Shown here: positions 1-62,882 of the stretch, one piece after another
How positions within the stretch are numbered: position 1 is the first letter of the stretch
Layout: the number at the start of each line of letters is the position of its first letter
From: Synechococcus sp. RedBA-s
GTDB taxonomy: Bacteria; Cyanobacteriota; Cyanobacteriia; PCC-6307; Cyanobiaceae
NCBI RefSeq assembly: GCF_024345495.1
Contig: NZ_JAGQBF010000017.1
Location: 1 to 62,882, forward strand
DNA: 62,882 nucleotides
Reading direction: 5' to 3'
Position numbers and translations under genes: made by a program
Notes under the pieces: model-generated
Told to the model about the DNA's origin: nothing
The model's input: the letters and a program-made list of their open reading frames with translations, nothing else
Database searches by the model: none

Positions 1-55
1 GCCCCAGCCCGACCCCCCCGGTGCTTCACGTCCCTGGGCAACTTTTCCCGCTTCG

Positions 56-2110
56 ATGATGCGGGCCAGTGCGGCCGAGGTGAGCGATCTGGACCTGCAG
101 GTGGTGACGGGAACGCTGCCACCGGATCTGGCTGGTCACCTTTTCATGGTGGCGCCGGTCGGTTCGGTCACCTCCAACGGGCTGCCCAACCCGAGCGGGG
201 CCCATGTGTGGAATGGCAACGGACTGGTGTTCCGCTTCGATTTCGACCAGCCGGGCCGAGTGCGCCTCACCACCCGCCTGGCCAAGACCCCCTGTTTCTA
301 CGCCGACACCGCCACTGTCCCCGGATCGCCCCATGAGAAGCTGCGCTTCCACGATTTCGGCATGGCCCGCTTCTCCCTCTCCCTGGGAATGCGCAACCTG
401 GCCAACACTGCCCTGATTCCGATGCCGGTGGATCGGCAGGCCACCCCAAGACTGCTGATCACCTTTGATGGCGGCCGTCCGTTCGAGCTCGACCCCCACA
501 GCCTCAAGCTGATCACTCCGGTGGGCCGCAACCGGGAATGGCGCCCCGGCATTGAGCTGAACATGCCGTTTGAAGCTGTGTTGAGCACCGCCCATCCGGT
601 GTTCGATCCGGTGGAGAGGACGCTCTACACGGTGAACTACGGCCGCTCAATGGTGAACTTCCTCACCACGATCCCCTGCCTCTACAACCTGAGCGAAATT
701 CCCGCCGAGATCGAGCGGGCCCTGGAGGTGATCGCCTCCTGGTTCTCCAGGCCGGGACCCGCTCCTGGACCATGGGCACCGATCGCTCGCCTGCTGGGAG
801 CTCTGCTCAAACCGGTGCAGGGGCTGCTGAGCCGAATCACCGGCGTGGCTGATTTCGTGCACCTGATCCGCTGGGATGGGGAAGGGGCCTTCGAGCGCTG
901 GGCCCTGGTGGATCAGCAGGGCCAGCCTTTGCGCATCGAGCAGACCATGCACCAGGTGGGCGCCAGCCGCCACCATGTGGTCCTGATGGACACCTCCTTG
1001 AAGTTTGGCCTGGAGCAGATCCTGGGCTTCCCCATCCCGGGGAGCCCGTCGATCAGCCGGATCCTGCGCCTGCTGTTGACCAGGCCCCAGAGCGCCTCCA
1101 CCACCCTGTACTTCGTGGCCAAGAAAGATCTGGTTCCCTCCATCGGCGACGACATCCCGAACGTGACGGTGCGGCAGCTCACCATCCCGCTGGAGACCGG
1201 CCATTTCCTGGTGGATCAGGCCGAGGCCGACGACGACATCACCCTGTATCTGGCCCACGAATGCGCCAGTGATGTGTCGGAGTGGATCCGCAGTTACGAC
1301 CAGACCGTGAAGAACCACCAGCCGATGAACACCTCCCTGGAGGGAATGATTGCGGTGGGGGCCATGGATGTGGGCCGGCTGGGCCGCTATGTGGTGGACG
1401 CCAGCACCGGCCAGCTCAGGCATGGACAGGTGCTGGAGGATCGACGGCGCACCTGGGGACTGGGGCTCTACAGCTGCCCGGCCCTGGAGCAGAACTCTGG
1501 TCAGACGAGATCAATTGGTTCGATCTACTTTCTGTCGCTGGGATTCTGGAGAGATCTTCTGCCTGAATTCATCTATCGCCTCTACGAGGAGTATCCCCAT
1601 CGCTCGGTTCCCCTTGACGACATTCTCAACCCGCCGGAGGCCAATCAGGAGCGTCCCAGCAGCCTGATGCGCTGGGATACACGCACCATGACCATCGCGG
1701 ACGCCTACGACTTTCCGCTCGGCAATTCCTCTTCCGCCAGGAGCGATACCCTTGTCGCCAATTCCCCTCAGTTCATCCCTCGGGAGGACAAGGCCGATCT
1801 CGATCCGGACGTCAACGGCTATCTGGTGTGCACCGTGATTGGGGAACACAGCAAGGAACTCTGGATCTTTGATGCCGCCGATCTGGCCGCGGGTCCGCTC
1901 TGCAAGCTCGCCCATCCCAGCTTCCAGCCGGGGTACACCGTGCACACCTGCTGGATGGCTCAGGTGAACCCCCGCGAGGCCACCTATCGGATCCCGATCC
2001 GTGATGATTATCAGGATCTTGTGGCCAAGGCAGGCGCCGAGGTGCAGGCCCTGTTTGAGGAGCAGGTCTATCCCGCCTGGGACAAGGCTCAGGCTGAAGC
2101 CAACATCTGA
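56..2110 (+). CDS. Carotenoid oxygenase (RPE65/CCD family), possibly 5' incomplete
   Basis: Non-heme Fe(II) enzyme of the carotenoid cleavage dioxygenase family, expected to cleave a carotenoid or apocarotenoid double bond. The four iron-binding histidines expected of the seven-bladed propeller can be placed at H180 (in TAHP), H299 (MHQVG), H401 (LAHE) and H630 (YTVHTCW), counting from the ATG at 56. The segment GTLPPDLAGHLFMVAPVGS matches the family's N-terminal landmark. The frame stays open to the left window edge, so the true start may lie upstream; 56 is the first ATG. At 684 residues it is longer than the typical 480-550, with extra sequence around residues 200-260. The substrate cannot be told from sequence. 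It stands alone, about 100 bases before the next gene. Confidence 0.85.
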   Translation: MMRASAAEVSDLDLQVVTGTLPPDLAGHLFMVAPVGSVTSNGLPNPSGAHVWNGNGLVFRFDFDQPGRVRLTTRLAKTPCFYADTATVPGSPHEKLRFHDFGMARFSLSLGMRNLANTALIPMPVDRQATPRLLITFDGGRPFELDPHSLKLITPVGRNREWRPGIELNMPFEAVLSTAHPVFDPVERTLYTVNYGRSMVNFLTTIPCLYNLSEIPAEIERALEVIASWFSRPGPAPGPWAPIARLLGALLKPVQGLLSRITGVADFVHLIRWDGEGAFERWALVDQQGQPLRIEQTMHQVGASRHHVVLMDTSLKFGLEQILGFPIPGSPSISRILRLLLTRPQSASTTLYFVAKKDLVPSIGDDIPNVTVRQLTIPLETGHFLVDQAEADDDITLYLAHECASDVSEWIRSYDQTVKNHQPMNTSLEGMIAVGAMDVGRLGRYVVDASTGQLRHGQVLEDRRRTWGLGLYSCPALEQNSGQTRSIGSIYFLSLGFWRDLLPEFIYRLYEEYPHRSVPLDDILNPPEANQERPSSLMRWDTRTMTIADAYDFPLGNSSSARSDTLVANSPQFIPREDKADLDPDVNGYLVCTVIGEHSKELWIFDAADLAAGPLCKLAHPSFQPGYTVHTCWMAQVNPREATYRIPIRDDYQDLVAKAGAEVQALFEEQVYPAWDKAQAEANI

Positions 2111-2207
2111 TCGAGCACTGCGGCCAGGATGGCTTCACTGGAGCTGAAGACGTCACGATGGCTCCACACCCAGTGACCCTGACCCATCAAGCCCATGGGC
2201 CACCAAG

Positions 2208-5200
2208 ATGATGACGACAACAGACCTTACCTTTCACGGCCTGGACATTCAGGAGAAACTCTACGAGGGCAAAGAATCCATCGTGTTCCGCGCCCATGAT
2301 GCATCACTGGATGCATCAGTGATCATCAAAGCGCCAAGAGATCTCTATCCCAGCCCAAGAAGCATCACTCGCCTCCGGCATGAATATGAAATCTGCAAGT
2401 CGATCAAGGGGTCGCCGAGCGCCAGGATTCTACGACTGGAAAACCAGAGAAGACTGCCATTCCTAGTAATCGAAGATATTCAAGGAGTTCAGCTTGGCAC
2501 TGTTGCCAATATCCTGAAACAGGATATTGGCAGATTTCTTGATCTCACCATAAGCATCTGTCAGTGCCTCCGTCAGCTGCATGAATGCAACATCGTTCAC
2601 GGCGGCCTTGAACCGGAAAACATTCTCGTCAATCCGGTAACCGATCTCACCAGACTGATCGATTTCGGCTCGGCCATCAGGCTGCCCACCCAGCGTCAGG
2701 AGGCCAGCCTGGCCTCTCTCCTCGATGGCAACCTCAACTACCGCTCCCCGGAGCAAACAGGACGCATCAATCGCCTGGTTGACCATCGAACGGATTTCTA
2801 CTCCCTGGGCGCCACCCTCTACCACGTGTTGACGGGACAGACTCCGTTCCAGGCAGAGGATGCCCTGGAATTGCTGCACAGCCACATCGCCCGTCTGCCC
2901 GCGCCTCCCATCGAGATCAACGACCAGATCCCCGTCGGCATCAATGACATCGTTGTCAAATTGCTCAGTAAATCAGCCGAAGACCGCTACCGGAGCTGCC
3001 ACGGCCTGATCGAGGATTTCAGGCACTGCAGGCTGGAATGGCAGAAGCGGAGAACGGTGGAGCCCTTCCCCCTCGCTCGGGAGAACACCGCCAGCCGACT
3101 GGTGATTCCCCAGAAGCTCTACGGGCGTGAGGCCGAACGCGAACAGCTGCTGAGGTGTTGTCGTCGCATCGGAAGCGACCCCCTGCAACTGCTTCTGGTC
3201 AGCGGACCAGCGGGCATCGGCAAATCAGTCCTGATCCGGGAAGCCCAGGAGCCGATTCTGGAACAGCACGGATATTTTCTATCCGGCAAGTTTGATCAAC
3301 TGCGAAGAGATGTTCCCTATGCCTCCCTGATCACGGCCTTTCGATCCCTGGTGCAACAACTGCTCTGCATGGATCGAACAGAACTGAGCGCCCTACGCAA
3401 CAAACTTACGACGGCCCTTGGGGGGAATGGTGCCGTGATCACAGAAATGCTGCCAGAACTGGAGCTGATCGTCGCTGCCCAGCCCCCCCTGGAACCTCTG
3501 CTACCCGTGGAGGCGCAGAACCGCTTCACCCAGACCTTCCTGAGATTCATCGGAGTGTTTGCCGAGCCGGAGCATCCGATGGTGATCTTCCTCGACGATC
3601 TCCAGTGGGCCGACTCTGCCTCAATGCAGTTGCTGAAAGCTATTCTTGATTCCCCGGAGGTTCGCCACCTCCTGGTCATCGGTGCATTCCGCGATGCTGA
3701 AGTCAGCCAGGAGCATCCCTTTCGGCTGATGCTGGATGGCCTTCGCCACCAGGACTACAGAGTGGCGCAGATGGAACTGCAGCCCTTGAGCTTGAACAAT
3801 GTCACGGGGTTCCTGGTGGACACACGGCTTGGCCGCCCACAGGACTGCCACGCGCTGGCTGAGCAACTGCATCGCAAGACCGACGGCAATCCCTTTTTCA
3901 TGAACCGTCTGATCTCCAGCTTGGTGAGCAAAGAGCTGATCCACTTCAATGGCAATGGCTGGGACTGGGATCTGGAGCGCATCCGCCAGGCTGAGATTCC
4001 CGGCGATGTGGTGGATCTGGTGCTGGGGGAGATGGGCAGGCTGACGCCCGATCAGCGGTCCTGCCTATTGCTGGCGGCCTGCATCGGCAACCAGTTTGAC
4101 CTCTCCACCCTCTCCCTGATCAGCGGAGTAGAACCGGTGAACGTGGCCGTGCACCTTGATGTGGCGATCACGGAAAGTCTGATTCTACCGACGGATGGTG
4201 GCCACGATATCGTTAAGTACCTTGACGCACAGGAATATGCAGAACTGGGACAACCCGTTGCTGGTTATCGCTTCCAGCACGATCGCATTCAGCAGGCCGC
4301 CTATTCAGCACTAAAAGATGATCGCCAGCGGACGATGACCCATCTGAGGATCGGAAATCTGCTGCTGGCCAATCAGAAGTCGAACCCGGATCAGGACAGC
4401 AGACTGCTTGAGCTGGTCACCCACCTCAACGAAGCGGTGACGCTGATCCACTCCCCGGAAGAACGCATCCAACTGGCCGAACTGAATCTGCAGGCGGCCG
4501 CCGACGTGAAGGCATCTGTGGCCTATACCACCGCCCTCCGTTTTCTGGATCAGGGGGTGGCACTGCTTCCCCTTGACGGCTGGAAACAGCATTACAGGCT
4601 TGCCTATTCTCTGCATAAGGAAAGGCTGGAGTGCCAATATCTCTGCAAACAGTTCGATGCGGCCCAGAAGTCATTTCAAATTCTTGTTGATCACTCTGGC
4701 AACCTTGTGGATACCGCCGAGATCTACGGGATAAAGATCATTCTCGACACCACCCTTTATGACTTCGCCTCGGTATTGAAGCTTGGCCGGGAGGGCCTTC
4801 AGCAGCTGGGCTGGACGATGCCTCGCACACCTCGAAAGGTGAAGTGGGCCATCAGGAGAGAGTTTCTACAGATCCAGATGCTGCTCTGGAAAACCAGCAT
4901 TGAAAGTCTGATCCACCAACCTGTTCTCCAGGACCGCCTCCAGCAGGCTCGCCTGAATCTGATGGCTCAGATGATCCCTGTTCTGTATTACACAGACATG
5001 GAGATGAGCACACTCTTCTATCTGAAGATGGCCTCAGCATCCATGCAGCATGGCACCATGCCACTCTCCTCTGTTGCCTATCTTGGCCTAGGAAGATACT
5101 TTGGAGAAGTCCATGGAAACTACAAGCGCCGTCAGGCCTTCGGCGAGCTCGCCCTGAAGCTTGTGGACATCCTGAACAGCAAGGCACTCAAGTGCAAGGC

Positions 5201-7565
5201 ACACTTCCTCTATGGGGGCTTCATCCAGCCGTGGACTCGACCAGCACATGAATCACTGGCCTATCTGAAATCAGCCCATCAGGCCGGTGTGGAAGCTGGA
5301 GATCTGATCTGGGCCTGCTATGCCAACAACGTGGCCTGCATGAGGCTGCTGTTTCTGGCCAGGAACGTGAACGAAACAGAAGCGGAAAGCCAGAAATATC
5401 TCACATTCGCTCTTGGCGTCGGTGAGCAGTATACGCCTCACTTCCATTTCATCACAAGACAAACCTGTCGTGCACTCCAGGGAAAAACAAAGGCTGCTAC
5501 CGATCTCAGCGACGACGACTTCGATGAAGCCTCCCGCTTCGCCGACCTCGCCAGCCGCCCTGAGCTGTTGGGCTGTCTGAACTGGTACTACGTCTGTAAA
5601 ACACTGCTGTACTTTCTCGCCGACGACTTTGACACTGCTCTCAGGATGGCGGAGGCCGCCCACCAGAGCAGGGAGTCGGCCGCCGGGCTGATCCGTGTCA
5701 CCGAAACCTGCTTTCACCTCTCGCTTTGCCTGGCTATCAAGGCAGGAGTGGAACCGGATCCTGCCCGGCGGGGACTGCTGATCCAGCAGTTGCGGGGCAA
5801 CGGACGGCAATTGCGGGAATGGGGTAGGAACAGTCCACAGAATTTTCGCCATAAAGCCACCCTGATCGAAGCGGAGCTAGCACGCCTCCAGAACCAACCC
5901 TACGAAGCTGAAAAGCTCTTCCAACAGGCGATTCTTCAAGCGAATGAGTCGACCCTGCAGAACAGCATTGCCATCGCCCATGAGAGAGCTGCCGATTTTT
6001 ATCAGGACCGCGGCTTTGATGTGATTGCCAGAGCCTATCGATTGGAGGCACGACAGGCCTATCTCCAGTGGGGAGCCCTTCTCAAAGTCTCTCTGATGGT
6101 GAAACAATATCCATGGATCTCACGCTTTCAGGAGCCGTCCATGGACACCCATGCGCCATCCCGATCCCATCTTCCGCCCGCCGGCATGGCGACAACTTCG
6201 GAGAATCTGGATTTCAACAGCGTGATCAAGGCCACCCAGGCGCTGTCCAGTGAAATTCTTTTGGAAAAGCTTCTGGCCCGGATCGTCCATATCCTGCTGG
6301 AGAACGCTGGCGCCCAGCGGGTCGCCCTGATTCTCGAAAACAGGGGCCAGCCTTGCGTGGAAGCTGAAGGCCGTTGCGATCATAACGAGGTCAAGATTCT
6401 CCAAGCCATCCCTCTGGCGGAGGCACAGAACCTGCCACTGCAGGTGATCAACTATGTGCTCACCACCAGCCAGCATGTGCTTCTTAACAATGCCTCTCAG
6501 GATGGAGCCTTCATCCACGACCCCTGCATCAGTGCGCAGCAGTTGAAATCGCTGCTATGTCTGCCCCTGATCAGCCAGGGAAAACTGGTGGGCGTGGTGT
6601 ATCTCGAGAACAATCTTTCGACTGATGTGTTTAACCCTCAACGGATGGAAACCATTGCCATTCTCAGCTCCCAGCTGGCTATCTCCCTGGAGAATGCAGG
6701 CCTCTACTCAGAGCAGGCAGCTTATAACCGGGCCTATGGCAGATTCATTCCCCATGAGTTTCTCGAGTTTCTGGATCGAGACACCATCCTTGACGTGAGC
6801 CTCGGGGACCAGGTGCTCAAGCGGATGAGCGTGATGTTTGCCGACATCCGCAACTTCTCCTCCCTCTCGGAAAAACTGACACCCAAAGAGAGCTTCGACT
6901 TCCTCAATCGGTATCTGAGCCACGTTGGTCCAGTGATCCGCCAACACAATGGATTCATTGACAAATTTATTGGCGATGCCGTAATGGCACTCTTTCCCCA
7001 GGGCGCAGATGATGCAGTCAATGCGGCGATCAGCCTACAGAAAGCTGTCGAGGCCTATAATTTCCAAGAAGAGATGAAAGGCCTTCAGCCGATCAAGATC
7101 GGCATCGGCATTCACACCGGTGACCTGATGCTGGGGGTGGTGGGTGAGAACGAGCGCATGGAAAGCACGGTGATCTCAGATGTTGTGAATGTTGCCGATC
7201 GCGTGGAAGGCCTCACAAAAATCTACGGCACCCCCATCGCCATCACCTCGGCCACCTTCAACGACCTCACGGATCCACACCAGTTCCAGAGCCGTTTTCT
7301 GGGTCCCCTGTCGGTGCGGGGAACTTCCTCGAAGATCGGCATCTTCGATGTGTATGAAACGGATTATCCCAGCCAGAAGCAACTGAAAGGTGCCACCCGG
7401 GAGCTGTTCAATCGGGCCGTGAACCTCTACGGCGCGGAACAGTGGTTCGAGGCCGGGAATCTCTTCCTGGCTGTTTTGGAGCTCAATCCGCACGATCGTG
7501 CTGCCCAGCACTACTACACCCGCTGCTCAGGCCACACGGCCATCCGTCCCAGATCGGCAACATGA
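2208..7565 (+). CDS. Giant signalling protein: kinase-like, AAA ATPase, helical repeats, GAF, class III adenylate cyclase
   Basis: Domains in order: protein kinase fold (about 10-275), STAND/AAA_16-type ATPase (Walker A GPAGIGKS at 333-340, Walker B FLDD at 461-464), a long helical TPR-like region (about 760-1270), GAF (about 1340-1500) and a class III nucleotide cyclase (about 1535-1720). The cyclase looks complete: metal-binding D1546 and D1590, K1586 and T1654 at the purine-selecting positions (the Lys/Thr pair known from cyanobacterial CyaC-type adenylate cyclases), and N1661 and R1665 at the transition-state positions. The kinase keeps K41 and DFG (152-154), but the catalytic loop reads HGGLEPEN (131-138), so the HRD-type aspartate is missing. 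It may be a pseudokinase sensor. A soluble cytoplasmic cAMP-producing hub is inferred; ligands are unknown. Confidence 0.88.
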   Translation: MMTTTDLTFHGLDIQEKLYEGKESIVFRAHDASLDASVIIKAPRDLYPSPRSITRLRHEYEICKSIKGSPSARILRLENQRRLPFLVIEDIQGVQLGTVANILKQDIGRFLDLTISICQCLRQLHECNIVHGGLEPENILVNPVTDLTRLIDFGSAIRLPTQRQEASLASLLDGNLNYRSPEQTGRINRLVDHRTDFYSLGATLYHVLTGQTPFQAEDALELLHSHIARLPAPPIEINDQIPVGINDIVVKLLSKSAEDRYRSCHGLIEDFRHCRLEWQKRRTVEPFPLARENTASRLVIPQKLYGREAEREQLLRCCRRIGSDPLQLLLVSGPAGIGKSVLIREAQEPILEQHGYFLSGKFDQLRRDVPYASLITAFRSLVQQLLCMDRTELSALRNKLTTALGGNGAVITEMLPELELIVAAQPPLEPLLPVEAQNRFTQTFLRFIGVFAEPEHPMVIFLDDLQWADSASMQLLKAILDSPEVRHLLVIGAFRDAEVSQEHPFRLMLDGLRHQDYRVAQMELQPLSLNNVTGFLVDTRLGRPQDCHALAEQLHRKTDGNPFFMNRLISSLVSKELIHFNGNGWDWDLERIRQAEIPGDVVDLVLGEMGRLTPDQRSCLLLAACIGNQFDLSTLSLISGVEPVNVAVHLDVAITESLILPTDGGHDIVKYLDAQEYAELGQPVAGYRFQHDRIQQAAYSALKDDRQRTMTHLRIGNLLLANQKSNPDQDSRLLELVTHLNEAVTLIHSPEERIQLAELNLQAAADVKASVAYTTALRFLDQGVALLPLDGWKQHYRLAYSLHKERLECQYLCKQFDAAQKSFQILVDHSGNLVDTAEIYGIKIILDTTLYDFASVLKLGREGLQQLGWTMPRTPRKVKWAIRREFLQIQMLLWKTSIESLIHQPVLQDRLQQARLNLMAQMIPVLYYTDMEMSTLFYLKMASASMQHGTMPLSSVAYLGLGRYFGEVHGNYKRRQAFGELALKLVDILNSKALKCKAHFLYGGFIQPWTRPAHESLAYLKSAHQAGVEAGDLIWACYANNVACMRLLFLARNVNETEAESQKYLTFALGVGEQYTPHFHFITRQTCRALQGKTKAATDLSDDDFDEASRFADLASRPELLGCLNWYYVCKTLLYFLADDFDTALRMAEAAHQSRESAAGLIRVTETCFHLSLCLAIKAGVEPDPARRGLLIQQLRGNGRQLREWGRNSPQNFRHKATLIEAELARLQNQPYEAEKLFQQAILQANESTLQNSIAIAHERAADFYQDRGFDVIARAYRLEARQAYLQWGALLKVSLMVKQYPWISRFQEPSMDTHAPSRSHLPPAGMATTSENLDFNSVIKATQALSSEILLEKLLARIVHILLENAGAQRVALILENRGQPCVEAEGRCDHNEVKILQAIPLAEAQNLPLQVINYVLTTSQHVLLNNASQDGAFIHDPCISAQQLKSLLCLPLISQGKLVGVVYLENNLSTDVFNPQRMETIAILSSQLAISLENAGLYSEQAAYNRAYGRFIPHEFLEFLDRDTILDVSLGDQVLKRMSVMFADIRNFSSLSEKLTPKESFDFLNRYLSHVGPVIRQHNGFIDKFIGDAVMALFPQGADDAVNAAISLQKAVEAYNFQEEMKGLQPIKIGIGIHTGDLMLGVVGENERMESTVISDVVNVADRVEGLTKIYGTPIAITSATFNDLTDPHQFQSRFLGPLSVRGTSSKIGIFDVYETDYPSQKQLKGATRELFNRAVNLYGAEQWFEAGNLFLAVLELNPHDRAAQHYYTRCSGHTAIRPRSAT

Positions 7566-7624
7566 GTTTTTCGCCAAGGTCAGCCGATGGGAGCGGGGGC
7601 CATTTCCGCCGGCCGGAGTCGCGC

Positions 7625-7813
7625 TCAGGGCACCAGAAAGCCGAAGTGACGCGAGAGCAAGCCTCGTAGTCCATTCTGAGCCTCCCCAAGACCGAGACCC
7701 TCCACAAGGCGCCGGTAGGCCACCTTCTCCTGCGGGTTGATGCTCGAGGTGGCCCCGGCCGCAGAACCCGCCTTCCGACCAGGGTCACTGTGATGGCTCG
7801 GTCTTGGTCCCAT
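7625..7813 (-). CDS. Possible small protein, unrecognised
   Basis: This frame lies in the 295-base interval between the giant cyclase and the methyltransferase. The last 40 residues (INPQEKVAYRRLVEGLGL, then an arginine-rich stretch ending in FGFLVP) look like a real amphipathic helix. The first 20 residues are low-complexity. There is no convincing ribosome-binding site before the ATG at 7813, and a GTG at 7825 is also possible. I do not recognise a family. It could equally be the tail of a decayed gene or a chance frame in GC-rich DNA. Confidence 0.22.
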   Translation of the reverse strand: MGPRPSHHSDPGRKAGSAAGATSSINPQEKVAYRRLVEGLGLGEAQNGLRGLLSRHFGFLVP

Positions 7814-7860
7814 CAGCCTGGGCACACCCGCTTCACGGCGGCGGCGGGGATGATGAAGCC

Positions 7861-8601
7861 ATGCCGAGTCTGAAATCCCTGAGTCGCCGGGAGCGACTGG
7901 CTGAAGTGATGGATCAGCCGGGCCTCGACCCCGGCGAGCACGCCCTGGCCCTGGCCGGGCTACGTCGCATCAATGCCCTCAGCCGCTGCTCCGCCAGCCT
8001 GTTCGCGCCGATCCGCCAGCTGGCGGCCCGCCACCAGGGCACCCCCCTGCGGGTGCTGGATCTGGCCTGCGGCGGCGGTGACACCGCCATCGACCTGACC
8101 CTGATGGCCCGGCGCAGCGCCATCCCGTTGATCCTCGAAGGCTGCGATATCAGCTCCAGCGCCGTGGCGATCGCCCGCGCCAATGCCGAGCGCCGCGGCG
8201 CCGATGTGCGCTTCTTCAGGGCCGATGCCCTCGTCGATCCGCTGCCGTCGGGCCCGGATGGCGCCGCCCCCGACGGCTACGACGTGGTGCTCACCTCCCT
8301 GTTCCTGCACCACCTCGACAACGCCGACGCCGAGCTGCTGCTGGCCCTGATGACCAGGCGGGCCCACCAGCTGGTGCTCGTGAACGACCTGATCCGCAGT
8401 CCCCTGGGCTACGGGCTGGCCTGGGCCGGCACCCGGCTGCTCAGCCGCTCCTGGGTGGTCCACACCGATGGACCGCTCTCGGTTCAGGGGGCCTTCCAGC
8501 TCGCCGAGGTGGCCGCCATGACCGAGCGGGCCGGGCTGCAGGGCGCCAGGCTCCAGCGCTGCTGGCCGGAGCGTTACCTGTTGAGCTGGTGCCGTGGCTG
8601 A
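7861..8601 (+). CDS. Class I SAM-dependent methyltransferase (type III PKS cluster)
   Basis: Rossmann-fold methyltransferase. Motif I is LDLACGGGDTAID, followed by an acidic motif II (EGCDISSSA) and the post-I motif FFRADAL. The start at ATG 7861 gives MPSLKSLSRRERLAEVMD, a plausible N-terminus; an upstream GTG at 7804 would add a low-complexity leader. Its last 8 bases overlap the GTG start of the next gene, and that gene in turn overlaps the polyketide synthase, so the three are probably translated together. Methyltransferase partners of type III polyketide synthases usually O-methylate a phenolic lipid; the substrate here is inferred from context only. Confidence 0.85.
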   Translation: MPSLKSLSRRERLAEVMDQPGLDPGEHALALAGLRRINALSRCSASLFAPIRQLAARHQGTPLRVLDLACGGGDTAIDLTLMARRSAIPLILEGCDISSSAVAIARANAERRGADVRFFRADALVDPLPSGPDGAAPDGYDVVLTSLFLHHLDNADAELLLALMTRRAHQLVLVNDLIRSPLGYGLAWAGTRLLSRSWVVHTDGPLSVQGAFQLAEVAAMTERAGLQGARLQRCWPERYLLSWCRG

Positions 8602-9730
8602 GACCATCCCCGAAGACTCCTTTGACGTGGTGGTGATCGGAGCCGGTCCTGCCGGCGCCCTCGCCAGCCTTGATCTGGCCCGCCGCGGCCTGCGGGTGCT
8701 GCTGGTGGAGAAGCGCTCCTTCCCGCGCTGGAAGGTGTGCGGTGCCTGTTTCAACGGCCAGGCCCAGGCGGCACTGGCCTCCGTGGGTCAGGGTCATCTG
8801 CTCGAGAGCCTCGGCGGGCTGCGACTGCGGCGGCTGCGCCTGGGCCTGGGCGGTCGCCAGGCCAGCTGCGCCCTGCCACCGGGCTGGGCCGTCTCCCGCC
8901 ACCGCTTCGATCAGGCCCTGGTGGAGGCCGCCATCGGCGCCGGTGCCGTGTTCCGCCCTGAAACCACGGCGCAGCTGGGTGCAGCCAGCAGCCACGCCCG
9001 CTGCGTCCACCTGCGTCAGGGGCGGCGGCAGCAGCAGGTGCAGGCGGCCGTGGTGCTGGTGGCGGCGGGGCTGGCCCACCGCTGCCTGGAGCACGAGCCC
9101 GGCGCTCACACCCACATCAACCCCCGCTCGCGCCTGGGGGCCGGCTGTGTGCTGGCGGCGGCCGACCAGCAGGCGCATCAGCACTGGGAGGAGGGCAGCA
9201 TCCACATGGCGGTGGGCCGCCGGGGCTATGTGGGGCTGGTGCGGGTGGAAGACGGCAGCCTCAACCTGGCCGCCGCCTTTGATCGCGCCCTCTTGCAGGA
9301 GACCGGCAGCGCCGCCGCCGCCGCCGCTCAGGTGCTGGCGGAGGCCGGCTTCCCCGCCCTGCCCCAGCTGGCCGCCGCCGATTGGCAGAGCACGGCCGCC
9401 CTCAGCCGCCGCAGCACTCCCCTGGCCGGCAATCGCTTCCTGGTGCTCGGGGATGCCGCCGGCTATGTGGAGCCCTTCACGGGGGAAGGCATGGGCTGGG
9501 CCCTGGCCGCCGCCGCCGCCGTCACGCCGCTGGCGCTGGCGGGGGTCGGCCCCTGGCAGCCGGCGCTCGAACGCCGCTGGATCCACACCCACCGCCAGCG
9601 GATCGGCCGCCGTCAGCTGCTCTGCCGCAGCCTGGCCCTGGCCCTGCGCCATCCCGCCAGCGCCCGGGGCCTGTTCTGGGCCGCAGAGCGCCTCCCCTCC
9701 CTGCCGCAGAGCCTGATGCCATGCCCATGA
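8594..9730 (+). CDS. FAD-dependent oxidoreductase (geranylgeranyl reductase/hydroxylase-like)
   Basis: A 378-residue flavoprotein. The N-terminal dinucleotide-binding motif is VVVIGAGPAGALASLDLARR, followed by a basic strand end (VLLVEKRSFPRWKVCG), typical of the geranylgeranyl-reductase and aromatic-hydroxylase superfamily. The second FAD motif is FLVLGDAAGYVEPFTGEGMG near residues 280-299. The GTG start at 8594 overlaps the methyltransferase by 8 bases. The stop overlaps the next start as ATGA. In Streptomyces and other phenolic-lipid clusters an equivalent flavoprotein hydroxylates the alkylresorcinol ring after the type III synthase acts, and that role is inferred here. A ring- or chain-reducing role cannot be excluded. 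Confidence 0.83.
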   Translation: MAETIPEDSFDVVVIGAGPAGALASLDLARRGLRVLLVEKRSFPRWKVCGACFNGQAQAALASVGQGHLLESLGGLRLRRLRLGLGGRQASCALPPGWAVSRHRFDQALVEAAIGAGAVFRPETTAQLGAASSHARCVHLRQGRRQQQVQAAVVLVAAGLAHRCLEHEPGAHTHINPRSRLGAGCVLAAADQQAHQHWEEGSIHMAVGRRGYVGLVRVEDGSLNLAAAFDRALLQETGSAAAAAAQVLAEAGFPALPQLAAADWQSTAALSRRSTPLAGNRFLVLGDAAGYVEPFTGEGMGWALAAAAAVTPLALAGVGPWQPALERRWIHTHRQRIGRRQLLCRSLALALRHPASARGLFWAAERLPSLPQSLMPCP

Positions 9731-10800
9731 CCATCCTCGGCATCGGCACCGCAGTTCCCCGCCACCAGATCAGCCAGGCGGAATCGGCGGCCATGGCCCA
9801 GCGCATCTCCGCCTCCACGCCGGAGCGGGGCGCCCTGCTGGCACGCATCCAGCGGCGCTCCGGTGTGAACGTGCGCCACAGCGTGCTGCTGGAAGCAGCC
9901 GAGCACGGAGACGGCATTGAGGGCCGCCTGCCCTTTTATGGAGGCAGCAGCCCCTCCACGGGCGAGCGGATCCGGCGCTTTGAGACCCATGCCGCACCCC
10001 TGGCGCTGGAGGTGGCCCGCCTCGCCCTGGCCGACGCGGGCCTGGGCCCGGAGCGGATCACCCACCTGGTGACGGTGAGCTGCACGGGCTTCCAGGCGCC
10101 GGGTTTCGATCTCGCCTTGATGGGCCAGCTGCCCCTGAACCCTGATGTGGAGCGCACCCATGTGGGCTTCATGGGCTGCCACGGCAGCCTCAACGGCCTG
10201 CGGGTGGCGCGGGCCTTCGTCGAAGCCGATCCGAGCGCCTGCGTCCTGCTCTGCTCGGTGGAACTCTGCAGCCTGCACATGCACTACGGCTGGGATCCTG
10301 AGAAGGTGGTGGCCAACTCCCTCTTCGCCGACGGCGCCGGCGCCCTGGTGGCCGGCGGTCCTGCCACAGACGCCTCCCCCCTGCGGGTGCTGGGCTCCGG
10401 CTCCACGCTCATCCCCGGCAGCAGCGATCTGATGTCGTGGACCATCACCGACCACGGCTTCGAGATGACCCTCTCCTCCCGGGTGCCCGACACCATTGCC
10501 GCCCACCTGCGGCCCTGGCTGGAGCGCTGGCTCAGCGCCCGTGGCCAGAGCGTTGCCTCGATCGGATCCTGGGCCCTGCACCCCGGCGGGCCACGCATCC
10601 TCACGGCCGTGGCCGCCGCCGCTGAGCTGAGCCCCAGCCAGGTGGAGCCCTCGGCGGCCGTGCTGCGCCAGTTCGGCAACATGTCGTCGGCCACGATCCT
10701 GTTCATCCTCGAGCGCCTGCGCCGCACAGCCGCTCCGCGCCCCTGGGTGGCCCTGGCCTTCGGGCCCGGCCTCAGCGTCGAGGCCAGCCTGCTGGGCTGA
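9727..10800 (+). CDS. Type III polyketide synthase (chalcone synthase-like)
   Basis: Thiolase-fold condensing enzyme that extends an acyl-CoA with malonyl-CoA and cyclises the product. The catalytic triad is visible: Cys119 in TVSCTGFQAPGFD, His285 in WALHPGGPRIL and Asn318 in QFGNMSSATILF, counted from ATG 9727. At 357 residues it has the family length. ATG 9727 forms an ATGA overlap with the flavoprotein stop; ATG 9721, two codons upstream, is an alternative. With the methyltransferase and flavoprotein it reproduces the three-enzyme set used for methylated, oxidised alkylresorcinols or quinones. From memory, Cyanobium strains make hierridins through a type III synthase, so a related phenolic lipid is the likely product. 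Confidence 0.92.
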   Translation: MTILGIGTAVPRHQISQAESAAMAQRISASTPERGALLARIQRRSGVNVRHSVLLEAAEHGDGIEGRLPFYGGSSPSTGERIRRFETHAAPLALEVARLALADAGLGPERITHLVTVSCTGFQAPGFDLALMGQLPLNPDVERTHVGFMGCHGSLNGLRVARAFVEADPSACVLLCSVELCSLHMHYGWDPEKVVANSLFADGAGALVAGGPATDASPLRVLGSGSTLIPGSSDLMSWTITDHGFEMTLSSRVPDTIAAHLRPWLERWLSARGQSVASIGSWALHPGGPRILTAVAAAAELSPSQVEPSAAVLRQFGNMSSATILFILERLRRTAAPRPWVALAFGPGLSVEASLLG

Positions 10801-10815
10801 ACGGGGGCTTCCGGC

Positions 10816-11643
10816 TCAGGGCCTGCGGAAGCGCCGCAGCTCCCAGGCCGTCAGCCGCTGCTGGCTGTCGTAGTGGAAGCTCACCTGCTGGAAGTGATCG
10901 GCATCGAGGCGGCAGCCCACCTGCAGCGCGAAGGCCCCCTGCGGCAGAACCTCCGGCAGCGAGCAAATCAGGCCATCGGCAAAACCGGCGGTGATGCAGG
11001 CGCTGGGATCGACGCTGATCCCATTGCCACTGAACTGGCGGCTGCGGAAGGGGTCGCACGGCTGCGGCTCTGGATCAGCGGCAGGCCAGCGCTGGGGCTC
11101 CAGGCGCTCCAGCTCACCGGGCCAGCCCTCCTGCTCCGCCAGCAGGGCCCGCCAGTCGCTGGCCGCGGGGCGCGCTGGATCCGGCTCGGCCGCCAGGCTG
11201 CAGCGGAAGGGCACCACCCCCAGGCTCTGCAGCCGCCAGCTGAGGTCCGTCGCCGGGGCATAAAGCAGCACCAGCATCGAGCGGGAGCGGCCCCGGAACA
11301 GGTTCACTTCATGGCCGAAGCGGGGCTGCCGGCTGTCCAGCACCAGGCTCGACTGGCCGGCGGCGCCGCGGAACTGCCAGCACTGACCGCCGCTGTTGTA
11401 GGTGGCACGGGCGAGGGGCAGCCGGCGGCGACCGTCCGGCACGAAGCGCAGACCGCTGCCGTCCCACAGCCCGGTGTCGGGATCAGAAAAGCTGATGGCA
11501 TAACAGGTGTCCTCAATCACCGCAACGGGGCTGCTGAGATCGAGCAGTCCGTCGGCATCGCGCTCATACCAGCGGCTCGTGCCACACCAGCGGCCCTCGA
11601 AGTTGAGCCGGTTGAGGTCCCACTGGCGGTCGTGGCCGGTCAT
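10816..11643 (-). CDS. Conserved cyanobacterial protein, DUF3598-like
   Basis: About 275 residues, no signal peptide or membrane segment. The beta-rich, Trp/Gly-rich N-terminus (FEGRWCGTSRWYERD), the phrase GLWDGSGLRFVPDG and the repeat-like strands recall the lipocalin-like DUF3598 family of cyanobacteria, recognised only loosely. The start at ATG 11643 gives MTGHDRQWDLNRLNFEGRW; an in-frame TTG or ATG further up (to 11730) would overlap the decayed epimerase. It converges with the polyketide synthase, 15 bases apart. Function unknown; a link to pigment or phenolic-lipid chemistry would be speculation. Confidence 0.7.
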   Translation of the reverse strand: MTGHDRQWDLNRLNFEGRWCGTSRWYERDADGLLDLSSPVAVIEDTCYAISFSDPDTGLWDGSGLRFVPDGRRRLPLARATYNSGGQCWQFRGAAGQSSLVLDSRQPRFGHEVNLFRGRSRSMLVLLYAPATDLSWRLQSLGVVPFRCSLAAEPDPARPAASDWRALLAEQEGWPGELERLEPQRWPAADPEPQPCDPFRSRQFSGNGISVDPSACITAGFADGLICSLPEVLPQGAFALQVGCRLDADHFQQVSFHYDSQQRLTAWELRRFRRP

Positions 11644-11719
11644 GGCAACAGGAGAGGCGCTGGGGATGGCGTCACTCTGCTGAAGGCGCCCTAGCTTTTC
11701 GCCTGCCAGCTCAGTCCTG

Positions 11720-12137
11720 ATGAGGATCACGATCGTTGGCGGCGGCTATGTGGGCTCGGCACTGGCTGCGGGTCACCACCACCCGCGGCGAGAGGCTCGC
11801 GGAGCTGGCCCCCCTGGCCGATGCGGTGCAACTGCTGGATGCCGCCGACCCCGATCAGCTCAGGGAGGCCCTGGCCTGGCCGGTGGAGCAGGGCTTCGAT
11901 GGACTGATCAACCTGGTGGACGACGAACCGATCAGCGTGCGCGAGCTGATCGACCGCTGCTGCCACGCCGCCGGCCTTGCGCCGGTGATCTGAGAGGGCG
12001 CCAACGGCGCCGGCGCCGAGGGGGCACCCGCCGGCCCTGCCGCTGAGCCGACGCCTCCCCGCAAACTCTCGAACCGCCGTCTGCGGGAGCTGGGGCTCCA
12101 GCTCAGCCCAGAAACTGGTCCGCTGCCACCCTCCTAA
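11720..12137 (+). pseudogene. Decayed NAD(P)-binding epimerase/SDR-type protein
   Basis: The ATG at 11720 opens with MRITIVGGGYVGSALAAG, a classic Rossmann glycine motif, but the frame then loses homology. The next family segment (VTTTRGERLAELAPLADAV) is found in another frame from about 11773 and runs on to DDEPISVRELIDRCCHAAG, a C-terminal region in these proteins. A TGA at 11991-11993 interrupts it where the family would have a tryptophan. The same frame then continues to KLSNRRLRELGLQLS and stops at 12135-12137. About half of the usual 280-300 residues is missing between the N- and C-terminal pieces. So there is one frameshift, one large internal deletion and one nonsense codon. Confidence 0.75.
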
Positions 12138-12166
12138 CCTTGCCGCGCCCCCTGGTTCCAGCTGCC

Positions 12167-12787
12167 ATGCGTTCCCTGCCGCTCCACCTCGAGCCCGGCA
12201 GCGACCTGCGCCGGTCGCTGGAGCAGCTGGCGCAGGAGCAGAACGCCTCAGGTTTCGTGCTCGGCGTGGTGGGCAACCTGGCCCAGGCGGCCTTCCAGTG
12301 CCCCGGCAAGATCGGCCCCACCGTGCTGCGCGGTGAGCTCGAAATCATCACCCTGCAGGGCACCATCTCCCCCGAGGGCGTCCACCTGCACCTCAGCCTC
12401 TCCGATGGCGACTGCCGCGTCTGGGGCGGCCACCTCGAGCCGGGCTCGCGGGTGCTCAAAGGCGCCGATCTGCTGGTGGGGCTGATCGACACGTCGCCAT
12501 TGGCAACGGCCCAGCCCAGCGCCGGTGAGCTCAGTGAACCCGCTGATCTCAGTGAACCTGCTGAACCCAGTGAGCCCCGGGTGACGATCGCCGTGCGCTC
12601 CGGTTGCCCCTTCTCCCGGCGCGCCCTGCGCATGCTGCGCACCCTGGGCATTCCCCACCGGCTGATCGAGCCCGCCGCCGAGGGGCCCGTACCCCAGGTG
12701 TTCGTTGATGGGGAACTGATCGGCGGCTACGACGAACTGGCCCAGTGCCACGGTCGCGGCGAACTGGAAGCCCTGCGCCAGGGATGA
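12167..12787 (+). CDS. PPC (DUF296) domain fused to glutaredoxin
   Basis: Two domains in one 206-residue protein. Residues 1-115 form a PPC/DUF296 domain (GSDLRRSLEQLAQEQNASG, then GELEIITLQGTI and HLHLSLSDGD), a trimeric fold found in plant AT-hook proteins and in bacteria. After a Ser/Glu/Pro-rich linker made of short repeats comes a glutaredoxin domain starting near VTIAVRSGCPFSRRAL. Its active site is CPFS, with the cis-proline and glutathione-binding region in VPQVFVDGELIGGYDEL. ATG 12167 is preferred over an upstream TTG at 12140. The stop overlaps the next start as ATGA. Redox-controlled binding to some ligand is a possible role; the partner is unknown. Confidence 0.85.
   Translation: MRSLPLHLEPGSDLRRSLEQLAQEQNASGFVLGVVGNLAQAAFQCPGKIGPTVLRGELEIITLQGTISPEGVHLHLSLSDGDCRVWGGHLEPGSRVLKGADLLVGLIDTSPLATAQPSAGELSEPADLSEPAEPSEPRVTIAVRSGCPFSRRALRMLRTLGIPHRLIEPAAEGPVPQVFVDGELIGGYDELAQCHGRGELEALRQG
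12531..12580 (+). repeat. 18-bp tandem repeat in an interdomain linker
   Basis: Two adjacent 18-base units (12531-12548 and 12549-12566) differ at only a few positions and are followed by a partial third copy. They encode SEPADL, SEPAEP and SEPR in the linker of the PPC-glutaredoxin fusion. Copy number may vary between strains without breaking the frame. Confidence 0.8.
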
Positions 12788-13395
12788 GCGCTCCGGAGGC
12801 CGCACTGCAGCTGAGCACCCTGGCGGGTTGCGGCCTGACCATCGCCGGCTACCCCCGGTTCCGCTACGACGCCCGCGGCGGCGGCGGCAGCGCCCGGCTG
12901 GGGCCAGCCTCCAGCGACGGCACCTGGCCGCTGCAATTCCCACCCCAGGAGCTGCAGATCCCGCCGCTGGACTGGCGTAGCACCCGCCTGCTGGGAGTAC
13001 CCCTACCACCGGGACTGAGCATCAGCATCGAGCCCCAGCGGCTGGAGGGCGTTGTCGATCCCGCCAGCGGCTCCCTGGCCCTGAGCTTCCAGGCGCACTT
13101 TGTCTTTGCCGTGGGCTCGCTCTACAGGGCACCACCGCTGTTGGTGTCCACCGAGCTGGTGACAGGCGAGGTGCGCAGCCAACGGCACCGGTGCTGCGGC
13201 CAGCCCCTGGGCGCCGATGGCACGGCCCAGCTGGTGGGGGTGGCCACGATCGAGCCCAGCGGCGAGGCCTGGCTCGACCGTTTCCTGGGGCTGCCCGATG
13301 AGGCCTTGGCGCTGCTGCGCTGTCGCTTCAGCTCAGAGAGCGGGGCAGGCTTCCCGTGGGAACCACCTTCAGGCCTATGGGCGCCAGGGCAATGA
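12784..13395 (+). CDS. Conserved hypothetical protein, beta-rich
   Basis: A 203-residue soluble protein with no signal peptide. It begins at ATG 12784 inside the ATGA overlap with the PPC-glutaredoxin gene, so the two are probably co-translated. The body is beta-strand-rich (LSISIEPQRLEGVVDP, LALSFQAHFVF) with a middle segment VSTELVTGEVRSQRHRCCG, and it ends in a short helical region (LDRFLGLPDEALALLRCRF). I do not recognise a characterised family. The last 68 bases overlap the 3' end of the convergent YccF gene. Association with a glutaredoxin fusion is the only functional hint. Confidence 0.65.
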   Translation: MSAPEAALQLSTLAGCGLTIAGYPRFRYDARGGGGSARLGPASSDGTWPLQFPPQELQIPPLDWRSTRLLGVPLPPGLSISIEPQRLEGVVDPASGSLALSFQAHFVFAVGSLYRAPPLLVSTELVTGEVRSQRHRCCGQPLGADGTAQLVGVATIEPSGEAWLDRFLGLPDEALALLRCRFSSESGAGFPWEPPSGLWAPGQ

Positions 13396-13750
13396 GTGCC
13401 AACTTGACGTGCTGGATCCCGAAGGGGATGCCGATGATCGTCACGAAGCAGGCCAAGGCCGAGGTGAGGTGGCCGATTGCCAGCCACCAGCCCGCCAGCA
13501 GGAACCAGATCACGTTGCCCACCAGCCCCAGGGGGCCGGTGCCGAAGTCGTTGCGGCCGGTGAGCTCACGGCGGCTGATCGCCTCCTGCCCGAACGGCCA
13601 GAAGGAGAAATTGCCGATCACGAAGCAAGCCCGCGCCCAGGGCAGACCCACAATCGTGATCGCGGCCACCAGACCGGCCAGCCACCAGCCCAGGCCCATC
13701 AGGAAGCCCCCGAGTACGAACCAGAGGACGTTAAGAACAAAGCGCAGCAT
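13328..13750 (-). CDS. YccF-domain inner membrane protein
   Basis: A 140-residue membrane protein with two copies of the YccF/DUF307 motif. The N-terminal half has LNVLWFVLGGFLMGLGWWLAG and a following hydrophobic stretch with ITIVGLPWARACF. The second half repeats the pattern (LVGNVIWFLLAGWWLAIGH, then VTIIGIPFGIQH). About four membrane segments are predicted. The start is ATG 13750, where the family begins (MLRFVLNVLWF). It converges on and overlaps the preceding plus-strand gene by 68 bases. The molecular function of YccF proteins is not established. Confidence 0.88.
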   Translation of the reverse strand: MLRFVLNVLWFVLGGFLMGLGWWLAGLVAAITIVGLPWARACFVIGNFSFWPFGQEAISRRELTGRNDFGTGPLGLVGNVIWFLLAGWWLAIGHLTSALACFVTIIGIPFGIQHVKLALIALAPIGLKVVPTGSLPRSLS

Positions 13751-13860
13751 TTCTCCAGTCTGGCGTAGATCCGAAACTTGGTTGGCAGGCTTTGCTTGGC
13801 CAATCAACCCTGGCCAGGGGCCCGACCAGCCAGAAGCGAGCAGGCACCAAGCGGGAATTC

Positions 13861-13890
13861 TTACCAGCTTCCGCGCCTGTCGATTAGAAT
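13861..13890 (+). promoter_or_regulatory. Candidate sigma-70 promoter of the OCP operon
   Basis: TTACCA at 13861-13866 (4 of 6 matches to the -35 consensus) and TAGAAT at 13885-13890 (5 of 6 to -10) are separated by 18 bases. They lie 36 bases before the OCP start codon. An AAGGA ribosome-binding site (13911-13915) follows. This is a sequence match only. Confidence 0.45.
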
Positions 13891-13925
13891 CCGCAAACCT
13901 CCTTAACAAAAAGGATCAACCGCAT

Positions 13926-14879
13926 ATGTTCACGCTCGAAAAAGCCACCCAGATCTTCCCCGACACCCTTTCAGCGGATGTCGTGCCCGCCATCACGGCC
14001 CGCTACAAGCTGCTCAGCGCCGAGGACCAGCTGGCACTGATCTGGTACGCCTACCTCGAGATGGGCAAGACCATCACCATTGCAGCCCCAGGCGCGGCCC
14101 GTATGCAGTTCGCCGAATGGGTGCTCAACGAGCTCAAAGGCATGAGCTTTGCCCAGCAGAGCCAGGTGATGTGCGATCTGGCCAACAGCACCGACACAAC
14201 GATCGGCCGCACCTACTCCGGTTGGTCGGTGAACATCAAGCTTGGCTTCTGGTACCAGCTGGGCGAGTGGATGGCCGCCGGCATCGTGGCTCCGATACCC
14301 CAGGGCTACCAGCTCTCGGCTAACGCCTCCTCCGTGCTCAGCTCCCTCAAGAGCGTCGAGCAGGGCCAGCAGATCACCCTGCTGCGCAACTTCGTGGTCG
14401 ACATGGGCTACGACCCCGCCAAGGGCGAGGCCCAGCGCGTCATGGAGCCCGTGGTGACTCCCACCCCTGAGTCCCAACGCCAGAAGGTGTCGATCGCCGG
14501 TATCGACAACGCCACGGTGAGCGCCTACATGGATCAGCTCAACGCCAACGATTTCGACAATCTGATTGAACTGTTCCTGCCGGATGGGGCGCTGCAGCCT
14601 CCCTTCCAGAAGCCGATCGTGGGCAAAGAAGCCATCCTGCGTTTCTTCCGCGAAGATTGCCAGAATCTGAAGCTTCTGCCTGAATCGGGCATTGCCGAGC
14701 CTGCCGACGGCGAATTCACCCAGATCAAGGTCACCGGCAAGGTTCAGACCCCCTGGTTCGGTGCCGGCGTGGGCATGAATGTGGCCTGGCGCTTCCTGCT
14801 CAATCCCGACGGCAAGATCTACTTCGTGGCCATCGATCTCCTGGCCTCGCCCGCCGAGCTGCTCAAGTTCGCCCGTTGA
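13926..14879 (+). CDS. ocp: Orange carotenoid protein
   Basis: Photoactive water-soluble carotenoid protein that binds a keto-carotenoid and quenches phycobilisome excitation under strong blue-green light. It has 317 residues, the family length. The N-terminal all-helical domain spans about 15-160, followed by a linker and an NTF2-like C-terminal domain (about 193-312). Tyr201 and Trp288, which hydrogen-bond the carotenoid keto group in Synechocystis OCP, fall at exactly those numbers. The linker-region arginine is R154, one off because of linker length. The ATG at 13926 has an AAGGA site 10 bases upstream. The stop overlaps the TTG start of crtW and frp follows. Which OCP clade it belongs to needs a tree. 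Confidence 0.97.
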   Translation: MFTLEKATQIFPDTLSADVVPAITARYKLLSAEDQLALIWYAYLEMGKTITIAAPGAARMQFAEWVLNELKGMSFAQQSQVMCDLANSTDTTIGRTYSGWSVNIKLGFWYQLGEWMAAGIVAPIPQGYQLSANASSVLSSLKSVEQGQQITLLRNFVVDMGYDPAKGEAQRVMEPVVTPTPESQRQKVSIAGIDNATVSAYMDQLNANDFDNLIELFLPDGALQPPFQKPIVGKEAILRFFREDCQNLKLLPESGIAEPADGEFTQIKVTGKVQTPWFGAGVGMNVAWRFLLNPDGKIYFVAIDLLASPAELLKFAR

Positions 14880-15661
14880 GCCTCGCCACAGCCACGGCCC
14901 CTGCCACCGGCAAGGGCCTGCTGCTGGCCGGTGGCCTCCTGCTGGCCTGGATGGTCAGCCTGGTGCTCCTGCTCCAGGCTGATCCGGCCCATCTGCCCCT
15001 GCCGCTCCTGCTGCTGGCCGTGGTGATCCGCTCGGTGCTTCACACCGGACTCTTCATCGTCGGCCACGACGCCATGCACGGCCTACTGCTGCCCGGCCAG
15101 CCCCGGATCAACCACCAGCTGGGCCAGTGGGCCCTCTGGCTCTATGCCGGCCTTCCCTACGGCGCCTGCCGCATCAACCACCTGCGCCACCACCAGGCTC
15201 CGGGCAGCGTCCGCGATCCCGACCACCAGCCCCTTCAGGGCGGTGGTGTGCTGCGCTGGTACATCCACTTCATGGCCAGCTATCTCTCCATCGGCCAGAT
15301 GCTGCGCCTGCTGGGGGGCTGGACCCTGCTCGCCCTGATGGCCGCACCCTCCGGTGCCATGGCTCCGGTGTCGGTGCTGCTGGTCTGCACCCTGCCGCTG
15401 CTGATCAGTTCCCTGCAGTTGTTCGTCTTCGGGACCTACCTGCCCCACCGCCAGGGAGAAGGCCAGAGCCATCACCACCAGGCCCGCAGCCTGGAGTTAC
15501 CGGTATGGCTTTCCCTGTTGGCCTGTTTCCATTTCGGCTATCACTGGGAGCACCACGAGTTCCCCACCAGCGCCTGGTTCCAGCTGCCTGGGATGCGCCG
15601 GTATCGCCCATCCTTCTCCGCGCAATCCATGCAGCTCGCGCCGCTGGTCCTGCCGCGATAA
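14876..15661 (+). CDS. crtW: Beta-carotene ketolase CrtW
   Basis: Membrane di-iron 4-ketolase that converts beta-carotene to echinenone or canthaxanthin, the chromophores OCP needs. The fatty-acid-hydroxylase histidine boxes are visible: HDAMH (H64 and H68), HLRHH, a QSHHHQAR motif and HWEHH near the C-terminus. Three to four hydrophobic segments surround them. The 261-residue length fits CrtW. The TTG start at 14876 overlaps the OCP stop (TTGA), so translation is probably coupled to ocp. That ties ketocarotenoid supply to apoprotein synthesis. Confidence 0.93.
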   Translation: MSLATATAPATGKGLLLAGGLLLAWMVSLVLLLQADPAHLPLPLLLLAVVIRSVLHTGLFIVGHDAMHGLLLPGQPRINHQLGQWALWLYAGLPYGACRINHLRHHQAPGSVRDPDHQPLQGGGVLRWYIHFMASYLSIGQMLRLLGGWTLLALMAAPSGAMAPVSVLLVCTLPLLISSLQLFVFGTYLPHRQGEGQSHHHQARSLELPVWLSLLACFHFGYHWEHHEFPTSAWFQLPGMRRYRPSFSAQSMQLAPLVLPR

Positions 15662-15684
15662 AGTCCTGTATCAAAGAAGACATC

Positions 15685-16014
15685 ATGGTTGAGTCGGCAC
15701 TGATCACCTGGAGCGACAGCGAACAGGCCATCGCGGAAGCGGCCTTCAGTTGCGCCTACGGCCGTGCCGTTCAGTCGGTGATCGGCACCGTGCGGAGCGA
15801 GGCCGATTCCATCAGTACAGCCGAGGCCCTCTGGCGCCTGCACGATTATCTCAGCACCCAGCGCCACGTCATGGAAGGGCGCTTCGATTTCCGCCTCGAT
15901 GGCATCCTTTTCGTGTTCGCCAGCCTGGTGAAAGACAACCTGCTGGAACTCCAGGAACTGGACGGCCTTGACGCCGACAAACTCTCCAAGATCAAGGCGA
16001 TGTCGCGCTTCTAG
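15685..16014 (+). CDS. frp: Fluorescence recovery protein
   Basis: Small helical dimer (109 residues) that detaches active OCP from the phycobilisome and speeds its return to the orange form. The functional patch known from Synechocystis FRP is conserved at identical positions: W50, H53, D54 and R60 in LWRLHDYLSTQRH. The C-terminal head region (LFVFASLVKDNLLELQELD and KLSKIKAMSRF) also matches. ATG 15685 lies 23 bases after crtW, so ocp, crtW and frp are likely one transcript. Unlike Synechocystis frp, there is no extra N-terminal extension. Confidence 0.95.
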   Translation: MVESALITWSDSEQAIAEAAFSCAYGRAVQSVIGTVRSEADSISTAEALWRLHDYLSTQRHVMEGRFDFRLDGILFVFASLVKDNLLELQELDGLDADKLSKIKAMSRF

Positions 16015-16071
16015 GGCCCAGGCGGCCCATCAGCCAAACTGACCCTCTCCACTTTCCAGGCATCCGCCCCC

Positions 16072-18204
16072 ATGGTCGTCAGCGGGTCTGCATCCTCCCC
16101 AGCGGGTGCCAGAGCGGCGGGCACCAGCTCTTTCCCCTTGGCGGCCATCACCGGCCACGGCACCCTCAAGCTGGCCCTGCTGCTGGCGGCCGTGGATCCG
16201 GGCCTGGGCGGCGTCGTGATCGCCGGCGGCCGCGGCACCGGCAAATCGGTGCTGGCCCGGGGCCTGCATGCCCTGCTGCCGCCGATCGATGTGCTGGCGC
16301 TCGGTGAGGCCTGCCGCCGCCTCAACGTCGATCCCCAGCGGCCCGACGACTGGGACGCCACCATTCACAGCCGCATCACCCAACTGGGCGGTGATCCCAC
16401 CGGAGCCGACCCCACGGCGCTGCTGCCCACCGCGGTAATTCCCGCCCCCTTCATCCAGGTGCCCCTCGGTGTCACCGAAGACCGGCTGGTGGGCTCGGTG
16501 GATGTGACCGCCTCCCTCGCCGCCGGTGCGCCGGTGTTCCAGCCCGGCCTGCTGGCCGAAGCCCACCGGGGCGTGCTCTACGTCGATGAGCTCAACCTGC
16601 TCGACGACGGCATCACCAACCTGCTGCTGGCGGCGGTGGGCTCAGGAGAAAACAGGATCGAGCGCGAAGGGCTCAGCCTCTCCCACCCCTGCCGCACCCT
16701 GCTGATCGCCACCTACAACCCCGAAGAGGGGGCGGTGCGCGACCACCTGCTCGATCGCTTCGCCATCGCCCTCTCGGCCAACCAGCTGCTGGAGATCGAG
16801 CAGCGGGTGGCAATCACCAACTCCGCCCTCGACCACGGCAGCTCCAGCGAAGGCTTCCGCGCCCGCTGGCAGGAGGAAACCGACGCCCTCGCCACCCAGC
16901 TGCTGCTGGCCCGCCAGTGGCTGCCCGATGTGACGATCGCCCGCGAGCAGATCGTCTACCTGGTGCAGGAGGCCCTGCGCGGCGGCGTTGAGGGCCACCG
17001 CTCCGAGCTCTACGCCGTACGGGTGGCGCGGGCCCATGCCGCCCTCAGCGGCCGCGATGCCGTGGATGCCGACGACCTGCAGGTGGCCGTGCGCCTGGTG
17101 ATCGCCCCGCGGGCGCTGCAGCTGCCGCCGCCCGATCCCGAGCAACCGCTGGAGCCACCACCGCCGCCGCCACCGCCCCAGGGGGAGCAGCCGCCCGAGC
17201 CGGAGAGCCCCGAGCCGCCCGAGCAGGAACCACCGGAGCCCGACAGCGACGAGCCCGACGCCGAAGACGACAACGAAGACGACAACCCCGAAGACCAGGC
17301 CCCGCCCCAGGTGCCCGAGGAGTTTCTGCTCGATCCTGAGGCGATCGCCATCGATCCCGACCTGCTGCTCTTCGCCGCCGCCAAATCCCGCAGCGGCGGC
17401 AGCGGCAAGCGCTCGGTGGTGCTCTCCGACACCCGCGGCCGTTACGTCAAGCCGATGCTGCCCCGCGGCCCCGTGCGCCGCATCGCCGTGGACGCCACCC
17501 TGCGGGCCGCCGCCCCCTATCAGAAAGCGCGCCGCGCCCGCGAACCCCACCGCACCGTGATTGTGGAGGAGGGCGACCTGCGGGCCAAGCAGCTGCAGCG
17601 CAAGGCCGGCTCCCTGGTGATCTTCCTGGTGGATGCCAGCGGCTCGATGGCCCTCAACCGCATGCAGAGCGCCAAGGGGGCCGTGATCCGCCTGCTCACC
17701 GAGGCCTACGAGAACCGCGACGAAGTCGCCCTGATCCCCTTCCGCGGCGAGCAGGCCGAGGTGCTTCTCCCCCCCACCCGCTCGATCACCGCCGCCCGCC
17801 GCCGGCTGGAGCAGATGCCCTGCGGCGGCGGCTCCCCCCTGGCCCACGGCCTCACCCAGGCAGCCCGCGTGGCCGCCAACGCCCTGGCCACCGGCGATCT
17901 CGGCCAGGTGGTGGTGGTGGCGATCACCGATGGCCGCGGCAACGTGCCCCTCTCCCGCTCCCTGGGCCAGCCGCAACTGGAGGGCGACGAGCCCGTCGAC
18001 CTCAAGGAGGAGGTGATCCAGGTGGCCGGCCGCTACCGGGCCCTGGGCATCAAGCTGCTGGTGATCGACACCGAGCGCAAGTTCATCGGCAGCGGCATGG
18101 GCAAGGACCTGGCCCAGGCGGCCGGCGGCAAGTACGTGCAGCTGCCCAAGGCCAGTGATCAGGCGATCGCCGCCATCGCCCTCGACGCCCTCAACGGGGC
18201 TTAG
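16072..18204 (+). CDS. chlD: Magnesium chelatase subunit D
   Basis: Subunit of the ATP-dependent ChlH-ChlI-ChlD complex that inserts Mg2+ into protoporphyrin IX, the first committed step of chlorophyll synthesis. The N-terminal AAA+ module has Walker [14 protein letters not shown] near residues 50-62 and [13 protein letters not shown] as Walker B. A proline-rich then acidic linker spans about 350-415. The C-terminal von Willebrand A domain has the MIDAS motif [12 protein letters not shown] beginning at D521 and ITDGRGNVP later. The length of 710 residues is typical. The ATG at 16072 follows frp by 57 bases. The 3' end overlaps the convergent MlaD gene by 14 bases. Confidence 0.96.
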
Positions 18205-19147
18205 GCGCCGCCGCCTTCTTCGCCTCGGCGTCGGCCTTGTCCTTGGCCAGGCCCGTCTGGGCAGGGTAGAGCTCATCAAAGAGCTGGCCAAGGCCGACGG
18301 CCACGCTGCGCACGCCGTCCATGAACACGGCATCGCTGGTGAGCTTGTTCACATCCCCACCGACGGCATCAATGCGGGCTGTGAGCCGCTCGGCGTTGCC
18401 CACGGTGGTCTTGAGCTGGGCCAGGGTCTTGGGGTTGTCGAGCGCGGCCGTGACATTGCGCACATGGCGGCTGGCCGCCGCCGCTTCGGCCGTGGCGACA
18501 TTGAGGTTGGCCAGGATGGGATCGGCCTTGCCCACCGAGCGCTTCAGCTCGGCCACCAGCACCTGGGCCCGCTGAAGAAACTGGGTGGCCTCCTTGGAGG
18601 TGGCATCGAAGCTGCGGGTGGTGCGGGCCATCTCCTCCACGATCTGCTTCTCGTCCACCTGGGCCAGCAGGCGCTGCATCAGCTCGGTCACGCTGTTGAG
18701 GCTGGCGGCGGTGACGCCCTTGAGCTCACTGCCGGCGCAGACCATCACCGTGTTGTCGCAGTCCTTGGCCCGCGGCAAGGGGCCATCCTCTGGCAGGGGA
18801 TTGCCGGTGCTGATCAGCGACACCTGGGCATCACCGCCCAGCAGAGAGCCGGTCTGCACCTGGGCCAGGGTGGGGCGCGCCAGGCGCAGGGTGGGGTCGC
18901 TGATCTCCAGTTCGGCCAGCACCGCCGCGGAGGTGGTCCTGATCTTGCGCACGCTGCCCACCTGCACGCCGCGGAAGATCACCGCTGATCGATCCGCCAG
19001 GCCGGCGGCATCCTGGAAGCTCACCTTCAGCATCCAGTTGTTCTGGCTGAGGGAGATGCCCCGGAGCCAGAACCAGAAACCCGCTCCTCCCACCACGGCC
19101 GCCAGCAGCGAAAATCCAACGATGGCCTCTCGCACACTGCGACGCAT
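18191..19147 (-). CDS. MCE/MlaD-family lipid transport protein
   Basis: Substrate-binding component of an Mla-type phospholipid/lipid ABC system. It has a short cytoplasmic start ([11 protein letters not shown]), one membrane segment at about 10-28 and then an MCE domain (about 40-115, with [20 protein letters not shown]). A long helical coiled-coil-like tail follows (about 150-300), ending in an Ala/Lys/Pro-rich tip. It sits in the inner membrane facing the periplasm. The gene starts 6 bases after its ATPase partner. The permease (MlaE) of this set is not adjacent. A related MCE gene occurs at 48141-49013. Confidence 0.88.
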
Positions 19148-19153
19148 GGGGCT

Positions 19154-19969
19154 CTAGATCTCCGCCGGTTGCATCGGTCCGCTCAGGCTACCGGTTCGAA
19201 ACTGGACCACATAGGGATTCTCGGTGTGGCCGAAGTCCTGCACGGAACCCAGCCACTGCAAATGCCCCTCGTAAAGCATCGCCACCTGCTCGGCTGATCG
19301 CACGATTGTGCTCATCACATGGCTGACCACCACCGAGCAGCCCGCCGCCACCTGGGTGGTGGTCACGATCAGGTCCTCGATGCGGGTGCAGGCCACCGGA
19401 TCAAGCCCGGCCGTGGGTTCATCGAACAGCAGGATCGGATGCTGCCCGGCCGGCTGGCCAGGGTCCTCGATCAGGGCGCGGGCGAAGCTCACCCGTTTCT
19501 GCATGCCGCCGCTGAGCTCGCCGGGCAGCCGCTCCTCGATGCCCGAGAGCCCCACGGCCTCCAGGGCCCGGCCGACCCGGTAGCGGATCTCGGACTCCCG
19601 CAGCTTGCTGTGGCGGTAGAGCAGAAAACCCACGTTTTCGCGCACGGTCAGCGAACCCAGCAGGGCCGGGTTCTGAAACACCAGGCGCACATCCGGCGGA
19701 CGCAGCTGGTCGAGCCGCAGATAGCGCTGGGGGGCGCCGTGCAGCCGCAGCTCCCCCGCCGTCGGCAGCAGCAGGCCGGCGAGGATGCGCAGCACCGTCG
19801 ATTTGCCCGTGCCCGAGGGGCCCACCACCGCCAGCCTCTCCCCCCGCCCCAGGCTGAGGCTGAGGCCATCGAGCACCCGGTTGTTGCCCCAGCGCATGCC
19901 CACGCCATCGAGCTCCAGTACGGGCGCGTCAGGACCGTCGGCGGGTGCGTGGGCAGGGGATCGGTTCAT
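19154..19969 (-). CDS. ABC transporter ATPase, MlaF-like
   Basis: A 271-residue ATPase that would power Mla-type lipid transport. It has Walker A GPSGTGKST, the Q-loop region VRLVFQNPALLGSLTV, the ABC signature LSGGMQKR and Walker B ILLFDEPTAGLD, followed by the switch histidine in VVSHVMSTI. ATG 19969 is chosen because it precedes the ABC core by about 20 residues; the frame stays open well upstream but lies antisense to yvcK. It is followed 6 bases later by the MCE gene, so the two form an operon. It is divergent from yvcK across about 40 bases. Confidence 0.9.
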   Translation of the reverse strand: MNRSPAHAPADGPDAPVLELDGVGMRWGNNRVLDGLSLSLGRGERLAVVGPSGTGKSTVLRILAGLLLPTAGELRLHGAPQRYLRLDQLRPPDVRLVFQNPALLGSLTVRENVGFLLYRHSKLRESEIRYRVGRALEAVGLSGIEERLPGELSGGMQKRVSFARALIEDPGQPAGQHPILLFDEPTAGLDPVACTRIEDLIVTTTQVAAGCSVVVSHVMSTIVRSAEQVAMLYEGHLQWLGSVQDFGHTENPYVVQFRTGSLSGPMQPAEI

Positions 19970-20008
19970 CCCGGCATTTCCTCCGTACAGTTCCAGTTGC
20001 TCTGTGCT

Positions 20009-21487
20009 TTGGCGAAACGCCCCAACGGCTTGACCTCCCAGCGCCCCTCCAAGCCCCCCCGTCGCCCGCGCCGGCAGGTCAAGCGTCCCGGCTGGATGGG
20101 CCGCGGCGACCTGCGCCAGCAGGACCTGGTGAGCCGCTCGAAGCGGGCCGTGCGCTGGCTGCAACCAGGGCTGGTGGTGAAGCGCTGGGTGCTCACATCG
20201 GGCCTCGGGCTGGTGCTGGCGCTGCTGGGAGCCGCCATCTTGGCCGATCTCAAGCCCATCTACTGGATGCTGGAGTCGCTCACCTGGCTGATCACCAACG
20301 TGGCGCGGGTGCTGCCGCGGGGCTTCACCGGTCCGCTGGTGCTGATCGCGGGGGGAGCCCTGGTGATCTGGGGCCAGAGCCGCAGCTTCGACTCGATCCA
20401 GCAGGCCCTGGCACCCGAGAAGGACACGGTGCTGGTGGATGCCCTGCTGGCCCAGCGGCGGCTCAACCGTGGCCCGAACATCGTGGCGATCGGCGGTGGC
20501 ACCGGCCTCTCCACCCTGCTCAGCGGCATCAAGCGCTATAGCAGCAACATCACAGCCATCGTCACCGTTGCTGATGACGGCGGCAGCAGCGGTGTGCTCC
20601 GCCGCGAGCTGGGGGTGCAGCCGCCGGGCGACATCCGCAACTGTCTGGCGGCCCTGGCCCGGGAGGAACCGCTGCTCACCCGCCTGTTCCAGTACCGCTT
20701 CAAGGCGGGCAATGGGCTGGAGGGCCACAGCTTCGGCAACCTCTTCATCTCGGCGCTCACGGCCATCACCGGCAGCCTGGAGTCGGCGATCACCGCCAGC
20801 AGCCGGGTGCTGGCGGTGCAGGGCCAGGTGGTGCCGGCCACCAACGCCGACGTGCGCCTCTGGGCGGAGCTGGCAAACGGCGAGCGCATCGAGGGCGAAT
20901 CGAAGATCGGCCACTCCACCAGCCCGATCGTGCGCCTGGGCTGCATCCCCGAGCGACCGCCGGCCCTGCCCCGGGCGATCGAGGCCATCGCCAATGCCGA
21001 GCTGATCATCCTCGGGCCCGGCAGCCTCTACACCTCACTGCTCCCCAACCTGCTGGTGCCTGAGCTGGTGAAGGCGATCATCCTCTCCAAGGCGCCGAAG
21101 CTCTACATCTGCAACCTGATGACTCAGCCCGGAGAAACCGACCGGCTGGATGTGGGCGGGCACCTGAGGGCGATCGAAGCCCAGCTGGCCAGCCTCGGGG
21201 TGCACAGGCGGCTGTTTCCGGCGGTGCTCGCCCAGGAACCGCTCCAGGACCTCGCCCTGCTGGAGCACTACCGCGCCCGGGGAGCGGAACCGGTGCTCTG
21301 CGACCAACGGCAGCTGCGGGCGGCCGGCTACGACGTGACCCTCGCCCCCCTGCAGGGCTCACGGCCTAACGACACCCTCCGTCACGATTCCCGCGGCCTC
21401 GCCCACGCCGTGATGCGCTTCTACCGCAAATCCAAGGGCCAGAAATCCAGCCCCGATCTCGACTGGCTCAGCAGCAAAGCTCAGTGA
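20009..21487 (+). CDS. YvcK/CofD-like family protein (gluconeogenesis factor-type)
   Basis: Cyanobacterial form of the YvcK family, which in Bacillus binds UDP-sugars and affects carbon metabolism and cell shape. A basic N-terminus is followed by two membrane segments (about 70-90 and 110-130). The YvcK/CofD core begins at NIVAIGGGTGLSTLLSG, continues with TVADDGGSSGVLRRELG and PPGDIRNCLAAL, and later has IILGPGSLYTSLLPNLL. The start is uncertain: TTG 20009, TTG 20030 and ATG 20096 are all in frame, and the family's basic N-terminus favours one of the first two. It is divergent from the MlaF-like gene. The membrane anchor is absent from the Bacillus protein. Confidence 0.88.
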   Translation: MAKRPNGLTSQRPSKPPRRPRRQVKRPGWMGRGDLRQQDLVSRSKRAVRWLQPGLVVKRWVLTSGLGLVLALLGAAILADLKPIYWMLESLTWLITNVARVLPRGFTGPLVLIAGGALVIWGQSRSFDSIQQALAPEKDTVLVDALLAQRRLNRGPNIVAIGGGTGLSTLLSGIKRYSSNITAIVTVADDGGSSGVLRRELGVQPPGDIRNCLAALAREEPLLTRLFQYRFKAGNGLEGHSFGNLFISALTAITGSLESAITASSRVLAVQGQVVPATNADVRLWAELANGERIEGESKIGHSTSPIVRLGCIPERPPALPRAIEAIANAELIILGPGSLYTSLLPNLLVPELVKAIILSKAPKLYICNLMTQPGETDRLDVGGHLRAIEAQLASLGVHRRLFPAVLAQEPLQDLALLEHYRARGAEPVLCDQRQLRAAGYDVTLAPLQGSRPNDTLRHDSRGLAHAVMRFYRKSKGQKSSPDLDWLSSKAQ

Positions 21488-21509
21488 GCAAGGCTGAATG
21501 GTGCCCAGC

Positions 21510-22043
21510 TCAGTAGGCGTCCTGCATCTCGTAGAAATCCGGCTGGACGTAGTCCTTGCGCAGGGGATAGCCCTTCCAGTCTTCGGGCATCAGCAGGCGC
21601 TTGGGATGGGGGTGGCCTGAATAGATGATGCCGAACATGTCGAAGGTTTCGCGCTCCTGCCAGTCGGCACCACGGAAGAGGCCGTAGAGGGTAGGGATGG
21701 TGAGGGCGCTGGTGCGCTCCAGGAACACCTTCAGGCGCACTTCTTCAGGGGGCTTCGAGGGGGATGGGCCCTGCTCCAGCGCCGCCGCCAGCTTGACCAG
21801 GTGATAAAAGCTGACCAGACGCCCGCCCGGGCCTTCATCGTAGCCGCCCTGGCACTGCAGATAGTCGAAGCCCGAAGCCTTGAGGGCCGCCGCCACCACC
21901 GGCAGGAACAACGGCTCCACGCCGATGATCTCGACCCCGAGGTGGTCGGCGGGCAAGGGCTGGTGGTCGAAGCCCTGGCTTGTCAGCCACTGGCTGACGG
22001 CGCCGATCGGGGCGGGGCTGAGCTCGGTGGTGGGATCAGGCAT
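21510..22043 (-). CDS. ndhJ: NDH-1 subunit J
   Basis: Peripheral-arm subunit of the photosynthetic NAD(P)H dehydrogenase-like complex (NDH-1), which takes electrons from ferredoxin for respiration, cyclic flow and CO2 uptake. It has 177 residues. The family signature [20 protein letters not shown] is followed by [16 protein letters not shown] near the C-terminus. ATG 22043 lies 8 bases inside the 3' end of ndhK, so translation is coupled. It is last in the ndhC-ndhK-ndhJ operon, the standard cyanobacterial and chloroplast order. Confidence 0.97.
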
Positions 22044-22797
22044 CGCTGGAGACGCGGGTGGCTTCGAGGGCTTCGGGTTCGGGGGTGGCCAGGGGCAGGC
22101 CGGCACCGGCGGCAAAGGCGGCCTTCTGGGACTCCGCCCGCAGATAGGCGCCGGTCACGATCGGCTCCACCGCCTTCATGGCGTGCTCAATCGTGAGGTA
22201 GCGGTGGGTGGGCAGCAGGTTGCCGCGTTCAGCCAGGGCCTCGTTACCCACCTTCTTGCGCAGCTTGATCACCGCATCAAAAATGGCTTCGGGCCGAGGC
22301 GGGCAACCGGGGATGTAGAGGTCCACCGGGATCAGCTTGTCGACGCCGCGCACGGCGGTGGTGGAGTCGGCGGAGAACATGCCGCCGGTGATCGTGCAGG
22401 CGCCCATGGCGATCACGTACTTGGGCTCGGGCATCTGCTCATAGAGCCGCACCAGAGCCGGCGCCATCTTCATCGTCACGGTGCCGGCGGTGATCAGCAG
22501 ATCCGCCTGGCGCGGGCTGGAGCGGGGCACCAGGCCGAAACGGTCGAAGTCGAAGCGGGAGCCCAGCAGGGCCGCGAACTCGATGAAACAGCAGGCCGTG
22601 CCGTAGAGCAGGGGCCAGAGGCTGCTGAGCCGCGCCCAGTTGTGCAGGTCATCGAGGCTGGTGAGGATCACGTTCTCGGAGAGATCCGAGGTGACCGTGG
22701 GGGCGCCCACTGGGTTGCAGGTGGAGGCGCGCAGATCGCGCAGGGCCTCGATCGAGGGGGCCTCGCTGCTGCCGGGGCTGGTCGGTGTGAGGGTCAT
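22036..22797 (-). CDS. ndhK: NDH-1 subunit K
   Basis: Carries the terminal N2-type [4Fe-4S] cluster of NDH-1. The ligands are visible: the adjacent cysteines in [12 protein letters not shown], one in [11 protein letters not shown] and one in [12 protein letters not shown]. It has 253 residues, with a variable N-terminal extension of about 45 and an Ala/Pro-rich tail. ATG 22797 (MTLTPTSPG) was chosen over an in-frame upstream codon at 22851, which would run into the ndhC 3' end. It is the middle gene of ndhC-K-J and overlaps ndhJ by 8 bases. Confidence 0.97.
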
Positions 22798-22831
22798 CGT
22801 TCGGCTGGTCGGGGGTCCGGATGGCTGGGGT

Positions 22832-23194
22832 TCAGCTCCACTCGAGGGCACCCTTGCGCCAGGCGTAGGCGAGGGCCACCACGAGAATCGAGATGAAGAT
22901 GAGGGCTTCGATGAAGGCCAGCAGGCCCAGGCGATGGAACGCCACGGCCCAGGGATAAAGGAAGACGGTCTCGACGTCGAAGATGACGAAGACCAGAGCG
23001 AACATGTAATAACGAATGTTGAACTGGATCCAGGCGCCCCCGATCGGCTCCATCCCCGATTCGTAGGTGAGGCGGCGCTCGCCAGCCCTCGATTTGGGTG
23101 CCACCAGCTTGTTGGTGACCAGAGCCAGCACAGGAACAGCCGCTGCGATCAGCAGAAATCCCAGAAAGGCGTCGTAGCCGGGAAGCACGAACAT
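22832..23194 (-). CDS. ndhC: NDH-1 subunit C
   Basis: Membrane subunit of NDH-1, 120 residues with three transmembrane helices: about 7-30, 60-82 and 88-112. It contains the conserved loop [17 protein letters not shown] and helix [15 protein letters not shown], whose acidic residues are typical of this subunit. ATG 23194 gives [12 protein letters not shown], the standard N-terminus; longer upstream frames are antisense noise. It is the first gene of ndhC-K-J and is divergent from rubA over 88 bases, a layout shared with many cyanobacteria. Confidence 0.97.
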
Positions 23195-23282
23195 GAACGG
23201 GCCCAACCTGCGGCGCAGTCTGGCATCCGCGGGCAGAGATCGCCTGGATAGAGTCCGATCTGACGGCAGTGGGACCAGCGCC

Positions 23283-23678
23283 ATGGCCAACGGGCACGAC
23301 GGCAACGACGAACAAGCTGCCGAGGCCTCCGCGGTGGCAACAACAGCTGTGGCGGAGAGCGATCCCGACACCCACCGCTACGAGTGCCGCAGCTGCGGCT
23401 TCGTCTACGACCCCGAAGAGGGCATCCGCAAACTGGCCATCGCCCCGGGGGTTCCGTTCACGGAGCTGGATCCGATCGGCTTTCGCTGCCCGGTCTGCCG
23501 CAGCCGCGTCGGCGCCTTCCGTGACATTGGCCCGCGCAACAAGCCCAGTGGCTTCGAGGAGAACCTCAACTTCGGCCTCGGCGTGAACAAGCTCACTCCC
23601 GGCCAGAAGAACGTGCTGATCTTCGGGGGCTTCGCCCTGGCCTTCGCCTTCTTCCTCTCTCTGTATTCCCTCCGTTGA
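23283..23678 (+). CDS. rubA: Membrane-anchored rubredoxin RubA
   Basis: Thylakoid rubredoxin needed for photosystem assembly in oxygenic phototrophs. The iron is held by two CxxC pairs: [15 protein letters not shown] and FRCPVCRSR. One C-terminal membrane helix anchors it (about 108-128, [18 protein letters not shown]). There are 131 residues, with a variable, charged first 35. ATG 23283 is chosen. The stop region contains an in-frame TTG for the next gene (TTGA), and ycf48, psbE, psbF, psbL and psbJ follow, a strongly conserved cyanobacterial order. Confidence 0.95.
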
Positions 23679-23683
23679 GTCCT

Positions 23684-24679
23684 GTGAAACGCCTGTTCCC
23701 TTCCCTGCTCGGCCTGGTGCTGGCCGTGGGCCTGGCCTTCGGCCTCGGCGGCTGCGTCACCACCGGCCTACCCCTGGCAGCCAGCAGCCCCTGGCAGCCC
23801 GTCGCCCTCGAGACCCGCTCCAATCCCCTCGACCTGGCCTTCACCGACGACAGGCACGGATTCTTGGTGGGCAGCAACCGTCTGATCCTCGAAACCGAGG
23901 ATGGAGGCGTCAGCTGGGAGGCCCGCGCCCTCGCTCTGCCGGAAGACGAAAACTTCCGCCTGCTCAGCATCGACTTCAGCGGCAAGGAGGGCTGGATCGC
24001 CGGCCAGCCGGGCCTACTGCTGCACAGCACCGACGGGGGCCAGAACTGGGAGCGCCTGCTGCTCGACACCAAGCTGCCCGGTGATCCTTACCTGATCACG
24101 GCCCTGGAGAAGGGCAAGGCTGAGCTGGCCACCACCGTGGGCGCCATCTACCGCACCAGTGATGGTGGCGGCAGCTGGCAGGCCGAGGTGAGCGATGCCG
24201 CCGGCGCCGTGCGCGACCTGCGCCGCGCCGCCGATGGCCGCTACGTGAGCGTCTCGAGCCTGGGCAACTTCTTCGCCACCTGGGGACCGGGCCAGGCCAC
24301 CTGGGAGCCCCACCAGCGCATCAGCAGCCAACGGCTGCAGAGCATGGGCTTCCAGCCCGACGGCAACCTCTGGATGGTCACTCGCGGCGCCCAGCTGCGC
24401 TTCAACGCCGATGCCGCCGATGTGGAGGCCTGGAGCAAGCCGGTGATCCCGATCACCAACGGCTACGGCTACCTCGACATGGCCTGGGATCCCAACGGCG
24501 CGATCTGGGCCGGCGGCGGCAGCGGCACCCTGCTGGTGAGCGAAGACGGAGGCTCCAGCTGGAAGCGGGATCCCCTGGCGGGCTCCCAGCCCACCAACTT
24601 CACCCGGATCGTCTTCAACGGCGATGGCAAGGGCTTCCTGCTGGGGGAGCGGGGCAACCTGCTGCGCTGGGTGGGCTGA
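23684..24679 (+). CDS. ycf48: Photosystem II assembly factor Ycf48 (lipoprotein)
   Basis: Seven-bladed propeller protein (HCF136 homologue) that assists assembly of the PSII reaction centre around D1. It begins with a lipoprotein signal: basic start, hydrophobic stretch and lipobox GLGGC. It then repeats BNR-type blades with Asp-box-like motifs such as STDGGQNWE, TSDGGGSWQ and SEDGGSSWK. GTG 23684 gives a good signal peptide (MKRLFPSLL); TTG 23675 overlapping the rubA stop is the alternative. The length of about 331 residues is normal. It is expected to act in the thylakoid lumen. Confidence 0.95.
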   Translation: MKRLFPSLLGLVLAVGLAFGLGGCVTTGLPLAASSPWQPVALETRSNPLDLAFTDDRHGFLVGSNRLILETEDGGVSWEARALALPEDENFRLLSIDFSGKEGWIAGQPGLLLHSTDGGQNWERLLLDTKLPGDPYLITALEKGKAELATTVGAIYRTSDGGGSWQAEVSDAAGAVRDLRRAADGRYVSVSSLGNFFATWGPGQATWEPHQRISSQRLQSMGFQPDGNLWMVTRGAQLRFNADAADVEAWSKPVIPITNGYGYLDMAWDPNGAIWAGGGSGTLLVSEDGGSSWKRDPLAGSQPTNFTRIVFNGDGKGFLLGERGNLLRWVG

Positions 24680-24702
24680 CTGCATCCCTGTGTAACCAAC
24701 CA

Positions 24703-24722
24703 GGCGGAGCGCCCGCTCCGCC
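24703..24722 (+). other. Strong stem-loop before psbE
   Basis: An 8-bp perfect GC stem (24703-24710 with 24715-24722) with a 4-base loop lies between ycf48 and psbE. It is not followed by a T-run, so it is not a classical terminator. It could attenuate read-through or protect the psbEFLJ 5' leader. A TAAGAT sequence at 24737-24742 could be a -10 box for psbE, but no -35 was seen. Confidence 0.5.
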
Positions 24723-24766
24723 CCACCGCCAAGGCCTAAGATCAACGAGCTGAATTGCCCGCTGCT

Positions 24767-25015
24767 ATGGCTGCCGGCTCCACCGGAGAACGTCCGTTCT
24801 TCGAGATTATTACGAGCATCCGTTACTGGGTGATCCACGCCGTCACCTTGCCGGCGATTTTCTTGGCGGGCTTCTTGTTCGTCTCCACCGGTCTGGCTTA
24901 CGACGCCTTCGGTACGCCTCGCCCCGATGCCTACTTCCAGGCCCAGGAAGCCAAGGCACCCGTGGTGAGCAAGCGCTACGAAGGCAAGAGCCAGCTCGAC
25001 CTGCGCTTGCAGTAA
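24767..25015 (+). CDS. psbE: Cytochrome b559 subunit alpha
   Basis: PSII reaction-centre subunit of 82 residues. It contributes one of the two histidines binding the cytochrome b559 heme (in [11 protein letters not shown]) and has one membrane helix (about 20-41). The lumenal C-terminal tail with [14 protein letters not shown] is standard. ATG 24767 gives [11 protein letters not shown]. It is first of psbE-F-L-J, with 3 bases between its stop and the psbF start. Confidence 0.98.
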
Positions 25016-25018
25016 GCC

Positions 25019-25153
25019 ATGACCCAGTCACCGAGCACCACGCCCCGCAACTATCCGATCTTCACGGTCCGGTGGTTGTCGTTGCATGCGCTGGGGATCC
25101 CCACGGTCTTTTTCCTGGGTGCCCTGGCGGCCATGCAGTTCGTCCGTCGCTGA
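25019..25153 (+). CDS. psbF: Cytochrome b559 subunit beta
   Basis: A 44-residue single-helix protein that provides the second heme-binding histidine, in [20 protein letters not shown]. It pairs with PsbE in the PSII core. The gene lies 3 bases after psbE and 8 before psbL. It begins [19 protein letters not shown] and ends QFVRR, as in other cyanobacteria. Confidence 0.97.
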
Positions 25154-25161
25154 ATTCCGCC

Positions 25162-25281
25162 ATGCAGCGCAATCCCAACCCGAACAACCTTCCGGTCGAA
25201 CTGAACCGCACCAGCCTTTATCTGGGCCTGCTGTTCGTGTTCGTCATCGGTGTGCTGTTCACCAGCTATTTCTTCAACTGA
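25162..25281 (+). CDS. psbL: Photosystem II protein L
   Basis: A 39-residue, single-helix PSII subunit that supports the QA site and dimer stability. The N-terminus [19 protein letters not shown] and the helix [19 protein letters not shown] end in the usual FFN. The exact 39-residue length is the family standard. It sits between psbF and psbJ. Confidence 0.97.
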
Positions 25282-25296
25282 TCGGGAGACACAGCC

Positions 25297-25497
25297 ATGA
25301 GCGGCAAGAAATCCGGTTTACCAGACGGTCGACTTCCCGACCGCCTTCCCGATGGCCGACCCGCGGTGGCCTGGAAGAGCCGCTGGACCGAAGGGGTTCT
25401 CCCCCTCTGGCTCGTGGCCACCGCCGGCGGCATCGCCGTCATCTTCGTGGTGGGCCTGTTCTTCTACGGCTCCTACGTGGGCGTCGGTTCGGCCTGA
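25297..25497 (+). CDS. psbJ: Photosystem II protein J
   Basis: Single-helix PSII subunit near the QB/plastoquinone exchange region. It is 66 residues long, against about 40 in most species, because of a charged N-terminal extension with a repeated LPDGR/RLPD motif (residues 8-22). The conserved part starts at about [18 protein letters not shown] and ends [15 protein letters not shown] 25297 has a GGGAGA site nearby. A strong terminator follows 28 bases after the stop, closing the rubA-ycf48-psbEFLJ block. Confidence 0.95.
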
Positions 25498-25525
25498 GTT
25501 CAGGTAGCGAAGCAGACATGAACGA

Positions 25526-25549
25526 AGGGCCCCTCTGGGCCCTTTTTTT
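25526..25549 (+). terminator. Intrinsic terminator after psbJ
   Basis: A perfect 7-bp GC-rich stem (25526-25532 with 25537-25543), a 4-base CTCT loop and a T-run from 25543 to 25549 sit just downstream of psbJ. It is a textbook factor-independent terminator for the psb operon. Confidence 0.9.
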
Positions 25550-25592
25550 ATGCGGTGCTGGTCAGGCTGACAGACCACAGCACGCGACGCGC

Positions 25593-26630
25593 TCAGACCC
25601 GGTAGTACTCGCGATACCAGCGGGCGAAATGGCCGATCCCCAGCTGGAGCTGGGTGTGGGGCGCGAAGCCCACCCAGGCCTCCAGGGCTGACGTGTCGGC
25701 GGCGGTGGCGGCCACATCACCGGGTTGCATCGGCTCGAACTGACGGATAGCCTTGACGCCCAGGGCGTCTTCGAGCACCTCGATGAACCGCAGCAGGGGA
25801 GTGGGCTGGCTGTTGCCGATGTTGAACAGCCGGTGGGGAGCGGCGGCAGTGGCGGGGTTCGGATCCAGCGGATCGAAGGAAGGATCCGGGGTGGCCGGCT
25901 TGTCGAGGCAGCGGATCACCCCCTCCACGATGTCGTCGATGTAGGTGAAGTCACGCTGCATGCGGCCATGGTTGAACACCCGGATCGGTTCTCCCGCGAG
26001 GATCGCTTTGGCAAACAGCATCGGTGCCATATCCGGACGACCCCAGGGGCCATAGACGGTGAAGAAGCGCAGACCCGTAGCTGGCAGCCCGTAGAGGTGG
26101 CTGTAGGTGTGGGCCATCAGTTCATTGGCCTTCTTGGTGGCGGCATAGAGGCTCACCGGATGGTTCACCGGATGTTGCTCCGAAAAGGGCATCAGGCGGT
26201 TGCCGCCATACACCGAACTGCTGGAGGCATAGACCAGATGCTCCACGCCATGGCGGCGGCAACCCTCGAGGATGTGGCCAAATCCCACAAGGTTGCTCTG
26301 GATATAGGCCGCCGGATTCTCGATCGAATAGCGCACCCCCGCCTGGGCGGCCAGGTGGGTCACGGCGCGGGGGCGTTCGCTCTCGAATACCTCCGCCATG
26401 GCGGTCCCGTCCTCAAGATCAAGCTCCCGGAAGCGGAAACCTCTCCCCTGATCCGAGGCCGGCATGCTCTGCAAGCGGCTGAGCCGAGCTTGCTTCAGCG
26501 CAGGATCGTAGTAGGCGTTGAGGTTGTCGAGACCCACCACGCGCTCGCCACGCCGCAGGAGCGCCTCGGTGACCGCAGCTCCGACAAAACCGGCTGCGCC
26601 GGTCACCAGCACTGTCCTCGGCACCGTCAT
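25593..26630 (-). CDS. UDP-glucuronate 4-epimerase-type NAD-dependent epimerase
   Basis: Extended short-chain dehydrogenase of 345 residues that most likely interconverts UDP-glucuronate and UDP-galacturonate for surface polysaccharide. It has the NAD motif VTGAAGFVGAAV, the catalytic serine region YASSSSVYGGN and the YxxxK pair in SLYAATKKANELMAH. The phrase GLRFFTVYGPWGRPDMA is typical of the UDP-glucuronate epimerase subgroup. ATG 26630 is chosen. It is last in a tight operon after the UDP-xylose synthase and UDP-glucose dehydrogenase (7-base gap), which supports the UDP-glucuronate substrate. Confidence 0.9.
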   Translation of the reverse strand: MTVPRTVLVTGAAGFVGAAVTEALLRRGERVVGLDNLNAYYDPALKQARLSRLQSMPASDQGRGFRFRELDLEDGTAMAEVFESERPRAVTHLAAQAGVRYSIENPAAYIQSNLVGFGHILEGCRRHGVEHLVYASSSSVYGGNRLMPFSEQHPVNHPVSLYAATKKANELMAHTYSHLYGLPATGLRFFTVYGPWGRPDMAPMLFAKAILAGEPIRVFNHGRMQRDFTYIDDIVEGVIRCLDKPATPDPSFDPLDPNPATAAAPHRLFNIGNSQPTPLLRFIEVLEDALGVKAIRQFEPMQPGDVAATAADTSALEAWVGFAPHTQLQLGIGHFARWYREYYRV

Positions 26631-26637
26631 GTCATGG

Positions 26638-27585
26638 CTACTCGAGACCCAGCACGGAGCGGAAATGGGCAATCGTGGGAGCGAGCCCCGCTTCAAGGGG
26701 CACCTGTGGTTCCCAGCCCAGCTCAGCGCGGGCCAGATCGATCACAGGTTGGCGCTGGAGGGGGTCATCCTGGGGCAGGGGCAGATAAGTCAGGGGCAAC
26801 TCAGGGTTGATACGTTCCAGCACCTGCTCCGCCAGTTGGCGGATCGTGAATTCACCAGGGTTGCCGATGTTGATCGGGCCCGTGTGGTGGCCGTTCATCA
26901 GCCGGATCAGCCCCTCCACCAGATCATCCACGTAGCAGAAACTGCGGGTCTGGCTGCCATCGCCATAGAGGGTCAAGGGCTGGCCGCGCAGAGCCTGCAC
27001 GATGAAATTGCTGACCACACGCCCATCATCAGGGGCCATGCGCGGACCATAAGTGTTGAAGATTCTGGCCACGCGAATCTCCGTGCCATGCATGCGCATG
27101 TAATCGAAGCAGAGAGCTTCAGCGATGCGCTTGCCCTCGTCGTAGCAGGAGCGAATTCCGATGGTATTCACACTGCCGCGATAGCTTTCAGGCTGGGGAT
27201 GCACCTCCGGATCGCCATACACTTCACTGGTGCTGGCCAGCAACAGCCTTGCCCCCACCCGGCTGGCCAGCCCGAGCATGTTGTAGGTGCCCAGAAAGCT
27301 CGTCTTCGCAGTCTTGATCGGGTTCGACTGGTAGTGCCGCGGTGAGGCCGGACAGGCCAGATGCCAGATCCGATCAACCTCCAGACGAATCGGCTCGGTG
27401 ACGTCGTGGCGAATCAGCTCAAAGTGGGGATGGCCGATCCAGCGGGCCACATTGCCCTTGCGTCCGGTGAAGTAGTTATCGAGGCAGATCACCTCCTCGC
27501 CGGCCTCCATCAGCCGATCAACGAGGGTAGATCCCACAAAACCGGCGCCGCCGGTGACGAGATGACGCAAGGAGGGTAGAGCCAT
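26638..27585 (-). CDS. UDP-glucuronate decarboxylase (UDP-xylose synthase)
   Basis: Extended SDR enzyme of 315 residues that oxidises and decarboxylates UDP-glucuronate to UDP-xylose. It has the NAD motif [14 protein letters not shown] and the family phrases [33 protein letters not shown] and [14 protein letters not shown] (YxxxK). [21 protein letters not shown] follows. The gene sits 4 bases after the UDP-glucose dehydrogenase that makes its substrate, and 7 before the epimerase that competes for it. Confidence 0.94.
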
Positions 27586-27589
27586 GGAT

Positions 27590-28993
27590 TCAACCTTCTC
27601 CCACCAGCCAGACCCTAAGACCCGCCACCCGGGCCGCCTCAGCATCGGTCACAGCGCGCACATCAAACAACCAGGCGGGCCGGCGCATGCGTGCGGCGAT
27701 CGCCGGCCAGTCGAGTTGCGCGTACTGGCCCCATTCCGTGAGCACGATCACCGCGTCGGCACCCTCCACGGCCTCCAGCACACTGGCCGCAGGCTGCCAG
27801 CTGCCCTCATCAGCCAGGCCAAGGCCGGAGGCACTGGCCCCCTGACCCAGGTCGCTGGTGATCTGATCGACTCCCACCTTCGGGTCATGAATTGCCAGAT
27901 GCGCCCCTTCTTCGAGCAGATCGCGGCAGATGCTGATGGCCGGTGATTCGCGGGTGTCGTTGGTGTCGGCCTTGAAGGCGAACCCCAGCACCGCCAGGCG
28001 CTTGCCGCTGACGGTGCCGAACAGCCGACTCACCACCAGCCGGGCGATGCGCTGCTGCTGCCAGCTGTTGAGTTCCACCACCTGCTCCCAGTACTGGGCC
28101 GCCGGCTCCAGGCCGTAGTGACGGCAGAGATAGACGAGGTTGAGGATGTCCTTGCGGAAGCAACTGCCGCCGAAACCAGGACCGGCCGCGAGAAATTTCG
28201 ATCCAAGGCGAGAATCAGAGCCAATGGCCCGGGCCACCTCCTTGACATCAGCGCCGGTGGCCTCACAGAGGGCCCCGATGGCATTGATCGAGGATATTCT
28301 CTGGGCCAGGAAGGCATTGGCCGTGAGCTTGGACAGTTCACTACTCCAGAGGTTGGTGCGCAGAATCCGCTCAGGATTGACCCAATTGGAGTAGATCTCA
28401 GCCAGAGCATCGATGGAGCCCGGATCATCGCCGCCGATCAGGACACGGTCAGGGTTCTCCAGATCGGAGATGGCCGTTCCCTCCGCCAAAAACTCAGGGT
28501 TGGAGAGCACCGAAAATGATTTCGTGTCGCCCTCAGTGCCTTGCTGGGCGGCAGAGAGAATGGCCTGAATCGTTTCAGCGGTGCGCACCGGCAGGGTGCT
28601 CTTCTCCACAACGATCGTGTGCCCTCGGGCCTGGGCGGCCACCTGGCGGGCGGAGGCCTCGATCCAGCGCAAATCGGACGCCTGACCGGCCCCGAGGCCC
28701 TTTCTCTTCGTGGGAGTATTCACCGAGAGGAAGACCATATCGGCCGCCGCAATCGCCCCATCCACCTCGGTGGTGAAGTGGAGATTGCGGCCACGGCAGC
28801 GAGCCACCACATCCGCCAGTCCCGGCTCATAGACAGGGAGCCGGCCCAGATCGGCATCATTCCAGGCGGCAATCCTCTCCGCATTGAGATCAACGAGAGT
28901 GACCTGGATCTGCGGGCAGCGATCGGCGATCACCGCCATGGTGGGTCCACCCACATAGCCCGCGCCGATACAGCAAATCGTCCGGACTGTCAT
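27590..28993 (-). CDS. UDP-glucose 6-dehydrogenase
   Basis: Oxidises UDP-glucose to UDP-glucuronate with two NAD+. It has 467 residues, closer in length and style to the eukaryote-like UGDH group ([15 protein letters not shown] and LPVYEPGL) than to the short bacterial form. The N-terminal NAD motif is [14 protein letters not shown]. The catalytic cysteine is in [31 protein letters not shown] is the C-terminal domain signature. ATG 28993 ([10 protein letters not shown]) is used; an upstream ATG at about 29035 would add an unmatched leader. It is first gene of the UDP-sugar operon. Confidence 0.95.
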
Positions 28994-29036
28994 CACGGGG
29001 CAGAACGTGGGGTGGAACTCGGACTTGAGGAGCATC

Positions 29037-30326
29037 TCATATCGATGGATCACGCAGTCGTCTGAGAAGTTCTTCTGGCTGCAACCGTTCCTCTTCAGGC
29101 GAATCAGCGCTGCGGCGCAGGTTCTTGAGCAGCACCACCCCCTGCTGGGCCTCCTCCTCGCCAATCACCACCGCCCAGGGGGCGCCGGAGCGGTCGGCGC
29201 GTTTGAGCTGCTTGGCGAAAGCGGCGCCGGTGAGATCGAGCTCAACGCTGCGGCCGGCCTGGCGCCACTGACGAGCCAGCACCAGCGCCTGGCATTCCGC
29301 CTGCTCGCCTCGGCTCACCAGGTACAGGTCCGGGGCGGGGGCGCCCAGGGCCACCGTGCTGGCGGCCTGGGCCTGGGCCAGCAGCAACACCAGGCGCTCC
29401 AGGCCGATCGCCCAGCCCACGGCCGCCGTGGACGCACCGCCCAGTTGCTCGATCAGGCCGTCGTAGCGGCCACCGCCACAGACGGTGGCCTGGGCGCCGA
29501 GCTGAGTGCTGGTGATCTCGAAGGCCGTGTGGGTGTAGTAGTCGAGGCCGCGCACCAGGCGGGGGTTGATCTGGTAAGGGATGTCCAGGGCATCGAGGCA
29601 GCGGCGCACGGCACCGAAGCGCTCACGGCTGGCGTCGCTGAGGCTGTCGATCAGCTGGGGGGCATCAGCCAGCAAGGCCTGGGTCCCGGCGTTCTTGCTA
29701 TCGAGGATGCGCAGGGGGTTGGTGCTGATCCGCTCCCTGGAATCGGCATCGAGCTGCTCCTGGCGCTGCTGCAACCAGTCCACCAGGGTGGTGCGGTAGG
29801 CGGCGCGATCGCTGGGATCACCCAGCGAATTGAGCTCCAGCGACAGCCCGCCCACCCCCAGGGCGCTGAGCAGGTCCCAGGCGATGGCAATCGCTTCGGC
29901 ATCGCTACGGGGGTCGGCGAAGCCGAGCAGCTCGATCCCCACCTGGTGGAACTGGCGCTGGCGCCCGGCCTGGGGGCGTTCATAGCGAAACATTGGCCCG
30001 GTGTACCAGAGCCGCTGGGGCCCCTGGCCCAGCAGGCTGTGCTGCAAGGCGGCACGCACCACCGAGGCGGTGCCCTCGGGCCGCAGGGTGCAGCTGCGCT
30101 CCCCACGGTCCTGGAAGGTGTACATCTCCTTGCCCACCACATCGGTGGCCTCGCCGATGCCGCGGGCAAACAGCTCGGTGACCTCCAGCAACGGCGTGCG
30201 GATCTCCCGCAGGGCGGCACGCTCGAACTGGGAGCGGAACGTCGCTTCGATCAGCTGCCACAGGGGCATCTGCTCCGGCAGCAGATCCACCATGCCCCGA
30301 AGGCTCTGCAGCTTCTCCACGCCCAC
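29037..30326 (-). CDS. hisS: Histidyl-tRNA synthetase
   Basis: Class II synthetase charging tRNA-His. Motif 2 is seen in [23 protein letters not shown]. The histidine-specific motifs are [15 protein letters not shown] and [14 protein letters not shown], with motif 3 as [11 protein letters not shown]. The anticodon-binding domain occupies the last 90 residues. The start is uncertain: GTG codons at 30320, 30326 and 30335 and ATG 30389 are in frame. The family N-terminus ([14 protein letters not shown]) favours one of the GTGs, and 30326 has a purine-rich leader. The frame up to ATG 30389 would overlap queE. Confidence 0.93.
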
Positions 30327-30370
30327 GCTTCTCACTGGCTCACAGTTTGCGGGATCGCTGAGGCCGGCCT

Positions 30371-31042
30371 TCAGCGAACGCCCAGCCATTTGTGGCTCTG
30401 CAGGCTGAGGCGCCAGGCTGGATTGCGCCGCACGTGCCGGACCGCCAGTTCCTGACCCGCCGCGCTCCCCCAGGAAGGTTGCAGCAACAGCTGGGGCAGC
30501 GCTCCCTCCACCGGGCGGGCGGAGCACACGGCGGCAGCCATCGTCTCAGCGAAGGCCAGATCAGCGATCTCGTGGATCACCACCTTGAGCTCATGGCAGG
30601 CGGCCAGCAGCTCGGCGGTGGGCGGCCGGTGGCGCTTGGGCGAGAGGGTGATCCATTCGAAGCGGCCGCTGAGCGGGTCGACGCCGCTGGTTTCCAGGTG
30701 CAGGGGGAGCGGCGAGGGGCCGGCGCCGGATCCTTGCCGCAGGGCCTCACAGAGCGGATCGAGGTTGTGATGCAGGGGTTCACCACCGGTGATCACCACG
30801 AAGGCAGCACCCTCGGCTGCCGCCAAGGCGGCGCTCGCCGCCAGATCCTGGAGGTGGCGGTGGGGATGGGCGTCCGCCGGCCAGGAGTGCTTGGTGTCAC
30901 ACCAGCTGCAGCCCACCGAGCAGCCGGCCAGCCGGATGAAGAAGGCGCTGCGTCCAGCGTGAACTCCCTCGCCCTGTAGGGAGTGGAAGGTTTCCACCAC
31001 CGGGAGTCCGGCTGGGGGCACGGCCACGGCACGACAACACAT
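30371..31042 (-). CDS. queE: 7-carboxy-7-deazaguanine synthase
   Basis: Radical SAM enzyme converting 6-carboxytetrahydropterin to 7-carboxy-7-deazaguanine for queuosine. The cluster-binding motif is [14 protein letters not shown] (CX3CX2C), preceded by [34 protein letters not shown] and [13 protein letters not shown] are the SAM and substrate motifs. It has 223 residues from ATG 31042. Other queuosine genes are not in this window. It lies upstream of hisS with about 45 bases between. Confidence 0.92.
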
Positions 31043-31134
31043 GACTTTAGGAAGCGGAGACCGGACGCTCAGCGGCACAACGCAAGGCTGTACCGCCGAC
31101 AGCAGCCTTGATCTGATCGAGACAGCAGCTCCGC

Positions 31135-31602
31135 TCAACCCCCGCTGCGGACGTCGGCCTGCAGGAGCTCCAGATCGAGCCCCGCCCCGAGGAACTGCCG
31201 GAAATCCTGATCCAGCGTGACCATCCGGGTGGAGCCGGTGATCGCGAAAGCCGCCAGGTAGGCATCCATCCACCTTTTTGGTGCGGCCTCAGCGAGCCCC
31301 GCCAAGCGCCACCAGAGCGATTCTATTCCGATCGGCTCGTCCACCAGGTCCACCTGAGGCAGGGCCTGAAAAGACTGAAGGGCAGCCAGAGCATCCAGGT
31401 TCGTGATCGCCGCGCTCTGGTAGGCCGTGAAGATCGCTGGGGTGGACGCCAGCCGCAGAAAACTCTGCTGGGTGGCACGGCAGAGCAGGACTGGTGTAGC
31501 GGGCGTGGCCTCAAGCAGCACCGCCTGGGCGGTGCGATGGGCTGGATGGGCTTCGAAGGCCGCCGCCAGCCACACATTCACATCAAGCAGGGAGGCCGGC
31601 AC
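31135..31602 (-). CDS. VapC-like PIN-domain ribonuclease toxin
   Basis: A 155-residue PIN-domain protein, probable endoribonuclease toxin. It starts at GTG 31602 (VPASLLDVNVWLAAAF), putting the first metal-binding aspartate at D7. Later acidic positions are in KRWMDAYLAAFA and VTLDQDF. The TQQSFLRLAS and TPAIFTAYQ segments match the VapC subgroup with LLDVNVW. It overlaps the antitoxin gene by 20 bases. An AGGAGGA Shine-Dalgarno sequence lies before the GTG, within the antitoxin coding sequence, so translation is likely coupled. Confidence 0.85.
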   Translation of the reverse strand: MPASLLDVNVWLAAAFEAHPAHRTAQAVLLEATPATPVLLCRATQQSFLRLASTPAIFTAYQSAAITNLDALAALQSFQALPQVDLVDEPIGIESLWWRLAGLAEAAPKRWMDAYLAAFAITGSTRMVTLDQDFRQFLGAGLDLELLQADVRSGG

Positions 31603-31882
31603 GGCGGCGGTCCTCCTGCTCCAGGCAATCCTGCTCAAGTTGCAATGACGCTGCCAGATCGATCCCCGCTTTGCCGACGGAGGGCTCACAGCGGAACACC
31701 GGAAGTCCCATTCCATCCACTGTCACCCCATCGCTGGTGGGGGGCACAGACCCTGATGCGCCGCCATGGAGCCCCTGACGGATGTAGTCAGCCACTAGCT
31801 CCTTGAGCGTGAGGCCCTGCTGCAGGGCGCGCTGCTTGGCCTGGCGCACAAGATGGTCCGGCAGGTCCAAAGTCGTTTTCAC
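31583..31882 (-). CDS. VapB-like antitoxin
   Basis: A 99-residue partner of the PIN toxin. The N-terminal 35 residues (KTTLDLPDHLVRQAKQRALQ then GLTLKELVADYI) look like a ribbon-helix-helix DNA-binding domain. The acidic, Gln/Glu-rich tail (LEQDCLEQEDRRR) would wrap the toxin. GTG 31882 is chosen because AAGGAGG lies just upstream, a strong ribosome-binding site. An earlier TTG at 31948 is less likely. It is first in the two-gene operon and probably represses it. Confidence 0.82.
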   Translation of the reverse strand: MKTTLDLPDHLVRQAKQRALQQGLTLKELVADYIRQGLHGGASGSVPPTSDGVTVDGMGLPVFRCEPSVGKAGIDLAASLQLEQDCLEQEDRRRAGLPA

Positions 31883-31968
31883 CCTTCCTCCTTGCTTGCT
31901 GGCTACCCAGCTTACTGGGCAGCCAGCAAGCGGGTTGACCCTCGCCAATCAGGCGGTTCACGCAGCGG

Positions 31969-33636
<1,668 letters not shown>

Positions 33637-33691
33637 CTATCGAGCCTGCCCTCCCCTGATCGCGCCTCGGCTACGGCTGCAGGCTCCCGGC

Positions 33692-34189
33692 TCAGGCTTC
33701 GAGCAGGCTGCGCAGCATCCAGGCGGTCTTCTCGTGGATCTGCAGCCGCTGGGTGAGCAGGTCGGCGGTGGGCTCATCACTGGCCTCCGCCACCAGGGGG
33801 TAGAGGCTGCGGGCGGTGCGGGCCACCGCCTCATGGCCTTTCACCAGCTCATGCACCATCTCCAGAGCCGGGGGATGACCCTGGGTTTCAGCGATCGAGG
33901 AGAGGGCCGCGAAGCGGGAGCCACCGAAGGGGGCCGGGCAGCCCAGGGCCCGGATCCGCTCGGCGATCACATCGAGGGCCATCCAGAGCTCGGTGTACTG
34001 CTCCATGAACATCAGGTGCAGCGTGTTGAACATCGGCCCGGTCACGTTCCAGTGGAAGCCGTGGGTCTTGCCGTAGAGCACGTAGCTGTCGGCCAGCAGC
34101 CGGCCGAGACCGGCCGCGATCTGCTGGCGCTGGTCATCGGATATGCCGATGTCGATCGGAGGGGCGGTGATGGCGGGGACGTTGCTCAC
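33692..34189 (-). CDS. dps: Dps-family ferritin-like DNA-protection protein
   Basis: A 165-residue four-helix protein that forms dodecamers, oxidises Fe2+ and protects DNA. The ferroxidase-site motif is [18 protein letters not shown], and [20 protein letters not shown] carries the partner acidic residues. The GTG start at 34189 gives a short N-terminal tail ([11 protein letters not shown]). It is a single gene between pyrG and a sigma factor gene, all on the minus strand. Confidence 0.92.
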
Positions 34190-34276
34190 GGAACCAGAGC
34201 GGAGTCATTTCGGTTTAGCCCAACGCCGGGGCAGGCGTCCAGGGGGGCTTGCCGTAGAGCGTGCGGGCGGATTGCT

Positions 34277-35521
34277 TCAGCCGTCGAGGCTGGCGAGGTA
34301 GTCGTGAACGCGGCAGCGGCGGGCGGGCTGGCGCAACTTATGCAGAGCCTGGGTTTCGATCTGGCGCACCCGCTCCCGTGAGAGCTGCATCCCCTCGCCG
34401 ATCTGGGCCAGGGTGCGGGGGGTGTCGTCGCTGAGGCCGTAGCGCAGGCGAATCACCTCGGCCTCCCGCTCGCTGAGTTCGTCGAGCAGGGCCTCGAGGT
34501 CACTGTGCAACTGCTGGCGGGTGAAGCTCTGCTCGGGGGTGTCGCTGGTGGACTCCAGCAGGTCCCCCAGGGGGGTGTCCTGGTCGCGGCCCACCCTGGC
34601 CTCCAGGGAGATCGAGCGGGGCACCCGCAGCAGGGTGAGACGCACGCCCTCCTCGCTCCACTGCAGGGCTTCAGCCAACTCGGCGAGACTGGCGGTACGG
34701 CCATGGTCACTGGCGAACTGGCGCTGGGCCTTCCTGATCCGATTCAGCTTCTCGCTGACGTGCACCGGCAGGCGGATCGTGCGGCTCTGGGTGGCGATCG
34801 CCCGGGTGACGCCCTGGCGAATCCACCAGTAGGCATAGGTGCTGAAGCGGAAGCCCCGGGTGGGGTCATACTTCTCCACCGCCCGCTCCAGGCCGAGGGT
34901 GCCCTCCTGAACCAGATCGAGCAGTTCCACGCCCCGCTTCTGATACTTCTTGGCCACCGCCACCACCAGGCGCAGGTTGGCCTGGATCATGTGGTCGCGG
35001 GCCCGGCGGCCACGCAGCAGTCGTCGCTGGAGGTCGCTGAGGCTGAGATCCAGGCAAGCGGCCCAGGTGCTGTGGCCCTCCTGCAGGAGGCGGCGCAACT
35101 CGGCCACGGGCAGGTCGCAGGCTTCCGCCCACTGGCCATGGGAGGGCTGGTGGGTGAGGCGGCTGGCCAGCCGCTGGCGCACCACTTCCAGATCGACCAT
35201 GGCCTGCAGGATCGGCAGCTCAGTGGCCTGCTCCAGCCGCTGGCTCAGCAGCACCTCACGGGCCTGCACCTGACGGGCCAGGAGCAGCTCCTCCTCCTGG
35301 CTGAGCATGTCCACCCGGCCGATGTCCTGGAGGTAGAGCCGCACCAGATCGGCACTGGCGCGGCTGGGCAGGGGGGAGCGGCCCCGGACGGCCCGGCTGG
35401 AGGAAGCCGTGCCGCTGTCGGGACCGGCTCGAGATCGACCTCTACCTCGGGTTCGGGGCAGCCTTGAAGCACTGGTATTGACCCTGAGGACACGAACCCT
35501 GATCTGAAGTTCCTTCACCAT
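34277..35521 (-). CDS. Alternative sigma-70 factor (group 2 type)
   Basis: RNA polymerase sigma factor, about 414 residues. Region 1.2 is in SADLVRLYLQDIGRVDMLSQ and regions 2.1-2.4 are in MIQANLRLVVAVAKKYQKRG through GFRFSTYAYWWIRQGVTRAI. Region 3 has IRLPVHVSEKLNRIRKAQR and region 4 ends with TLAQIGEGMQLSRERVRQIE. It lacks the long N-terminal acidic region of the primary sigma and has an Arg/Ser-rich N-terminus instead, so it is a group 2 factor. ATG 35521 (MVKELQIRV) is used; ATG 35545 also fits. Confidence 0.92.
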   Translation of the reverse strand: MVKELQIRVRVLRVNTSASRLPRTRGRGRSRAGPDSGTASSSRAVRGRSPLPSRASADLVRLYLQDIGRVDMLSQEEELLLARQVQAREVLLSQRLEQATELPILQAMVDLEVVRQRLASRLTHQPSHGQWAEACDLPVAELRRLLQEGHSTWAACLDLSLSDLQRRLLRGRRARDHMIQANLRLVVAVAKKYQKRGVELLDLVQEGTLGLERAVEKYDPTRGFRFSTYAYWWIRQGVTRAIATQSRTIRLPVHVSEKLNRIRKAQRQFASDHGRTASLAELAEALQWSEEGVRLTLLRVPRSISLEARVGRDQDTPLGDLLESTSDTPEQSFTRQQLHSDLEALLDELSEREAEVIRLRYGLSDDTPRTLAQIGEGMQLSRERVRQIETQALHKLRQPARRCRVHDYLASLDG

Positions 35522-35589
35522 CGGGTTGCCGCATAGAAGCAGCACGAAACAGAAGGTTTCTCTTCAGGATCAGCTGTGTCTCGTATCGC

Positions 35590-37410
35590 TCATTCCGGCG
35601 CCACCCAGGTGCTGGCCACATGCAGGTCGCTCAGTTGCTGAGGGGCCACATCGGCGGGGGCCTGGGTGAGCAGGCAGCGGGCCTGCTGGGTCTTGGGGAA
35701 GGCGATGGTGTCGCGGATCGACTCCTCACCGGCCAGCAGCATCACCATGCGGTCGATGCCGAAGGCCAGGCCGCCGTGGGGTGGGGCACCGAGGTCGAGG
35801 GCCTCCATCAGGAACCCGAACTGGCGCTCGGCCTCCTCCGGGGGCAGGCCGACCGTCTGCAGCACCTGGCGCTGCAGGGCTGAATCGTGGATGCGCAGAG
35901 AGCCGCCGCCCAACTCCAGGCCGTTGAGCACCAGGTCGTAGGCCTGGGCGCGGGCGGCGGGCAGGGTGGCCTCCCACTGGGCTGGATCCGTGCCGAGATC
36001 ATCGGCATTGGGAGCACAAAAGGGGTGGTGCAGCGCCTCGAAGCGGTTCTCGCCAGCGTTGAACTCGAACATCGGGAAATCCACCACCCAGAGGAAGTTC
36101 CAGCCATCGTTCTCGCGCTCAGGCTTTACCAGCCCCAGCTCGCGCGCCAGGTACTGGCGCACCCGGTCGAGGGCCTTGTTCACCGTGGCGGTGTCACCGG
36201 CGCCAAACAGCAGCAGGGTGCCGGGCACCGCGCCGGTGCGCTCAATCAGCTCGGCCTTGGTGGCAGCGGAGAGGTTGTCCTTGATGGCGCCGATCGTGTC
36301 GATCTCGCCGCCCTCGCGCACGCGGATGAAGGCCAGACCGCCGGCGCCGGCCGCCTGGGCCTCGCTGAACACGTCGCCACCGGGCTTAATGCGCACGTTG
36401 GAGAGGGCCTCATTGCCGCCGGGCACAGCGATGCACTTCACCGAGCCGCCGCCGGCCACGGCGCCTGAAAACACCTTGAAGCCCATGCCGGCCACCAGGT
36501 CGCTCACGTTGGTGAGCTCCATGCCGTAGCGGGTGTCGGGCCGGTCGGTGCCGAAGCGCTCCATGGCCTCGTGCCAGGTGAGGCGCGGGAAGGGCCGGGG
36601 CAGCTCGATGCCCTTGACGGACTTCCAGATGCTGGCGATCAGCGCTTCGTTGAGCTCGAGGATCTCCTCCTGGCCCATGAAGCTCATCTCGATGTCCAGC
36701 TGGGTGAACTCCGGCTGGCGGTCGGCCCGGAGGTCTTCGTCGCGGAAGCAGCGGGCCACCTGGTAGTAACGCTCGATGCCGCCCACCATCAGCAGCTGCT
36801 TGAACAGCTGCGGCGACTGGGGCAGGGCAAACCACTCGCCGCCGCACACCCGGCTGGGCACCAGGTAGTCGCGGGCGCCCTCGGGGGTGGAGCGGGTGAG
36901 CACAGGAGTTTCCACCTCGATAAAGCCCTGCTCTTCGAGGAAGCGGCGGGCGGCCTGGATCGTGCGGGCCCGCAGGCGCAGGTTGCCGTTCATGCGCTCG
37001 CGGCGCAGGTCGAGGTAGCGGTAGCGCAGGCGCAGCTCCTCGCGGGTGTTCTCCTCGTCGTGCACCGACACGGGGAAGGGCAGGGGCTTGCGCACGGCAT
37101 TGAGCACCGTGAGCTGGCTGGCCAGCACCTCCACCTCACCGGTGGCCAGGCGGGTGTTGAGCGACTCCTGGGGCCGCAGGCGCACCCGGCCCTGCACCTG
37201 CACCACCGTTTCATTACGCAGGTGTTCCGCCACCGCGAAGGCCTCGGGCCCCAGGTCGGGATCAACGGTGATCTGAACGGTGCCGCTGCGGTCGCGCAGG
37301 TCCACGAAAATCACCCCGCCGTGGTCGCGGCGGCGGTCCACCCAGCCGCTCAGCTCAACACCCTGATTGACGCTGCTGCTGCGCAGATCGCCGCACCCGT
37401 GGCTGCGCAT
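35590..37410 (-). CDS. aspS: Aspartyl-tRNA synthetase
   Basis: Bacterial-type class II synthetase of 606 residues. The N-terminal OB-fold anticodon domain starts at [23 protein letters not shown]. Motif 2 is [22 protein letters not shown]. The bacterial GAD insertion lies at about 300-420 ([19 protein letters not shown]). Motif 3 is [23 protein letters not shown] 37410 begins [10 protein letters not shown]. Whether it is discriminating or also charges tRNA-Asn cannot be told here. It is 12 bases from gcvT. Confidence 0.97.
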
Positions 37411-37422
37411 GGGGAAAGGAAC

Positions 37423-38604
37423 TCAATCCGCGAGTGTCCCATGGCGCCGATAGAAGGGCCGCTTCACCACCACAGCGGGCTCGGCCTTGCCGCGGATCTC
37501 CACCGCCAGCTCGGTGCCGACCCGGGTGGCGTCGGCCGGAACATAGGCCAGGGCGATCGCCTCCCCAAGGGTGGGCGACCAGGTACCGCTGGTGACCTCG
37601 CCCACCACCTCACCAGCGCGCAGCACCGGATAGCCGTGGCGGGCGATCGCCCGGCCCTGGAGCTTGAGGCCCACCAGACGCCGGCTCACCCCCTCAGCGC
37701 TCTGGCGCTCCAGCACCTCCCGGCCGATGAACGCCGCCGGCATCTCCAGGTGCACCAACCAGCCCAGGGAGGCCTCCAGCGGGGTGGTGGCACTGTCCAT
37801 CTCGCTGCCATAGAGGTGCATGGCCGCCTCCAGGCGCAGGGTGTCGCGGGCACCGAGGCCGCAGGGGGTGACCCCCTCCGCCAGCAGCTGGGCCCAGAGG
37901 GCGCCACCGGCGAAGCGATCCAGCAGCAGCTCAACGCCGTCTTCGCCGGTGTAGCCGGTGCGGGCCACGAAGGCCGTGGCACCGGCGGCTGCCGCCGCCG
38001 CGGTGCCGGCCAGCTGGATGCTGCGGTGAGCGAAGCGGGGCAGGCCGCCCAGATCCACCCCCGCCAGGGCCTCCAGCCGGGCGATCGCCTCGGGGCCCTG
38101 CAGGGCCAGCAGCACGCCATCGCCCTTGCGGTCGCTGATCACCAGGCCCGTGGGCTCCAGCTGACTGCGCAGCCAGGCGGTATCGGCCTCGGCGCAGCCG
38201 GCGTTGATGATCAGCAGCAGTTCATCGGCTGGGCCTTCGCCGGTAGCGGCACCGCTGGCTGGCGCTTCGTTGTCCTGTGGCCGACCAAGGTCGTAGACGA
38301 TCAGGTCGTCGCGGATACCGCCGGCCTCGTTGAGCAGCACGGTGTAGGTGGCCTCACCCGGGCCGATCCGGAACAGATCGCTGGGCACCAGGGCCTGCAG
38401 GGCGTCCTTGGCGCCATCGCCCCGCAGGCGCAGCACCCCCATGTGGGAGATGTCAAAGACGCCGCAGCGCTCGCGCACAGCTCTGTGTTCCTGCACCAGC
38501 CCCTGGAACTGCACGGGCATCTCCCAGCCCTCGAAGGGCACCAGGCGGGCGCCGGCCTCAAGGCAGGCCCCATGCAGAGGAGTTCGCTTCAGGGAATCCG
38601 CCAT
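37423..38604 (-). CDS. gcvT: Glycine cleavage system T protein (aminomethyltransferase)
   Basis: Tetrahydrofolate-dependent T protein of the glycine decarboxylase complex, which works in photorespiratory glycine metabolism. The N-terminus KRTPLHGACLEAGARLVPFEG and CGVFDISHMGVLRLRG match, as do RTGYTGEDGVELLL and the C-terminal GEVTSGTWSPTLGEAIALAY. It has 393 residues. Short Ala/Gly-rich inserts occur near residues 110 and 205. The ATG is at 38604. It is upstream of aspS in the same direction with a 12-base gap. Confidence 0.96.
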   Translation of the reverse strand: MADSLKRTPLHGACLEAGARLVPFEGWEMPVQFQGLVQEHRAVRERCGVFDISHMGVLRLRGDGAKDALQALVPSDLFRIGPGEATYTVLLNEAGGIRDDLIVYDLGRPQDNEAPASGAATGEGPADELLLIINAGCAEADTAWLRSQLEPTGLVISDRKGDGVLLALQGPEAIARLEALAGVDLGGLPRFAHRSIQLAGTAAAAAAGATAFVARTGYTGEDGVELLLDRFAGGALWAQLLAEGVTPCGLGARDTLRLEAAMHLYGSEMDSATTPLEASLGWLVHLEMPAAFIGREVLERQSAEGVSRRLVGLKLQGRAIARHGYPVLRAGEVVGEVTSGTWSPTLGEAIALAYVPADATRVGTELAVEIRGKAEPAVVVKRPFYRRHGTLAD

Positions 38605-38774
38605 GGAATGGGCTGTCGCGACTGCTGGCGGCGATCCTATGAACGCCGGCCCAGCTGAGCCCGGCCCAGCAGACGGCCACCGGGCAATACCGAAGACTTC
38701 CAGCAGGTTCGGTCTTTCCCCTGGTGTGATACCGCGAAGGTCATTACCTTAGGTGCCCTGAATGGGTCGCGCCC

Positions 38775-39026
38775 ATGGGCCAGCGCCCGAACTGTCGTAG
38801 CTGCAACCACTGCAAGTCACCCGAGGCCTCCTTCGGCAGCGCCGAGCAGAGCTGGTGCCAGATGCGACGTCTGGCCATCCATGCCGACCTGGTTGGTGAC
38901 CTGTGGTGTCACCACTGGACCCCCCGTCCGCCCAGCCTGCCCAGCATCGATCAATCCCCGCTGGCGATGCCGGTGCCCGCCAACCATCAGCTGGCCCTCA
39001 CTGACCTGCTGGTGGCTGCCAGCTGA
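38775..39026 (+). CDS. Small Cys/His-rich protein, unrecognised
   Basis: An 83-residue protein starting at ATG 38775. The first half carries CRSCNHCKSPEASFGSAEQS and a later WCQMRRLAIH and LWCHHWTPR, so five cysteines and three histidines could bind a metal such as zinc. The C-terminal half is Pro/Ala/Leu-rich and probably disordered. I recall similar short proteins only from picocyanobacteria and do not recognise a function. The stop codon is part of a stem-loop at 39024-39050. It is divergent from gcvT. Confidence 0.68.
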   Translation: MGQRPNCRSCNHCKSPEASFGSAEQSWCQMRRLAIHADLVGDLWCHHWTPRPPSLPSIDQSPLAMPVPANHQLALTDLLVAAS

Positions 39027-39050
39027 GCCTTTCGCCAGCTAAAAGGCTCA
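39024..39050 (+). other. Stem-loop overlapping a stop codon
   Basis: A perfect 9-bp stem (39024-39032 with 39042-39050) and a 9-base loop begins at the TGA of the small Cys-rich gene. There is no T-run after it, so termination is not certain. It may limit transcript read-through into the CRP-like gene or protect the 3' end. Confidence 0.45.
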
Positions 39051-39096
39051 ACAGGCGTCATGCTGAGTGTCCTGATCAACGAGTGGAGGTAGGTGA

Positions 39097-39492
39097 ATGG
39101 TTGCACTCGCACCCACAACGGCGGTTGAACTGATGGCTTCCCAGGTGGACGGTGAAACCCTCACCCTGCCCACCGGCTCTCCTGTCTTTCATCCAGGTGA
39201 TCTCGCCCGCGTCATTTACGGAGTCCGCAAGGGCATCGTCGAACTGATCGACACCTCGAGAAATCGCCTCTGCTATCGCCACGGCGAACTGTTCAGTTAC
39301 GAAGACATCGCCTGGCGCGGCGGCTACTTCCGCAATGAGGCCATCGCCCGCACCCCGGTGGAGCTGGTGAAACTGGATCGCCTGAACTTCCTCAACTTGC
39401 TGCACAACCACCCCACCCTGGCCGTGGTGTTGATCGGGCAGCAGCACGAACGCCTGCGGGAGCAGCGCTCCAGCGGCTCCTACTCCTACTGA
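39097..39492 (+). CDS. CRP-like cyclic-nucleotide-binding (cupin) protein without HTH
   Basis: A 131-residue single beta-roll domain of the Crp/Fnr effector type: LPTGSPVFHPGDLARVIYGV, RKGIVELIDTS and GELFSYEDIAWRGGYFRNEA. Usual CRP proteins have about 210-230 residues with a C-terminal helix-turn-helix; here the protein ends after the dimerisation-like helix. The phosphate-binding GE-(L/I)-(6-7 residues)-R arrangement is only partly recognisable, so cNMP binding is uncertain. ATG 39097 follows a GGAGGTAGG ribosome-binding site. It could sense a ligand or interact with another regulator. Confidence 0.75.
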   Translation: MVALAPTTAVELMASQVDGETLTLPTGSPVFHPGDLARVIYGVRKGIVELIDTSRNRLCYRHGELFSYEDIAWRGGYFRNEAIARTPVELVKLDRLNFLNLLHNHPTLAVVLIGQQHERLREQRSSGSYSY

Positions 39493-39502
39493 GCCTTGCC
39501 GC

Positions 39503-40423
39503 CTACTGACCCTGGCCCAGCAACAGCAGCAGGCTACGGGTCACCTTCGCCGCCAGCACGGCGCTGACGCCACTGGGATCAAGCCCGGGGGCGAGCTCCA
39601 CCACATCGGCCGCCACCAACCGGTGCTGGCGCAGCTCCTCCAGCAGCCCCGCGAAGTGGCCCCAGTGGTAACCACCGGGCTCGGGGGTACCGGTGCCGGG
39701 CATCACAGCGGGATCGAACCAGTCGAGGTCGACGGTGAGATAGATCGGCCGGCCGCGCAGGGGGGCCAGGGCCGCCACCAGCTCCGCCTGCAGCCGCTCG
39801 GGCTGCAGCGAAAGCCCTGGGCCCTGCCCCACCAGCCGGCCGCTACGGCGCAGCTCCTCGAACTCCTCGCGGGTGCCGCTGCGGATCGCCACCTGCAGCA
39901 GGTCGCCGGAGGGGAGCACCTCCAGGCAGCGGCGCATGGCACAGGCATGGCTGTGGCTGGTCCCGAGCCAGCTCTGGCGCAGGTCGGCGTGGGCATCGAG
40001 CTGCACCAGGGCCAGGTCGGGGTGGCGGGCGGCCACGGCCGCCACGGCGCCACTGCTGATCGAATGCTCACCGCCGAGCATCAGCGGCCGCAGCCCCAGC
40101 TCCAGCACGGCGCGGGTGGCCTCACCCACGGCGGCCAGCACCGGCTCGGGCGCACCGAAGGGAATGGCCACCGCCCCCAGATCAGCGAAGGCCAGGTCGT
40201 CGAGATCGAGATCCAGCTGGGGGTCATAGGTTTCCAGGCCGCTGCTCACCTCCCGGATCGCCGAGGGCCCGAAGCGGGTGCCCGGCCGGAAGGAGGTGGT
40301 GCCGTCGTAGGGCACCCCGAACAGGCCCACGCGGCACCCCTCGGGCTCGCGCCGCGATCCCATGAAGATGGCACCGTCGCGATCGAACAGGTCAGGGTCC
40401 AGGGGTGCAGGGGCTGGGGACAC
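39503..40423 (-). CDS. speB: Agmatinase-type ureohydrolase
   Basis: Binuclear metal ureohydrolase, probably agmatine to putrescine plus urea. The metal ligands are visible in LGGEHSISSGAV, LVQLDAHADLRQSW and TVDLDWFDPAVMPGTGTPEPGG. It has about 306 residues from GTG 40423; a longer frame to 40822 is antisense noise within speE. It follows speE by 10 bases, which supports a polyamine role. It differs from the 401-residue guanidine hydrolase-type paralogue at 56549-57754. Confidence 0.9.
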   Translation of the reverse strand: MSPAPAPLDPDLFDRDGAIFMGSRREPEGCRVGLFGVPYDGTTSFRPGTRFGPSAIREVSSGLETYDPQLDLDLDDLAFADLGAVAIPFGAPEPVLAAVGEATRAVLELGLRPLMLGGEHSISSGAVAAVAARHPDLALVQLDAHADLRQSWLGTSHSHACAMRRCLEVLPSGDLLQVAIRSGTREEFEELRRSGRLVGQGPGLSLQPERLQAELVAALAPLRGRPIYLTVDLDWFDPAVMPGTGTPEPGGYHWGHFAGLLEELRQHRLVAADVVELAPGLDPSGVSAVLAAKVTRSLLLLLGQGQ

Positions 40424-40433
40424 GCTCGTCGGC

Positions 40434-41294
40434 TCAGGGCTGGGGGTGGTCAAGGGCCCGCTCGATGGCGGCCGGGATGGCCTCGAAGGCACCCCGCTGC
40501 CAGCGGGGTGACCAAATCTCACAGCCCGCCGCCACCACCTCCGCCCGCTCCGGCCTGGGCTGCAGATAGCGCGGGCCATCGACAGCCGCGAAGGTCCAGC
40601 TCCACCAGCCGCTGGGGTACATCGGCACCCAGCCATAGAGCGGATCGGCGTGGCCGAACACCTCGCGCAGCAGCCGCACCGTGGCCAGGTGCACCTCGCG
40701 GAAGCTTTCCGGGGATTCGCTCTGGGTGGCGAAGACGCCACCGGGCCGCAGCAGGCGGCGGCACTGCTCAAAAAAGGCCCGGTTGAACAGGCCCTCGGCG
40801 GGGCCGGCGGGATCGGAGCCATCCACGATCACCACGTCGTAGCTGGCAGTGGCCGCCGCCGACACCCAGGCGATGCCATCGCCCACGGTGAGCTGAAAGC
40901 GGGGATCGTCCCAGCAGCCGCCGCCGAGGGTGGGCAGATAACGCTGGGCACACTCCACCACCAGCCCATCGATCTCCACCAGATCGAGCTGGCGTACGCC
41001 GGGGTGGCGCAGGCACTCCCGGGCCGTGCCGCCGTCGCCGCCGCCGATCACCAGCACCCGCTCGATGGAAGCAGCGGCGCAGAGGGCCGGATGCACCAGC
41101 GACTCGTGGTAGTGGCGCTCCTGACGCTCGGCCGTCATCCAGCAGCCATCGATCAACAGCCCCTTGCCGTAGCGCTGGCTGTCGATAATCGTGACCCGCT
41201 GGTAGGGGCTGTCCTGCTCCAGCAGCACCCGGGCTTCGAGGCCGTAGCGCACACCCTGGTGAATTTCATCGACCCAGTGAGGGGTTGGATCCAT
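40434..41294 (-). CDS. speE: Spermidine synthase
   Basis: Aminopropyltransferase that joins putrescine and decarboxylated SAM. The fold is shown by [19 protein letters not shown] and [17 protein letters not shown], with [18 protein letters not shown] carrying the substrate-binding aspartate. It has 286 residues from ATG 41294. The gene runs into speB, so the pair can make spermidine from agmatine if an arginine decarboxylase is present elsewhere. Confidence 0.94.
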
Positions 41295-41390
41295 CGCTGC
41301 TGACTCCCGGAGCCGCCCTAGCTAAGCCTTCAGGGGAGCAGCCTGTCACCCAGGCCTCCCCGGTCCACCACCATCCATGAGTTTGAGCCG

Positions 41391-42137
41391 ATGACGCTGA
41401 CCCGACGGGAGTGGCTGCAGGGCGCGGGCCTGGCGGCGGGCGCCCTGGCCTGGCCGCAGCTGGTGGGCGCGGATCGGGCGGAGGCCGGCGCGCTCACGCC
41501 GGAGCTGGAGCAGAGCCTGGCGGCCTGCTCTCCCCATGACGATCCGCTCGGCAGCCTGCTGCGCCGCAATGGCCAGTTCAGCCGCGCCTGGCAGGCCGCC
41601 GCCGCCGCCGGCAGCGCCGAGGAGCGCACGGAGCTGATGAATGCCCTCTGGCAGAGCACCTGTCAGGTGGACCCCAGCGCCATGGCCAGCGGCCAGCGAC
41701 CCTGGGCGGCCCTGCTGAGCTGCGCCGATTCGCGGGTGTCGCCGGAGTGGATCTTCGTGTCGGGGGCGGGGGAGCTGTTCGATGTGCGCTGCGCCGGCAA
41801 CACCGCCTTCGACGACGGCGTCGCCTCGCTGGAGTACGCGGTAGTGGAGCTGGCGGTGCCCCTGATCCTGGTGATGGGTCACAGCGGCTGCGGCGCCGTC
41901 ACTGCCGCCATGGCCGCGGCGCCGCTGACGCCTCTGCTGGAGCAGCTGGTGACACCGATCCGCGCGGCACTGCAGCCGGGCGACGACCTCAACCTGGCGA
42001 TCCGCCACAACGCCAGCCACTCCGCCCGGGAACTGAGCCGGCGCAGCAGCCTGCTGAGAGAGGCCGTGGGCGCCGCGCGGCTGCGCATCCAGCCCGCCTG
42101 CTTCGACATCGCCAGCGGTGCGGTGACGTTGCTGTGA
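41391..42137 (+). CDS. Beta-carbonic anhydrase with Tat signal peptide
   Basis: Zinc enzyme interconverting CO2 and bicarbonate. The first 35 residues form a twin-arginine signal (TRREWLQGAGLAAGALAW), so the mature enzyme should be exported folded. The active site is standard: C111, D113 and R115 in SCADSRV, then H164 and C167 in MGHSGCGAV. At 248 residues it is short for the family, ending in a PACFDIASGAVTLL tail. ATG 41391 is used. Location in the periplasm or lumen is inferred. It is followed after 18 bases by arfB. Confidence 0.9.
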   Translation: MTLTRREWLQGAGLAAGALAWPQLVGADRAEAGALTPELEQSLAACSPHDDPLGSLLRRNGQFSRAWQAAAAAGSAEERTELMNALWQSTCQVDPSAMASGQRPWAALLSCADSRVSPEWIFVSGAGELFDVRCAGNTAFDDGVASLEYAVVELAVPLILVMGHSGCGAVTAAMAAAPLTPLLEQLVTPIRAALQPGDDLNLAIRHNASHSARELSRRSSLLREAVGAARLRIQPACFDIASGAVTLL

Positions 42138-42155
42138 GCGGCCAGGGAACCATCG

Positions 42156-42590
42156 ATGCCTGACCTGCCCCTGAACGAACGGCTGGTGATCCCGGCGGCC
42201 GAGCTGAGCTGGCGCTTCTCCCGCTCCTCAGGGCCGGGCGGCCAGGGGGTGAACACCACCGATTCCAGGGTGGAGCTGGTGTTCGAGCTGGCGGCCACCA
42301 CGGCCCTGCCGCCCCTGCTCAAGGCCCGGGCCCTGCGCCGGCTGGAGGGTCGGCTGCTGGAGGGCACGCTGGTGCTCACCGCATCGGAGCACCGCTCCCA
42401 GTGGCAGAACCGTCAGGCCGCCCTGCGCCGGCTGGCGGAGCTGCTGCGTGCCGCGATCGAACCGCCTCCCCCGCCGCGCCGGCGCACCAAGCCCACCCGC
42501 GGTTCGGTGGAGCGGCGCCTGAGCACCAAAAAGCAACGGGGTGCGATCAAGGGCCAGCGCCGCTCGCGCCCCCCCCTGCCCGACGACTGA
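42156..42590 (+). CDS. arfB: Peptidyl-tRNA hydrolase ArfB (release-factor-like)
   Basis: A 144-residue rescue factor for ribosomes stalled at message ends. The catalytic GGQ lies in FSRSSGPGGQGVNTTDSRVE. The C-terminal tail is basic (RRTKPTRGSVERRL, KKQRGAIKGQRRSR), which enters the empty mRNA channel. The length fits ArfB/YaeJ rather than full release factors. Its 3' end overlaps the convergent mazG gene by 44 bases. Confidence 0.92.
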   Translation: MPDLPLNERLVIPAAELSWRFSRSSGPGGQGVNTTDSRVELVFELAATTALPPLLKARALRRLEGRLLEGTLVLTASEHRSQWQNRQAALRRLAELLRAAIEPPPPPRRRTKPTRGSVERRLSTKKQRGAIKGQRRSRPPLPDD

Positions 42591-43461
42591 GCTCCTGGGT
42601 GCGGCGGATCTGGGCCTTGGCCTGCTGCCAGAGGGTCTCCAGCTCCGGCAGGCTCCGCCCCTCCAGGCTGCCGCCCAGGGCCGCCTCGACGCGGGAGAAG
42701 CGATCCAGAAAGCGGTGGTTGGTGCCGGCCAGGCCGGCCTCCGGATCCAGGCCGCACCAGCGGGCCACGTTCACCAGGGTGAAGAGCACGTCCCCCAGCT
42801 CCTCCTGGGCGTGGGCCCGATCGCCGCTGGCCACCGCCTGCTGGAGCTCATCGAACTCCTCCTGTACCTTCTGCCACACCCCCTCGATCGACTCCCACTC
42901 GAAGCCGGCGGCGGCGGCCTTCCTCGAGATGGTCATGGCGGCGGCCAGGGCGGGCTGGCCGCGCACCTTGCCGGCGAGGCGATCGCTGAGGGGGCTGCTG
43001 GATCCGTCACGGGCGCGGGCCTCGTCGGCCTTGATCGCTTCCCAGCTGGCTTTCACCGCCGCGCTGTCGCCGGTCACTCCCCGGTTGGCGGCAGGCTGGG
43101 CCGCGGGCTCCGCAAACACGTGGGGATGACGCCGTACCAGCTTGTCGTGCAGGCCACGGCTGATCTGGGCGAGATCGAAGCGGCCCGCCTCGCTGGCGAT
43201 CTGGGCGTGCAGCAACACCTGCAGCAACAGGTCGCCCAGCTCCTCGGCCAGGTGCCGGTCGTCACCATGGCGGATGGCATCCGCCACCTCGTGGGCTTCC
43301 TCCAGCACATAGGGCACCAGCGAGGCGTGGGTCTGCTCCAGGTCCCAGGGGCAGCCGGCCTGGGGGTCGCGCAGCTGCTCCACCACGGCGATCAGGCCGG
43401 CGAGGGCCTCCAGGGTGGGGCCCGCCTCAGCGGGATCGAAGGACGCGTCGGGGCCGGTCAC
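42547..43461 (-). CDS. mazG: Nucleoside triphosphate pyrophosphohydrolase MazG
   Basis: All-alpha NTP pyrophosphatase that clears noncanonical nucleotides. Two MazG repeats are seen: CPWDLEQTHASLVPYVLEEA with EELGDLLLQVLLHAQIA, and FEWESIEGVWQKVQEEFDEL with EELGDVLFTLVNVAR. It has 304 residues, longer than E. coli MazG (263) owing to N- and C-terminal extensions. The GTG start is at 43461. It is convergent with arfB (44-base overlap). Confidence 0.94.
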   Translation of the reverse strand: MTGPDASFDPAEAGPTLEALAGLIAVVEQLRDPQAGCPWDLEQTHASLVPYVLEEAHEVADAIRHGDDRHLAEELGDLLLQVLLHAQIASEAGRFDLAQISRGLHDKLVRRHPHVFAEPAAQPAANRGVTGDSAAVKASWEAIKADEARARDGSSSPLSDRLAGKVRGQPALAAAMTISRKAAAAGFEWESIEGVWQKVQEEFDELQQAVASGDRAHAQEELGDVLFTLVNVARWCGLDPEAGLAGTNHRFLDRFSRVEAALGGSLEGRSLPELETLWQQAKAQIRRTQELSRRAGGGASGAGP

Positions 43462-43488
43462 GGGCCACTGGGCCGCAGGGTCCCCGTC

Positions 43489-43992
43489 CTAACGCCGTCT
43501 GCGCTTCCGTCGCAGCAGCCGGGGCAGACGCGGCAGTGGATCACCGTCCTGGAGCAGGTGCAGCCAGCTGCTGGCCTCCACCCCCAGCAGCAGCGCCAGC
43601 ACCAGGGGCTGCTGCTGGCTCCAGAGCCCACGGCCCAGCTCCAGCAGCCGCCCGGGACCCGGAGCGCCCAGGGGAGCGAGCAGCGCACTCAGCGCCAACA
43701 CCATCACCCCCAGATAGGTCAGCCGCAGCGCCGTGCCCAGCAGAGGGCTGTGGGAGAACAGTGAGCGGTGACTCAGGCCGCGGCGGTAGGGCCACCACAG
43801 CCAGGCGAGCGGACCCCAGCGCCGACTGGGATTGGAGCGGGTGTCGAGGTCAGGAGAGAGCCAGAGACCACCCAGCAAAAAACCCGCGGCGGCGCTCGCC
43901 ACCCCCGCCAGCCCCAGCCACGGCCACCACAGCAGAGCGAAGGGCAGGCTCAGCAGCCAGGTGGCGCGGTCATGGCTGCGGCCATCGGCCAT
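43489..43992 (-). CDS. DUF2227-type membrane-associated putative metal-binding protein
   Basis: A 167-residue protein with about three hydrophobic segments. The histidine/aspartate landmarks are MADGRSHDRATW, WLSPDLDTRSNPSRRWGPL and RGLSHRSLFSHSPLLGT. These match the cyanobacterial metal-binding DUF2227 family as recalled. The C-terminus is highly basic. ATG 43992 is 27 residues from the first hydrophobic peak. It is followed by mazG. Catalytic function unknown. Confidence 0.8.
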   Translation of the reverse strand: MADGRSHDRATWLLSLPFALLWWPWLGLAGVASAAAGFLLGGLWLSPDLDTRSNPSRRWGPLAWLWWPYRRGLSHRSLFSHSPLLGTALRLTYLGVMVLALSALLAPLGAPGPGRLLELGRGLWSQQQPLVLALLLGVEASSWLHLLQDGDPLPRLPRLLRRKRRRR

Positions 43993-44033
43993 GGCGGATG
44001 CAGACGGCTGGTGTTCAGGCAGAATGACTCCGC

Positions 44034-44105
<72 letters not shown>

Positions 44106-44396
44106 TGACTCAGCCAATGGCCGTCATCTCGGAGCTCAGGAGGATCTCCGTCAGCGGGGGCCCGGCTGAGGTCATCGGCCTGTGAGATCTGATCGAGCCC
44201 GCTCAAGAAGGCAGCGTTGACTCGCAGCGCGAGGCGCTCGCTTTCGGCCATTGGGCAATCCAGGCTTTGCCGTCAGCGAGAGATCCTGATCGCTGAGGTG
44301 GTGTCGCGGCTTGATCTCGACCTGCCTGATCGCGATGAAGCCCCAACTGTCAGATCCACATCGCATTTAAATGAATCAATCACTGGTCCTCGATCC
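44106..44396. other. Intergenic stretch without recognised genes
   Basis: About 290 bases between tRNA-Val and the small secreted protein. The only frames are overlaps of the neighbouring gene and short low-complexity stretches. I see no RNA motif or terminator with confidence here. Confidence 0.5.
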
Positions 44397-44702
44397 ATGA
44401 AGTCCATCGCGCTCATCGTCAGTGCCGCCGTGGCAGCCTCGGGCCTGCCGGCGGCCGCACAGACCCTGGCCTGCACTCGGCTTTCGGAGCAGCTCCTGAA
44501 GCAATTGGGCACTGGCCCCAGCCAAACCCTGGAGGCCAGGTCTGAGCAGCAACGCCAAGTGCTGCGCACCCAGAACTGCGACCCGCAGGCCACGGGCTAC
44601 GACGTGGAAGCCGAGAGCATCAAGCTGAACAAGCAACTGGGCAAAAAAACCGAAGAGAAAGTTCCCTTCAGCTTCGGCAAAATGATCAACATTCAATATT
44701 GA
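44397..44702 (+). CDS. Small exported protein, unrecognised
   Basis: A 101-residue protein. The start at ATG 44397 gives a classic Sec signal peptide (MKSIALIVSAAVAASGLPAA), with likely cleavage after AAAQ. The mature part is helical and charged (RLSEQLLKQLGTGPSQTLE), has two cysteines (one in LACTRL, one in RTQNCD) that could form a disulfide, and ends FSFGKMINIQY. No family is recognised. A longer upstream frame would destroy the signal peptide and is rejected. Confidence 0.6.
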   Translation: MKSIALIVSAAVAASGLPAAAQTLACTRLSEQLLKQLGTGPSQTLEARSEQQRQVLRTQNCDPQATGYDVEAESIKLNKQLGKKTEEKVPFSFGKMINIQY

Positions 44703-44741
44703 TGCGTCACCCCCACTCCAGCTCGCGTTGAGCCAGGTCCC

Positions 44742-45161
44742 TCACTGACCAGTTGTCAGCTCACAGCTGCAGCCTCGCCCGGCGCAGAGCGTGTCGAGGT
44801 CGGGGCGGCCGGTGATGCGCAGCCGCAGTCGGGCCCAGAGGCCATAGAGAGCACGGGCCAGGGGGCCGATCAGCGGCCAGTTGATCGGGGCGTAGATCCA
44901 GCCGAGCCCCACCAGCCGGTAGGCGTCCTGGAACACCGCCAGATCGTGCAGCACCTGGCCATCGGCCTTGATGCCATGGACGCGGCCCATCGCCTCCCGG
45001 TAGCTGATGCCCTGGAATGCGGCGGCATCATAGAGGGAATCATCAATATCGACGAAGCGAATCGCTCTGCGGCCGCCATCACGACGGCGGAGAATCTCCA
45101 CCTCACGCCTGCAGAGTGGGCAGGCTCCGTCGTAGAGAAGGGTGAGCTCAGCTGTGGTCAT
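44742..45161 (-). CDS. DCC-family (DUF393) thiol-disulfide oxidoreductase-like protein
   Basis: A 139-residue protein with the DxxCxxC signature in LLYDGACPLCRREVEIL near residue 10. The conserved middle part runs from IRFVDIDD to GIKADGQVLHDLAVF. The C-terminal tail has a second pair of cysteines (CAGRGCSC). ATG 45161 is used; GTG 45164 is adjacent. It is divergent from the TPMT-type methyltransferase with only three bases between start codons. A second DCC gene occurs at 49884-50357. Confidence 0.85.
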   Translation of the reverse strand: MTTAELTLLYDGACPLCRREVEILRRRDGGRRAIRFVDIDDSLYDAAAFQGISYREAMGRVHGIKADGQVLHDLAVFQDAYRLVGLGWIYAPINWPLIGPLARALYGLWARLRLRITGRPDLDTLCAGRGCSCELTTGQ

Positions 45162-45164
45162 CAC

Positions 45165-45791
45165 TTGAACCTAGGGAATGAGCTGACGCCATTGGCCTGG
45201 GATCAACGCTATCTGCAGGGTCGTGATGGCTGGGACCTGGGTCAGGCCGCCCCGCCATTGGCGCACTTTCTGCAGGAGCATCCGCTGGCACCGCAGCCAC
45301 CGGGGCGGGTGCTGGTGCCCGGTTGCGGCCGCGGCCATGACGCACGGCTGCTCGCGCAGCTCGGCTTCTCGGTGACCGGAATCGACATCAGCGCCGAAGC
45401 CCTGAGCGAAGCCCGCCGGCTGGATCAGCCCCAGGCCTCCACTGAGTGGCTGCAGCTGGATGCCCTCGTTCCAACGGCGCTCCAGCAGGCGGGATTGACT
45501 GCAGCCAGCATGATCGGCGTGGTGGAGCACACCTGCTTCTGCGCGATCGATCCAGCCCTGCGTGGCGCCTATGCCCGCAGCATGGCGCACCTGGTAGCAA
45601 CGGGCGGCTGGTTGCTGGGTCTGTTCTGGTGCCACGGCCGCAGCGGCGGCCCACCCTTCGGCGCTCAACCGCAGCAGGTGAGCGCGCTGCTGGAGGACGC
45701 CGGCTTTGAAGCCGAAGTGTGGGGCCCTGCCGAGCACAGAGTGCCCAGCCGGGATAACGAATGGCTCGGCCTCTGGCGACGCAGAGGCTGA
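45165..45791 (+). CDS. TPMT-family thiol/halide methyltransferase-like protein
   Basis: SAM-dependent methyltransferase of about 208 residues resembling the TPMT family, which methylates thiols or halides. It has WDQRYLQGRDGWDLGQAAPP, motif I GRVLVPGCGRGHDARLL and VEHTCFCAIDPALRGAYA, then GGWLLGLFWCHGRSGGPPF. TTG 45165 is the only start that keeps this N-terminus without running far into the divergent DCC gene. Volatile halide or thiol detoxification is plausible but not proven. Confidence 0.83.
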   Translation: MNLGNELTPLAWDQRYLQGRDGWDLGQAAPPLAHFLQEHPLAPQPPGRVLVPGCGRGHDARLLAQLGFSVTGIDISAEALSEARRLDQPQASTEWLQLDALVPTALQQAGLTAASMIGVVEHTCFCAIDPALRGAYARSMAHLVATGGWLLGLFWCHGRSGGPPFGAQPQQVSALLEDAGFEAEVWGPAEHRVPSRDNEWLGLWRRRG

Positions 45792-45801
45792 GACGAGGCA
45801 C

Positions 45802-45833
45802 AAAAATGCTGCCACCCTCGGCTGAAGGCAGCA
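45802..45833 (-). terminator. Probable terminator of the cyAbrB gene
   Basis: A 7-bp stem (45807-45813 with 45827-45833) around a 13-base loop is followed on the minus strand by a T-run (plus-strand A-run at 45802-45806). It lies about 75 bases past the cyAbrB stop. It could also act weakly on the plus strand. Confidence 0.6.
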
Positions 45834-45907
45834 GCTCTTTACAACGTGATGAAAGGGACTAAACCCCAGTTGCGGCAAGGCGATGGCAGGCCGCCGCACT
45901 CAGGCGA

Positions 45908-46276
45908 TCACTCGTCCTCGTCGTCGCTGCCGACAGGCACGAGGCGGATCTGCTTGCGGCCGAGCTTGATCTGGAACTCATCGCCGGGCTTGAGGTCGAT
46001 CAGGGCGGTGTAGGCCTTGCCGATCAGCAGGTTGCCATTGAACTGAACCTTGGTGACGTAGCTGAGCTTGCGGCCACTCTTGCCCGCACCACCGCCACCA
46101 CCGACGCCGAGGCTGACACCCTTGGCCTCCAGCAGCGCTTCGTAGAACGCCGTGAAATTCAGCCGCTCGCTGCCGTCTTTTTTCGAACTCACGTAGCCGC
46201 AGCTGCGCACCAGGTCGGATTTGGAGGCATCACCCATCTCCTTCACCTTGGCGAGCAGGTCAGGTCCGGTGAGCAT
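45908..46276 (-). CDS. cyAbrB-type transcriptional regulator
   Basis: A 122-residue cyanobacterial AbrB-like regulator; this class controls carbon-nitrogen balance and other global responses. The N-terminal half has LTGPDLLAKVKEMGDASKSD and the conserved CGYVSSKKDGSERLNFTAF. After a Gly-rich spacer the C-terminal SpoVT/AbrB-like DNA-binding fold reads KLSYVTKVQFNGNLLIGKAY with LKPGDEFQIKLG. It ends in an acidic tail (SDDEDE). ATG 46276 (MLTGPDLL) is used. A terminator follows. Confidence 0.9.
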   Translation of the reverse strand: MLTGPDLLAKVKEMGDASKSDLVRSCGYVSSKKDGSERLNFTAFYEALLEAKGVSLGVGGGGGAGKSGRKLSYVTKVQFNGNLLIGKAYTALIDLKPGDEFQIKLGRKQIRLVPVGSDDEDE

Positions 46277-46581
46277 GACATTCGTTTCTAAGAACAGGCG
46301 AATCATAGCAATCGAACAGATGCCTTGACCAGCAAACAGCCCCCAGTTCAACCCAACAACCCCCGCAAACTGATGACCGAATGCAAGCCGCAAGCCGCTT
46401 GACGGAAGGTCACATCATCCCAACGCTTTCCCAGGGGTGGGCTCAGCGTCAGGCTGGATCTTCAAGCGTGACCAACTCACCAGCGGCTCAGCCATCCACT
46501 TGAGGGCCATCACCAGAGCCGGGCCTGAGCACAACGAATCGGTCAGGATGTCGGTGATCGGGCATCCCAGGGGTCGCCGCG
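46277..46581. other. Intergenic region upstream of cyAbrB and the GNAT gene
   Basis: About 305 bases between two divergent genes. No recognised gene, RNA or repeat. The cyAbrB promoter should lie near its left end, and the GNAT promoter near the right, but no clear -35/-10 pair was identified. Confidence 0.5.
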
Positions 46582-47493
46582 TTGGTCGCCAGTCCTGCTT
46601 TCACGATCCGGCCCATGGCCGAATCACACCTGCCCCTGGTGACGGAATGGGCCCGGCAGGAGGGTTTCTGCCCCGGACTGGGCGATGCCGGTGTGTACCG
46701 CCAGACCGATGCCACTGGCCTCTGGGTGGGGGTCCTGGGCGAGGAGCCGGTGGGATGTGTGGCGGGAGTTCGTTACGACGAGCGCTATGGATTCATCGGC
46801 CTGTTCCTTGTGCGCCCCGCCTTCCGCGGACGGGGCTACGGGGTGGCGCTCTGGCGTCAGGCCCTCGCCCACCTCGATGGGGTGGCCTGCATCGGCCTGG
46901 AGGCGGCACCCGAGCGGCTGATCGACTACGGCCACTGGGGCTTCAAGGCGGCCTACGACACCCTGCGCTGGCGCCTTCCCTCCGCCAGCCGTGCCCGCTG
47001 CAGCGACGCTCAGCTGCCAACGGGCTATGCCGTGGTGGCGGCGGCGCAGCTCGGCGCCGATGCCGGCTCCAATGAACTCGTGCTCCGCTACGACGCCCGT
47101 CACGAAGCCACACCACGCCCCCACTTCCTGGGGCAATGGCTGCGCCAGGACAACGGCACCGTGGAGCTGGTGCGCGATGAACTGGGCTGTTGCCGCGGCT
47201 TCGGACGGATCAGGCCCTGCCTGCTGCCCGATGGCGGCGGCGCCGTGGGCTGGCGGCTTGGGCCCCTTTTGGCGGATGCCCCCCTGCTGGCGGGCGCCCT
47301 ACTGGATCGACTCTGTTCGGAGCGCAGCGGACCGGTGCTGATCGACGCCCCCGAGGCCAATCCCAGGTCCCATCGTCTCCTGGAGCAGCGCGGCTTCCAG
47401 ATCGCCGGGCGCACTGTGCGCATGTACCGCGGCACCCCTCCCGAGCTGCCCCTGCAGGACATCTACGGCCTGGCCTGCCTGGAGCTGGGCTGA
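46582..47493 (+). CDS. GNAT-family N-acetyltransferase with C-terminal extension
   Basis: About 303 residues. The acetyl-CoA-binding motif A lies in FLVRPAFRGRGYGVALWRQA. The N-terminus FTIRPMAESHLPLVTEWARQ is typical of GNAT enzymes that begin with a short WARxEGF-type helix. A second domain of about 130 residues ends in RLLEQRGFQIAGRTVRMYR, resembling another GNAT-like half. TTG 46582 is chosen to keep the strand FTIRP; ATG 46615 is the alternative. The acyl acceptor is unknown. It precedes the MlaE-like gene by 39 bases. Confidence 0.78.
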   Translation: MVASPAFTIRPMAESHLPLVTEWARQEGFCPGLGDAGVYRQTDATGLWVGVLGEEPVGCVAGVRYDERYGFIGLFLVRPAFRGRGYGVALWRQALAHLDGVACIGLEAAPERLIDYGHWGFKAAYDTLRWRLPSASRARCSDAQLPTGYAVVAAAQLGADAGSNELVLRYDARHEATPRPHFLGQWLRQDNGTVELVRDELGCCRGFGRIRPCLLPDGGGAVGWRLGPLLADAPLLAGALLDRLCSERSGPVLIDAPEANPRSHRLLEQRGFQIAGRTVRMYRGTPPELPLQDIYGLACLELG

Positions 47494-47532
47494 GACAAAA
47501 GCGCTGGTTAACCTGAGCTGTCCCGGCTGGCG

Positions 47533-48144
47533 ATGGTGAAGCAGATCCGCCGCGAACTGCTCGCCTCCATGCCTCTGACTGTGGTGCTGGCCGCTGGTGT
47601 GGGGGCGGGGCTGATCACCTTTCTGGTGAACCTGCTCAGCCAGCGCGCCTCCCTCAGCCTGGAGGCCTTGCTGGTGGCGCTGATCAACGTGGTGGCGCCC
47701 ATGGCCGTCACCCTGACCTGGATCAGCTCCTGCGCCCCGCAGCGTGTGGGGGAAGCGGCAGTCCGTCAGGGCCAGACCCCCATCGAGCTGGCGACGGCCA
47801 TGGGCAGCGCGGCGATCTGCGCCACCCTGCTCCTCCCCTATATCCTCGCCACGGCCATGGTGGCCGGCGCCCTGGCCACCTCGGTCCCCGAGCCCCTGCG
47901 TCAGCTTCCGCCCCTGCTGGGGTTGCTGAGCCCAGCAGCCATGGCCAGGATGGCCCTGCATGGAGCGGGGCTGACGGCCATCAGCGCCCTGATCTGCGCC
48001 CGCCAGGGCCGTCGCTGCCGCCATCGCTCCGAGGACCTGCCCCGCCGCATCGCCGCGGCCACTGTGGAAGCGATCCTGGTGATCCTCAGCATGGAGGTGC
48101 TGCTCTTCATCCTCGTTCCCCCCGACCTTCCCCCTATCGGATGA
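47533..48144 (+). CDS. MlaE-like ABC permease, short and divergent
   Basis: A 203-residue hydrophobic protein with about five membrane segments. The order and phrasing (ALINVVAPMAVTLTWISSC, then GQTPIELATAMGS and PYILATAMVAGALA) recall the MlaE family of phospholipid ABC permeases, but it is shorter than the usual 250-260 and shows weak similarity. Its stop overlaps the start of an MCE protein as ATGA, as expected for an Mla permease with its MlaD partner. No ATPase is encoded here; the MlaF-like gene at 19154-19969 could serve it. Confidence 0.65.
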   Translation: MVKQIRRELLASMPLTVVLAAGVGAGLITFLVNLLSQRASLSLEALLVALINVVAPMAVTLTWISSCAPQRVGEAAVRQGQTPIELATAMGSAAICATLLLPYILATAMVAGALATSVPEPLRQLPPLLGLLSPAAMARMALHGAGLTAISALICARQGRRCRHRSEDLPRRIAAATVEAILVILSMEVLLFILVPPDLPPIG

Positions 48145-49013
48145 CGGACCACCAAGCCGATCCGCCCGCCGTGCCGGTGGGCCAGCGTCTGCAGCTCAGC
48201 CTCAGTGAGGGCCTCAGCTGGCTGGTGCTGCTCGGGGCCCTGGTTTTCGGCACCTGGATCGTGACGGAGGCCCTGCGCCAGCAGGCCTGGCTGAGCTCGA
48301 GCTTCGCCCTGCGCTTCCGCACCAGCAATGCCACCGGGCTCTGGCCGGGGGTCCATGTGACGATTTCCGGCTACCGCGTTGGGAGGGTGGAGCAGGTGCA
48401 GCTGGGGCCGGATGGCAGCGTGGCGGTCGACCTGCGCATCGCTGAGCGCTACCGCCCCCTGATCGGGCCCGCCAGCCGCGCCCTCCGCTACCAGGAGGGT
48501 CTGATCGGCAGCAGCCTGATCGCCCTCAGCGCCGACCCCGTCAAAGCGGGCCAGAGCCCAGCGAAGACCGACCGGTTGATCCCTTTCGACGAATCGCCCG
48601 ACTTGGCCAAGCTGCTGGTGCAGATCGGCGAGACCCGGCTGGTGCTGAACCGCGCCCTGCAGGGCACGGCGGCGATCGCCGAGCGGGATCTGCCCGGAGC
48701 GATCGCCGGCTTCAATGGCACCCTCGGCGATATGAGCCGGCTCAGCCGCCGGGTGGAGCAGGAATCAGGCACCACCGCCGCCAGCGCCCGTGACACCCTG
48801 CAGGAGTTCAAGCGCACCGGCCAGCGGCTGGAGAGCACCGGCGCCGAAGCCCAGGAGGCCACCGCCGAAGCCCTCCGACTGATCCGTGACACCCAGCCGG
48901 AGGTGGTTGGCGCCATCCGCGAGATCAGAACCCTGGCGGAGCGGGCCAATCATCTGCTGGGGGTGCCGTCGGCAGCGGAGCGCGCCCCTGCCTCACCGGC
49001 AGCGAAACCATGA
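48141..49013 (+). CDS. MCE/MlaD-family protein
   Basis: A 290-residue periplasmic protein with one N-terminal membrane helix (about 28-48, SWLVLLGALVFGTWIVTEAL). An MCE domain follows (about 57-135, with TGLWPGVHVTISGYRVGRVE). The C-terminal part is helical, with the ALRLIRDTQPEVVGAIREIR segment near 245-270 and an Ala/Pro-rich end. Overlaps at both ends (ATGA with the MlaE-like gene and with the Kir channel) point to one transcript. It is a paralogue of the MCE gene at 18191-19147. Confidence 0.83.
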   Translation: MTDHQADPPAVPVGQRLQLSLSEGLSWLVLLGALVFGTWIVTEALRQQAWLSSSFALRFRTSNATGLWPGVHVTISGYRVGRVEQVQLGPDGSVAVDLRIAERYRPLIGPASRALRYQEGLIGSSLIALSADPVKAGQSPAKTDRLIPFDESPDLAKLLVQIGETRLVLNRALQGTAAIAERDLPGAIAGFNGTLGDMSRLSRRVEQESGTTAASARDTLQEFKRTGQRLESTGAEAQEATAEALRLIRDTQPEVVGAIREIRTLAERANHLLGVPSAAERAPASPAAKP

Positions 49014-49921
49014 GTCCCTTCCGCCCGCTGCGACCCCGCGCCAGCCGCCTGCGCCCCGTGCGCCTGCTCAAGCTCGATGGCGTCTACCGCGCCGACAACA
49101 TCGACAGCCTGATCAGCCAGTGGCGGGAGCCCTACCGGCTGATGCTCAAGGTGCCCTGGCCGGGCTTCCTGCTGCTGATCGCCCTGGCCTACCTGGGCAC
49201 CAACGTCGCCTTCGCGCTGCTCTATCTGCTCGATGCTCCCGGCATCGGCGGCCTGCCCCAGGGCCAGGTGGCGGGTTTCAGCGACGCCTTTTTCTTCAGC
49301 GTTCAGACCCTGGGCTCGATCGGCTACGGCGTGCTCCACCCTGTTTCGCCCCTGGTGAACGGACTGGTCACCCTGCAGGCCTTCGTGAGCCTGGTGTTCA
49401 CCGCCGTGACCACCGGCCTGGTGTTCGCCCGCTTCTCCCGCAGCCGTGCGGAGATCCGCTTCAGCGAGGTGGCCACGGTCCAGCCCTGGGACGGCAGGCC
49501 CTGCCTCACCTTCCGCATCGCCAACGTGCACCACAACAACCTGGTGAGCACCGAGGTGCAGGCCTACCTGGCCATCGACGAACGCAGTGCCGAGGGCGAG
49601 CGGATGCGCCGCCTGCACCGGCTGGAGCTGGTGCGCAGCCAGGCCTTCCTGTTCCAGCTGATGTGGACGGTGATGCACCCGATCGACCCCGACAGCCCCA
49701 TGCATGGCCTGGGCCAGGCCCAGTTGCGCGCCGCCCACGGGGAGGTGCTGGTGGCGTTCGAGGGCGTCGATGAAACGGTGCGCAGCCCGGTGTACAAGCG
49801 AGCCGCCTACAACAGCAGCCAGATCCGCTTCGATGAGACCTTCGTCGATATCGTCAGAGACGATCAGAGCGAGTTTCGCTGCCTTGATTTCAGCCGCTTC
49901 AACGACACCCGCCAGCGCTGA
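49010..49921 (+). CDS. Inward-rectifier-type potassium channel (KirBac)
   Basis: A 303-residue prokaryotic Kir channel. Two membrane helices (about 48-70 and 118-140) flank the pore loop. The filter reads SIGYG at residues 103-107 in VQTLGSIGYGVLHPVSPLV. The Thr of the usual T(I/V)GYG is therefore Ser. The cytoplasmic immunoglobulin-like domain starts at FSRSRAEIRFSEVATVQ and includes FRIANVHHNNLVSTEVQ and WTVMHPIDPDSPMHG, close to KirBac3-type proteins. It starts in an ATGA overlap with the MCE gene. Confidence 0.9.
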   Translation: MSPFRPLRPRASRLRPVRLLKLDGVYRADNIDSLISQWREPYRLMLKVPWPGFLLLIALAYLGTNVAFALLYLLDAPGIGGLPQGQVAGFSDAFFFSVQTLGSIGYGVLHPVSPLVNGLVTLQAFVSLVFTAVTTGLVFARFSRSRAEIRFSEVATVQPWDGRPCLTFRIANVHHNNLVSTEVQAYLAIDERSAEGERMRRLHRLELVRSQAFLFQLMWTVMHPIDPDSPMHGLGQAQLRAAHGEVLVAFEGVDETVRSPVYKRAAYNSSQIRFDETFVDIVRDDQSEFRCLDFSRFNDTRQR

Positions 49922-50357
49922 TCCCAACAGCACTGAGCCCGGCAGCACCCAACTCAGCAGCATTGAGCCAGGCAGCATCCAGCTGGTGTACGACGGTGGC
50001 TGCCCCTTCTGCAGCGCCTTCGCCGTCATGGGTGAGCTGAGCGGCGGGCTGCCGCAGCTGCGGATCGTCGATGGCCGCGCCGATCACACCCTGCGCCGGC
50101 AGCTCAAAGCACGCGGTTTCGATCTGGCCCAAGGAGCAGTGCTGATCGAGGGCGAGCGCTGCTGGCATGGCGCCGAGGCGGTGCAGCGGCTCTGCGCCCA
50201 GCTGCAGCCCAGTTCCGCCCTGCTGGCTCTGCTCAGCGCGGTGTTCGCTGAACAGAAACGCAGCCGCAGGCTCTACCCCCTGCTGCTGGCCGCCCGCCGT
50301 GGGGCCCTCGCCCTGCGGGGGCTGCCGCTGGATCCCGATGAGCTCCCCCCCGCCTAA
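49884..50357 (+). CDS. DCC-family (DUF393) protein, second copy
   Basis: About 157 residues. The DxxCxxC motif is in IQLVYDGGCPFCSAFA (near residue 45), followed by LRIVDGRADHTLRRQLKARG and EGERCWHGAEAVQRL. TTG 49884 overlaps the Kir channel gene by 38 bases and gives a Ser/Pro/Thr-rich 30-residue leader containing a tandem repeat. Without that leader the domain would start near 49974 on a non-standard codon. DCC proteins are annotated as thiol-disulfide oxidoreductases on motif grounds only. Confidence 0.8.
   Translation: MISAASTTPASADPNSTEPGSTQLSSIEPGSIQLVYDGGCPFCSAFAVMGELSGGLPQLRIVDGRADHTLRRQLKARGFDLAQGAVLIEGERCWHGAEAVQRLCAQLQPSSALLALLSAVFAEQKRSRRLYPLLLAARRGALALRGLPLDPDELPPA
49926..49985 (+). 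repeat. 30-bp tandem duplication at the N-terminus of the DCC gene
   Basis: The 30-base unit at 49926-49955 recurs at 49956-49985 with 24 of 30 identical bases. They encode NSTEPGSTQL and SSIEPGSIQL. The second copy runs directly into the conserved DCC strand (IQLVYDGG), so the duplication seems to have lengthened the leader in frame. Confidence 0.8.
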
Positions 50358-50383
50358 CCTCTGAGCCCAGCGATCGCGGCGCC

Positions 50384-50833
50384 ATGAGCTATCTGCGCGA
50401 GATCATGCACCGACTGCGGGAGCGCTCCGGAGCAAGCGAATCCGGCCGCGAGCCGGCCTCTGTTGCCTACAGCCCCCTGAGTGAACGGGTGCTCGAAGAG
50501 CATCTGCAGAGCTATCGCCAGTGCCTGCAGAGCTGCAGCGACGCCATGCTCCCCTACGAATGGGCCTGGCTCGAGGACCATCTCGCCACCCTCCAGCTCT
50601 CCAGCGGCCAGGGGTCGATGCAGAAGGTGCTGGGGGGGCCGCAGCGGGTGGCCGATCTCCTGCGCGAAACCCGCTGTTTCCAGGCTGAAGTGCGCGGGGA
50701 ACTGGAGCGTCGTGGTCTGGAGCACGGCAACCGCACGGCGCCACTGGCCGCCCAGGAGCATGCCTGGGAGCTGAGCAACCCGGCGATCCGCCTGGAGTGG
50801 GGCATCGAGCCCGCCGAGCCGCTCCCCGGCTGA
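50384..50833 (+). CDS. Conserved hypothetical soluble protein
   Basis: A 149-residue helical, acidic protein. It starts MSYLREIMHRLRERSG, has a Ser/Pro linker, then a helical body (LEEHLQSYRQCLQSCSD, YEWAWLEDHLATLQL, VADLLRETRCFQAEV). No motif for catalysis or DNA binding is apparent and I do not recognise a characterised family. ATG 50384 is used. Its neighbours are the DCC gene 27 bases upstream and the GGCT gene 25 bases downstream. Confidence 0.65.
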   Translation: MSYLREIMHRLRERSGASESGREPASVAYSPLSERVLEEHLQSYRQCLQSCSDAMLPYEWAWLEDHLATLQLSSGQGSMQKVLGGPQRVADLLRETRCFQAEVRGELERRGLEHGNRTAPLAAQEHAWELSNPAIRLEWGIEPAEPLPG

Positions 50834-50857
50834 GGCAAAAGAGCAGACCAGCGCCCG

Positions 50858-51676
50858 ATGCCGGATCACGTGTTCGTCTACGGGAGCCTGAAGAGGGGGG
50901 AGCCCAACCACCCCTGGCTCGATGGCAGCCGCTTCCTCGGGCGGCGGCGGCTGGCGGGAGCCCGGCTGCACGACCTCGGCCCCTACCCGATGGCGGTGCC
51001 CGCACCGGAGCCAGCTCTGATCCAGCCAGCCCTGCTCCATGGCGAGCTCCATGAGCTGACGGTGGGCGGTCTGGCTCGGCTTGATCAGCTCGAAGATGTG
51101 CCCAACGAGTATCAACGCCAGCGCTGGCAGTTGAGCGACGGCAGCTGGGCCTGGGTCTACCTGGGCCGCCCCGAGCAGGTGATCGGCCTGCCGCTGGTGC
51201 CCTATGGCGACTGGGGCAGCACCCCGGTGTTCAGCTACGGCTCGAACCTCTGCCCCACCCAGCTGGCGGAGCGCTGCCCCCGCTGGGATGGCAGCGGCCT
51301 GGTGGCGCGGCTGGAGGGCTGGCGCTGGGGGATCAACAAGCGGCGGCTGGGCCGCGCCCCGGGCGAAGGCGCCGCCGGACTCGTGCCCTGCAGCGGCGCC
51401 CACTGCTGGGGGGTGGTGCACCACCACAGCCCGAAGGATCGCGCCAGCCTCGATCGCTGCGAGGGAGTGGCGGCTGGTCACTACCGCCACCAGCCGGTCC
51501 AGCTGATCACGAGCACCGGCGAATCCTTCGAGGCCCTCACCTACGTGCCCACCCCCGCCTGGTGCCACCCGCGGCTAAGCGCCGGCGACAGCTACGCCGC
51601 GGCCATCCGGCGCGGAGCCCGCCACTGGCAGCTGCCCCAGGCCTGGCTGGAGCAGCTGGAAACAGAGCTGAGTTAG
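50858..51676 (+). CDS. Tandem gamma-glutamylcyclotransferase-like (GGCT/AIG2) protein
   Basis: A 272-residue protein with two fused GGCT-type domains. The first (1 to about 115) has VFVYGSLKRGEPNHPWLDG, and the second (about 125-268) has VFSYGSNLCPTQLAERCP. Both carry the YGS substrate-binding loop. Glutamates that could act as the catalytic acid are in RLDQLEDVPNEYQRQ (first domain) and DRCEGVAAGHYRHQPV (second). Such enzymes cyclise gamma-glutamyl amines or peptides to 5-oxoproline. Which domain is active is not known. Confidence 0.82.
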   Translation: MPDHVFVYGSLKRGEPNHPWLDGSRFLGRRRLAGARLHDLGPYPMAVPAPEPALIQPALLHGELHELTVGGLARLDQLEDVPNEYQRQRWQLSDGSWAWVYLGRPEQVIGLPLVPYGDWGSTPVFSYGSNLCPTQLAERCPRWDGSGLVARLEGWRWGINKRRLGRAPGEGAAGLVPCSGAHCWGVVHHHSPKDRASLDRCEGVAAGHYRHQPVQLITSTGESFEALTYVPTPAWCHPRLSAGDSYAAAIRRGARHWQLPQAWLEQLETELS

Positions 51677-51746
51677 GGCAGCCGCCGGCCACTGCCGGCC
51701 TCGAAGCGGAGTTCCCGCGCCGGCGGCCAGCCCAGGCCGAAGGATT

Positions 51747-52229
51747 CAGCCGCTCCAGCTCAGCCACCGTGACCTGCACCCCAGGGCGGAGCGGGTCGGA
51801 GAGCGCCAGCAGGCCCAGCATCGCCAGACCGGCTTCATCCGCCCGGCTGATCGCCCGGGGCACCAGGGTCGCCTCGGAATCCCAGCGTCACACCGCCACC
51901 GCCAGCTCCTTGAGGAAGACCCCCTTGGTGATCAGGACCGGGGCGCCGTCGGCACAGGCCAGCACGCTCAGTCGCTTGCGGTTGAAGTCGAAGGGGATCT
52001 CGTCGAGCTTGCGCCAGGCGGAGAGGTCGATCGCACGGGCCGCATCGCGGATCGCCCCATCGATCGGGTTGCTGAACCCCGTCTCGAAGCTGGCGTTCAC
52101 CCCCGCATGCAGCAACACCGCCGGGTTCTCGCCGCCATCGACGCCACAGCTGCGCTGCACCACCGGCACGCTCCAGAAGTCGTCGGGGCTCTGCGGTTCA
52201 CCGCTCCCTGGGCTGTCGATGGGATCCAT
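51747..52229 (-). pseudogene. Remnant of an MgtA-type P-type ATPase
   Basis: The minus-strand frame encodes phrases of the nucleotide-binding domain of Mg2+-type P-ATPases: VNASFETGFSNPIDGAIRD, FDFNRKRLSVLACADGA and APVLITKGVFLKELAV. A TGA at 51888-51890 breaks the frame, and the same frame then reads AISRADEAGLAMLGLLALSD with DPLRPG. The usual roughly 80 residues between ITKG and ADE are absent, as are the N- and C-terminal thirds with the phosphorylated aspartate and membrane helices. So it is an internal relic, not a working pump. Confidence 0.75.
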
Positions 52230-52300
52230 CCAGCAGCTGCATCTCTCGATAGGCTGATGGGTCAGAAGGCCCGGTCAAGACCGGCGCAGAATTGACCACC

Positions 52301-52480
52301 ATGGCTCCCACCACCCTGGAACCGCGTCAGCAGGCCCTGGTGCTGTCCCTGCGCCAGCGCATGGCCGCAGCCCGCGCCAACGGCGACGCCCAGACCCACC
52401 AGGCCCTCTTCCGTGAGGCGGTGTATCTGGGCATCCAACCCAGCCTGCTGGAGCCGGAGCAGAACTCGGCCAACACATAA
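52301..52480 (+). CDS. Small conserved hypothetical protein
   Basis: A 59-residue, probably helical protein (LEPRQQALVLSLRQRMAAAR, then AQTHQALFREAVYLGIQP). ATG 52301 is chosen; TTG 52292 is also in frame. No family is recognised. The gene sits between the ATPase remnant and the 3' end of the guanidine-module transporter, on the opposite strand from both. Real but function unknown is my best guess. Confidence 0.5.
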   Translation: MAPTTLEPRQQALVLSLRQRMAAARANGDAQTHQALFREAVYLGIQPSLLEPEQNSANT

Positions 52481-52498
52481 CCCCCGGCCGCGATCCCA

Positions 52499-53266
52499 TC
52501 AACTGGCGGCGGCATCGAGATTGCGCAGAGTGGTGACCAGCTCTTCCCGCAGCTCCAGGAACGGCGGGGACACCCTCAGGTGGGCCAGGTTGGAGCGGTC
52601 GAGATCGGCCTCCACCGTCCGCACGATCCGCCCGGGACGCGGCGCCATGATGTGCACCCGCTGGGCCAGCAGCAGCGCCTCCTCCAGGTCGTGGGTGATC
52701 AAGAGAGCAGTGAGGCCGGAGCGCTGCCAAAGCTGATAGAGGAACTCCTGCATCGATTCGCGGATCTGCAGGTCCAGGGCACCGAAGGGTTCATCCAGCA
52801 GCACCACCTTCGGGTCGGCGGCCAGGGCGCGAGCGATCGCCACCCGCTGCTGCATGCCCCCCGAGAGTTCCTTCGGCAGGCGCCGGGCGGCATCCTGCAG
52901 ACCGACCACCTCCAGGAAGTAGGCGGTGCGCTCGCGCACCAGGGCCCTGGGCAACCCCTGCAGCGACATGCCGAAGGCCACGTTCTGGGCCGCCGTCATC
53001 CAGGGGTAGAGGCTGTATTTCTGGAAGACCATGCCCCGATCGGAGCCGGGCCCGTGCACCGACTTGCCATCGAGGGCAATCACTCCGGCGCTGGGGCGCT
53101 CCAGGCCGGCGATCAGGCGCATCACCGTGGACTTGCCCGAGCCGGAACTGCCCACCAAAGCCACGAATTCGCCGGACTTGATCGAAAAGCTGATGTCGTC
53201 GAGCACCAACTTGGCCTGACGGCCGTCACCGAAGCTCTTGCTGACGCCATTGACGGAGAGATGCAT
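52499..53266 (-). CDS. ABC importer ATPase (SsuB/TauB-like), guanidine module
   Basis: A 255-residue ATPase of the nitrate/sulfonate/taurine importer class. Walker A is VGSSGSGKSTVMRL, the Q-loop YSLYPWMTAA, the signature LSGGMQQRVAIAR and Walker B VVLLDEPFGALD, and the switch histidine is in LLITHDLEEALL. It starts at ATG 53266, one base after the permease stop region. It is the last gene of the importer. A guanidine or related-compound substrate is inferred from its neighbours, not from sequence. Confidence 0.9.
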   Translation of the reverse strand: MHLSVNGVSKSFGDGRQAKLVLDDISFSIKSGEFVALVGSSGSGKSTVMRLIAGLERPSAGVIALDGKSVHGPGSDRGMVFQKYSLYPWMTAAQNVAFGMSLQGLPRALVRERTAYFLEVVGLQDAARRLPKELSGGMQQRVAIARALAADPKVVLLDEPFGALDLQIRESMQEFLYQLWQRSGLTALLITHDLEEALLLAQRVHIMAPRPGRIVRTVEADLDRSNLAHLRVSPPFLELREELVTTLRNLDAAAS

Positions 53267-53267
53267 C

Positions 53268-54038
53268 TCAGCTGGCCCAACGACAACTACGCCGCAGCAC
53301 GGCGCGGAACCCCAGATCGATCAGCAGGCCGATCAGGCCGATCACGATCAACCCCACGAAAATCTCATCGGTGCGCAGAAAGCGCTGGGCTAGGCTGATG
53401 CGCTTGCCCAGGCCTTCGTTGGCGGCCACCAGCTCCGCCACGATCACCAGATTCCAGGCCGAGGCCATGTTGATGCGGTAGGCATCAATCGCCTGCGGGG
53501 CGATGTAGGGGGCCACCACACGGGTGAGGATCGGCAGGCCCCTGCCGCCGAGGGTGAGGGCGGTTTCGAGCAACTCCTGAGGTACGAACTTCACCGCATC
53601 CATGATCATCAACGTGTTGAAGAAGAAGGTGCCGATGAAGATCAGCAGCACCTTCGGCAATTCCCCCAGGCCGAAATAGATGATCAGCAGGGGAATGAAG
53701 GCCGGCGCCGGCATGTAACGGATCAGCCCCAGCAGGGGCTCCAGCAGGCGGCAGATCAACGGGTTGCTGCCCATGGCAATGCCGAGGGGCAGAGCCAGCG
53801 CCGCCGAGAGCGCAAAGCCAAGGAACACCCGCCGGATGCTGGCGATCGCATCAGCCACCAGGATTCCCGCCTGGACCTGCTCGCCCGCCGCCCGCCAGAC
53901 CGCCAGCGGGCTGGGCAGGAACAGGGGGTCCACCACACCGCTGAGACTGATCAGGGACCAGACCAGCAGTACCACCAGGATCCCGAGCGGACCGAGCAAC
54001 CAGGGGGAGCGCAGGGTGGATCGCTCAAAGAACCGCAT
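53268..54038 (-). CDS. ABC importer permease (SsuC/TauC-like), guanidine module
   Basis: A 256-residue inner-membrane permease with about six segments. The BPD-type EAA motif is in ALTLGGRGLPILTRVVAPYI. The helix after RYMPAPAFIPLLIIYFGLGE and the phrase INMASAWNLVIVAELVAANE match the nitrate/sulfonate permease family. ATG 54038 overlaps the binding-protein stop by one base (TGATG). It is followed by the ATPase gene. Confidence 0.9.
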   Translation of the reverse strand: MRFFERSTLRSPWLLGPLGILVVLLVWSLISLSGVVDPLFLPSPLAVWRAAGEQVQAGILVADAIASIRRVFLGFALSAALALPLGIAMGSNPLICRLLEPLLGLIRYMPAPAFIPLLIIYFGLGELPKVLLIFIGTFFFNTLMIMDAVKFVPQELLETALTLGGRGLPILTRVVAPYIAPQAIDAYRINMASAWNLVIVAELVAANEGLGKRISLAQRFLRTDEIFVGLIVIGLIGLLIDLGFRAVLRRSCRWAS

Positions 54039-55141
54039 CAGGGGGCCGCATCGACGAAACGGGCGTCGAAGAGCTTGGTGAGATCCGGCGGTGTCTTGGC
54101 CAACCCCACCTCCTGCAGGAAGGTGCTGATCTCAGCGGCGGCAAAGGGCAGCGAGGCCATGGTGTTGCCGGGCTTGAGTGCCTCACGGTTCTGCTCCAGC
54201 GTGAAGATCGTGGTGCCGGCGTCGTACTCCTTGTAGTCGGCCTCGCTCACTCCAGCCCGAGCCGCCATGATTGTGAGGCTGGAGTCTGGGTTGGCCTTGA
54301 TCTCCTTGAGGGTGGCGAACCAGGCGTTCACCACCTTCTGCAGCTGCTCAGGGTTCTTCTCCACAAACTCCGTGCGGCAGACCAGGTGATCACTGATAGC
54401 GCCGGGGAACTCCTTGGAGGAAATCAGGGTGGTGCTGCCGGGGCGCTTGAGTGCCTGGGTGGTGAAGGGGGCGAACACTCCAACGGCATCCACCTTCTCG
54501 GCTACGAAGGCCGCCGCGGCCGCACCGGTTTCCAGCGGCACGAACTCGATGTCCTTGGCCGTGAGTCCCGCCTTCTTCAGGCCCAGCAGCAGCAGGTAGT
54601 GATCAACGGTGCCCTCCTCAGCAGCCACCTTGCGGCCCTTGAGCTGGGGCACCGCCATGATGCCCTGGGCGGCGATGACCTGGTCGTTTCCGGTGGAGTT
54701 GTCGTTAGTGAGCACCACCCGCAGATCGGCGCCACCGGCGATGGAGCTGATCGTGTCGTTGAGGGTCTGGCTGTTGCAATCCAGCTGGCCGGCGTTGAGG
54801 GCGTTGATGGAATCGAGGTAGCCATCAAACCACTGCAGGGTCACCGGGACCCCCGCCGCTTTGAACAGGCCCTTCTCCTCGGTGACCTTCCAGGGAATCC
54901 AACCGGGCCAGGCGCTGTAGCCAATTCGCACCGGCGCGCTCCCCGTCTGCGGCGGGCTCTGGCAGCTGGCCAGCAGGCCTGTGCCCATCAGCGCCAGCAG
55001 GCCGCATCCCACCAACCGTTGGCGCCGACGTGGTTGCCGCGAGCGCTGATGGCTGATGGCCCGAGCAGCGCCTGAGCTAGTGAGTTTGGAGCCGGTGAGG
55101 GTTGAGCTGGAGCTGGGATCAGGACACTGACTGGAGGTCAT
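54038..55141 (-). CDS. ABC importer substrate-binding lipoprotein (SsuA/TauA-like), guanidine module
   Basis: A 367-residue NMT1/THI5-type binding protein. After a Ser/Arg-rich leader of 40 residues there is a lipoprotein signal with lipobox LLASC (lipid-linked C60). The domain starts IGYSAWPGWIPWKVTEEKG, followed by LNAGQLDCNSQTLND and AAQGIMAVPQLKG. The N-terminal region before the signal is unusually long, and ATG 55141 is the only start seen. It probably captures guanidine or a guanidino-compound for the module. It lies 70 bases downstream of the glutamine synthetase relic. Confidence 0.85.
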   Translation of the reverse strand: MTSSQCPDPSSSSTLTGSKLTSSGAARAISHQRSRQPRRRQRLVGCGLLALMGTGLLASCQSPPQTGSAPVRIGYSAWPGWIPWKVTEEKGLFKAAGVPVTLQWFDGYLDSINALNAGQLDCNSQTLNDTISSIAGGADLRVVLTNDNSTGNDQVIAAQGIMAVPQLKGRKVAAEEGTVDHYLLLLGLKKAGLTAKDIEFVPLETGAAAAAFVAEKVDAVGVFAPFTTQALKRPGSTTLISSKEFPGAISDHLVCRTEFVEKNPEQLQKVVNAWFATLKEIKANPDSSLTIMAARAGVSEADYKEYDAGTTIFTLEQNREALKPGNTMASLPFAAAEISTFLQEVGLAKTPPDLTKLFDARFVDAAP

Positions 55142-55210
55142 TGGTAGAGCGCCAAAGTAAAGACAAAAAATCAGGATTTGGAGGAAAACGAAGGTGCGCC
55201 ATTGGCGGCT

Positions 55211-55464
55211 CTAGAGGAACTCGAGATAACGAGAGCGCTCCTACACCGACACCTGGCCGTGATAGTCGGCCCATTCCGCTCGTTTGTAGTCGATGAACGC
55301 GGTAGCCATGGCATCACCGAACACCGTGCGCGACAATGGATCGACAGCGAAGGCCTCAATCGCCTCGCCAAGGGTCCGTGGCAACACCTTCAGGCCCAGC
55401 TCGGTCCGCTGCTCGGCGCTGAGCCGGAGGCATTGACGAGATTGGGATCGCCGGGATCCAGCTC
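55211..55464 (-). pseudogene. C-terminal remnant of a glutamine synthetase (GlnT-like)
   Basis: The minus strand encodes [10 protein letters not shown] in the hypB frame, then after a one-base frameshift [20 protein letters not shown] and EAIEAFAVDPLSRTVFGDAM, FIDYKRAEWADYHGQVSV. A TAG at 55241-55243 stands where the family has Trp. The frame then continues with ERSRYLEFL to a final stop at 55211-55213. This is the C-terminal end of a GlnT-like glutamine synthetase; the catalytic N-terminal part is missing. A nitrogen-assimilation gene was probably lost from the guanidine operon. Confidence 0.75.
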
Positions 55465-56148
55465 CGCCCGGCACCTGTGCGCCCGGGTGGCGGCCAGCAA
55501 CCACTGGTGCCAGGCTTCGAGCCCGGCGCCGGAGCTAGCCGAGAGCTGAAACACCTCCGCCTCAGGATTGACGGCATGGATGTGCGCCTCGATGCGGCTC
55601 ACGTCGATGGAGAGGTAAGGGAGCAGATCCACCTTGGTGATCAGCACGCAATCAGCTTCCCGGAACATCACCGGATACTTGAGTGGCTTGTCCTCGCCTT
55701 CGGTGACACTGAGCAGGGCCACCTTGAGGTGCTCGCCCACCTCGAATTCAGCCGGGCAGACCAGGTTGCCCACGTTCTCCACCCAGAGCAGATCGAGATC
55801 GGCTGGGTTGAGCCGCGCCTGCAGTTGACGCAGGCCACCGCTCACCATCGCCGCATCCAGGTGGCAGGCGCGGCCGGTGGTGATCGGCACCACCGGCACC
55901 CCCACTGCTTCGAGGCGCTGGGCGTCGAGCTGGGTGGTCATGTCGCCCTCCAGCACCGCCATCTCCAGTTGTGGCGCCAACGCGGTGATCGTGCGCTCCA
56001 GCAGGGAGGTCTTGCCAGCGCCGGGGCTGCTCATCACATTGAGACAGAGCAGGTTCCAGGCCTCAAAGTGCTCACGGTTGTGCTCCGCCTGGTGCTGATT
56101 GGCGGCCAGCAGGTTGAGGCCGAGGGTGTCGCTGAGGGGCATGTGCAT
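55390..56148 (-). CDS. hypB: HypB-type nickel-insertion GTPase, fused at its 3' end to a GS relic
   Basis: A 252-residue SIMIBI GTPase delivering nickel, here likely to the guanidine hydrolase. The P-loop is in [17 protein letters not shown]. Other landmarks are [18 protein letters not shown], the metal-site motif [30 protein letters not shown] and the NKxD-type [11 protein letters not shown]. The N-terminal nickel-binding CxxC of E. coli HypB is absent. The normal end should be near [13 protein letters not shown]; the last 30 residues come from the glutamine synthetase remnant. ATG 56148 is 4 bases after hypA. Confidence 0.9.
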
Positions 56149-56152
56149 GGGA

Positions 56153-56545
56153 TCAGCGCGGGGGAACGGCGGCGGGTTGTGAGGTCTGGTGCGGCAGGCT
56201 GTAATCGACGGAGCGAATGCGCAGCTCACGGCCGCTCACGATCTCCTCCATGGGCCGATCGCAGCAGGGAGAGCGGTAGGCGCGCTCAGGGTCTGGGTGG
56301 TAGGCGCTGGAGCAGGCCAGGCAGCGGGCCCTGAGGGGAACGGACTCGATCTCGAGCGTTGAGCCATCGAGCCAGCTGCCCTGGACGGCGGCGGCGAAAG
56401 TGAAGCGCAGCGCCTCGGGCTCCACGCAGGTGAACTCACCCACCTGCAGATGCACGGCTGTCACCACGGGGGTCTGGGGCTCCTGCCCCCGCTTCCACTC
56501 CTGCAGGGAGAGCAGCAGGCATTTGGTCATGTCGACCTCATGCAT
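56153..56545 (-). CDS. hypA: HypA-type nickel metallochaperone
   Basis: A 130-residue nickel chaperone. The N-terminal [14 protein letters not shown] carries the nickel-binding His2 next to Met1. The zinc site is formed by [13 protein letters not shown] and [20 protein letters not shown], with two cysteine pairs. ATG 56545 lies 3 bases after the guanidine hydrolase stop and precedes hypB. It is apparently dedicated to the hydrolase rather than to hydrogenase, since no hydrogenase gene is seen here. Confidence 0.93.
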
Positions 56546-56548
56546 GAC

Positions 56549-57754
56549 CTATCTCCACTTCTGATCGACGGCCATGTTGCAGGCGTCGTGCAACCAGGCG
56601 GGCTTCTGCTTGCGGGGCAACTGGCCACTCACCACCAGGTGGGCCATCACATCGCAGATCACGCGGGTGGCCATCAGTGAGGTCATGTCGCTGATGTCGT
56701 AGGGGGGCGACACCTCCACCACCTCCAGGCCGCAGACCGGCACGTTGCGCACGATCAGCTCCAGCAACTTGAGCGCCTCGCGCGGCAGCAGCCCACCGGG
56801 TTCGGGCCAGCCGGTGCCGGGCACGAAGCCGGCGTCGATGCAGTCGATGTCGAAGGAGATGTACACACAATCAGTGCCATCGGTGGCGCGCTCAATCGCG
56901 AACCTGGCGGCCGCCTCGAGGCCCATGTCGCAGATGTCGGTGACGGTGAGCACGTTGGTGCCCCGTTCGCGGCAGACCTTCACCCCCTCCCGCGGCACCT
57001 GCCAGCCACCGATGCCCAGCTGCACCAGATTTTCGGCCGGCGCGTTGGCCATGTTGGTGGCATGGAACCAGGGGCAGGTGTGCATGCGCTCGTCGAGGTC
57101 GATCTCCTGGGTATCGACATGGCGATCGAAGTGGATGATGCCCACCTTCTTGTCGCCCAGGTGACGGCAGACGCCACGCACGGTGGGGAAGCCGATCGAA
57201 TGGTCGCCGCCAAGAATGATCGGGAACGCTCCACTGGCGAACACGTGCGCAACGCCCTTGGAGATCTGATCGAAGCTCTTCTCGTTGTTGGCGGGAATCG
57301 TGAAGATGTCGCCCACATCACAGAGCCGAATCGACTCGCGCAGGTCGACGCCCATCTCGTAGTTGTAGGGCGTGTAGAGCGCTGAAATGCGGCGGATGCC
57401 CTGGGGGCCGAAGCGGGTGCCGGGCCGGTAGGTGGTGCCGGAATCGTGGGGCACTCCCAGGATCGCCACATCGAACTCGCCGACGCGATTCACGTCCTCG
57501 ATGTAGGGCGCCTTCATGAAGGTGTTGATGCCCGCGTAGTGGGGCAACTCGCCGCGCGAGAAGGTGGAGATGCGCCGATCGACGATGCTCTCGGCGGCTT
57601 CAAGGCCAAAGCGCAGGCCCTGCTCCACCTCCTGCTGCCAGCCGGTGAGCGGCAGGCGGGCCTCCTTCTCGAGGGCCTCAGCGCCCTGGCGGCCAGCGGG
57701 CGGCGCCTGGGTACGACGGTCGAAGGCCCCTTCTGGGCCTGAAGATGCGGTCAT
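56549..57754 (-). CDS. gdmH: Guanidine hydrolase-type ureohydrolase (nickel-dependent)
   Basis: A 401-residue ureohydrolase, expected to convert guanidine to urea and ammonia. Metal ligands are H185, D210, H212, D214, D302 and D304 (GGDHSIGFP, HFDRHVDTQE, SFDIDCIDAG). The FDRHVD variant (usually DAH), GTGWPEPGG (usually GTGTPEPGG) and the long N-terminal region resemble the Synechocystis Sll1077 guanidine hydrolase group, as recalled. ATG 57754 lies 26 bases after the riboswitch. The module order riboswitch, hydrolase, hypA, hypB, importer strongly supports this over agmatinase. Confidence 0.93.
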   Translation of the reverse strand: MTASSGPEGAFDRRTQAPPAGRQGAEALEKEARLPLTGWQQEVEQGLRFGLEAAESIVDRRISTFSRGELPHYAGINTFMKAPYIEDVNRVGEFDVAILGVPHDSGTTYRPGTRFGPQGIRRISALYTPYNYEMGVDLRESIRLCDVGDIFTIPANNEKSFDQISKGVAHVFASGAFPIILGGDHSIGFPTVRGVCRHLGDKKVGIIHFDRHVDTQEIDLDERMHTCPWFHATNMANAPAENLVQLGIGGWQVPREGVKVCRERGTNVLTVTDICDMGLEAAARFAIERATDGTDCVYISFDIDCIDAGFVPGTGWPEPGGLLPREALKLLELIVRNVPVCGLEVVEVSPPYDISDMTSLMATRVICDVMAHLVVSGQLPRKQKPAWLHDACNMAVDQKWR

Positions 57755-57780
57755 GGCACAACACGGAGGTGGGGTTGCGG

Positions 57781-57905
57781 TCTCCCGGGCTTTTATCCCT
57801 CCGTGCAACCGGGTGACCCCGGTGAGCTTCTCTCGGACCAGACGCTGATTCCAGCTCGCCGAAGCGAACTGGCGTCAGCCGGAACCCTAGAAGCTGCTTC
57901 CGCAA
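57781..57905 (-). promoter_or_regulatory. Guanidine-I (ykkC class) riboswitch
   Basis: On the minus strand three conserved blocks of the ykkC aptamer appear in the right order: CTAGGGTTCC (57890 to 57881), CTGGTCCGAGAG (57841 to 57830) and GGGATAAAAGCCCGGGAGA (57799 to 57781), with an ACGG just before the last. It sits 26 bases before gdmH. The gene context points to the guanidine-sensing subtype rather than ppGpp or PRPP subtypes. Control is likely at translation or by an alternative helix with 57762-57769, since no T-run terminator is seen. Confidence 0.93.
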
Positions 57906-57937
57906 CTGAACTTTCACCCCATCACAGCGATGGAGTT

Positions 57938-57951
57938 GTGATGGTTGCTAC
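57938..57951 (-). promoter_or_regulatory. Weak NtcA-like site upstream of the riboswitch
   Basis: The minus strand reads GTA, 8 bases, CAC (consensus GTAN8TAC; 5 of 6 match). A poor -10 (GAAAGT) lies 22 bases downstream and would place transcription start near 57903, at the aptamer 5' end. The fit is suggestive only. Confidence 0.25.
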
Positions 57952-58118
57952 CAGAGAGTGAATCCCAGGTCTGGATCGGTTGACTGGAAGGGAGCACACA
58001 CGAGCACAGATACATCACGAAATACTCTTGAAACCCGGAACGATTTCAAGAAAGACTGCACCCGAACCAGAAGATCTAGCCTGACTGGCCCAAACACTGT
58101 GCCCTGGGAGCAACAACC

Positions 58119-59099
58119 GTGCGAGCCGTTGTTTATGAGCGCTACGGACCACCTGAAGTGCTTCATCTCACAGAGGTGTCCACTCCTATCCCCGCAGCCC
58201 ATGAGGTCTTGATCCAGGTCAGGGCCACCACGGTGAGCTCCGGCGACTGGAGGGTCCGCAGCCTGGAGGTGCCCGCCGGTTTCGGGCTGATCATCCGCCT
58301 GGTATTCGGCTTTTCCAGACCAAAGCAACCGATTCTGGGCAGTGAGCTGGCCGGTGTCGTCGAAGCGGTGGGCAGCGATGTGAGCCGCTTCAGGCCGGGT
58401 GATCCACTGGTGGCCTTCAGCGACTCCGCCATGGGCTGCCACGCGGAGTACATCTGCCTGCCGGAGGATGGCCAGCTGGCCCGCAAGCCCTCCAACCTCA
58501 ACTTCCATGAAGCCGCCGCGCTCTGCTTCGGAGGCACCACGGCCCTCGCGGTCCTGCGCCAGGCCAAGGTTCAGCCTGGAGAGCGGGTCTTGATCAACGG
58601 CGCCTCAGGCAGCGTCGGCACAGCGACGGTACAGCTGGCCTGTCACCTGGGTGCCGACGTGATCGGGGTGTGCAGCTCAGCCAACCAGGATCTCGTCCAC
58701 TCCCTCGGGGCCAGCCAGGTGATCGATTACCAGCAAACTGATTTCAGCCAATGCGGTGACACCTACGACGTGATCATCGACACAGCTGGCACCGCACCCT
58801 TTGCCCGCAGCCGCCGCTGCCTGAGGCCAGGGGGCCGTCTGGTGCTGCTGCAGGCGGGGCTGGGCGCCATGCTGCTCAGCCCCTGGCAGACAGTCAGCAG
58901 CAACATGACCGTGATCGCCGGTCCCCTGAACGTGAAAGCCGGTGACGTGCGTCAACTCGCGGAGCTGGCCGAAGCCGGGATCTACAGGCCCGTGATCGAC
59001 CGCCACTACCCGCTGGAGCAGATCGTGGCTGCCCACCGCTATGTCGACAGTGGGCGCAAGACAGGCAATGTGGTGATCACGATGGATCCTGAGGGCTGA
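58119..59099 (+). CDS. Zinc-independent MDR-family NAD(P) oxidoreductase (quinone reductase-like)
   Basis: A 326-residue medium-chain reductase. The N-terminus MRAVVYERYGPPEVLHLTEV is typical of quinone oxidoreductase-like members, and no catalytic zinc cysteine is seen. The NADPH-binding motif is GASGSVGTATVQLACHLGAD. GSELAGVVEAVGSDVSRFRP and a conserved C-terminal DSGRKTGNVVITM also fit. The GTG start is at 58119. It is divergent from the riboswitch-led operon. The substrate is unknown. Its 3' end overlaps the convergent mutarotase gene by 23 bases. Confidence 0.9.
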   Translation: MRAVVYERYGPPEVLHLTEVSTPIPAAHEVLIQVRATTVSSGDWRVRSLEVPAGFGLIIRLVFGFSRPKQPILGSELAGVVEAVGSDVSRFRPGDPLVAFSDSAMGCHAEYICLPEDGQLARKPSNLNFHEAAALCFGGTTALAVLRQAKVQPGERVLINGASGSVGTATVQLACHLGADVIGVCSSANQDLVHSLGASQVIDYQQTDFSQCGDTYDVIIDTAGTAPFARSRRCLRPGGRLVLLQAGLGAMLLSPWQTVSSNMTVIAGPLNVKAGDVRQLAELAEAGIYRPVIDRHYPLEQIVAAHRYVDSGRKTGNVVITMDPEG

Positions 59100-59958
59100 T
59101 CCCGGAAGCCTCGATCAGTTGATAGCGGCAAGCCAGCCGGCAGGTCTGGCCGGGGGCCACCTCCAGCCGGCGCTCACCGCTCACCAGGGCACCGCGGGGT
59201 GCCGTCCAGGGCTCCAGGCAGACCATGGGGCGGGGTGGATCACTCCAGACCACCGCCAGATCGAAGGGGGCTTCCGCCTGTAGCTCCAGGGCCAGCCCGC
59301 TGCCTCGATCGAGCAAGCGCACCGCAGCACCCGGCTGCGCCAGCAAATCCACCCCCTGCTCCAGCCGCTCCAGCAGCGGGGCGGTGGCGGCGGGAGCCAT
59401 GGTGCCGTGATCGAAGCACTGCTCCGGCAATCCCTCCAGCGCCGCCGCCGCCAGGGAACTGAGGGCGAAGTATGGATGCAGGCCGAAGGCGAACGGCAGC
59501 GGCTGCGGCCCGGGGTTGTGCAGCAGCACCGCGATCGCCAGGGCTCCAGGCTGGGGGCTCAATTCCAGCTGCAGCCGGAAGGGGAAGGGGAACATCGCCA
59601 GGCTGGCGGGGCTGGCGCCCAGGCTCAGACGCACGCCCACAGCCCCCGGCAACTCCTCCAGCTCCCAGGGCAGATCCCGGGCAAAGCCGTGCTGCTGGAG
59701 CGTGAAGTTCCCCTGGGGAAGGGGCAGCTGATCAGCCGGGAGGTTGCCGCAGATCGGGAACAGCACCGGCATGCCTCCCCGCACCGAGAGAGCCGGATCG
59801 GCAAAGCGAGCCTCATCGAGGTAGAGCAGCTCACGGCCGTTGCAACGCCAGCCGCTGAGCAGCCCGCCGCGCTCCGGCACCAGCCGCAGGAGATCGCCAT
59901 CGGCTGCAGTGCTGAACTCCCAGTGGGGATATGGCGTGGTGCGGTGGGTCAGGGGCAT
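59077..59958 (-). CDS. Aldose 1-epimerase (mutarotase) family protein
   Basis: A 293-residue beta-sandwich sugar epimerase-like protein, possibly acting on glucose-6-phosphate-type sugars. The key phrases are MPVLFPICGNLPADQL, QQHGFARDLPWELEELPG (with the arginine/histidine near the active site), FAFGLHPYFALSSL and MVCLEPWTAPRGALVSGE. ATG 59958 lies about 9 residues before HWEFSTAADGDLLRLVPERG. It is convergent with the MDR gene and followed on its left by nothing in this operon. The hydrolase gene is just upstream. Confidence 0.88.
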   Translation of the reverse strand: MPLTHRTTPYPHWEFSTAADGDLLRLVPERGGLLSGWRCNGRELLYLDEARFADPALSVRGGMPVLFPICGNLPADQLPLPQGNFTLQQHGFARDLPWELEELPGAVGVRLSLGASPASLAMFPFPFRLQLELSPQPGALAIAVLLHNPGPQPLPFAFGLHPYFALSSLAAAALEGLPEQCFDHGTMAPAATAPLLERLEQGVDLLAQPGAAVRLLDRGSGLALELQAEAPFDLAVVWSDPPRPMVCLEPWTAPRGALVSGERRLEVAPGQTCRLACRYQLIEASGISPQDPS

Positions 59959-59964
59959 GGCACC

Positions 59965-60882
59965 TCAGGCATCCGGCAGGCTCGAGAGCCACTCCAGCAG
60001 GGCAGCGTTCACCTGCTCGGGCACTTCATCATGGGGGCAATGGCCGGCGTCGAGCACCACCTCAGTGGTGGCCGCTGGGGAGTGGCGCTGGAAGGCGGCA
60101 CGGCGCCCGGCGGCGTTGATCCAGGGGTCGCGGATGCCCCAGAGCAGCAGCAGGGGCACCTGGAGCTGGGCAAAGAGTTCATCGAGAGGCTGGCCGCGGG
60201 GAATGTCAAAGACCGTGCGAAACACCCCAAAGGCGCCGGGGTCCAGCGACGGCCGCCGGATCGCCTCCACCAGCTCCTCATCCACGTTGGTGCGATCGAT
60301 GTAGACCTGATTGAGGGTGCGCCGAATCGTGGCCGGACGGCGCAGGTTCTCGAACAGCAGCCGCTGCAGCACCGGACTGCGCAACAGGGCAGCGCCGATC
60401 GTGCGCTTGGTGATGGCTCCCCAGCCGCTGGGTTCGGCCTGCTCGTCGCTGAAGGGACCGGCGGCATTGATCAGCACCACCCCGGCCGCCTCGCCGCCCA
60501 GGGCCACCCCCGCCGCCAGGGCCGCAAAGCCGCCGAGGGAATTGCCCACCAGCACCGTGGGTCGCCCGATCCGCTCACGCACATAGGCCACCAGCTGGTC
60601 ACGCCACAGCCCGCCGCCGTAGGGCAGCCCCTCGGCCTTGGCACTGCGGCCAAAACCCAACAGATCGACAGCATGCACCTCATGGCGCTCGCCCAGCGCC
60701 GGGATGTTGTAGCGCCAGTGGTCAGTGGAGGCGCCGAAGCCATGCACCAGCAGCACGGCCGGGCCCTGGGGCTGCGGCGGTCGGCAGGCCAGGGCATGGA
60801 CCCCATGGCCTGCATGGATCCAGGGCTCAGAACAGGGGCCGATCAACGCAGCTGTGGCTTGGTCGTCGATGCTAGGGATCAC
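59965..60882 (-). CDS. Alpha/beta hydrolase
   Basis: A 305-residue alpha/beta-fold hydrolase. The oxyanion segment is VLLVHGFGASTDHWRYNIPA, the nucleophile elbow LVGNSLGGFAALAAGVAL, the aspartate is in LLLWGIRDPWINAAG and the histidine in LDAGHCPHDEVPEQV, so the triad is intact. The family is close to the cyanobacterial and chloroplast alpha/beta hydrolases linked to lipid or pheophytin-type esters, but the substrate is not identifiable. ATG 60882 is 17 bases from the divergent small membrane gene. Confidence 0.88.
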   Translation of the reverse strand: MIPSIDDQATAALIGPCSEPWIHAGHGVHALACRPPQPQGPAVLLVHGFGASTDHWRYNIPALGERHEVHAVDLLGFGRSAKAEGLPYGGGLWRDQLVAYVRERIGRPTVLVGNSLGGFAALAAGVALGGEAAGVVLINAAGPFSDEQAEPSGWGAITKRTIGAALLRSPVLQRLLFENLRRPATIRRTLNQVYIDRTNVDEELVEAIRRPSLDPGAFGVFRTVFDIPRGQPLDELFAQLQVPLLLLWGIRDPWINAAGRRAAFQRHSPAATTEVVLDAGHCPHDEVPEQVNAALLEWLSSLPDA

Positions 60883-60899
60883 TTCGGGGGGTTCGCTCC

Positions 60900-61202
60900 G
60901 TGCTCGACTGGTCCAGCCTGCTGCCGGGGACGGCCCTCTGGGCTCTGGCGTTGTACCTGCCCCTCTCCTTGCCGCTGGCCCGGCTGGAGGAGGCTCTCAG
61001 CGAGGGGCCGCTCTCGGAGGGGCTGCGTCAGATCATGCTGGTGACGAGCAGCGTGCTGCTGGCCTTTGCGGTGGGGGCGATCACTCAGCTCATGCTGAGC
61101 CTGGTCCTCAGCCCCAGCTGGGCCGCCAGCCTCGGGCTGATGGCGGTGCTGGCTGGAGCGTTCTGGGCGGTGGCCTCCTCCAGCCGCAACGACGAAGGCT
61201 GA
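60900..61202 (+). CDS. Small integral membrane protein, unrecognised
   Basis: A 100-residue protein from GTG 60900 with about three hydrophobic segments: LLPGTALWALALYLPLSLPL, MLVTSSVLLAFAVGAITQLM and AASLGLMAVLAGAFWAVA. Charged residues lie in the loop between the first two (ARLEEALSEGPLSEGLRQ). No conserved motif is recognised. It is divergent from the hydrolase and convergent with the antiporter. Confidence 0.65.
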   Translation: MLDWSSLLPGTALWALALYLPLSLPLARLEEALSEGPLSEGLRQIMLVTSSVLLAFAVGAITQLMLSLVLSPSWAASLGLMAVLAGAFWAVASSSRNDEG

Positions 61203-61253
61203 GCGCCACTGAGCACCCATTGAGCCCAACAGACGATGGGACACTTGGGGCTC

Positions 61254-62591
61254 TCAGGCCAACTGCTCGGCCAGCTTCTCCTCGCGGCTGAGCACCAGCC
61301 GCAGCAAGATCGGCGAGAGGAAGGTGGTGCCGATCACCATCAGCAGAATCGCCGCCTCAAGGGCCGGAGTGAGCAGCCCGGCCTGGGTGCCCAGACCCAG
61401 GAAGATCAGGCCCACTTCACCGCGGGGCATCATGCCCAGACCCACCACCAAGCGGTTGGTCTTTTCCTTGCTGACGTAGGTCCAGCCGGCGGCCACCTTG
61501 CCGATGATCGCCACCACCAGCAGGAAGGCGGCCATCACCAGGCCGGGACGGTTGGCCGGATCCATCGGGTTGAGCACGGAGAGATCCATGCTGGTGCCGA
61601 TCAGGACGAAGAAGATGGTGGCGAACAGGGACACCAGAGGCTTGACCGTTTCCTGAATCGCGTGGGTGTGGCGGGAGCCACTCAGGATCAGGCCGGCGGC
61701 AAAGGCACCCAGAGCCGCTTCCAGGCCGATGGCCTGGGCGGCGAAGCAGCAGAGGCAGAGCACTACGAACGAGGCGACAACCACCTCACCAGGGGCCTTG
61801 AGCCGATCCAGCAGCCAGTCGAAGGCGGGAGCGGCGGTGCGGCTGAGAAACAGTGACAGGGCCACGAACAGGGCTGCGGCGATCAGCAGCTTGACGATCG
61901 GTCCCATCTCCAGGGCGCCGCCGCCGGCCACGGCCACCACCACCGCCAGGATCACGATGCCGAGGATGTCATCGAGCACGGCGGCGCCGATGACGGTCTG
62001 GCCTTCGCGGGTCTTGAGGTACTTGAGCTCGCCGAAGACACTGGCGGTAATGCCGATGCTGGTGGCGGTCATCGCCGCACCCGCGAAGATCGCCGGAATC
62101 AGCGGCACGTGGAACAAATAGAGCAGCCCGAAGGTGCCCATGGCAAAGGGCAGCACCACACCGGTGACGGCCACCGTGGTGGCCTGGGCACCCACCGCCA
62201 CCAGCTCATCGAGCTCGCTCTCGAGACCCGTGAGGAACAGCAGGGCGAACAAACCCAGGGTGGCCACCGACTGGAGATTGGGGAAGGTCTCGATGTAGAT
62301 CGACTCCACCGCACTGGGCGACAACGACGAAAGGGAGGCCACCGTGGAGGTGAACCAGTTGCTCAGCTCAGCGCCAGTTTCGGGAGGAAGGATCAGATGC
62401 AGGCCGGAGAGGCCGATCAGTACCCCCGCCACCAGCTCGCCAAGGATGGTGGGGAGCTGCAGCCGCACCATCAGCTCAGCCAAGGTGCGAGCGGCCAGGA
62501 AGATCAGCAGAAAACGGCCCACCCCAATCAGGGTTTCGGCCACCTCCACGTTGTGGTTGCCGATTTCGAGCAGCAGGGTCGGGAAGGTCAT
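61254..62591 (-). CDS. CPA2-type Na+/H+ antiporter (NhaS3-like)
   Basis: A 445-residue cation:proton antiporter with about 12 membrane segments. The landmarks are LQLPTILGELVAGVLIGLSG, ALLFLTGLESELDELV, ITASVFGELKYLKTREGQ, VIGAAVLDDILGIVILAV (the paired aspartates of the ion site) and MMPRGEVGLIFLGLGTQAG. This resembles Synechocystis NhaS3, a thylakoid antiporter. ATG 62591 is used. It probably balances Na+/K+ and pH at a membrane. No regulatory C-terminal domain (TrkA-N) is seen. Confidence 0.92.
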   Translation of the reverse strand: MTFPTLLLEIGNHNVEVAETLIGVGRFLLIFLAARTLAELMVRLQLPTILGELVAGVLIGLSGLHLILPPETGAELSNWFTSTVASLSSLSPSAVESIYIETFPNLQSVATLGLFALLFLTGLESELDELVAVGAQATTVAVTGVVLPFAMGTFGLLYLFHVPLIPAIFAGAAMTATSIGITASVFGELKYLKTREGQTVIGAAVLDDILGIVILAVVVAVAGGGALEMGPIVKLLIAAALFVALSLFLSRTAAPAFDWLLDRLKAPGEVVVASFVVLCLCCFAAQAIGLEAALGAFAAGLILSGSRHTHAIQETVKPLVSLFATIFFVLIGTSMDLSVLNPMDPANRPGLVMAAFLLVVAIIGKVAAGWTYVSKEKTNRLVVGLGMMPRGEVGLIFLGLGTQAGLLTPALEAAILLMVIGTTFLSPILLRLVLSREEKLAEQLA

Positions 62592-62882
62592 GAAGGCTGA
62601 GGTCTCGGCACTTGGCTGGTGTTGGGCGCGACGTTAAACGGGATCTGCCGCCCGGATTGGGATCCATCCAGACTGCTCTTTGACCCCCATCAGTGAATCC
62701 ACACCAAACGGCCCGCACTCAGGCCCGCGTCGAGCGGCCTAAACCGCCTCCGATTCGTCCACCACGAAACTGAGCCAGACTTGCCGTGGACACAGATCGG
62801 ACCGGCAACGCTTTATTTGAGCCGACCGTTTTTCAGCCTCGCCGCCCCCTTCCCCTTCGCCCCGCCCCCATGACCGACGCTC
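62592..62882. other. Right-end intergenic region
   Basis: About 290 bases upstream of the antiporter and running to the window edge. An ATG at 62870 opens a possible plus-strand gene (MTDA...) that continues outside, but 13 bases are too few to identify it. Some AT-rich stretches around 62810-62830 could hold a promoter. Confidence 0.4.

Follow-up and report, generated by a model that had tools for sequence, protein, structure and literature searches.

Very probable guanidine-utilisation operon of a Synechococcus, abridged by loss of a ligase gene and a Rieske oxygenase gene

What does a riboswitch-preceded run of minus-strand genes do for Synechococcus sp. RedBA-s, and is the set complete? 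The original prediction for this locus, made within the 62,882-nucleotide stretch of DNA that we refer to as the window, was a riboswitch-controlled guanidine utilisation module with its own importer. The aptamer, the hydrolase GdmH, the nickel chaperones and the importer genes support that interpretation (Table 1), and we consider it very probable that the locus is the cyanobacterial guanidine-utilisation operon, shortened by loss of a ligase gene and a Rieske oxygenase gene. The homologous operon has a published guanidine function (PMC8390497, PMC12186494, PMC10119275), and both the hydrolysis operon and its presence in picocyanobacteria are already known (PMC8390497, PMC10119275).

Table 1. 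Features of the operon, with positions in the window
Feature	Position	Strand	Evidence or content
Leader	57960-57735		includes the segment CCUCCGUG
Guanidine-I riboswitch aptamer	57780-57901	-	RF00442, 83.1 bits (gathering score 63)
Candidate expression platform, 9-bp anti-aptamer hairpin	57761-57806	-	57798-57806 (aptamer) pairs with 57761-57769
gdmH, predicted Ni-dependent guanidine hydrolase, 401 aa	56549-57754	-	ATG at 57754; Sll1077 similarity
hypA, nickel chaperone, 130 aa	56153-56545	-	PF01155, 91.5 bits; TIGR00100, 88.9 bits (cutoff 88.1)
hypB, nickel-insertion GTPase, 252 aa	55390-56148	-	TIGR00073, 283 bits
Remnant, 3' end of GmaS-like gamma-glutamyl ligase gene (LigA)	55241-55457	-	Gln-synt_C, 1.5e-8; TIGR03105, 1.8e-11
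ABC substrate-binding protein, Sll1080-like position	54038-55141	-	SsuA_fam TIGR01728, 216.9 bits; NMT1
ABC permease	53268-54038	-	PF00528, 79.5 bits
ABC ATPase	52499-53266	-	PF00005, 119.5 bits
Deletion junction, ~1.95 kb with Rieske oxygenase gene missing	52490-52497	-	blastn against relatives

The regulatory element had been called a ykkC-class aptamer, with a PRPP or ppGpp subtype as the contrary outcome of an Rfam comparison. It proved to be a Guanidine-I riboswitch, and scanning 57650-58000 at a permissive E<=10 gave no match to other ykkC types, the sole non-Guanidine-I match being istR at 16.9 bits. This aptamer upstream of gdmH is also the one Guanidine-I match in the whole draft genome. 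By analogy, we infer that it binds guanidine and controls the genes behind it, including the direction and mode of that control. In the minimum-free-energy fold of 57740-57905, a candidate anti-aptamer hairpin (z -3.4) pairs part of the aptamer with a complement just 5' of the gdmH start codon, and on the strength of this model it may serve as the expression platform. The complement is kept in the nearest relatives but weaker or missing in others, and such poor conservation beyond the nearest relatives speaks against this part of our explanation.

GdmH shares 325 of 382 aligned residues (85%) with Sll1077, the characterised Synechocystis guanidinase (7esr/7oi1). With PDB match scores used in place of a ureohydrolase tree, it reached 772 and 585 bits against two solved guanidinases (the latter being 9fek) and at most 169 bits against any other ureohydrolase. 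In addition, Thr, His, Trp and Glu are found at the positions of Thr105, His222, Trp313 and Glu344 of the N. inopinata enzyme, residues possibly important for guanidine catalysis (PMC11410670), provided that one and the same two-residue offset of the printed chain is applied to all four. Although the generic NCBIfam agmatinase model TIGR01230 is narrowly passed (178 versus a cutoff of 174.3), these scores and residues bear out the predicted Ni-type guanidine hydrolase, and by analogy GdmH would hydrolyse guanidine in a nickel-dependent manner. HypA and HypB follow on the minus strand and pass their family models, as had been claimed, with gaps of 3 bp (gdmH/hypA) and 4 bp (hypA/hypB) that agree with the 3-4 bases given. 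The two chaperones look dedicated to the operon because a hydrogenase-like gene on a different contig is accompanied by a CobW/HypB/UreG-family gene of its own.

The predicted lipoprotein-permease-ATPase importer is likewise complete, with three minus-strand genes that each match their families. Its substrate-binding protein has a lipobox, LLASC, recognised by eye, and passes the aliphatic-sulfonate family model (216.9 versus 163.5 bits), while the nearest NCBIfam models of the ATPase are of SaoA, taurine and nitrate type, each under its cutoff. By sequence the importer is thus SsuA/Tau-type, a point against our explanation, and it is the operon context that suggests guanidine as its cargo; according to PMC12508155, no studies address potential guanidine importers. 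One claim did not stand, namely that a retained importer is notable in a picocyanobacterium. Among named loci with 5.2 kb or more of downstream sequence, 66 of 67 matched hypA, hypB and all three importer genes (presence rather than gene order being scored), and PMC10119275 already describes the cluster in Synechococcus, Cyanobium and Prochlorococcus; we therefore no longer regard the importer as a notable feature.

Taken together, guanidine would enter through the ABC importer and bind the Guanidine-I aptamer, which would then break the anti-aptamer hairpin beside the start codon and turn the operon on. HypA and HypB would load nickel into GdmH, GdmH would convert guanidine into urea and ammonium, and urease, whose alpha domain is present in the draft genome (193.7 bits), would then degrade the urea. 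For the window operon, the catalysis, nickel dependence and guanidine uptake in this scheme are presumed from characterised relatives.

The ligase remnant and the absent oxygenase had been overlooked in the first reading. The 248-bp gap between hypB and the substrate-binding protein gene holds the end of a gamma-glutamyl ligase gene that belongs with GmaS and the type III glutamine synthetases. Among five relatives that have this gene, its dN/dS (0.08-0.22) indicates purifying selection. Alignment with three relatives (L002-L004) revealed a 1,148-bp deletion that took the rest of the gene and gave HypB a foreign tail, its final ~21 codons stemming from the deleted ligase gene. The remnant carries extra lesions, a 1-bp deletion and a TGG-to-TAG change, with one in-frame TAG. 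Behind the ATPase gene, where close relatives have the Rieske oxygenase gene, blastn matched the tail of L004 to the window on both sides of a gap, and L002, L003, L005 and L007 also resume at 52452-52471. The oxygenase found no match in the window, nor in the draft genome in a search run without a positive control alongside. The assembly is a draft (61 contigs, 97% complete), so a deletion junction could reflect an assembly error, which weighs against our explanation; at the ligase site, the extra lesions argue against such an error. Judging from the alignments, the genome would have lost ligase and oxygenase by separate deletions while keeping the import-plus-hydrolysis core. A second genome, G008, likewise gave no match to the oxygenase, and its ligase gene carries a different disruption. 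We do not claim an independent double loss there: its importer half is similar to the L006/L008 type, for which an oxygenase match is also lacking, and this makes recombination the likely origin of the arrangement.

What might the two lost genes have done? A tentative reading, possible although we would not call it probable, is that ligase and Rieske oxygenase form a second enzymatic arm, in which guanidine or a substituted guanidine from the same importer is gamma-glutamylated and then oxidised or N-dealkylated. This reading extends the operon's best explanation and competes with the view that hydrolysis is all, as the hydrolase would then be one of two outlets. Of the 43 picocyanobacterial genomes that have the ligase gene, 42 carry it immediately after gdmH. 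In another cyanobacterial order, a Guanidine-I riboswitch lies directly upstream of all nine ligase-importer-Rieske loci read, with gdmH elsewhere in each genome. Four of these nine gdmH regions were fetched; each contains riboswitch, gdmH, hypA and hypB, and ligase, importer and oxygenase had no match within the 12 kb covered. Ligase-importer-Rieske loci behind a riboswitch of their own suggest that the guanidine response has a second arm that has gone unrecognised. Because all nine genomes have gdmH elsewhere, we abandoned the idea that hydrolase and oxygenase are alternatives for a single genomic position.

Changes in the amine pocket of the ligase likewise favour this reading. The catalytic Asp177, Glu186 and Arg312 of GmaS are kept in 50/50 operon-ligase rows and 22/22 rows from the other order, and in the same rows the ammonium-binding Asp and the Glu-flap Glu are absent; operon ligases have Thr in place of Asp50' and Trp (Trp300) in place of the flap glutamate (residue roles as published in PMC7948447). 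The methylamine pocket is altered by Q175S and N188D in all 50 and all 22 rows, whereas other GmaS-type rows keep Gln175 and Asn188 (19/19, then 7/7 more). A first tree (40 rows, including 18 of the 50 operon ligases) supported the ligase clade weakly, at 79/67; a rebuilt tree (33 rows, 14 of the 50), which left out the long-branch rows L090, L092 and L145, gave 100/100, the PDB rows of both trees being sequence fragments. A precedent exists in the GS-like ligase and Rieske dioxygenase for aniline and 1-naphthylamine (PMC11335346).

Against a second arm stands the separability of the two genes: among 66 loci, 29 have both, 5 the ligase only, 24 the oxygenase only and 8 neither. Prochlorococcus loci have the oxygenase and lack the ligase, which means that a glutamylated substrate cannot be a general requirement of the oxygenase, and its strict dependence on the ligase is rejected by the 24 loci with oxygenase alone. 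Moreover, five ligase operons linked to gdmH in the other order gave no oxygenase match, and at seven loci the ligase adjoins a canonical GmaS gene, with no riboswitch at the four scanned. Spelled out, the second arm could, again tentatively, comprise the importer, a ligase whose amine pocket has been remodelled and made more acidic, and the Rieske oxygenase, acting on guanidine or substituted guanidines, for instance by gamma-glutamyl-guanidine formation or methylguanidine N-demethylation. It would be free-standing in one order and merged with the hydrolase operon in many picocyanobacteria, the window's genome being a natural double deletion of the two enzymes.

It is unlikely that the ligase is a gamma-glutamylmethylamide synthetase capturing methylamine hydrolysed from methylguanidine. 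The best PDB matches of the intact ligase, glutamate-methylamine ligase 9qur (398 bits) and GmaS 7cql (339 bits), favour this reading, as do the conserved catalytic residues and the missing ammonium-site residues, but the Q175S and N188D changes in every operon ligase examined do not. N-methylglutamate synthase genes gave no match in guanidine-operon loci (tblastn, six proteins, 188 records, comprising loci up to L187 and the window), with matches lying beside the plasmid copies L142, L144, L146 and L147 and the canonical copy in G520 (L135, L141). A canonical GmaS-type gene is present in addition, including in the window's genome. Furthermore, methylguanidine yielded no urea with the comammox guanidinase, a result described as consistent with the cyanobacterial enzyme (PMC11410670, where the results text prints methylguanine and the methods methylguanidine). 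Literature, pocket changes and missing synthase matches together weaken the methylguanidine-to-methylamine route.

Quite improbable is a role as ordinary glutamine synthetase, assimilating ammonia by trapping guanidine-derived ammonium: the intact ligase does exceed the cutoff of TIGR03105, type III glutamate-ammonia ligase (558 versus 469.6 bits), but the type III name is also borne by 7cql, a proven GmaS, the ammonium-site substitutions run counter to it, and another high-scoring glutamine synthetase gene lies on C5 of the window's genome. That the whole module is decaying, its function gone, is very improbable even though the operon has lost two genes and HypB has a chimeric tail, given that gdmH, hypA, hypB and the importer genes are all open, gdmH and hypB have dN/dS of 0.02-0.06 between the window and two relatives, and the riboswitch is intact.

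What appears to be new is a distinct ligase subfamily embedded in the operon of many relatives, beside a Rieske oxygenase noted by others, and the separate operon that ligase and oxygenase form elsewhere behind a guanidine riboswitch. If the two enzymes act on guanidine-type compounds, these abundant phototrophs would take up more than free guanidine, with the riboswitch as a pointer to substrates worth testing. The window's genome, lacking both genes but with the core intact, offers a natural control against close relatives such as Synechococcus sp. WH 5701 or CS-1329.

Among known systems, sll1077-1082 of Synechocystis sp. PCC 6803 likewise joins this riboswitch class, the hydrolase, chaperones and importer in one operon (PMC8390497, PMC12186494); the window differs by its chimeric HypB tail and the ligase stump between hypB and importer, and its relatives add ligase and Rieske oxygenase. 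The picocyanobacterial speB2 cluster (Pro-eCAG_004/Syn-eCAG_001, PMC10119275) is the same cluster in the same group, and a downstream Rieske protein is noted there for most Synechococcus/Cyanobium genomes with the cluster; the window lacks that gene, and 'glutamine synthetase' has zero occurrences in the paper's main text. The lost ligase resembles GmaS (PMC7948447) in sequence family, catalytic residues and Trp300, but differs in its pocket and in belonging to guanidine operons rather than lying beside N-methylglutamate synthase genes. As in the aniline and 1-naphthylamine dioxygenase systems (PMC11335346), a GS-like amine ligase is encoded with a Rieske oxygenase; unlike them, the cyanobacterial loci lie behind a guanidine riboswitch and give no sign of aromatic substrates, and the open frames inspected in L175 and L184 included no recognisable reductase or small subunit. 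Finally, the Vreelandella mgdH/mgdL methylguanidine operon (PMC12508155) also places an extra oxygenase in a guanidine-riboswitch operon with an ABC importer, although it pairs a 2-oxoglutarate dioxygenase with a carboxylase pathway where the cyanobacteria have a Rieske oxygenase and a hydrolase pathway.

Upstream of a minus-strand gene set comprising gdmH, hypA, hypB, substrate-binding protein, permease and ATPase, the original prediction had placed a ykkC-class aptamer, and the aptamer and all six genes were recovered. The 3- to 4-base gaps it described hold for the first two junctions (3 and 4 bases, respectively). The aptamer scored 83.1 bits against a Guanidine-I threshold of 63, and a permissive scan of 57650-58000 turned up none of the other ykkC-type families. 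No second Guanidine-I match occurs in the genome. Within the genus, the riboswitch is present in nine of nine genomes, counting this one.

The hydrolase is indeed of the guanidinase type, scoring 772 bits to guanidinase versus 169 for the highest-scoring other type of ureohydrolase in the PDB. Alignment with the solved guanidinase of Synechocystis gives 325 identities over 382 residues, and alignment with the enzyme of Nitrospira inopinata gives 244 over 364. Given a uniform chain-numbering shift of two, it also has the Thr, His, Trp and Glu listed as possibly important for guanidine catalysis in PMC11410670. Since GdmH narrowly passes a generic agmatinase model (178 versus 174.3 bits), automatic annotation may name it agmatinase. 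The genome encodes a urease alpha domain as well as a weak but above-cutoff match to a hydrogenase large subunit, and because the latter has its own CobW/HypB/UreG-family neighbor, the hypA-hypB pair of the operon appears dedicated. In the proposed scheme, import would be followed by riboswitch induction, nickel loading of the enzyme and hydrolysis to urea and ammonium.

In the predicted ligand-free fold (z −3.4 versus shuffles), part of the aptamer pairs with a segment ending a few bases 5′ of the ATG, and we infer that the start region is freed once guanidine binds. The nearest relatives conserve the complement to the aptamer segment; in other relatives it is weaker or missing. Because no U-tract was seen after the leader hairpin, translational control is predicted to be more likely than termination. 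In Prochlorococcus, Guanidine-I reached the gathering level at none of five gdmH operons scanned, and the one upstream region tested gave no match even at E ≤ 1; RCC307 gave a match of only 24 bits. Prochlorococcus has kept the operon, with its riboswitch apparently lost or replaced. Separately, the nitrogen-stress sRNA NsiR1 (RF02399) lies ∼1 kb upstream of riboswitch-gdmH-hypA-hypB in 5/5 such loci scanned (L188, L189, L190, L191 and L198).

Coordinates of features in the window and in other loci (L numbers)
Feature	Sequence	Coordinates	Strand
Guanidine-I aptamer	window	57780-57901	−
Aptamer segment paired in ligand-free fold	window	57798-57806	
Its pairing partner	window	57761-57769	
ATG	window	57754	
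C-terminus of type III glutamine-synthetase-like ligase	window	55241-55457	
Alignment to L004 ends/resumes	window	52490/52497	
Open frame resembling, we presume, a P-type cation ATPase fragment	window	51888-52229	−
Canonical GmaS-type paralogue	draft genome G000, contig C1	162158-163369	
Same paralogue with its neighbors	L127	7150-10515	
Broken ligase of genome G008	L131	4535-8044	
Ligase with different oxygenase	L178	5427-9107	
Prochlorococcus/RCC307 riboswitch check	L065	7500-8060	
Prochlorococcus/RCC307 riboswitch check	L053	7876-7976	
Prochlorococcus/RCC307 riboswitch check	L067, L070, L074, L081		

The importer had been singled out as a remarkable retention for a picocyanobacterium, a view that did not survive comparison. 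The hydrolase search returned 380 relatives, the best 80 of which were analyzed; among the 67 of these with at least 5.2 kb downstream, 66 match hypA, hypB and the three importer genes, the exception (L050) being without the substrate-binding protein. In a sample of 250 genomes from the order, gdmH was matched at E ≤ 1e-100 in 93, some of them only 1.5-1.7 Mb in size. The cluster, riboswitch and transporter have already been described in marine picocyanobacteria (PMC10119275), and the operon and enzyme function in Synechocystis (PMC8390497).

In the window, the remnant of a GmaS-like ligase gene lies between hypB and the importer. Many relatives carry the full gene at this place, in most cases starting at the hypB stop. 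Relative to three of them, the window has a 1,148-bp deletion at a shared GAGCTGG, past which hypB runs into the ligase tail, followed by a 1-bp deletion and a TAG. A long open frame is present at 37 of 39 named loci matching the fragment; the frame is broken at L026, and L064 has a stump. At 34 of the 72 loci where hypB and the substrate-binding protein both occur, the space between is too small for the gene. Ligase matches above 600 bits occur in 43 of the 250 genomes sampled from the order, including six of the seven other genus members in that sample. In 42 of the 43, gdmH and the ligase share a strand, with the ligase directly 3′; in the 43rd (G147), a partial ligase sits at a contig end, with gdmH on a different contig. 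With a dN/dS of 0.08-0.22, the gene is under purifying selection among five relatives. The seventh of these sampled genus members, G008, has a broken copy; its ligase lacks the middle third, a break unlike that of the window, its importer half is of another sequence type and its locus has no oxygenase match, which looks like recombination within the operon.

A second gene is missing behind the ATPase gene. Its counterpart in relatives encodes a Rieske oxygenase (PF00355 plus PF00848) and begins where the ATPase gene stops; alignment to one of these relatives (L004) shows that ∼1.95 kb containing it is absent from the window. Neither the window nor the 97%-complete draft genome yielded an oxygenase match; the draft search had no positive control of its own, and the query used does match relatives. 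The closest solved relative of the oxygenase, carnitine monooxygenase, scores only 62 bits, and the protein falls far under every named NCBIfam cutoff. Both genes occur together at 29 of the 66 named loci that extend 1.2 kb or more past the ATPase; another 5 carry the ligase alone, 24 carry the oxygenase alone, and 8 lack both.

At 398 and 339 bits, respectively, glutamate-methylamine ligase 9qur and Rhodovulum GmaS 7cql are the solved proteins closest to the ligase. Using GmaS residue roles from PMC7948447, we found Lys30, Tyr147, Asp177, Glu179, Glu186, Trp300 and Arg312 kept, and the ammonium-binding Asp absent, in 50/50 operon ligases (38 from named and 12 from other genomes, possibly including near-copies). 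In the pocket of all 50, Gln175 is replaced by Ser and Asn188 by Asp, whereas Gln and Asn are kept in 19/19 other GmaS-type sequences; three more distant glutamine-synthetase-family members (L090, L092 and L145) show neither combination. The operon ligases form one clade, with support of 100/100 when these three long-branch sequences are omitted (14 of the 50 used) and 79/67 with them (18 used). N-Methylglutamate synthase genes adjoin canonical GmaS copies on four of six plasmids inspected and were matched at no guanidine-operon locus. The window genome retains a canonical paralogue on another contig; there and in two other genomes (L126 and L132), alpha/beta hydrolase and fatty-acid-desaturase-like genes are its neighbors. 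In 23 of 43 picocyanobacteria, canonical paralogue and operon ligase share a contig, at most ∼10 kb apart.

Beyond the family, a 386-genome phylum sample gave a single ligase match exceeding 600 bits, in G411, whose order yielded 35 hits of at least 700 bits in 63 genomes. Of the neighborhoods of these hits, 22 were read: five are gdmH-hypA-ligase-hypB-importer and nine are ligase-importer-Rieske oxygenase without gdmH, all nine preceded by a Guanidine-I riboswitch. In these nine genomes gdmH is located elsewhere; in the four gdmH regions examined, a riboswitch accompanies gdmH, hypA and hypB, and the 12 kb contain no match to importer, ligase or oxygenase. Judged by this gene arrangement, ligase, importer and oxygenase therefore form a unit whose link to the guanidine signal does not depend on the hydrolase. 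At seven further loci the ligase is divergent from a canonical GmaS gene, with no riboswitch at gathering level in the four scanned; at L177, the only one whose neighbors were identified, there is a GATase gene, and the far side of the GmaS gene carries genes for alcohol and aldehyde dehydrogenases. At the remaining locus, L178, a same-subfamily ligase and a permease directly follow a different Rieske oxygenase gene, and there is no Guanidine-I match. The Ser/Asp pocket is present in all 22 ligases, and Gln and Asn in 7/7 canonical neighbors.

We recognized no description of the ligase in guanidine operons in the titles, abstract openings and some passages covered; subscription papers being mostly outside this scope, an earlier description may exist. 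As to what the lost pair did, Prochlorococcus loci have the oxygenase without the ligase, which indicates that the oxygenase may act there without glutamylation; oxidative N-dealkylation of substituted guanidines would therefore be an equally open reading. The reading we favor by analogy is ligation plus oxidation: the ligase would join glutamate to a guanidine-type amine and the Rieske enzyme would carry out an oxidation, on the pattern set by the aniline and 1-naphthylamine systems (PMC11335346).
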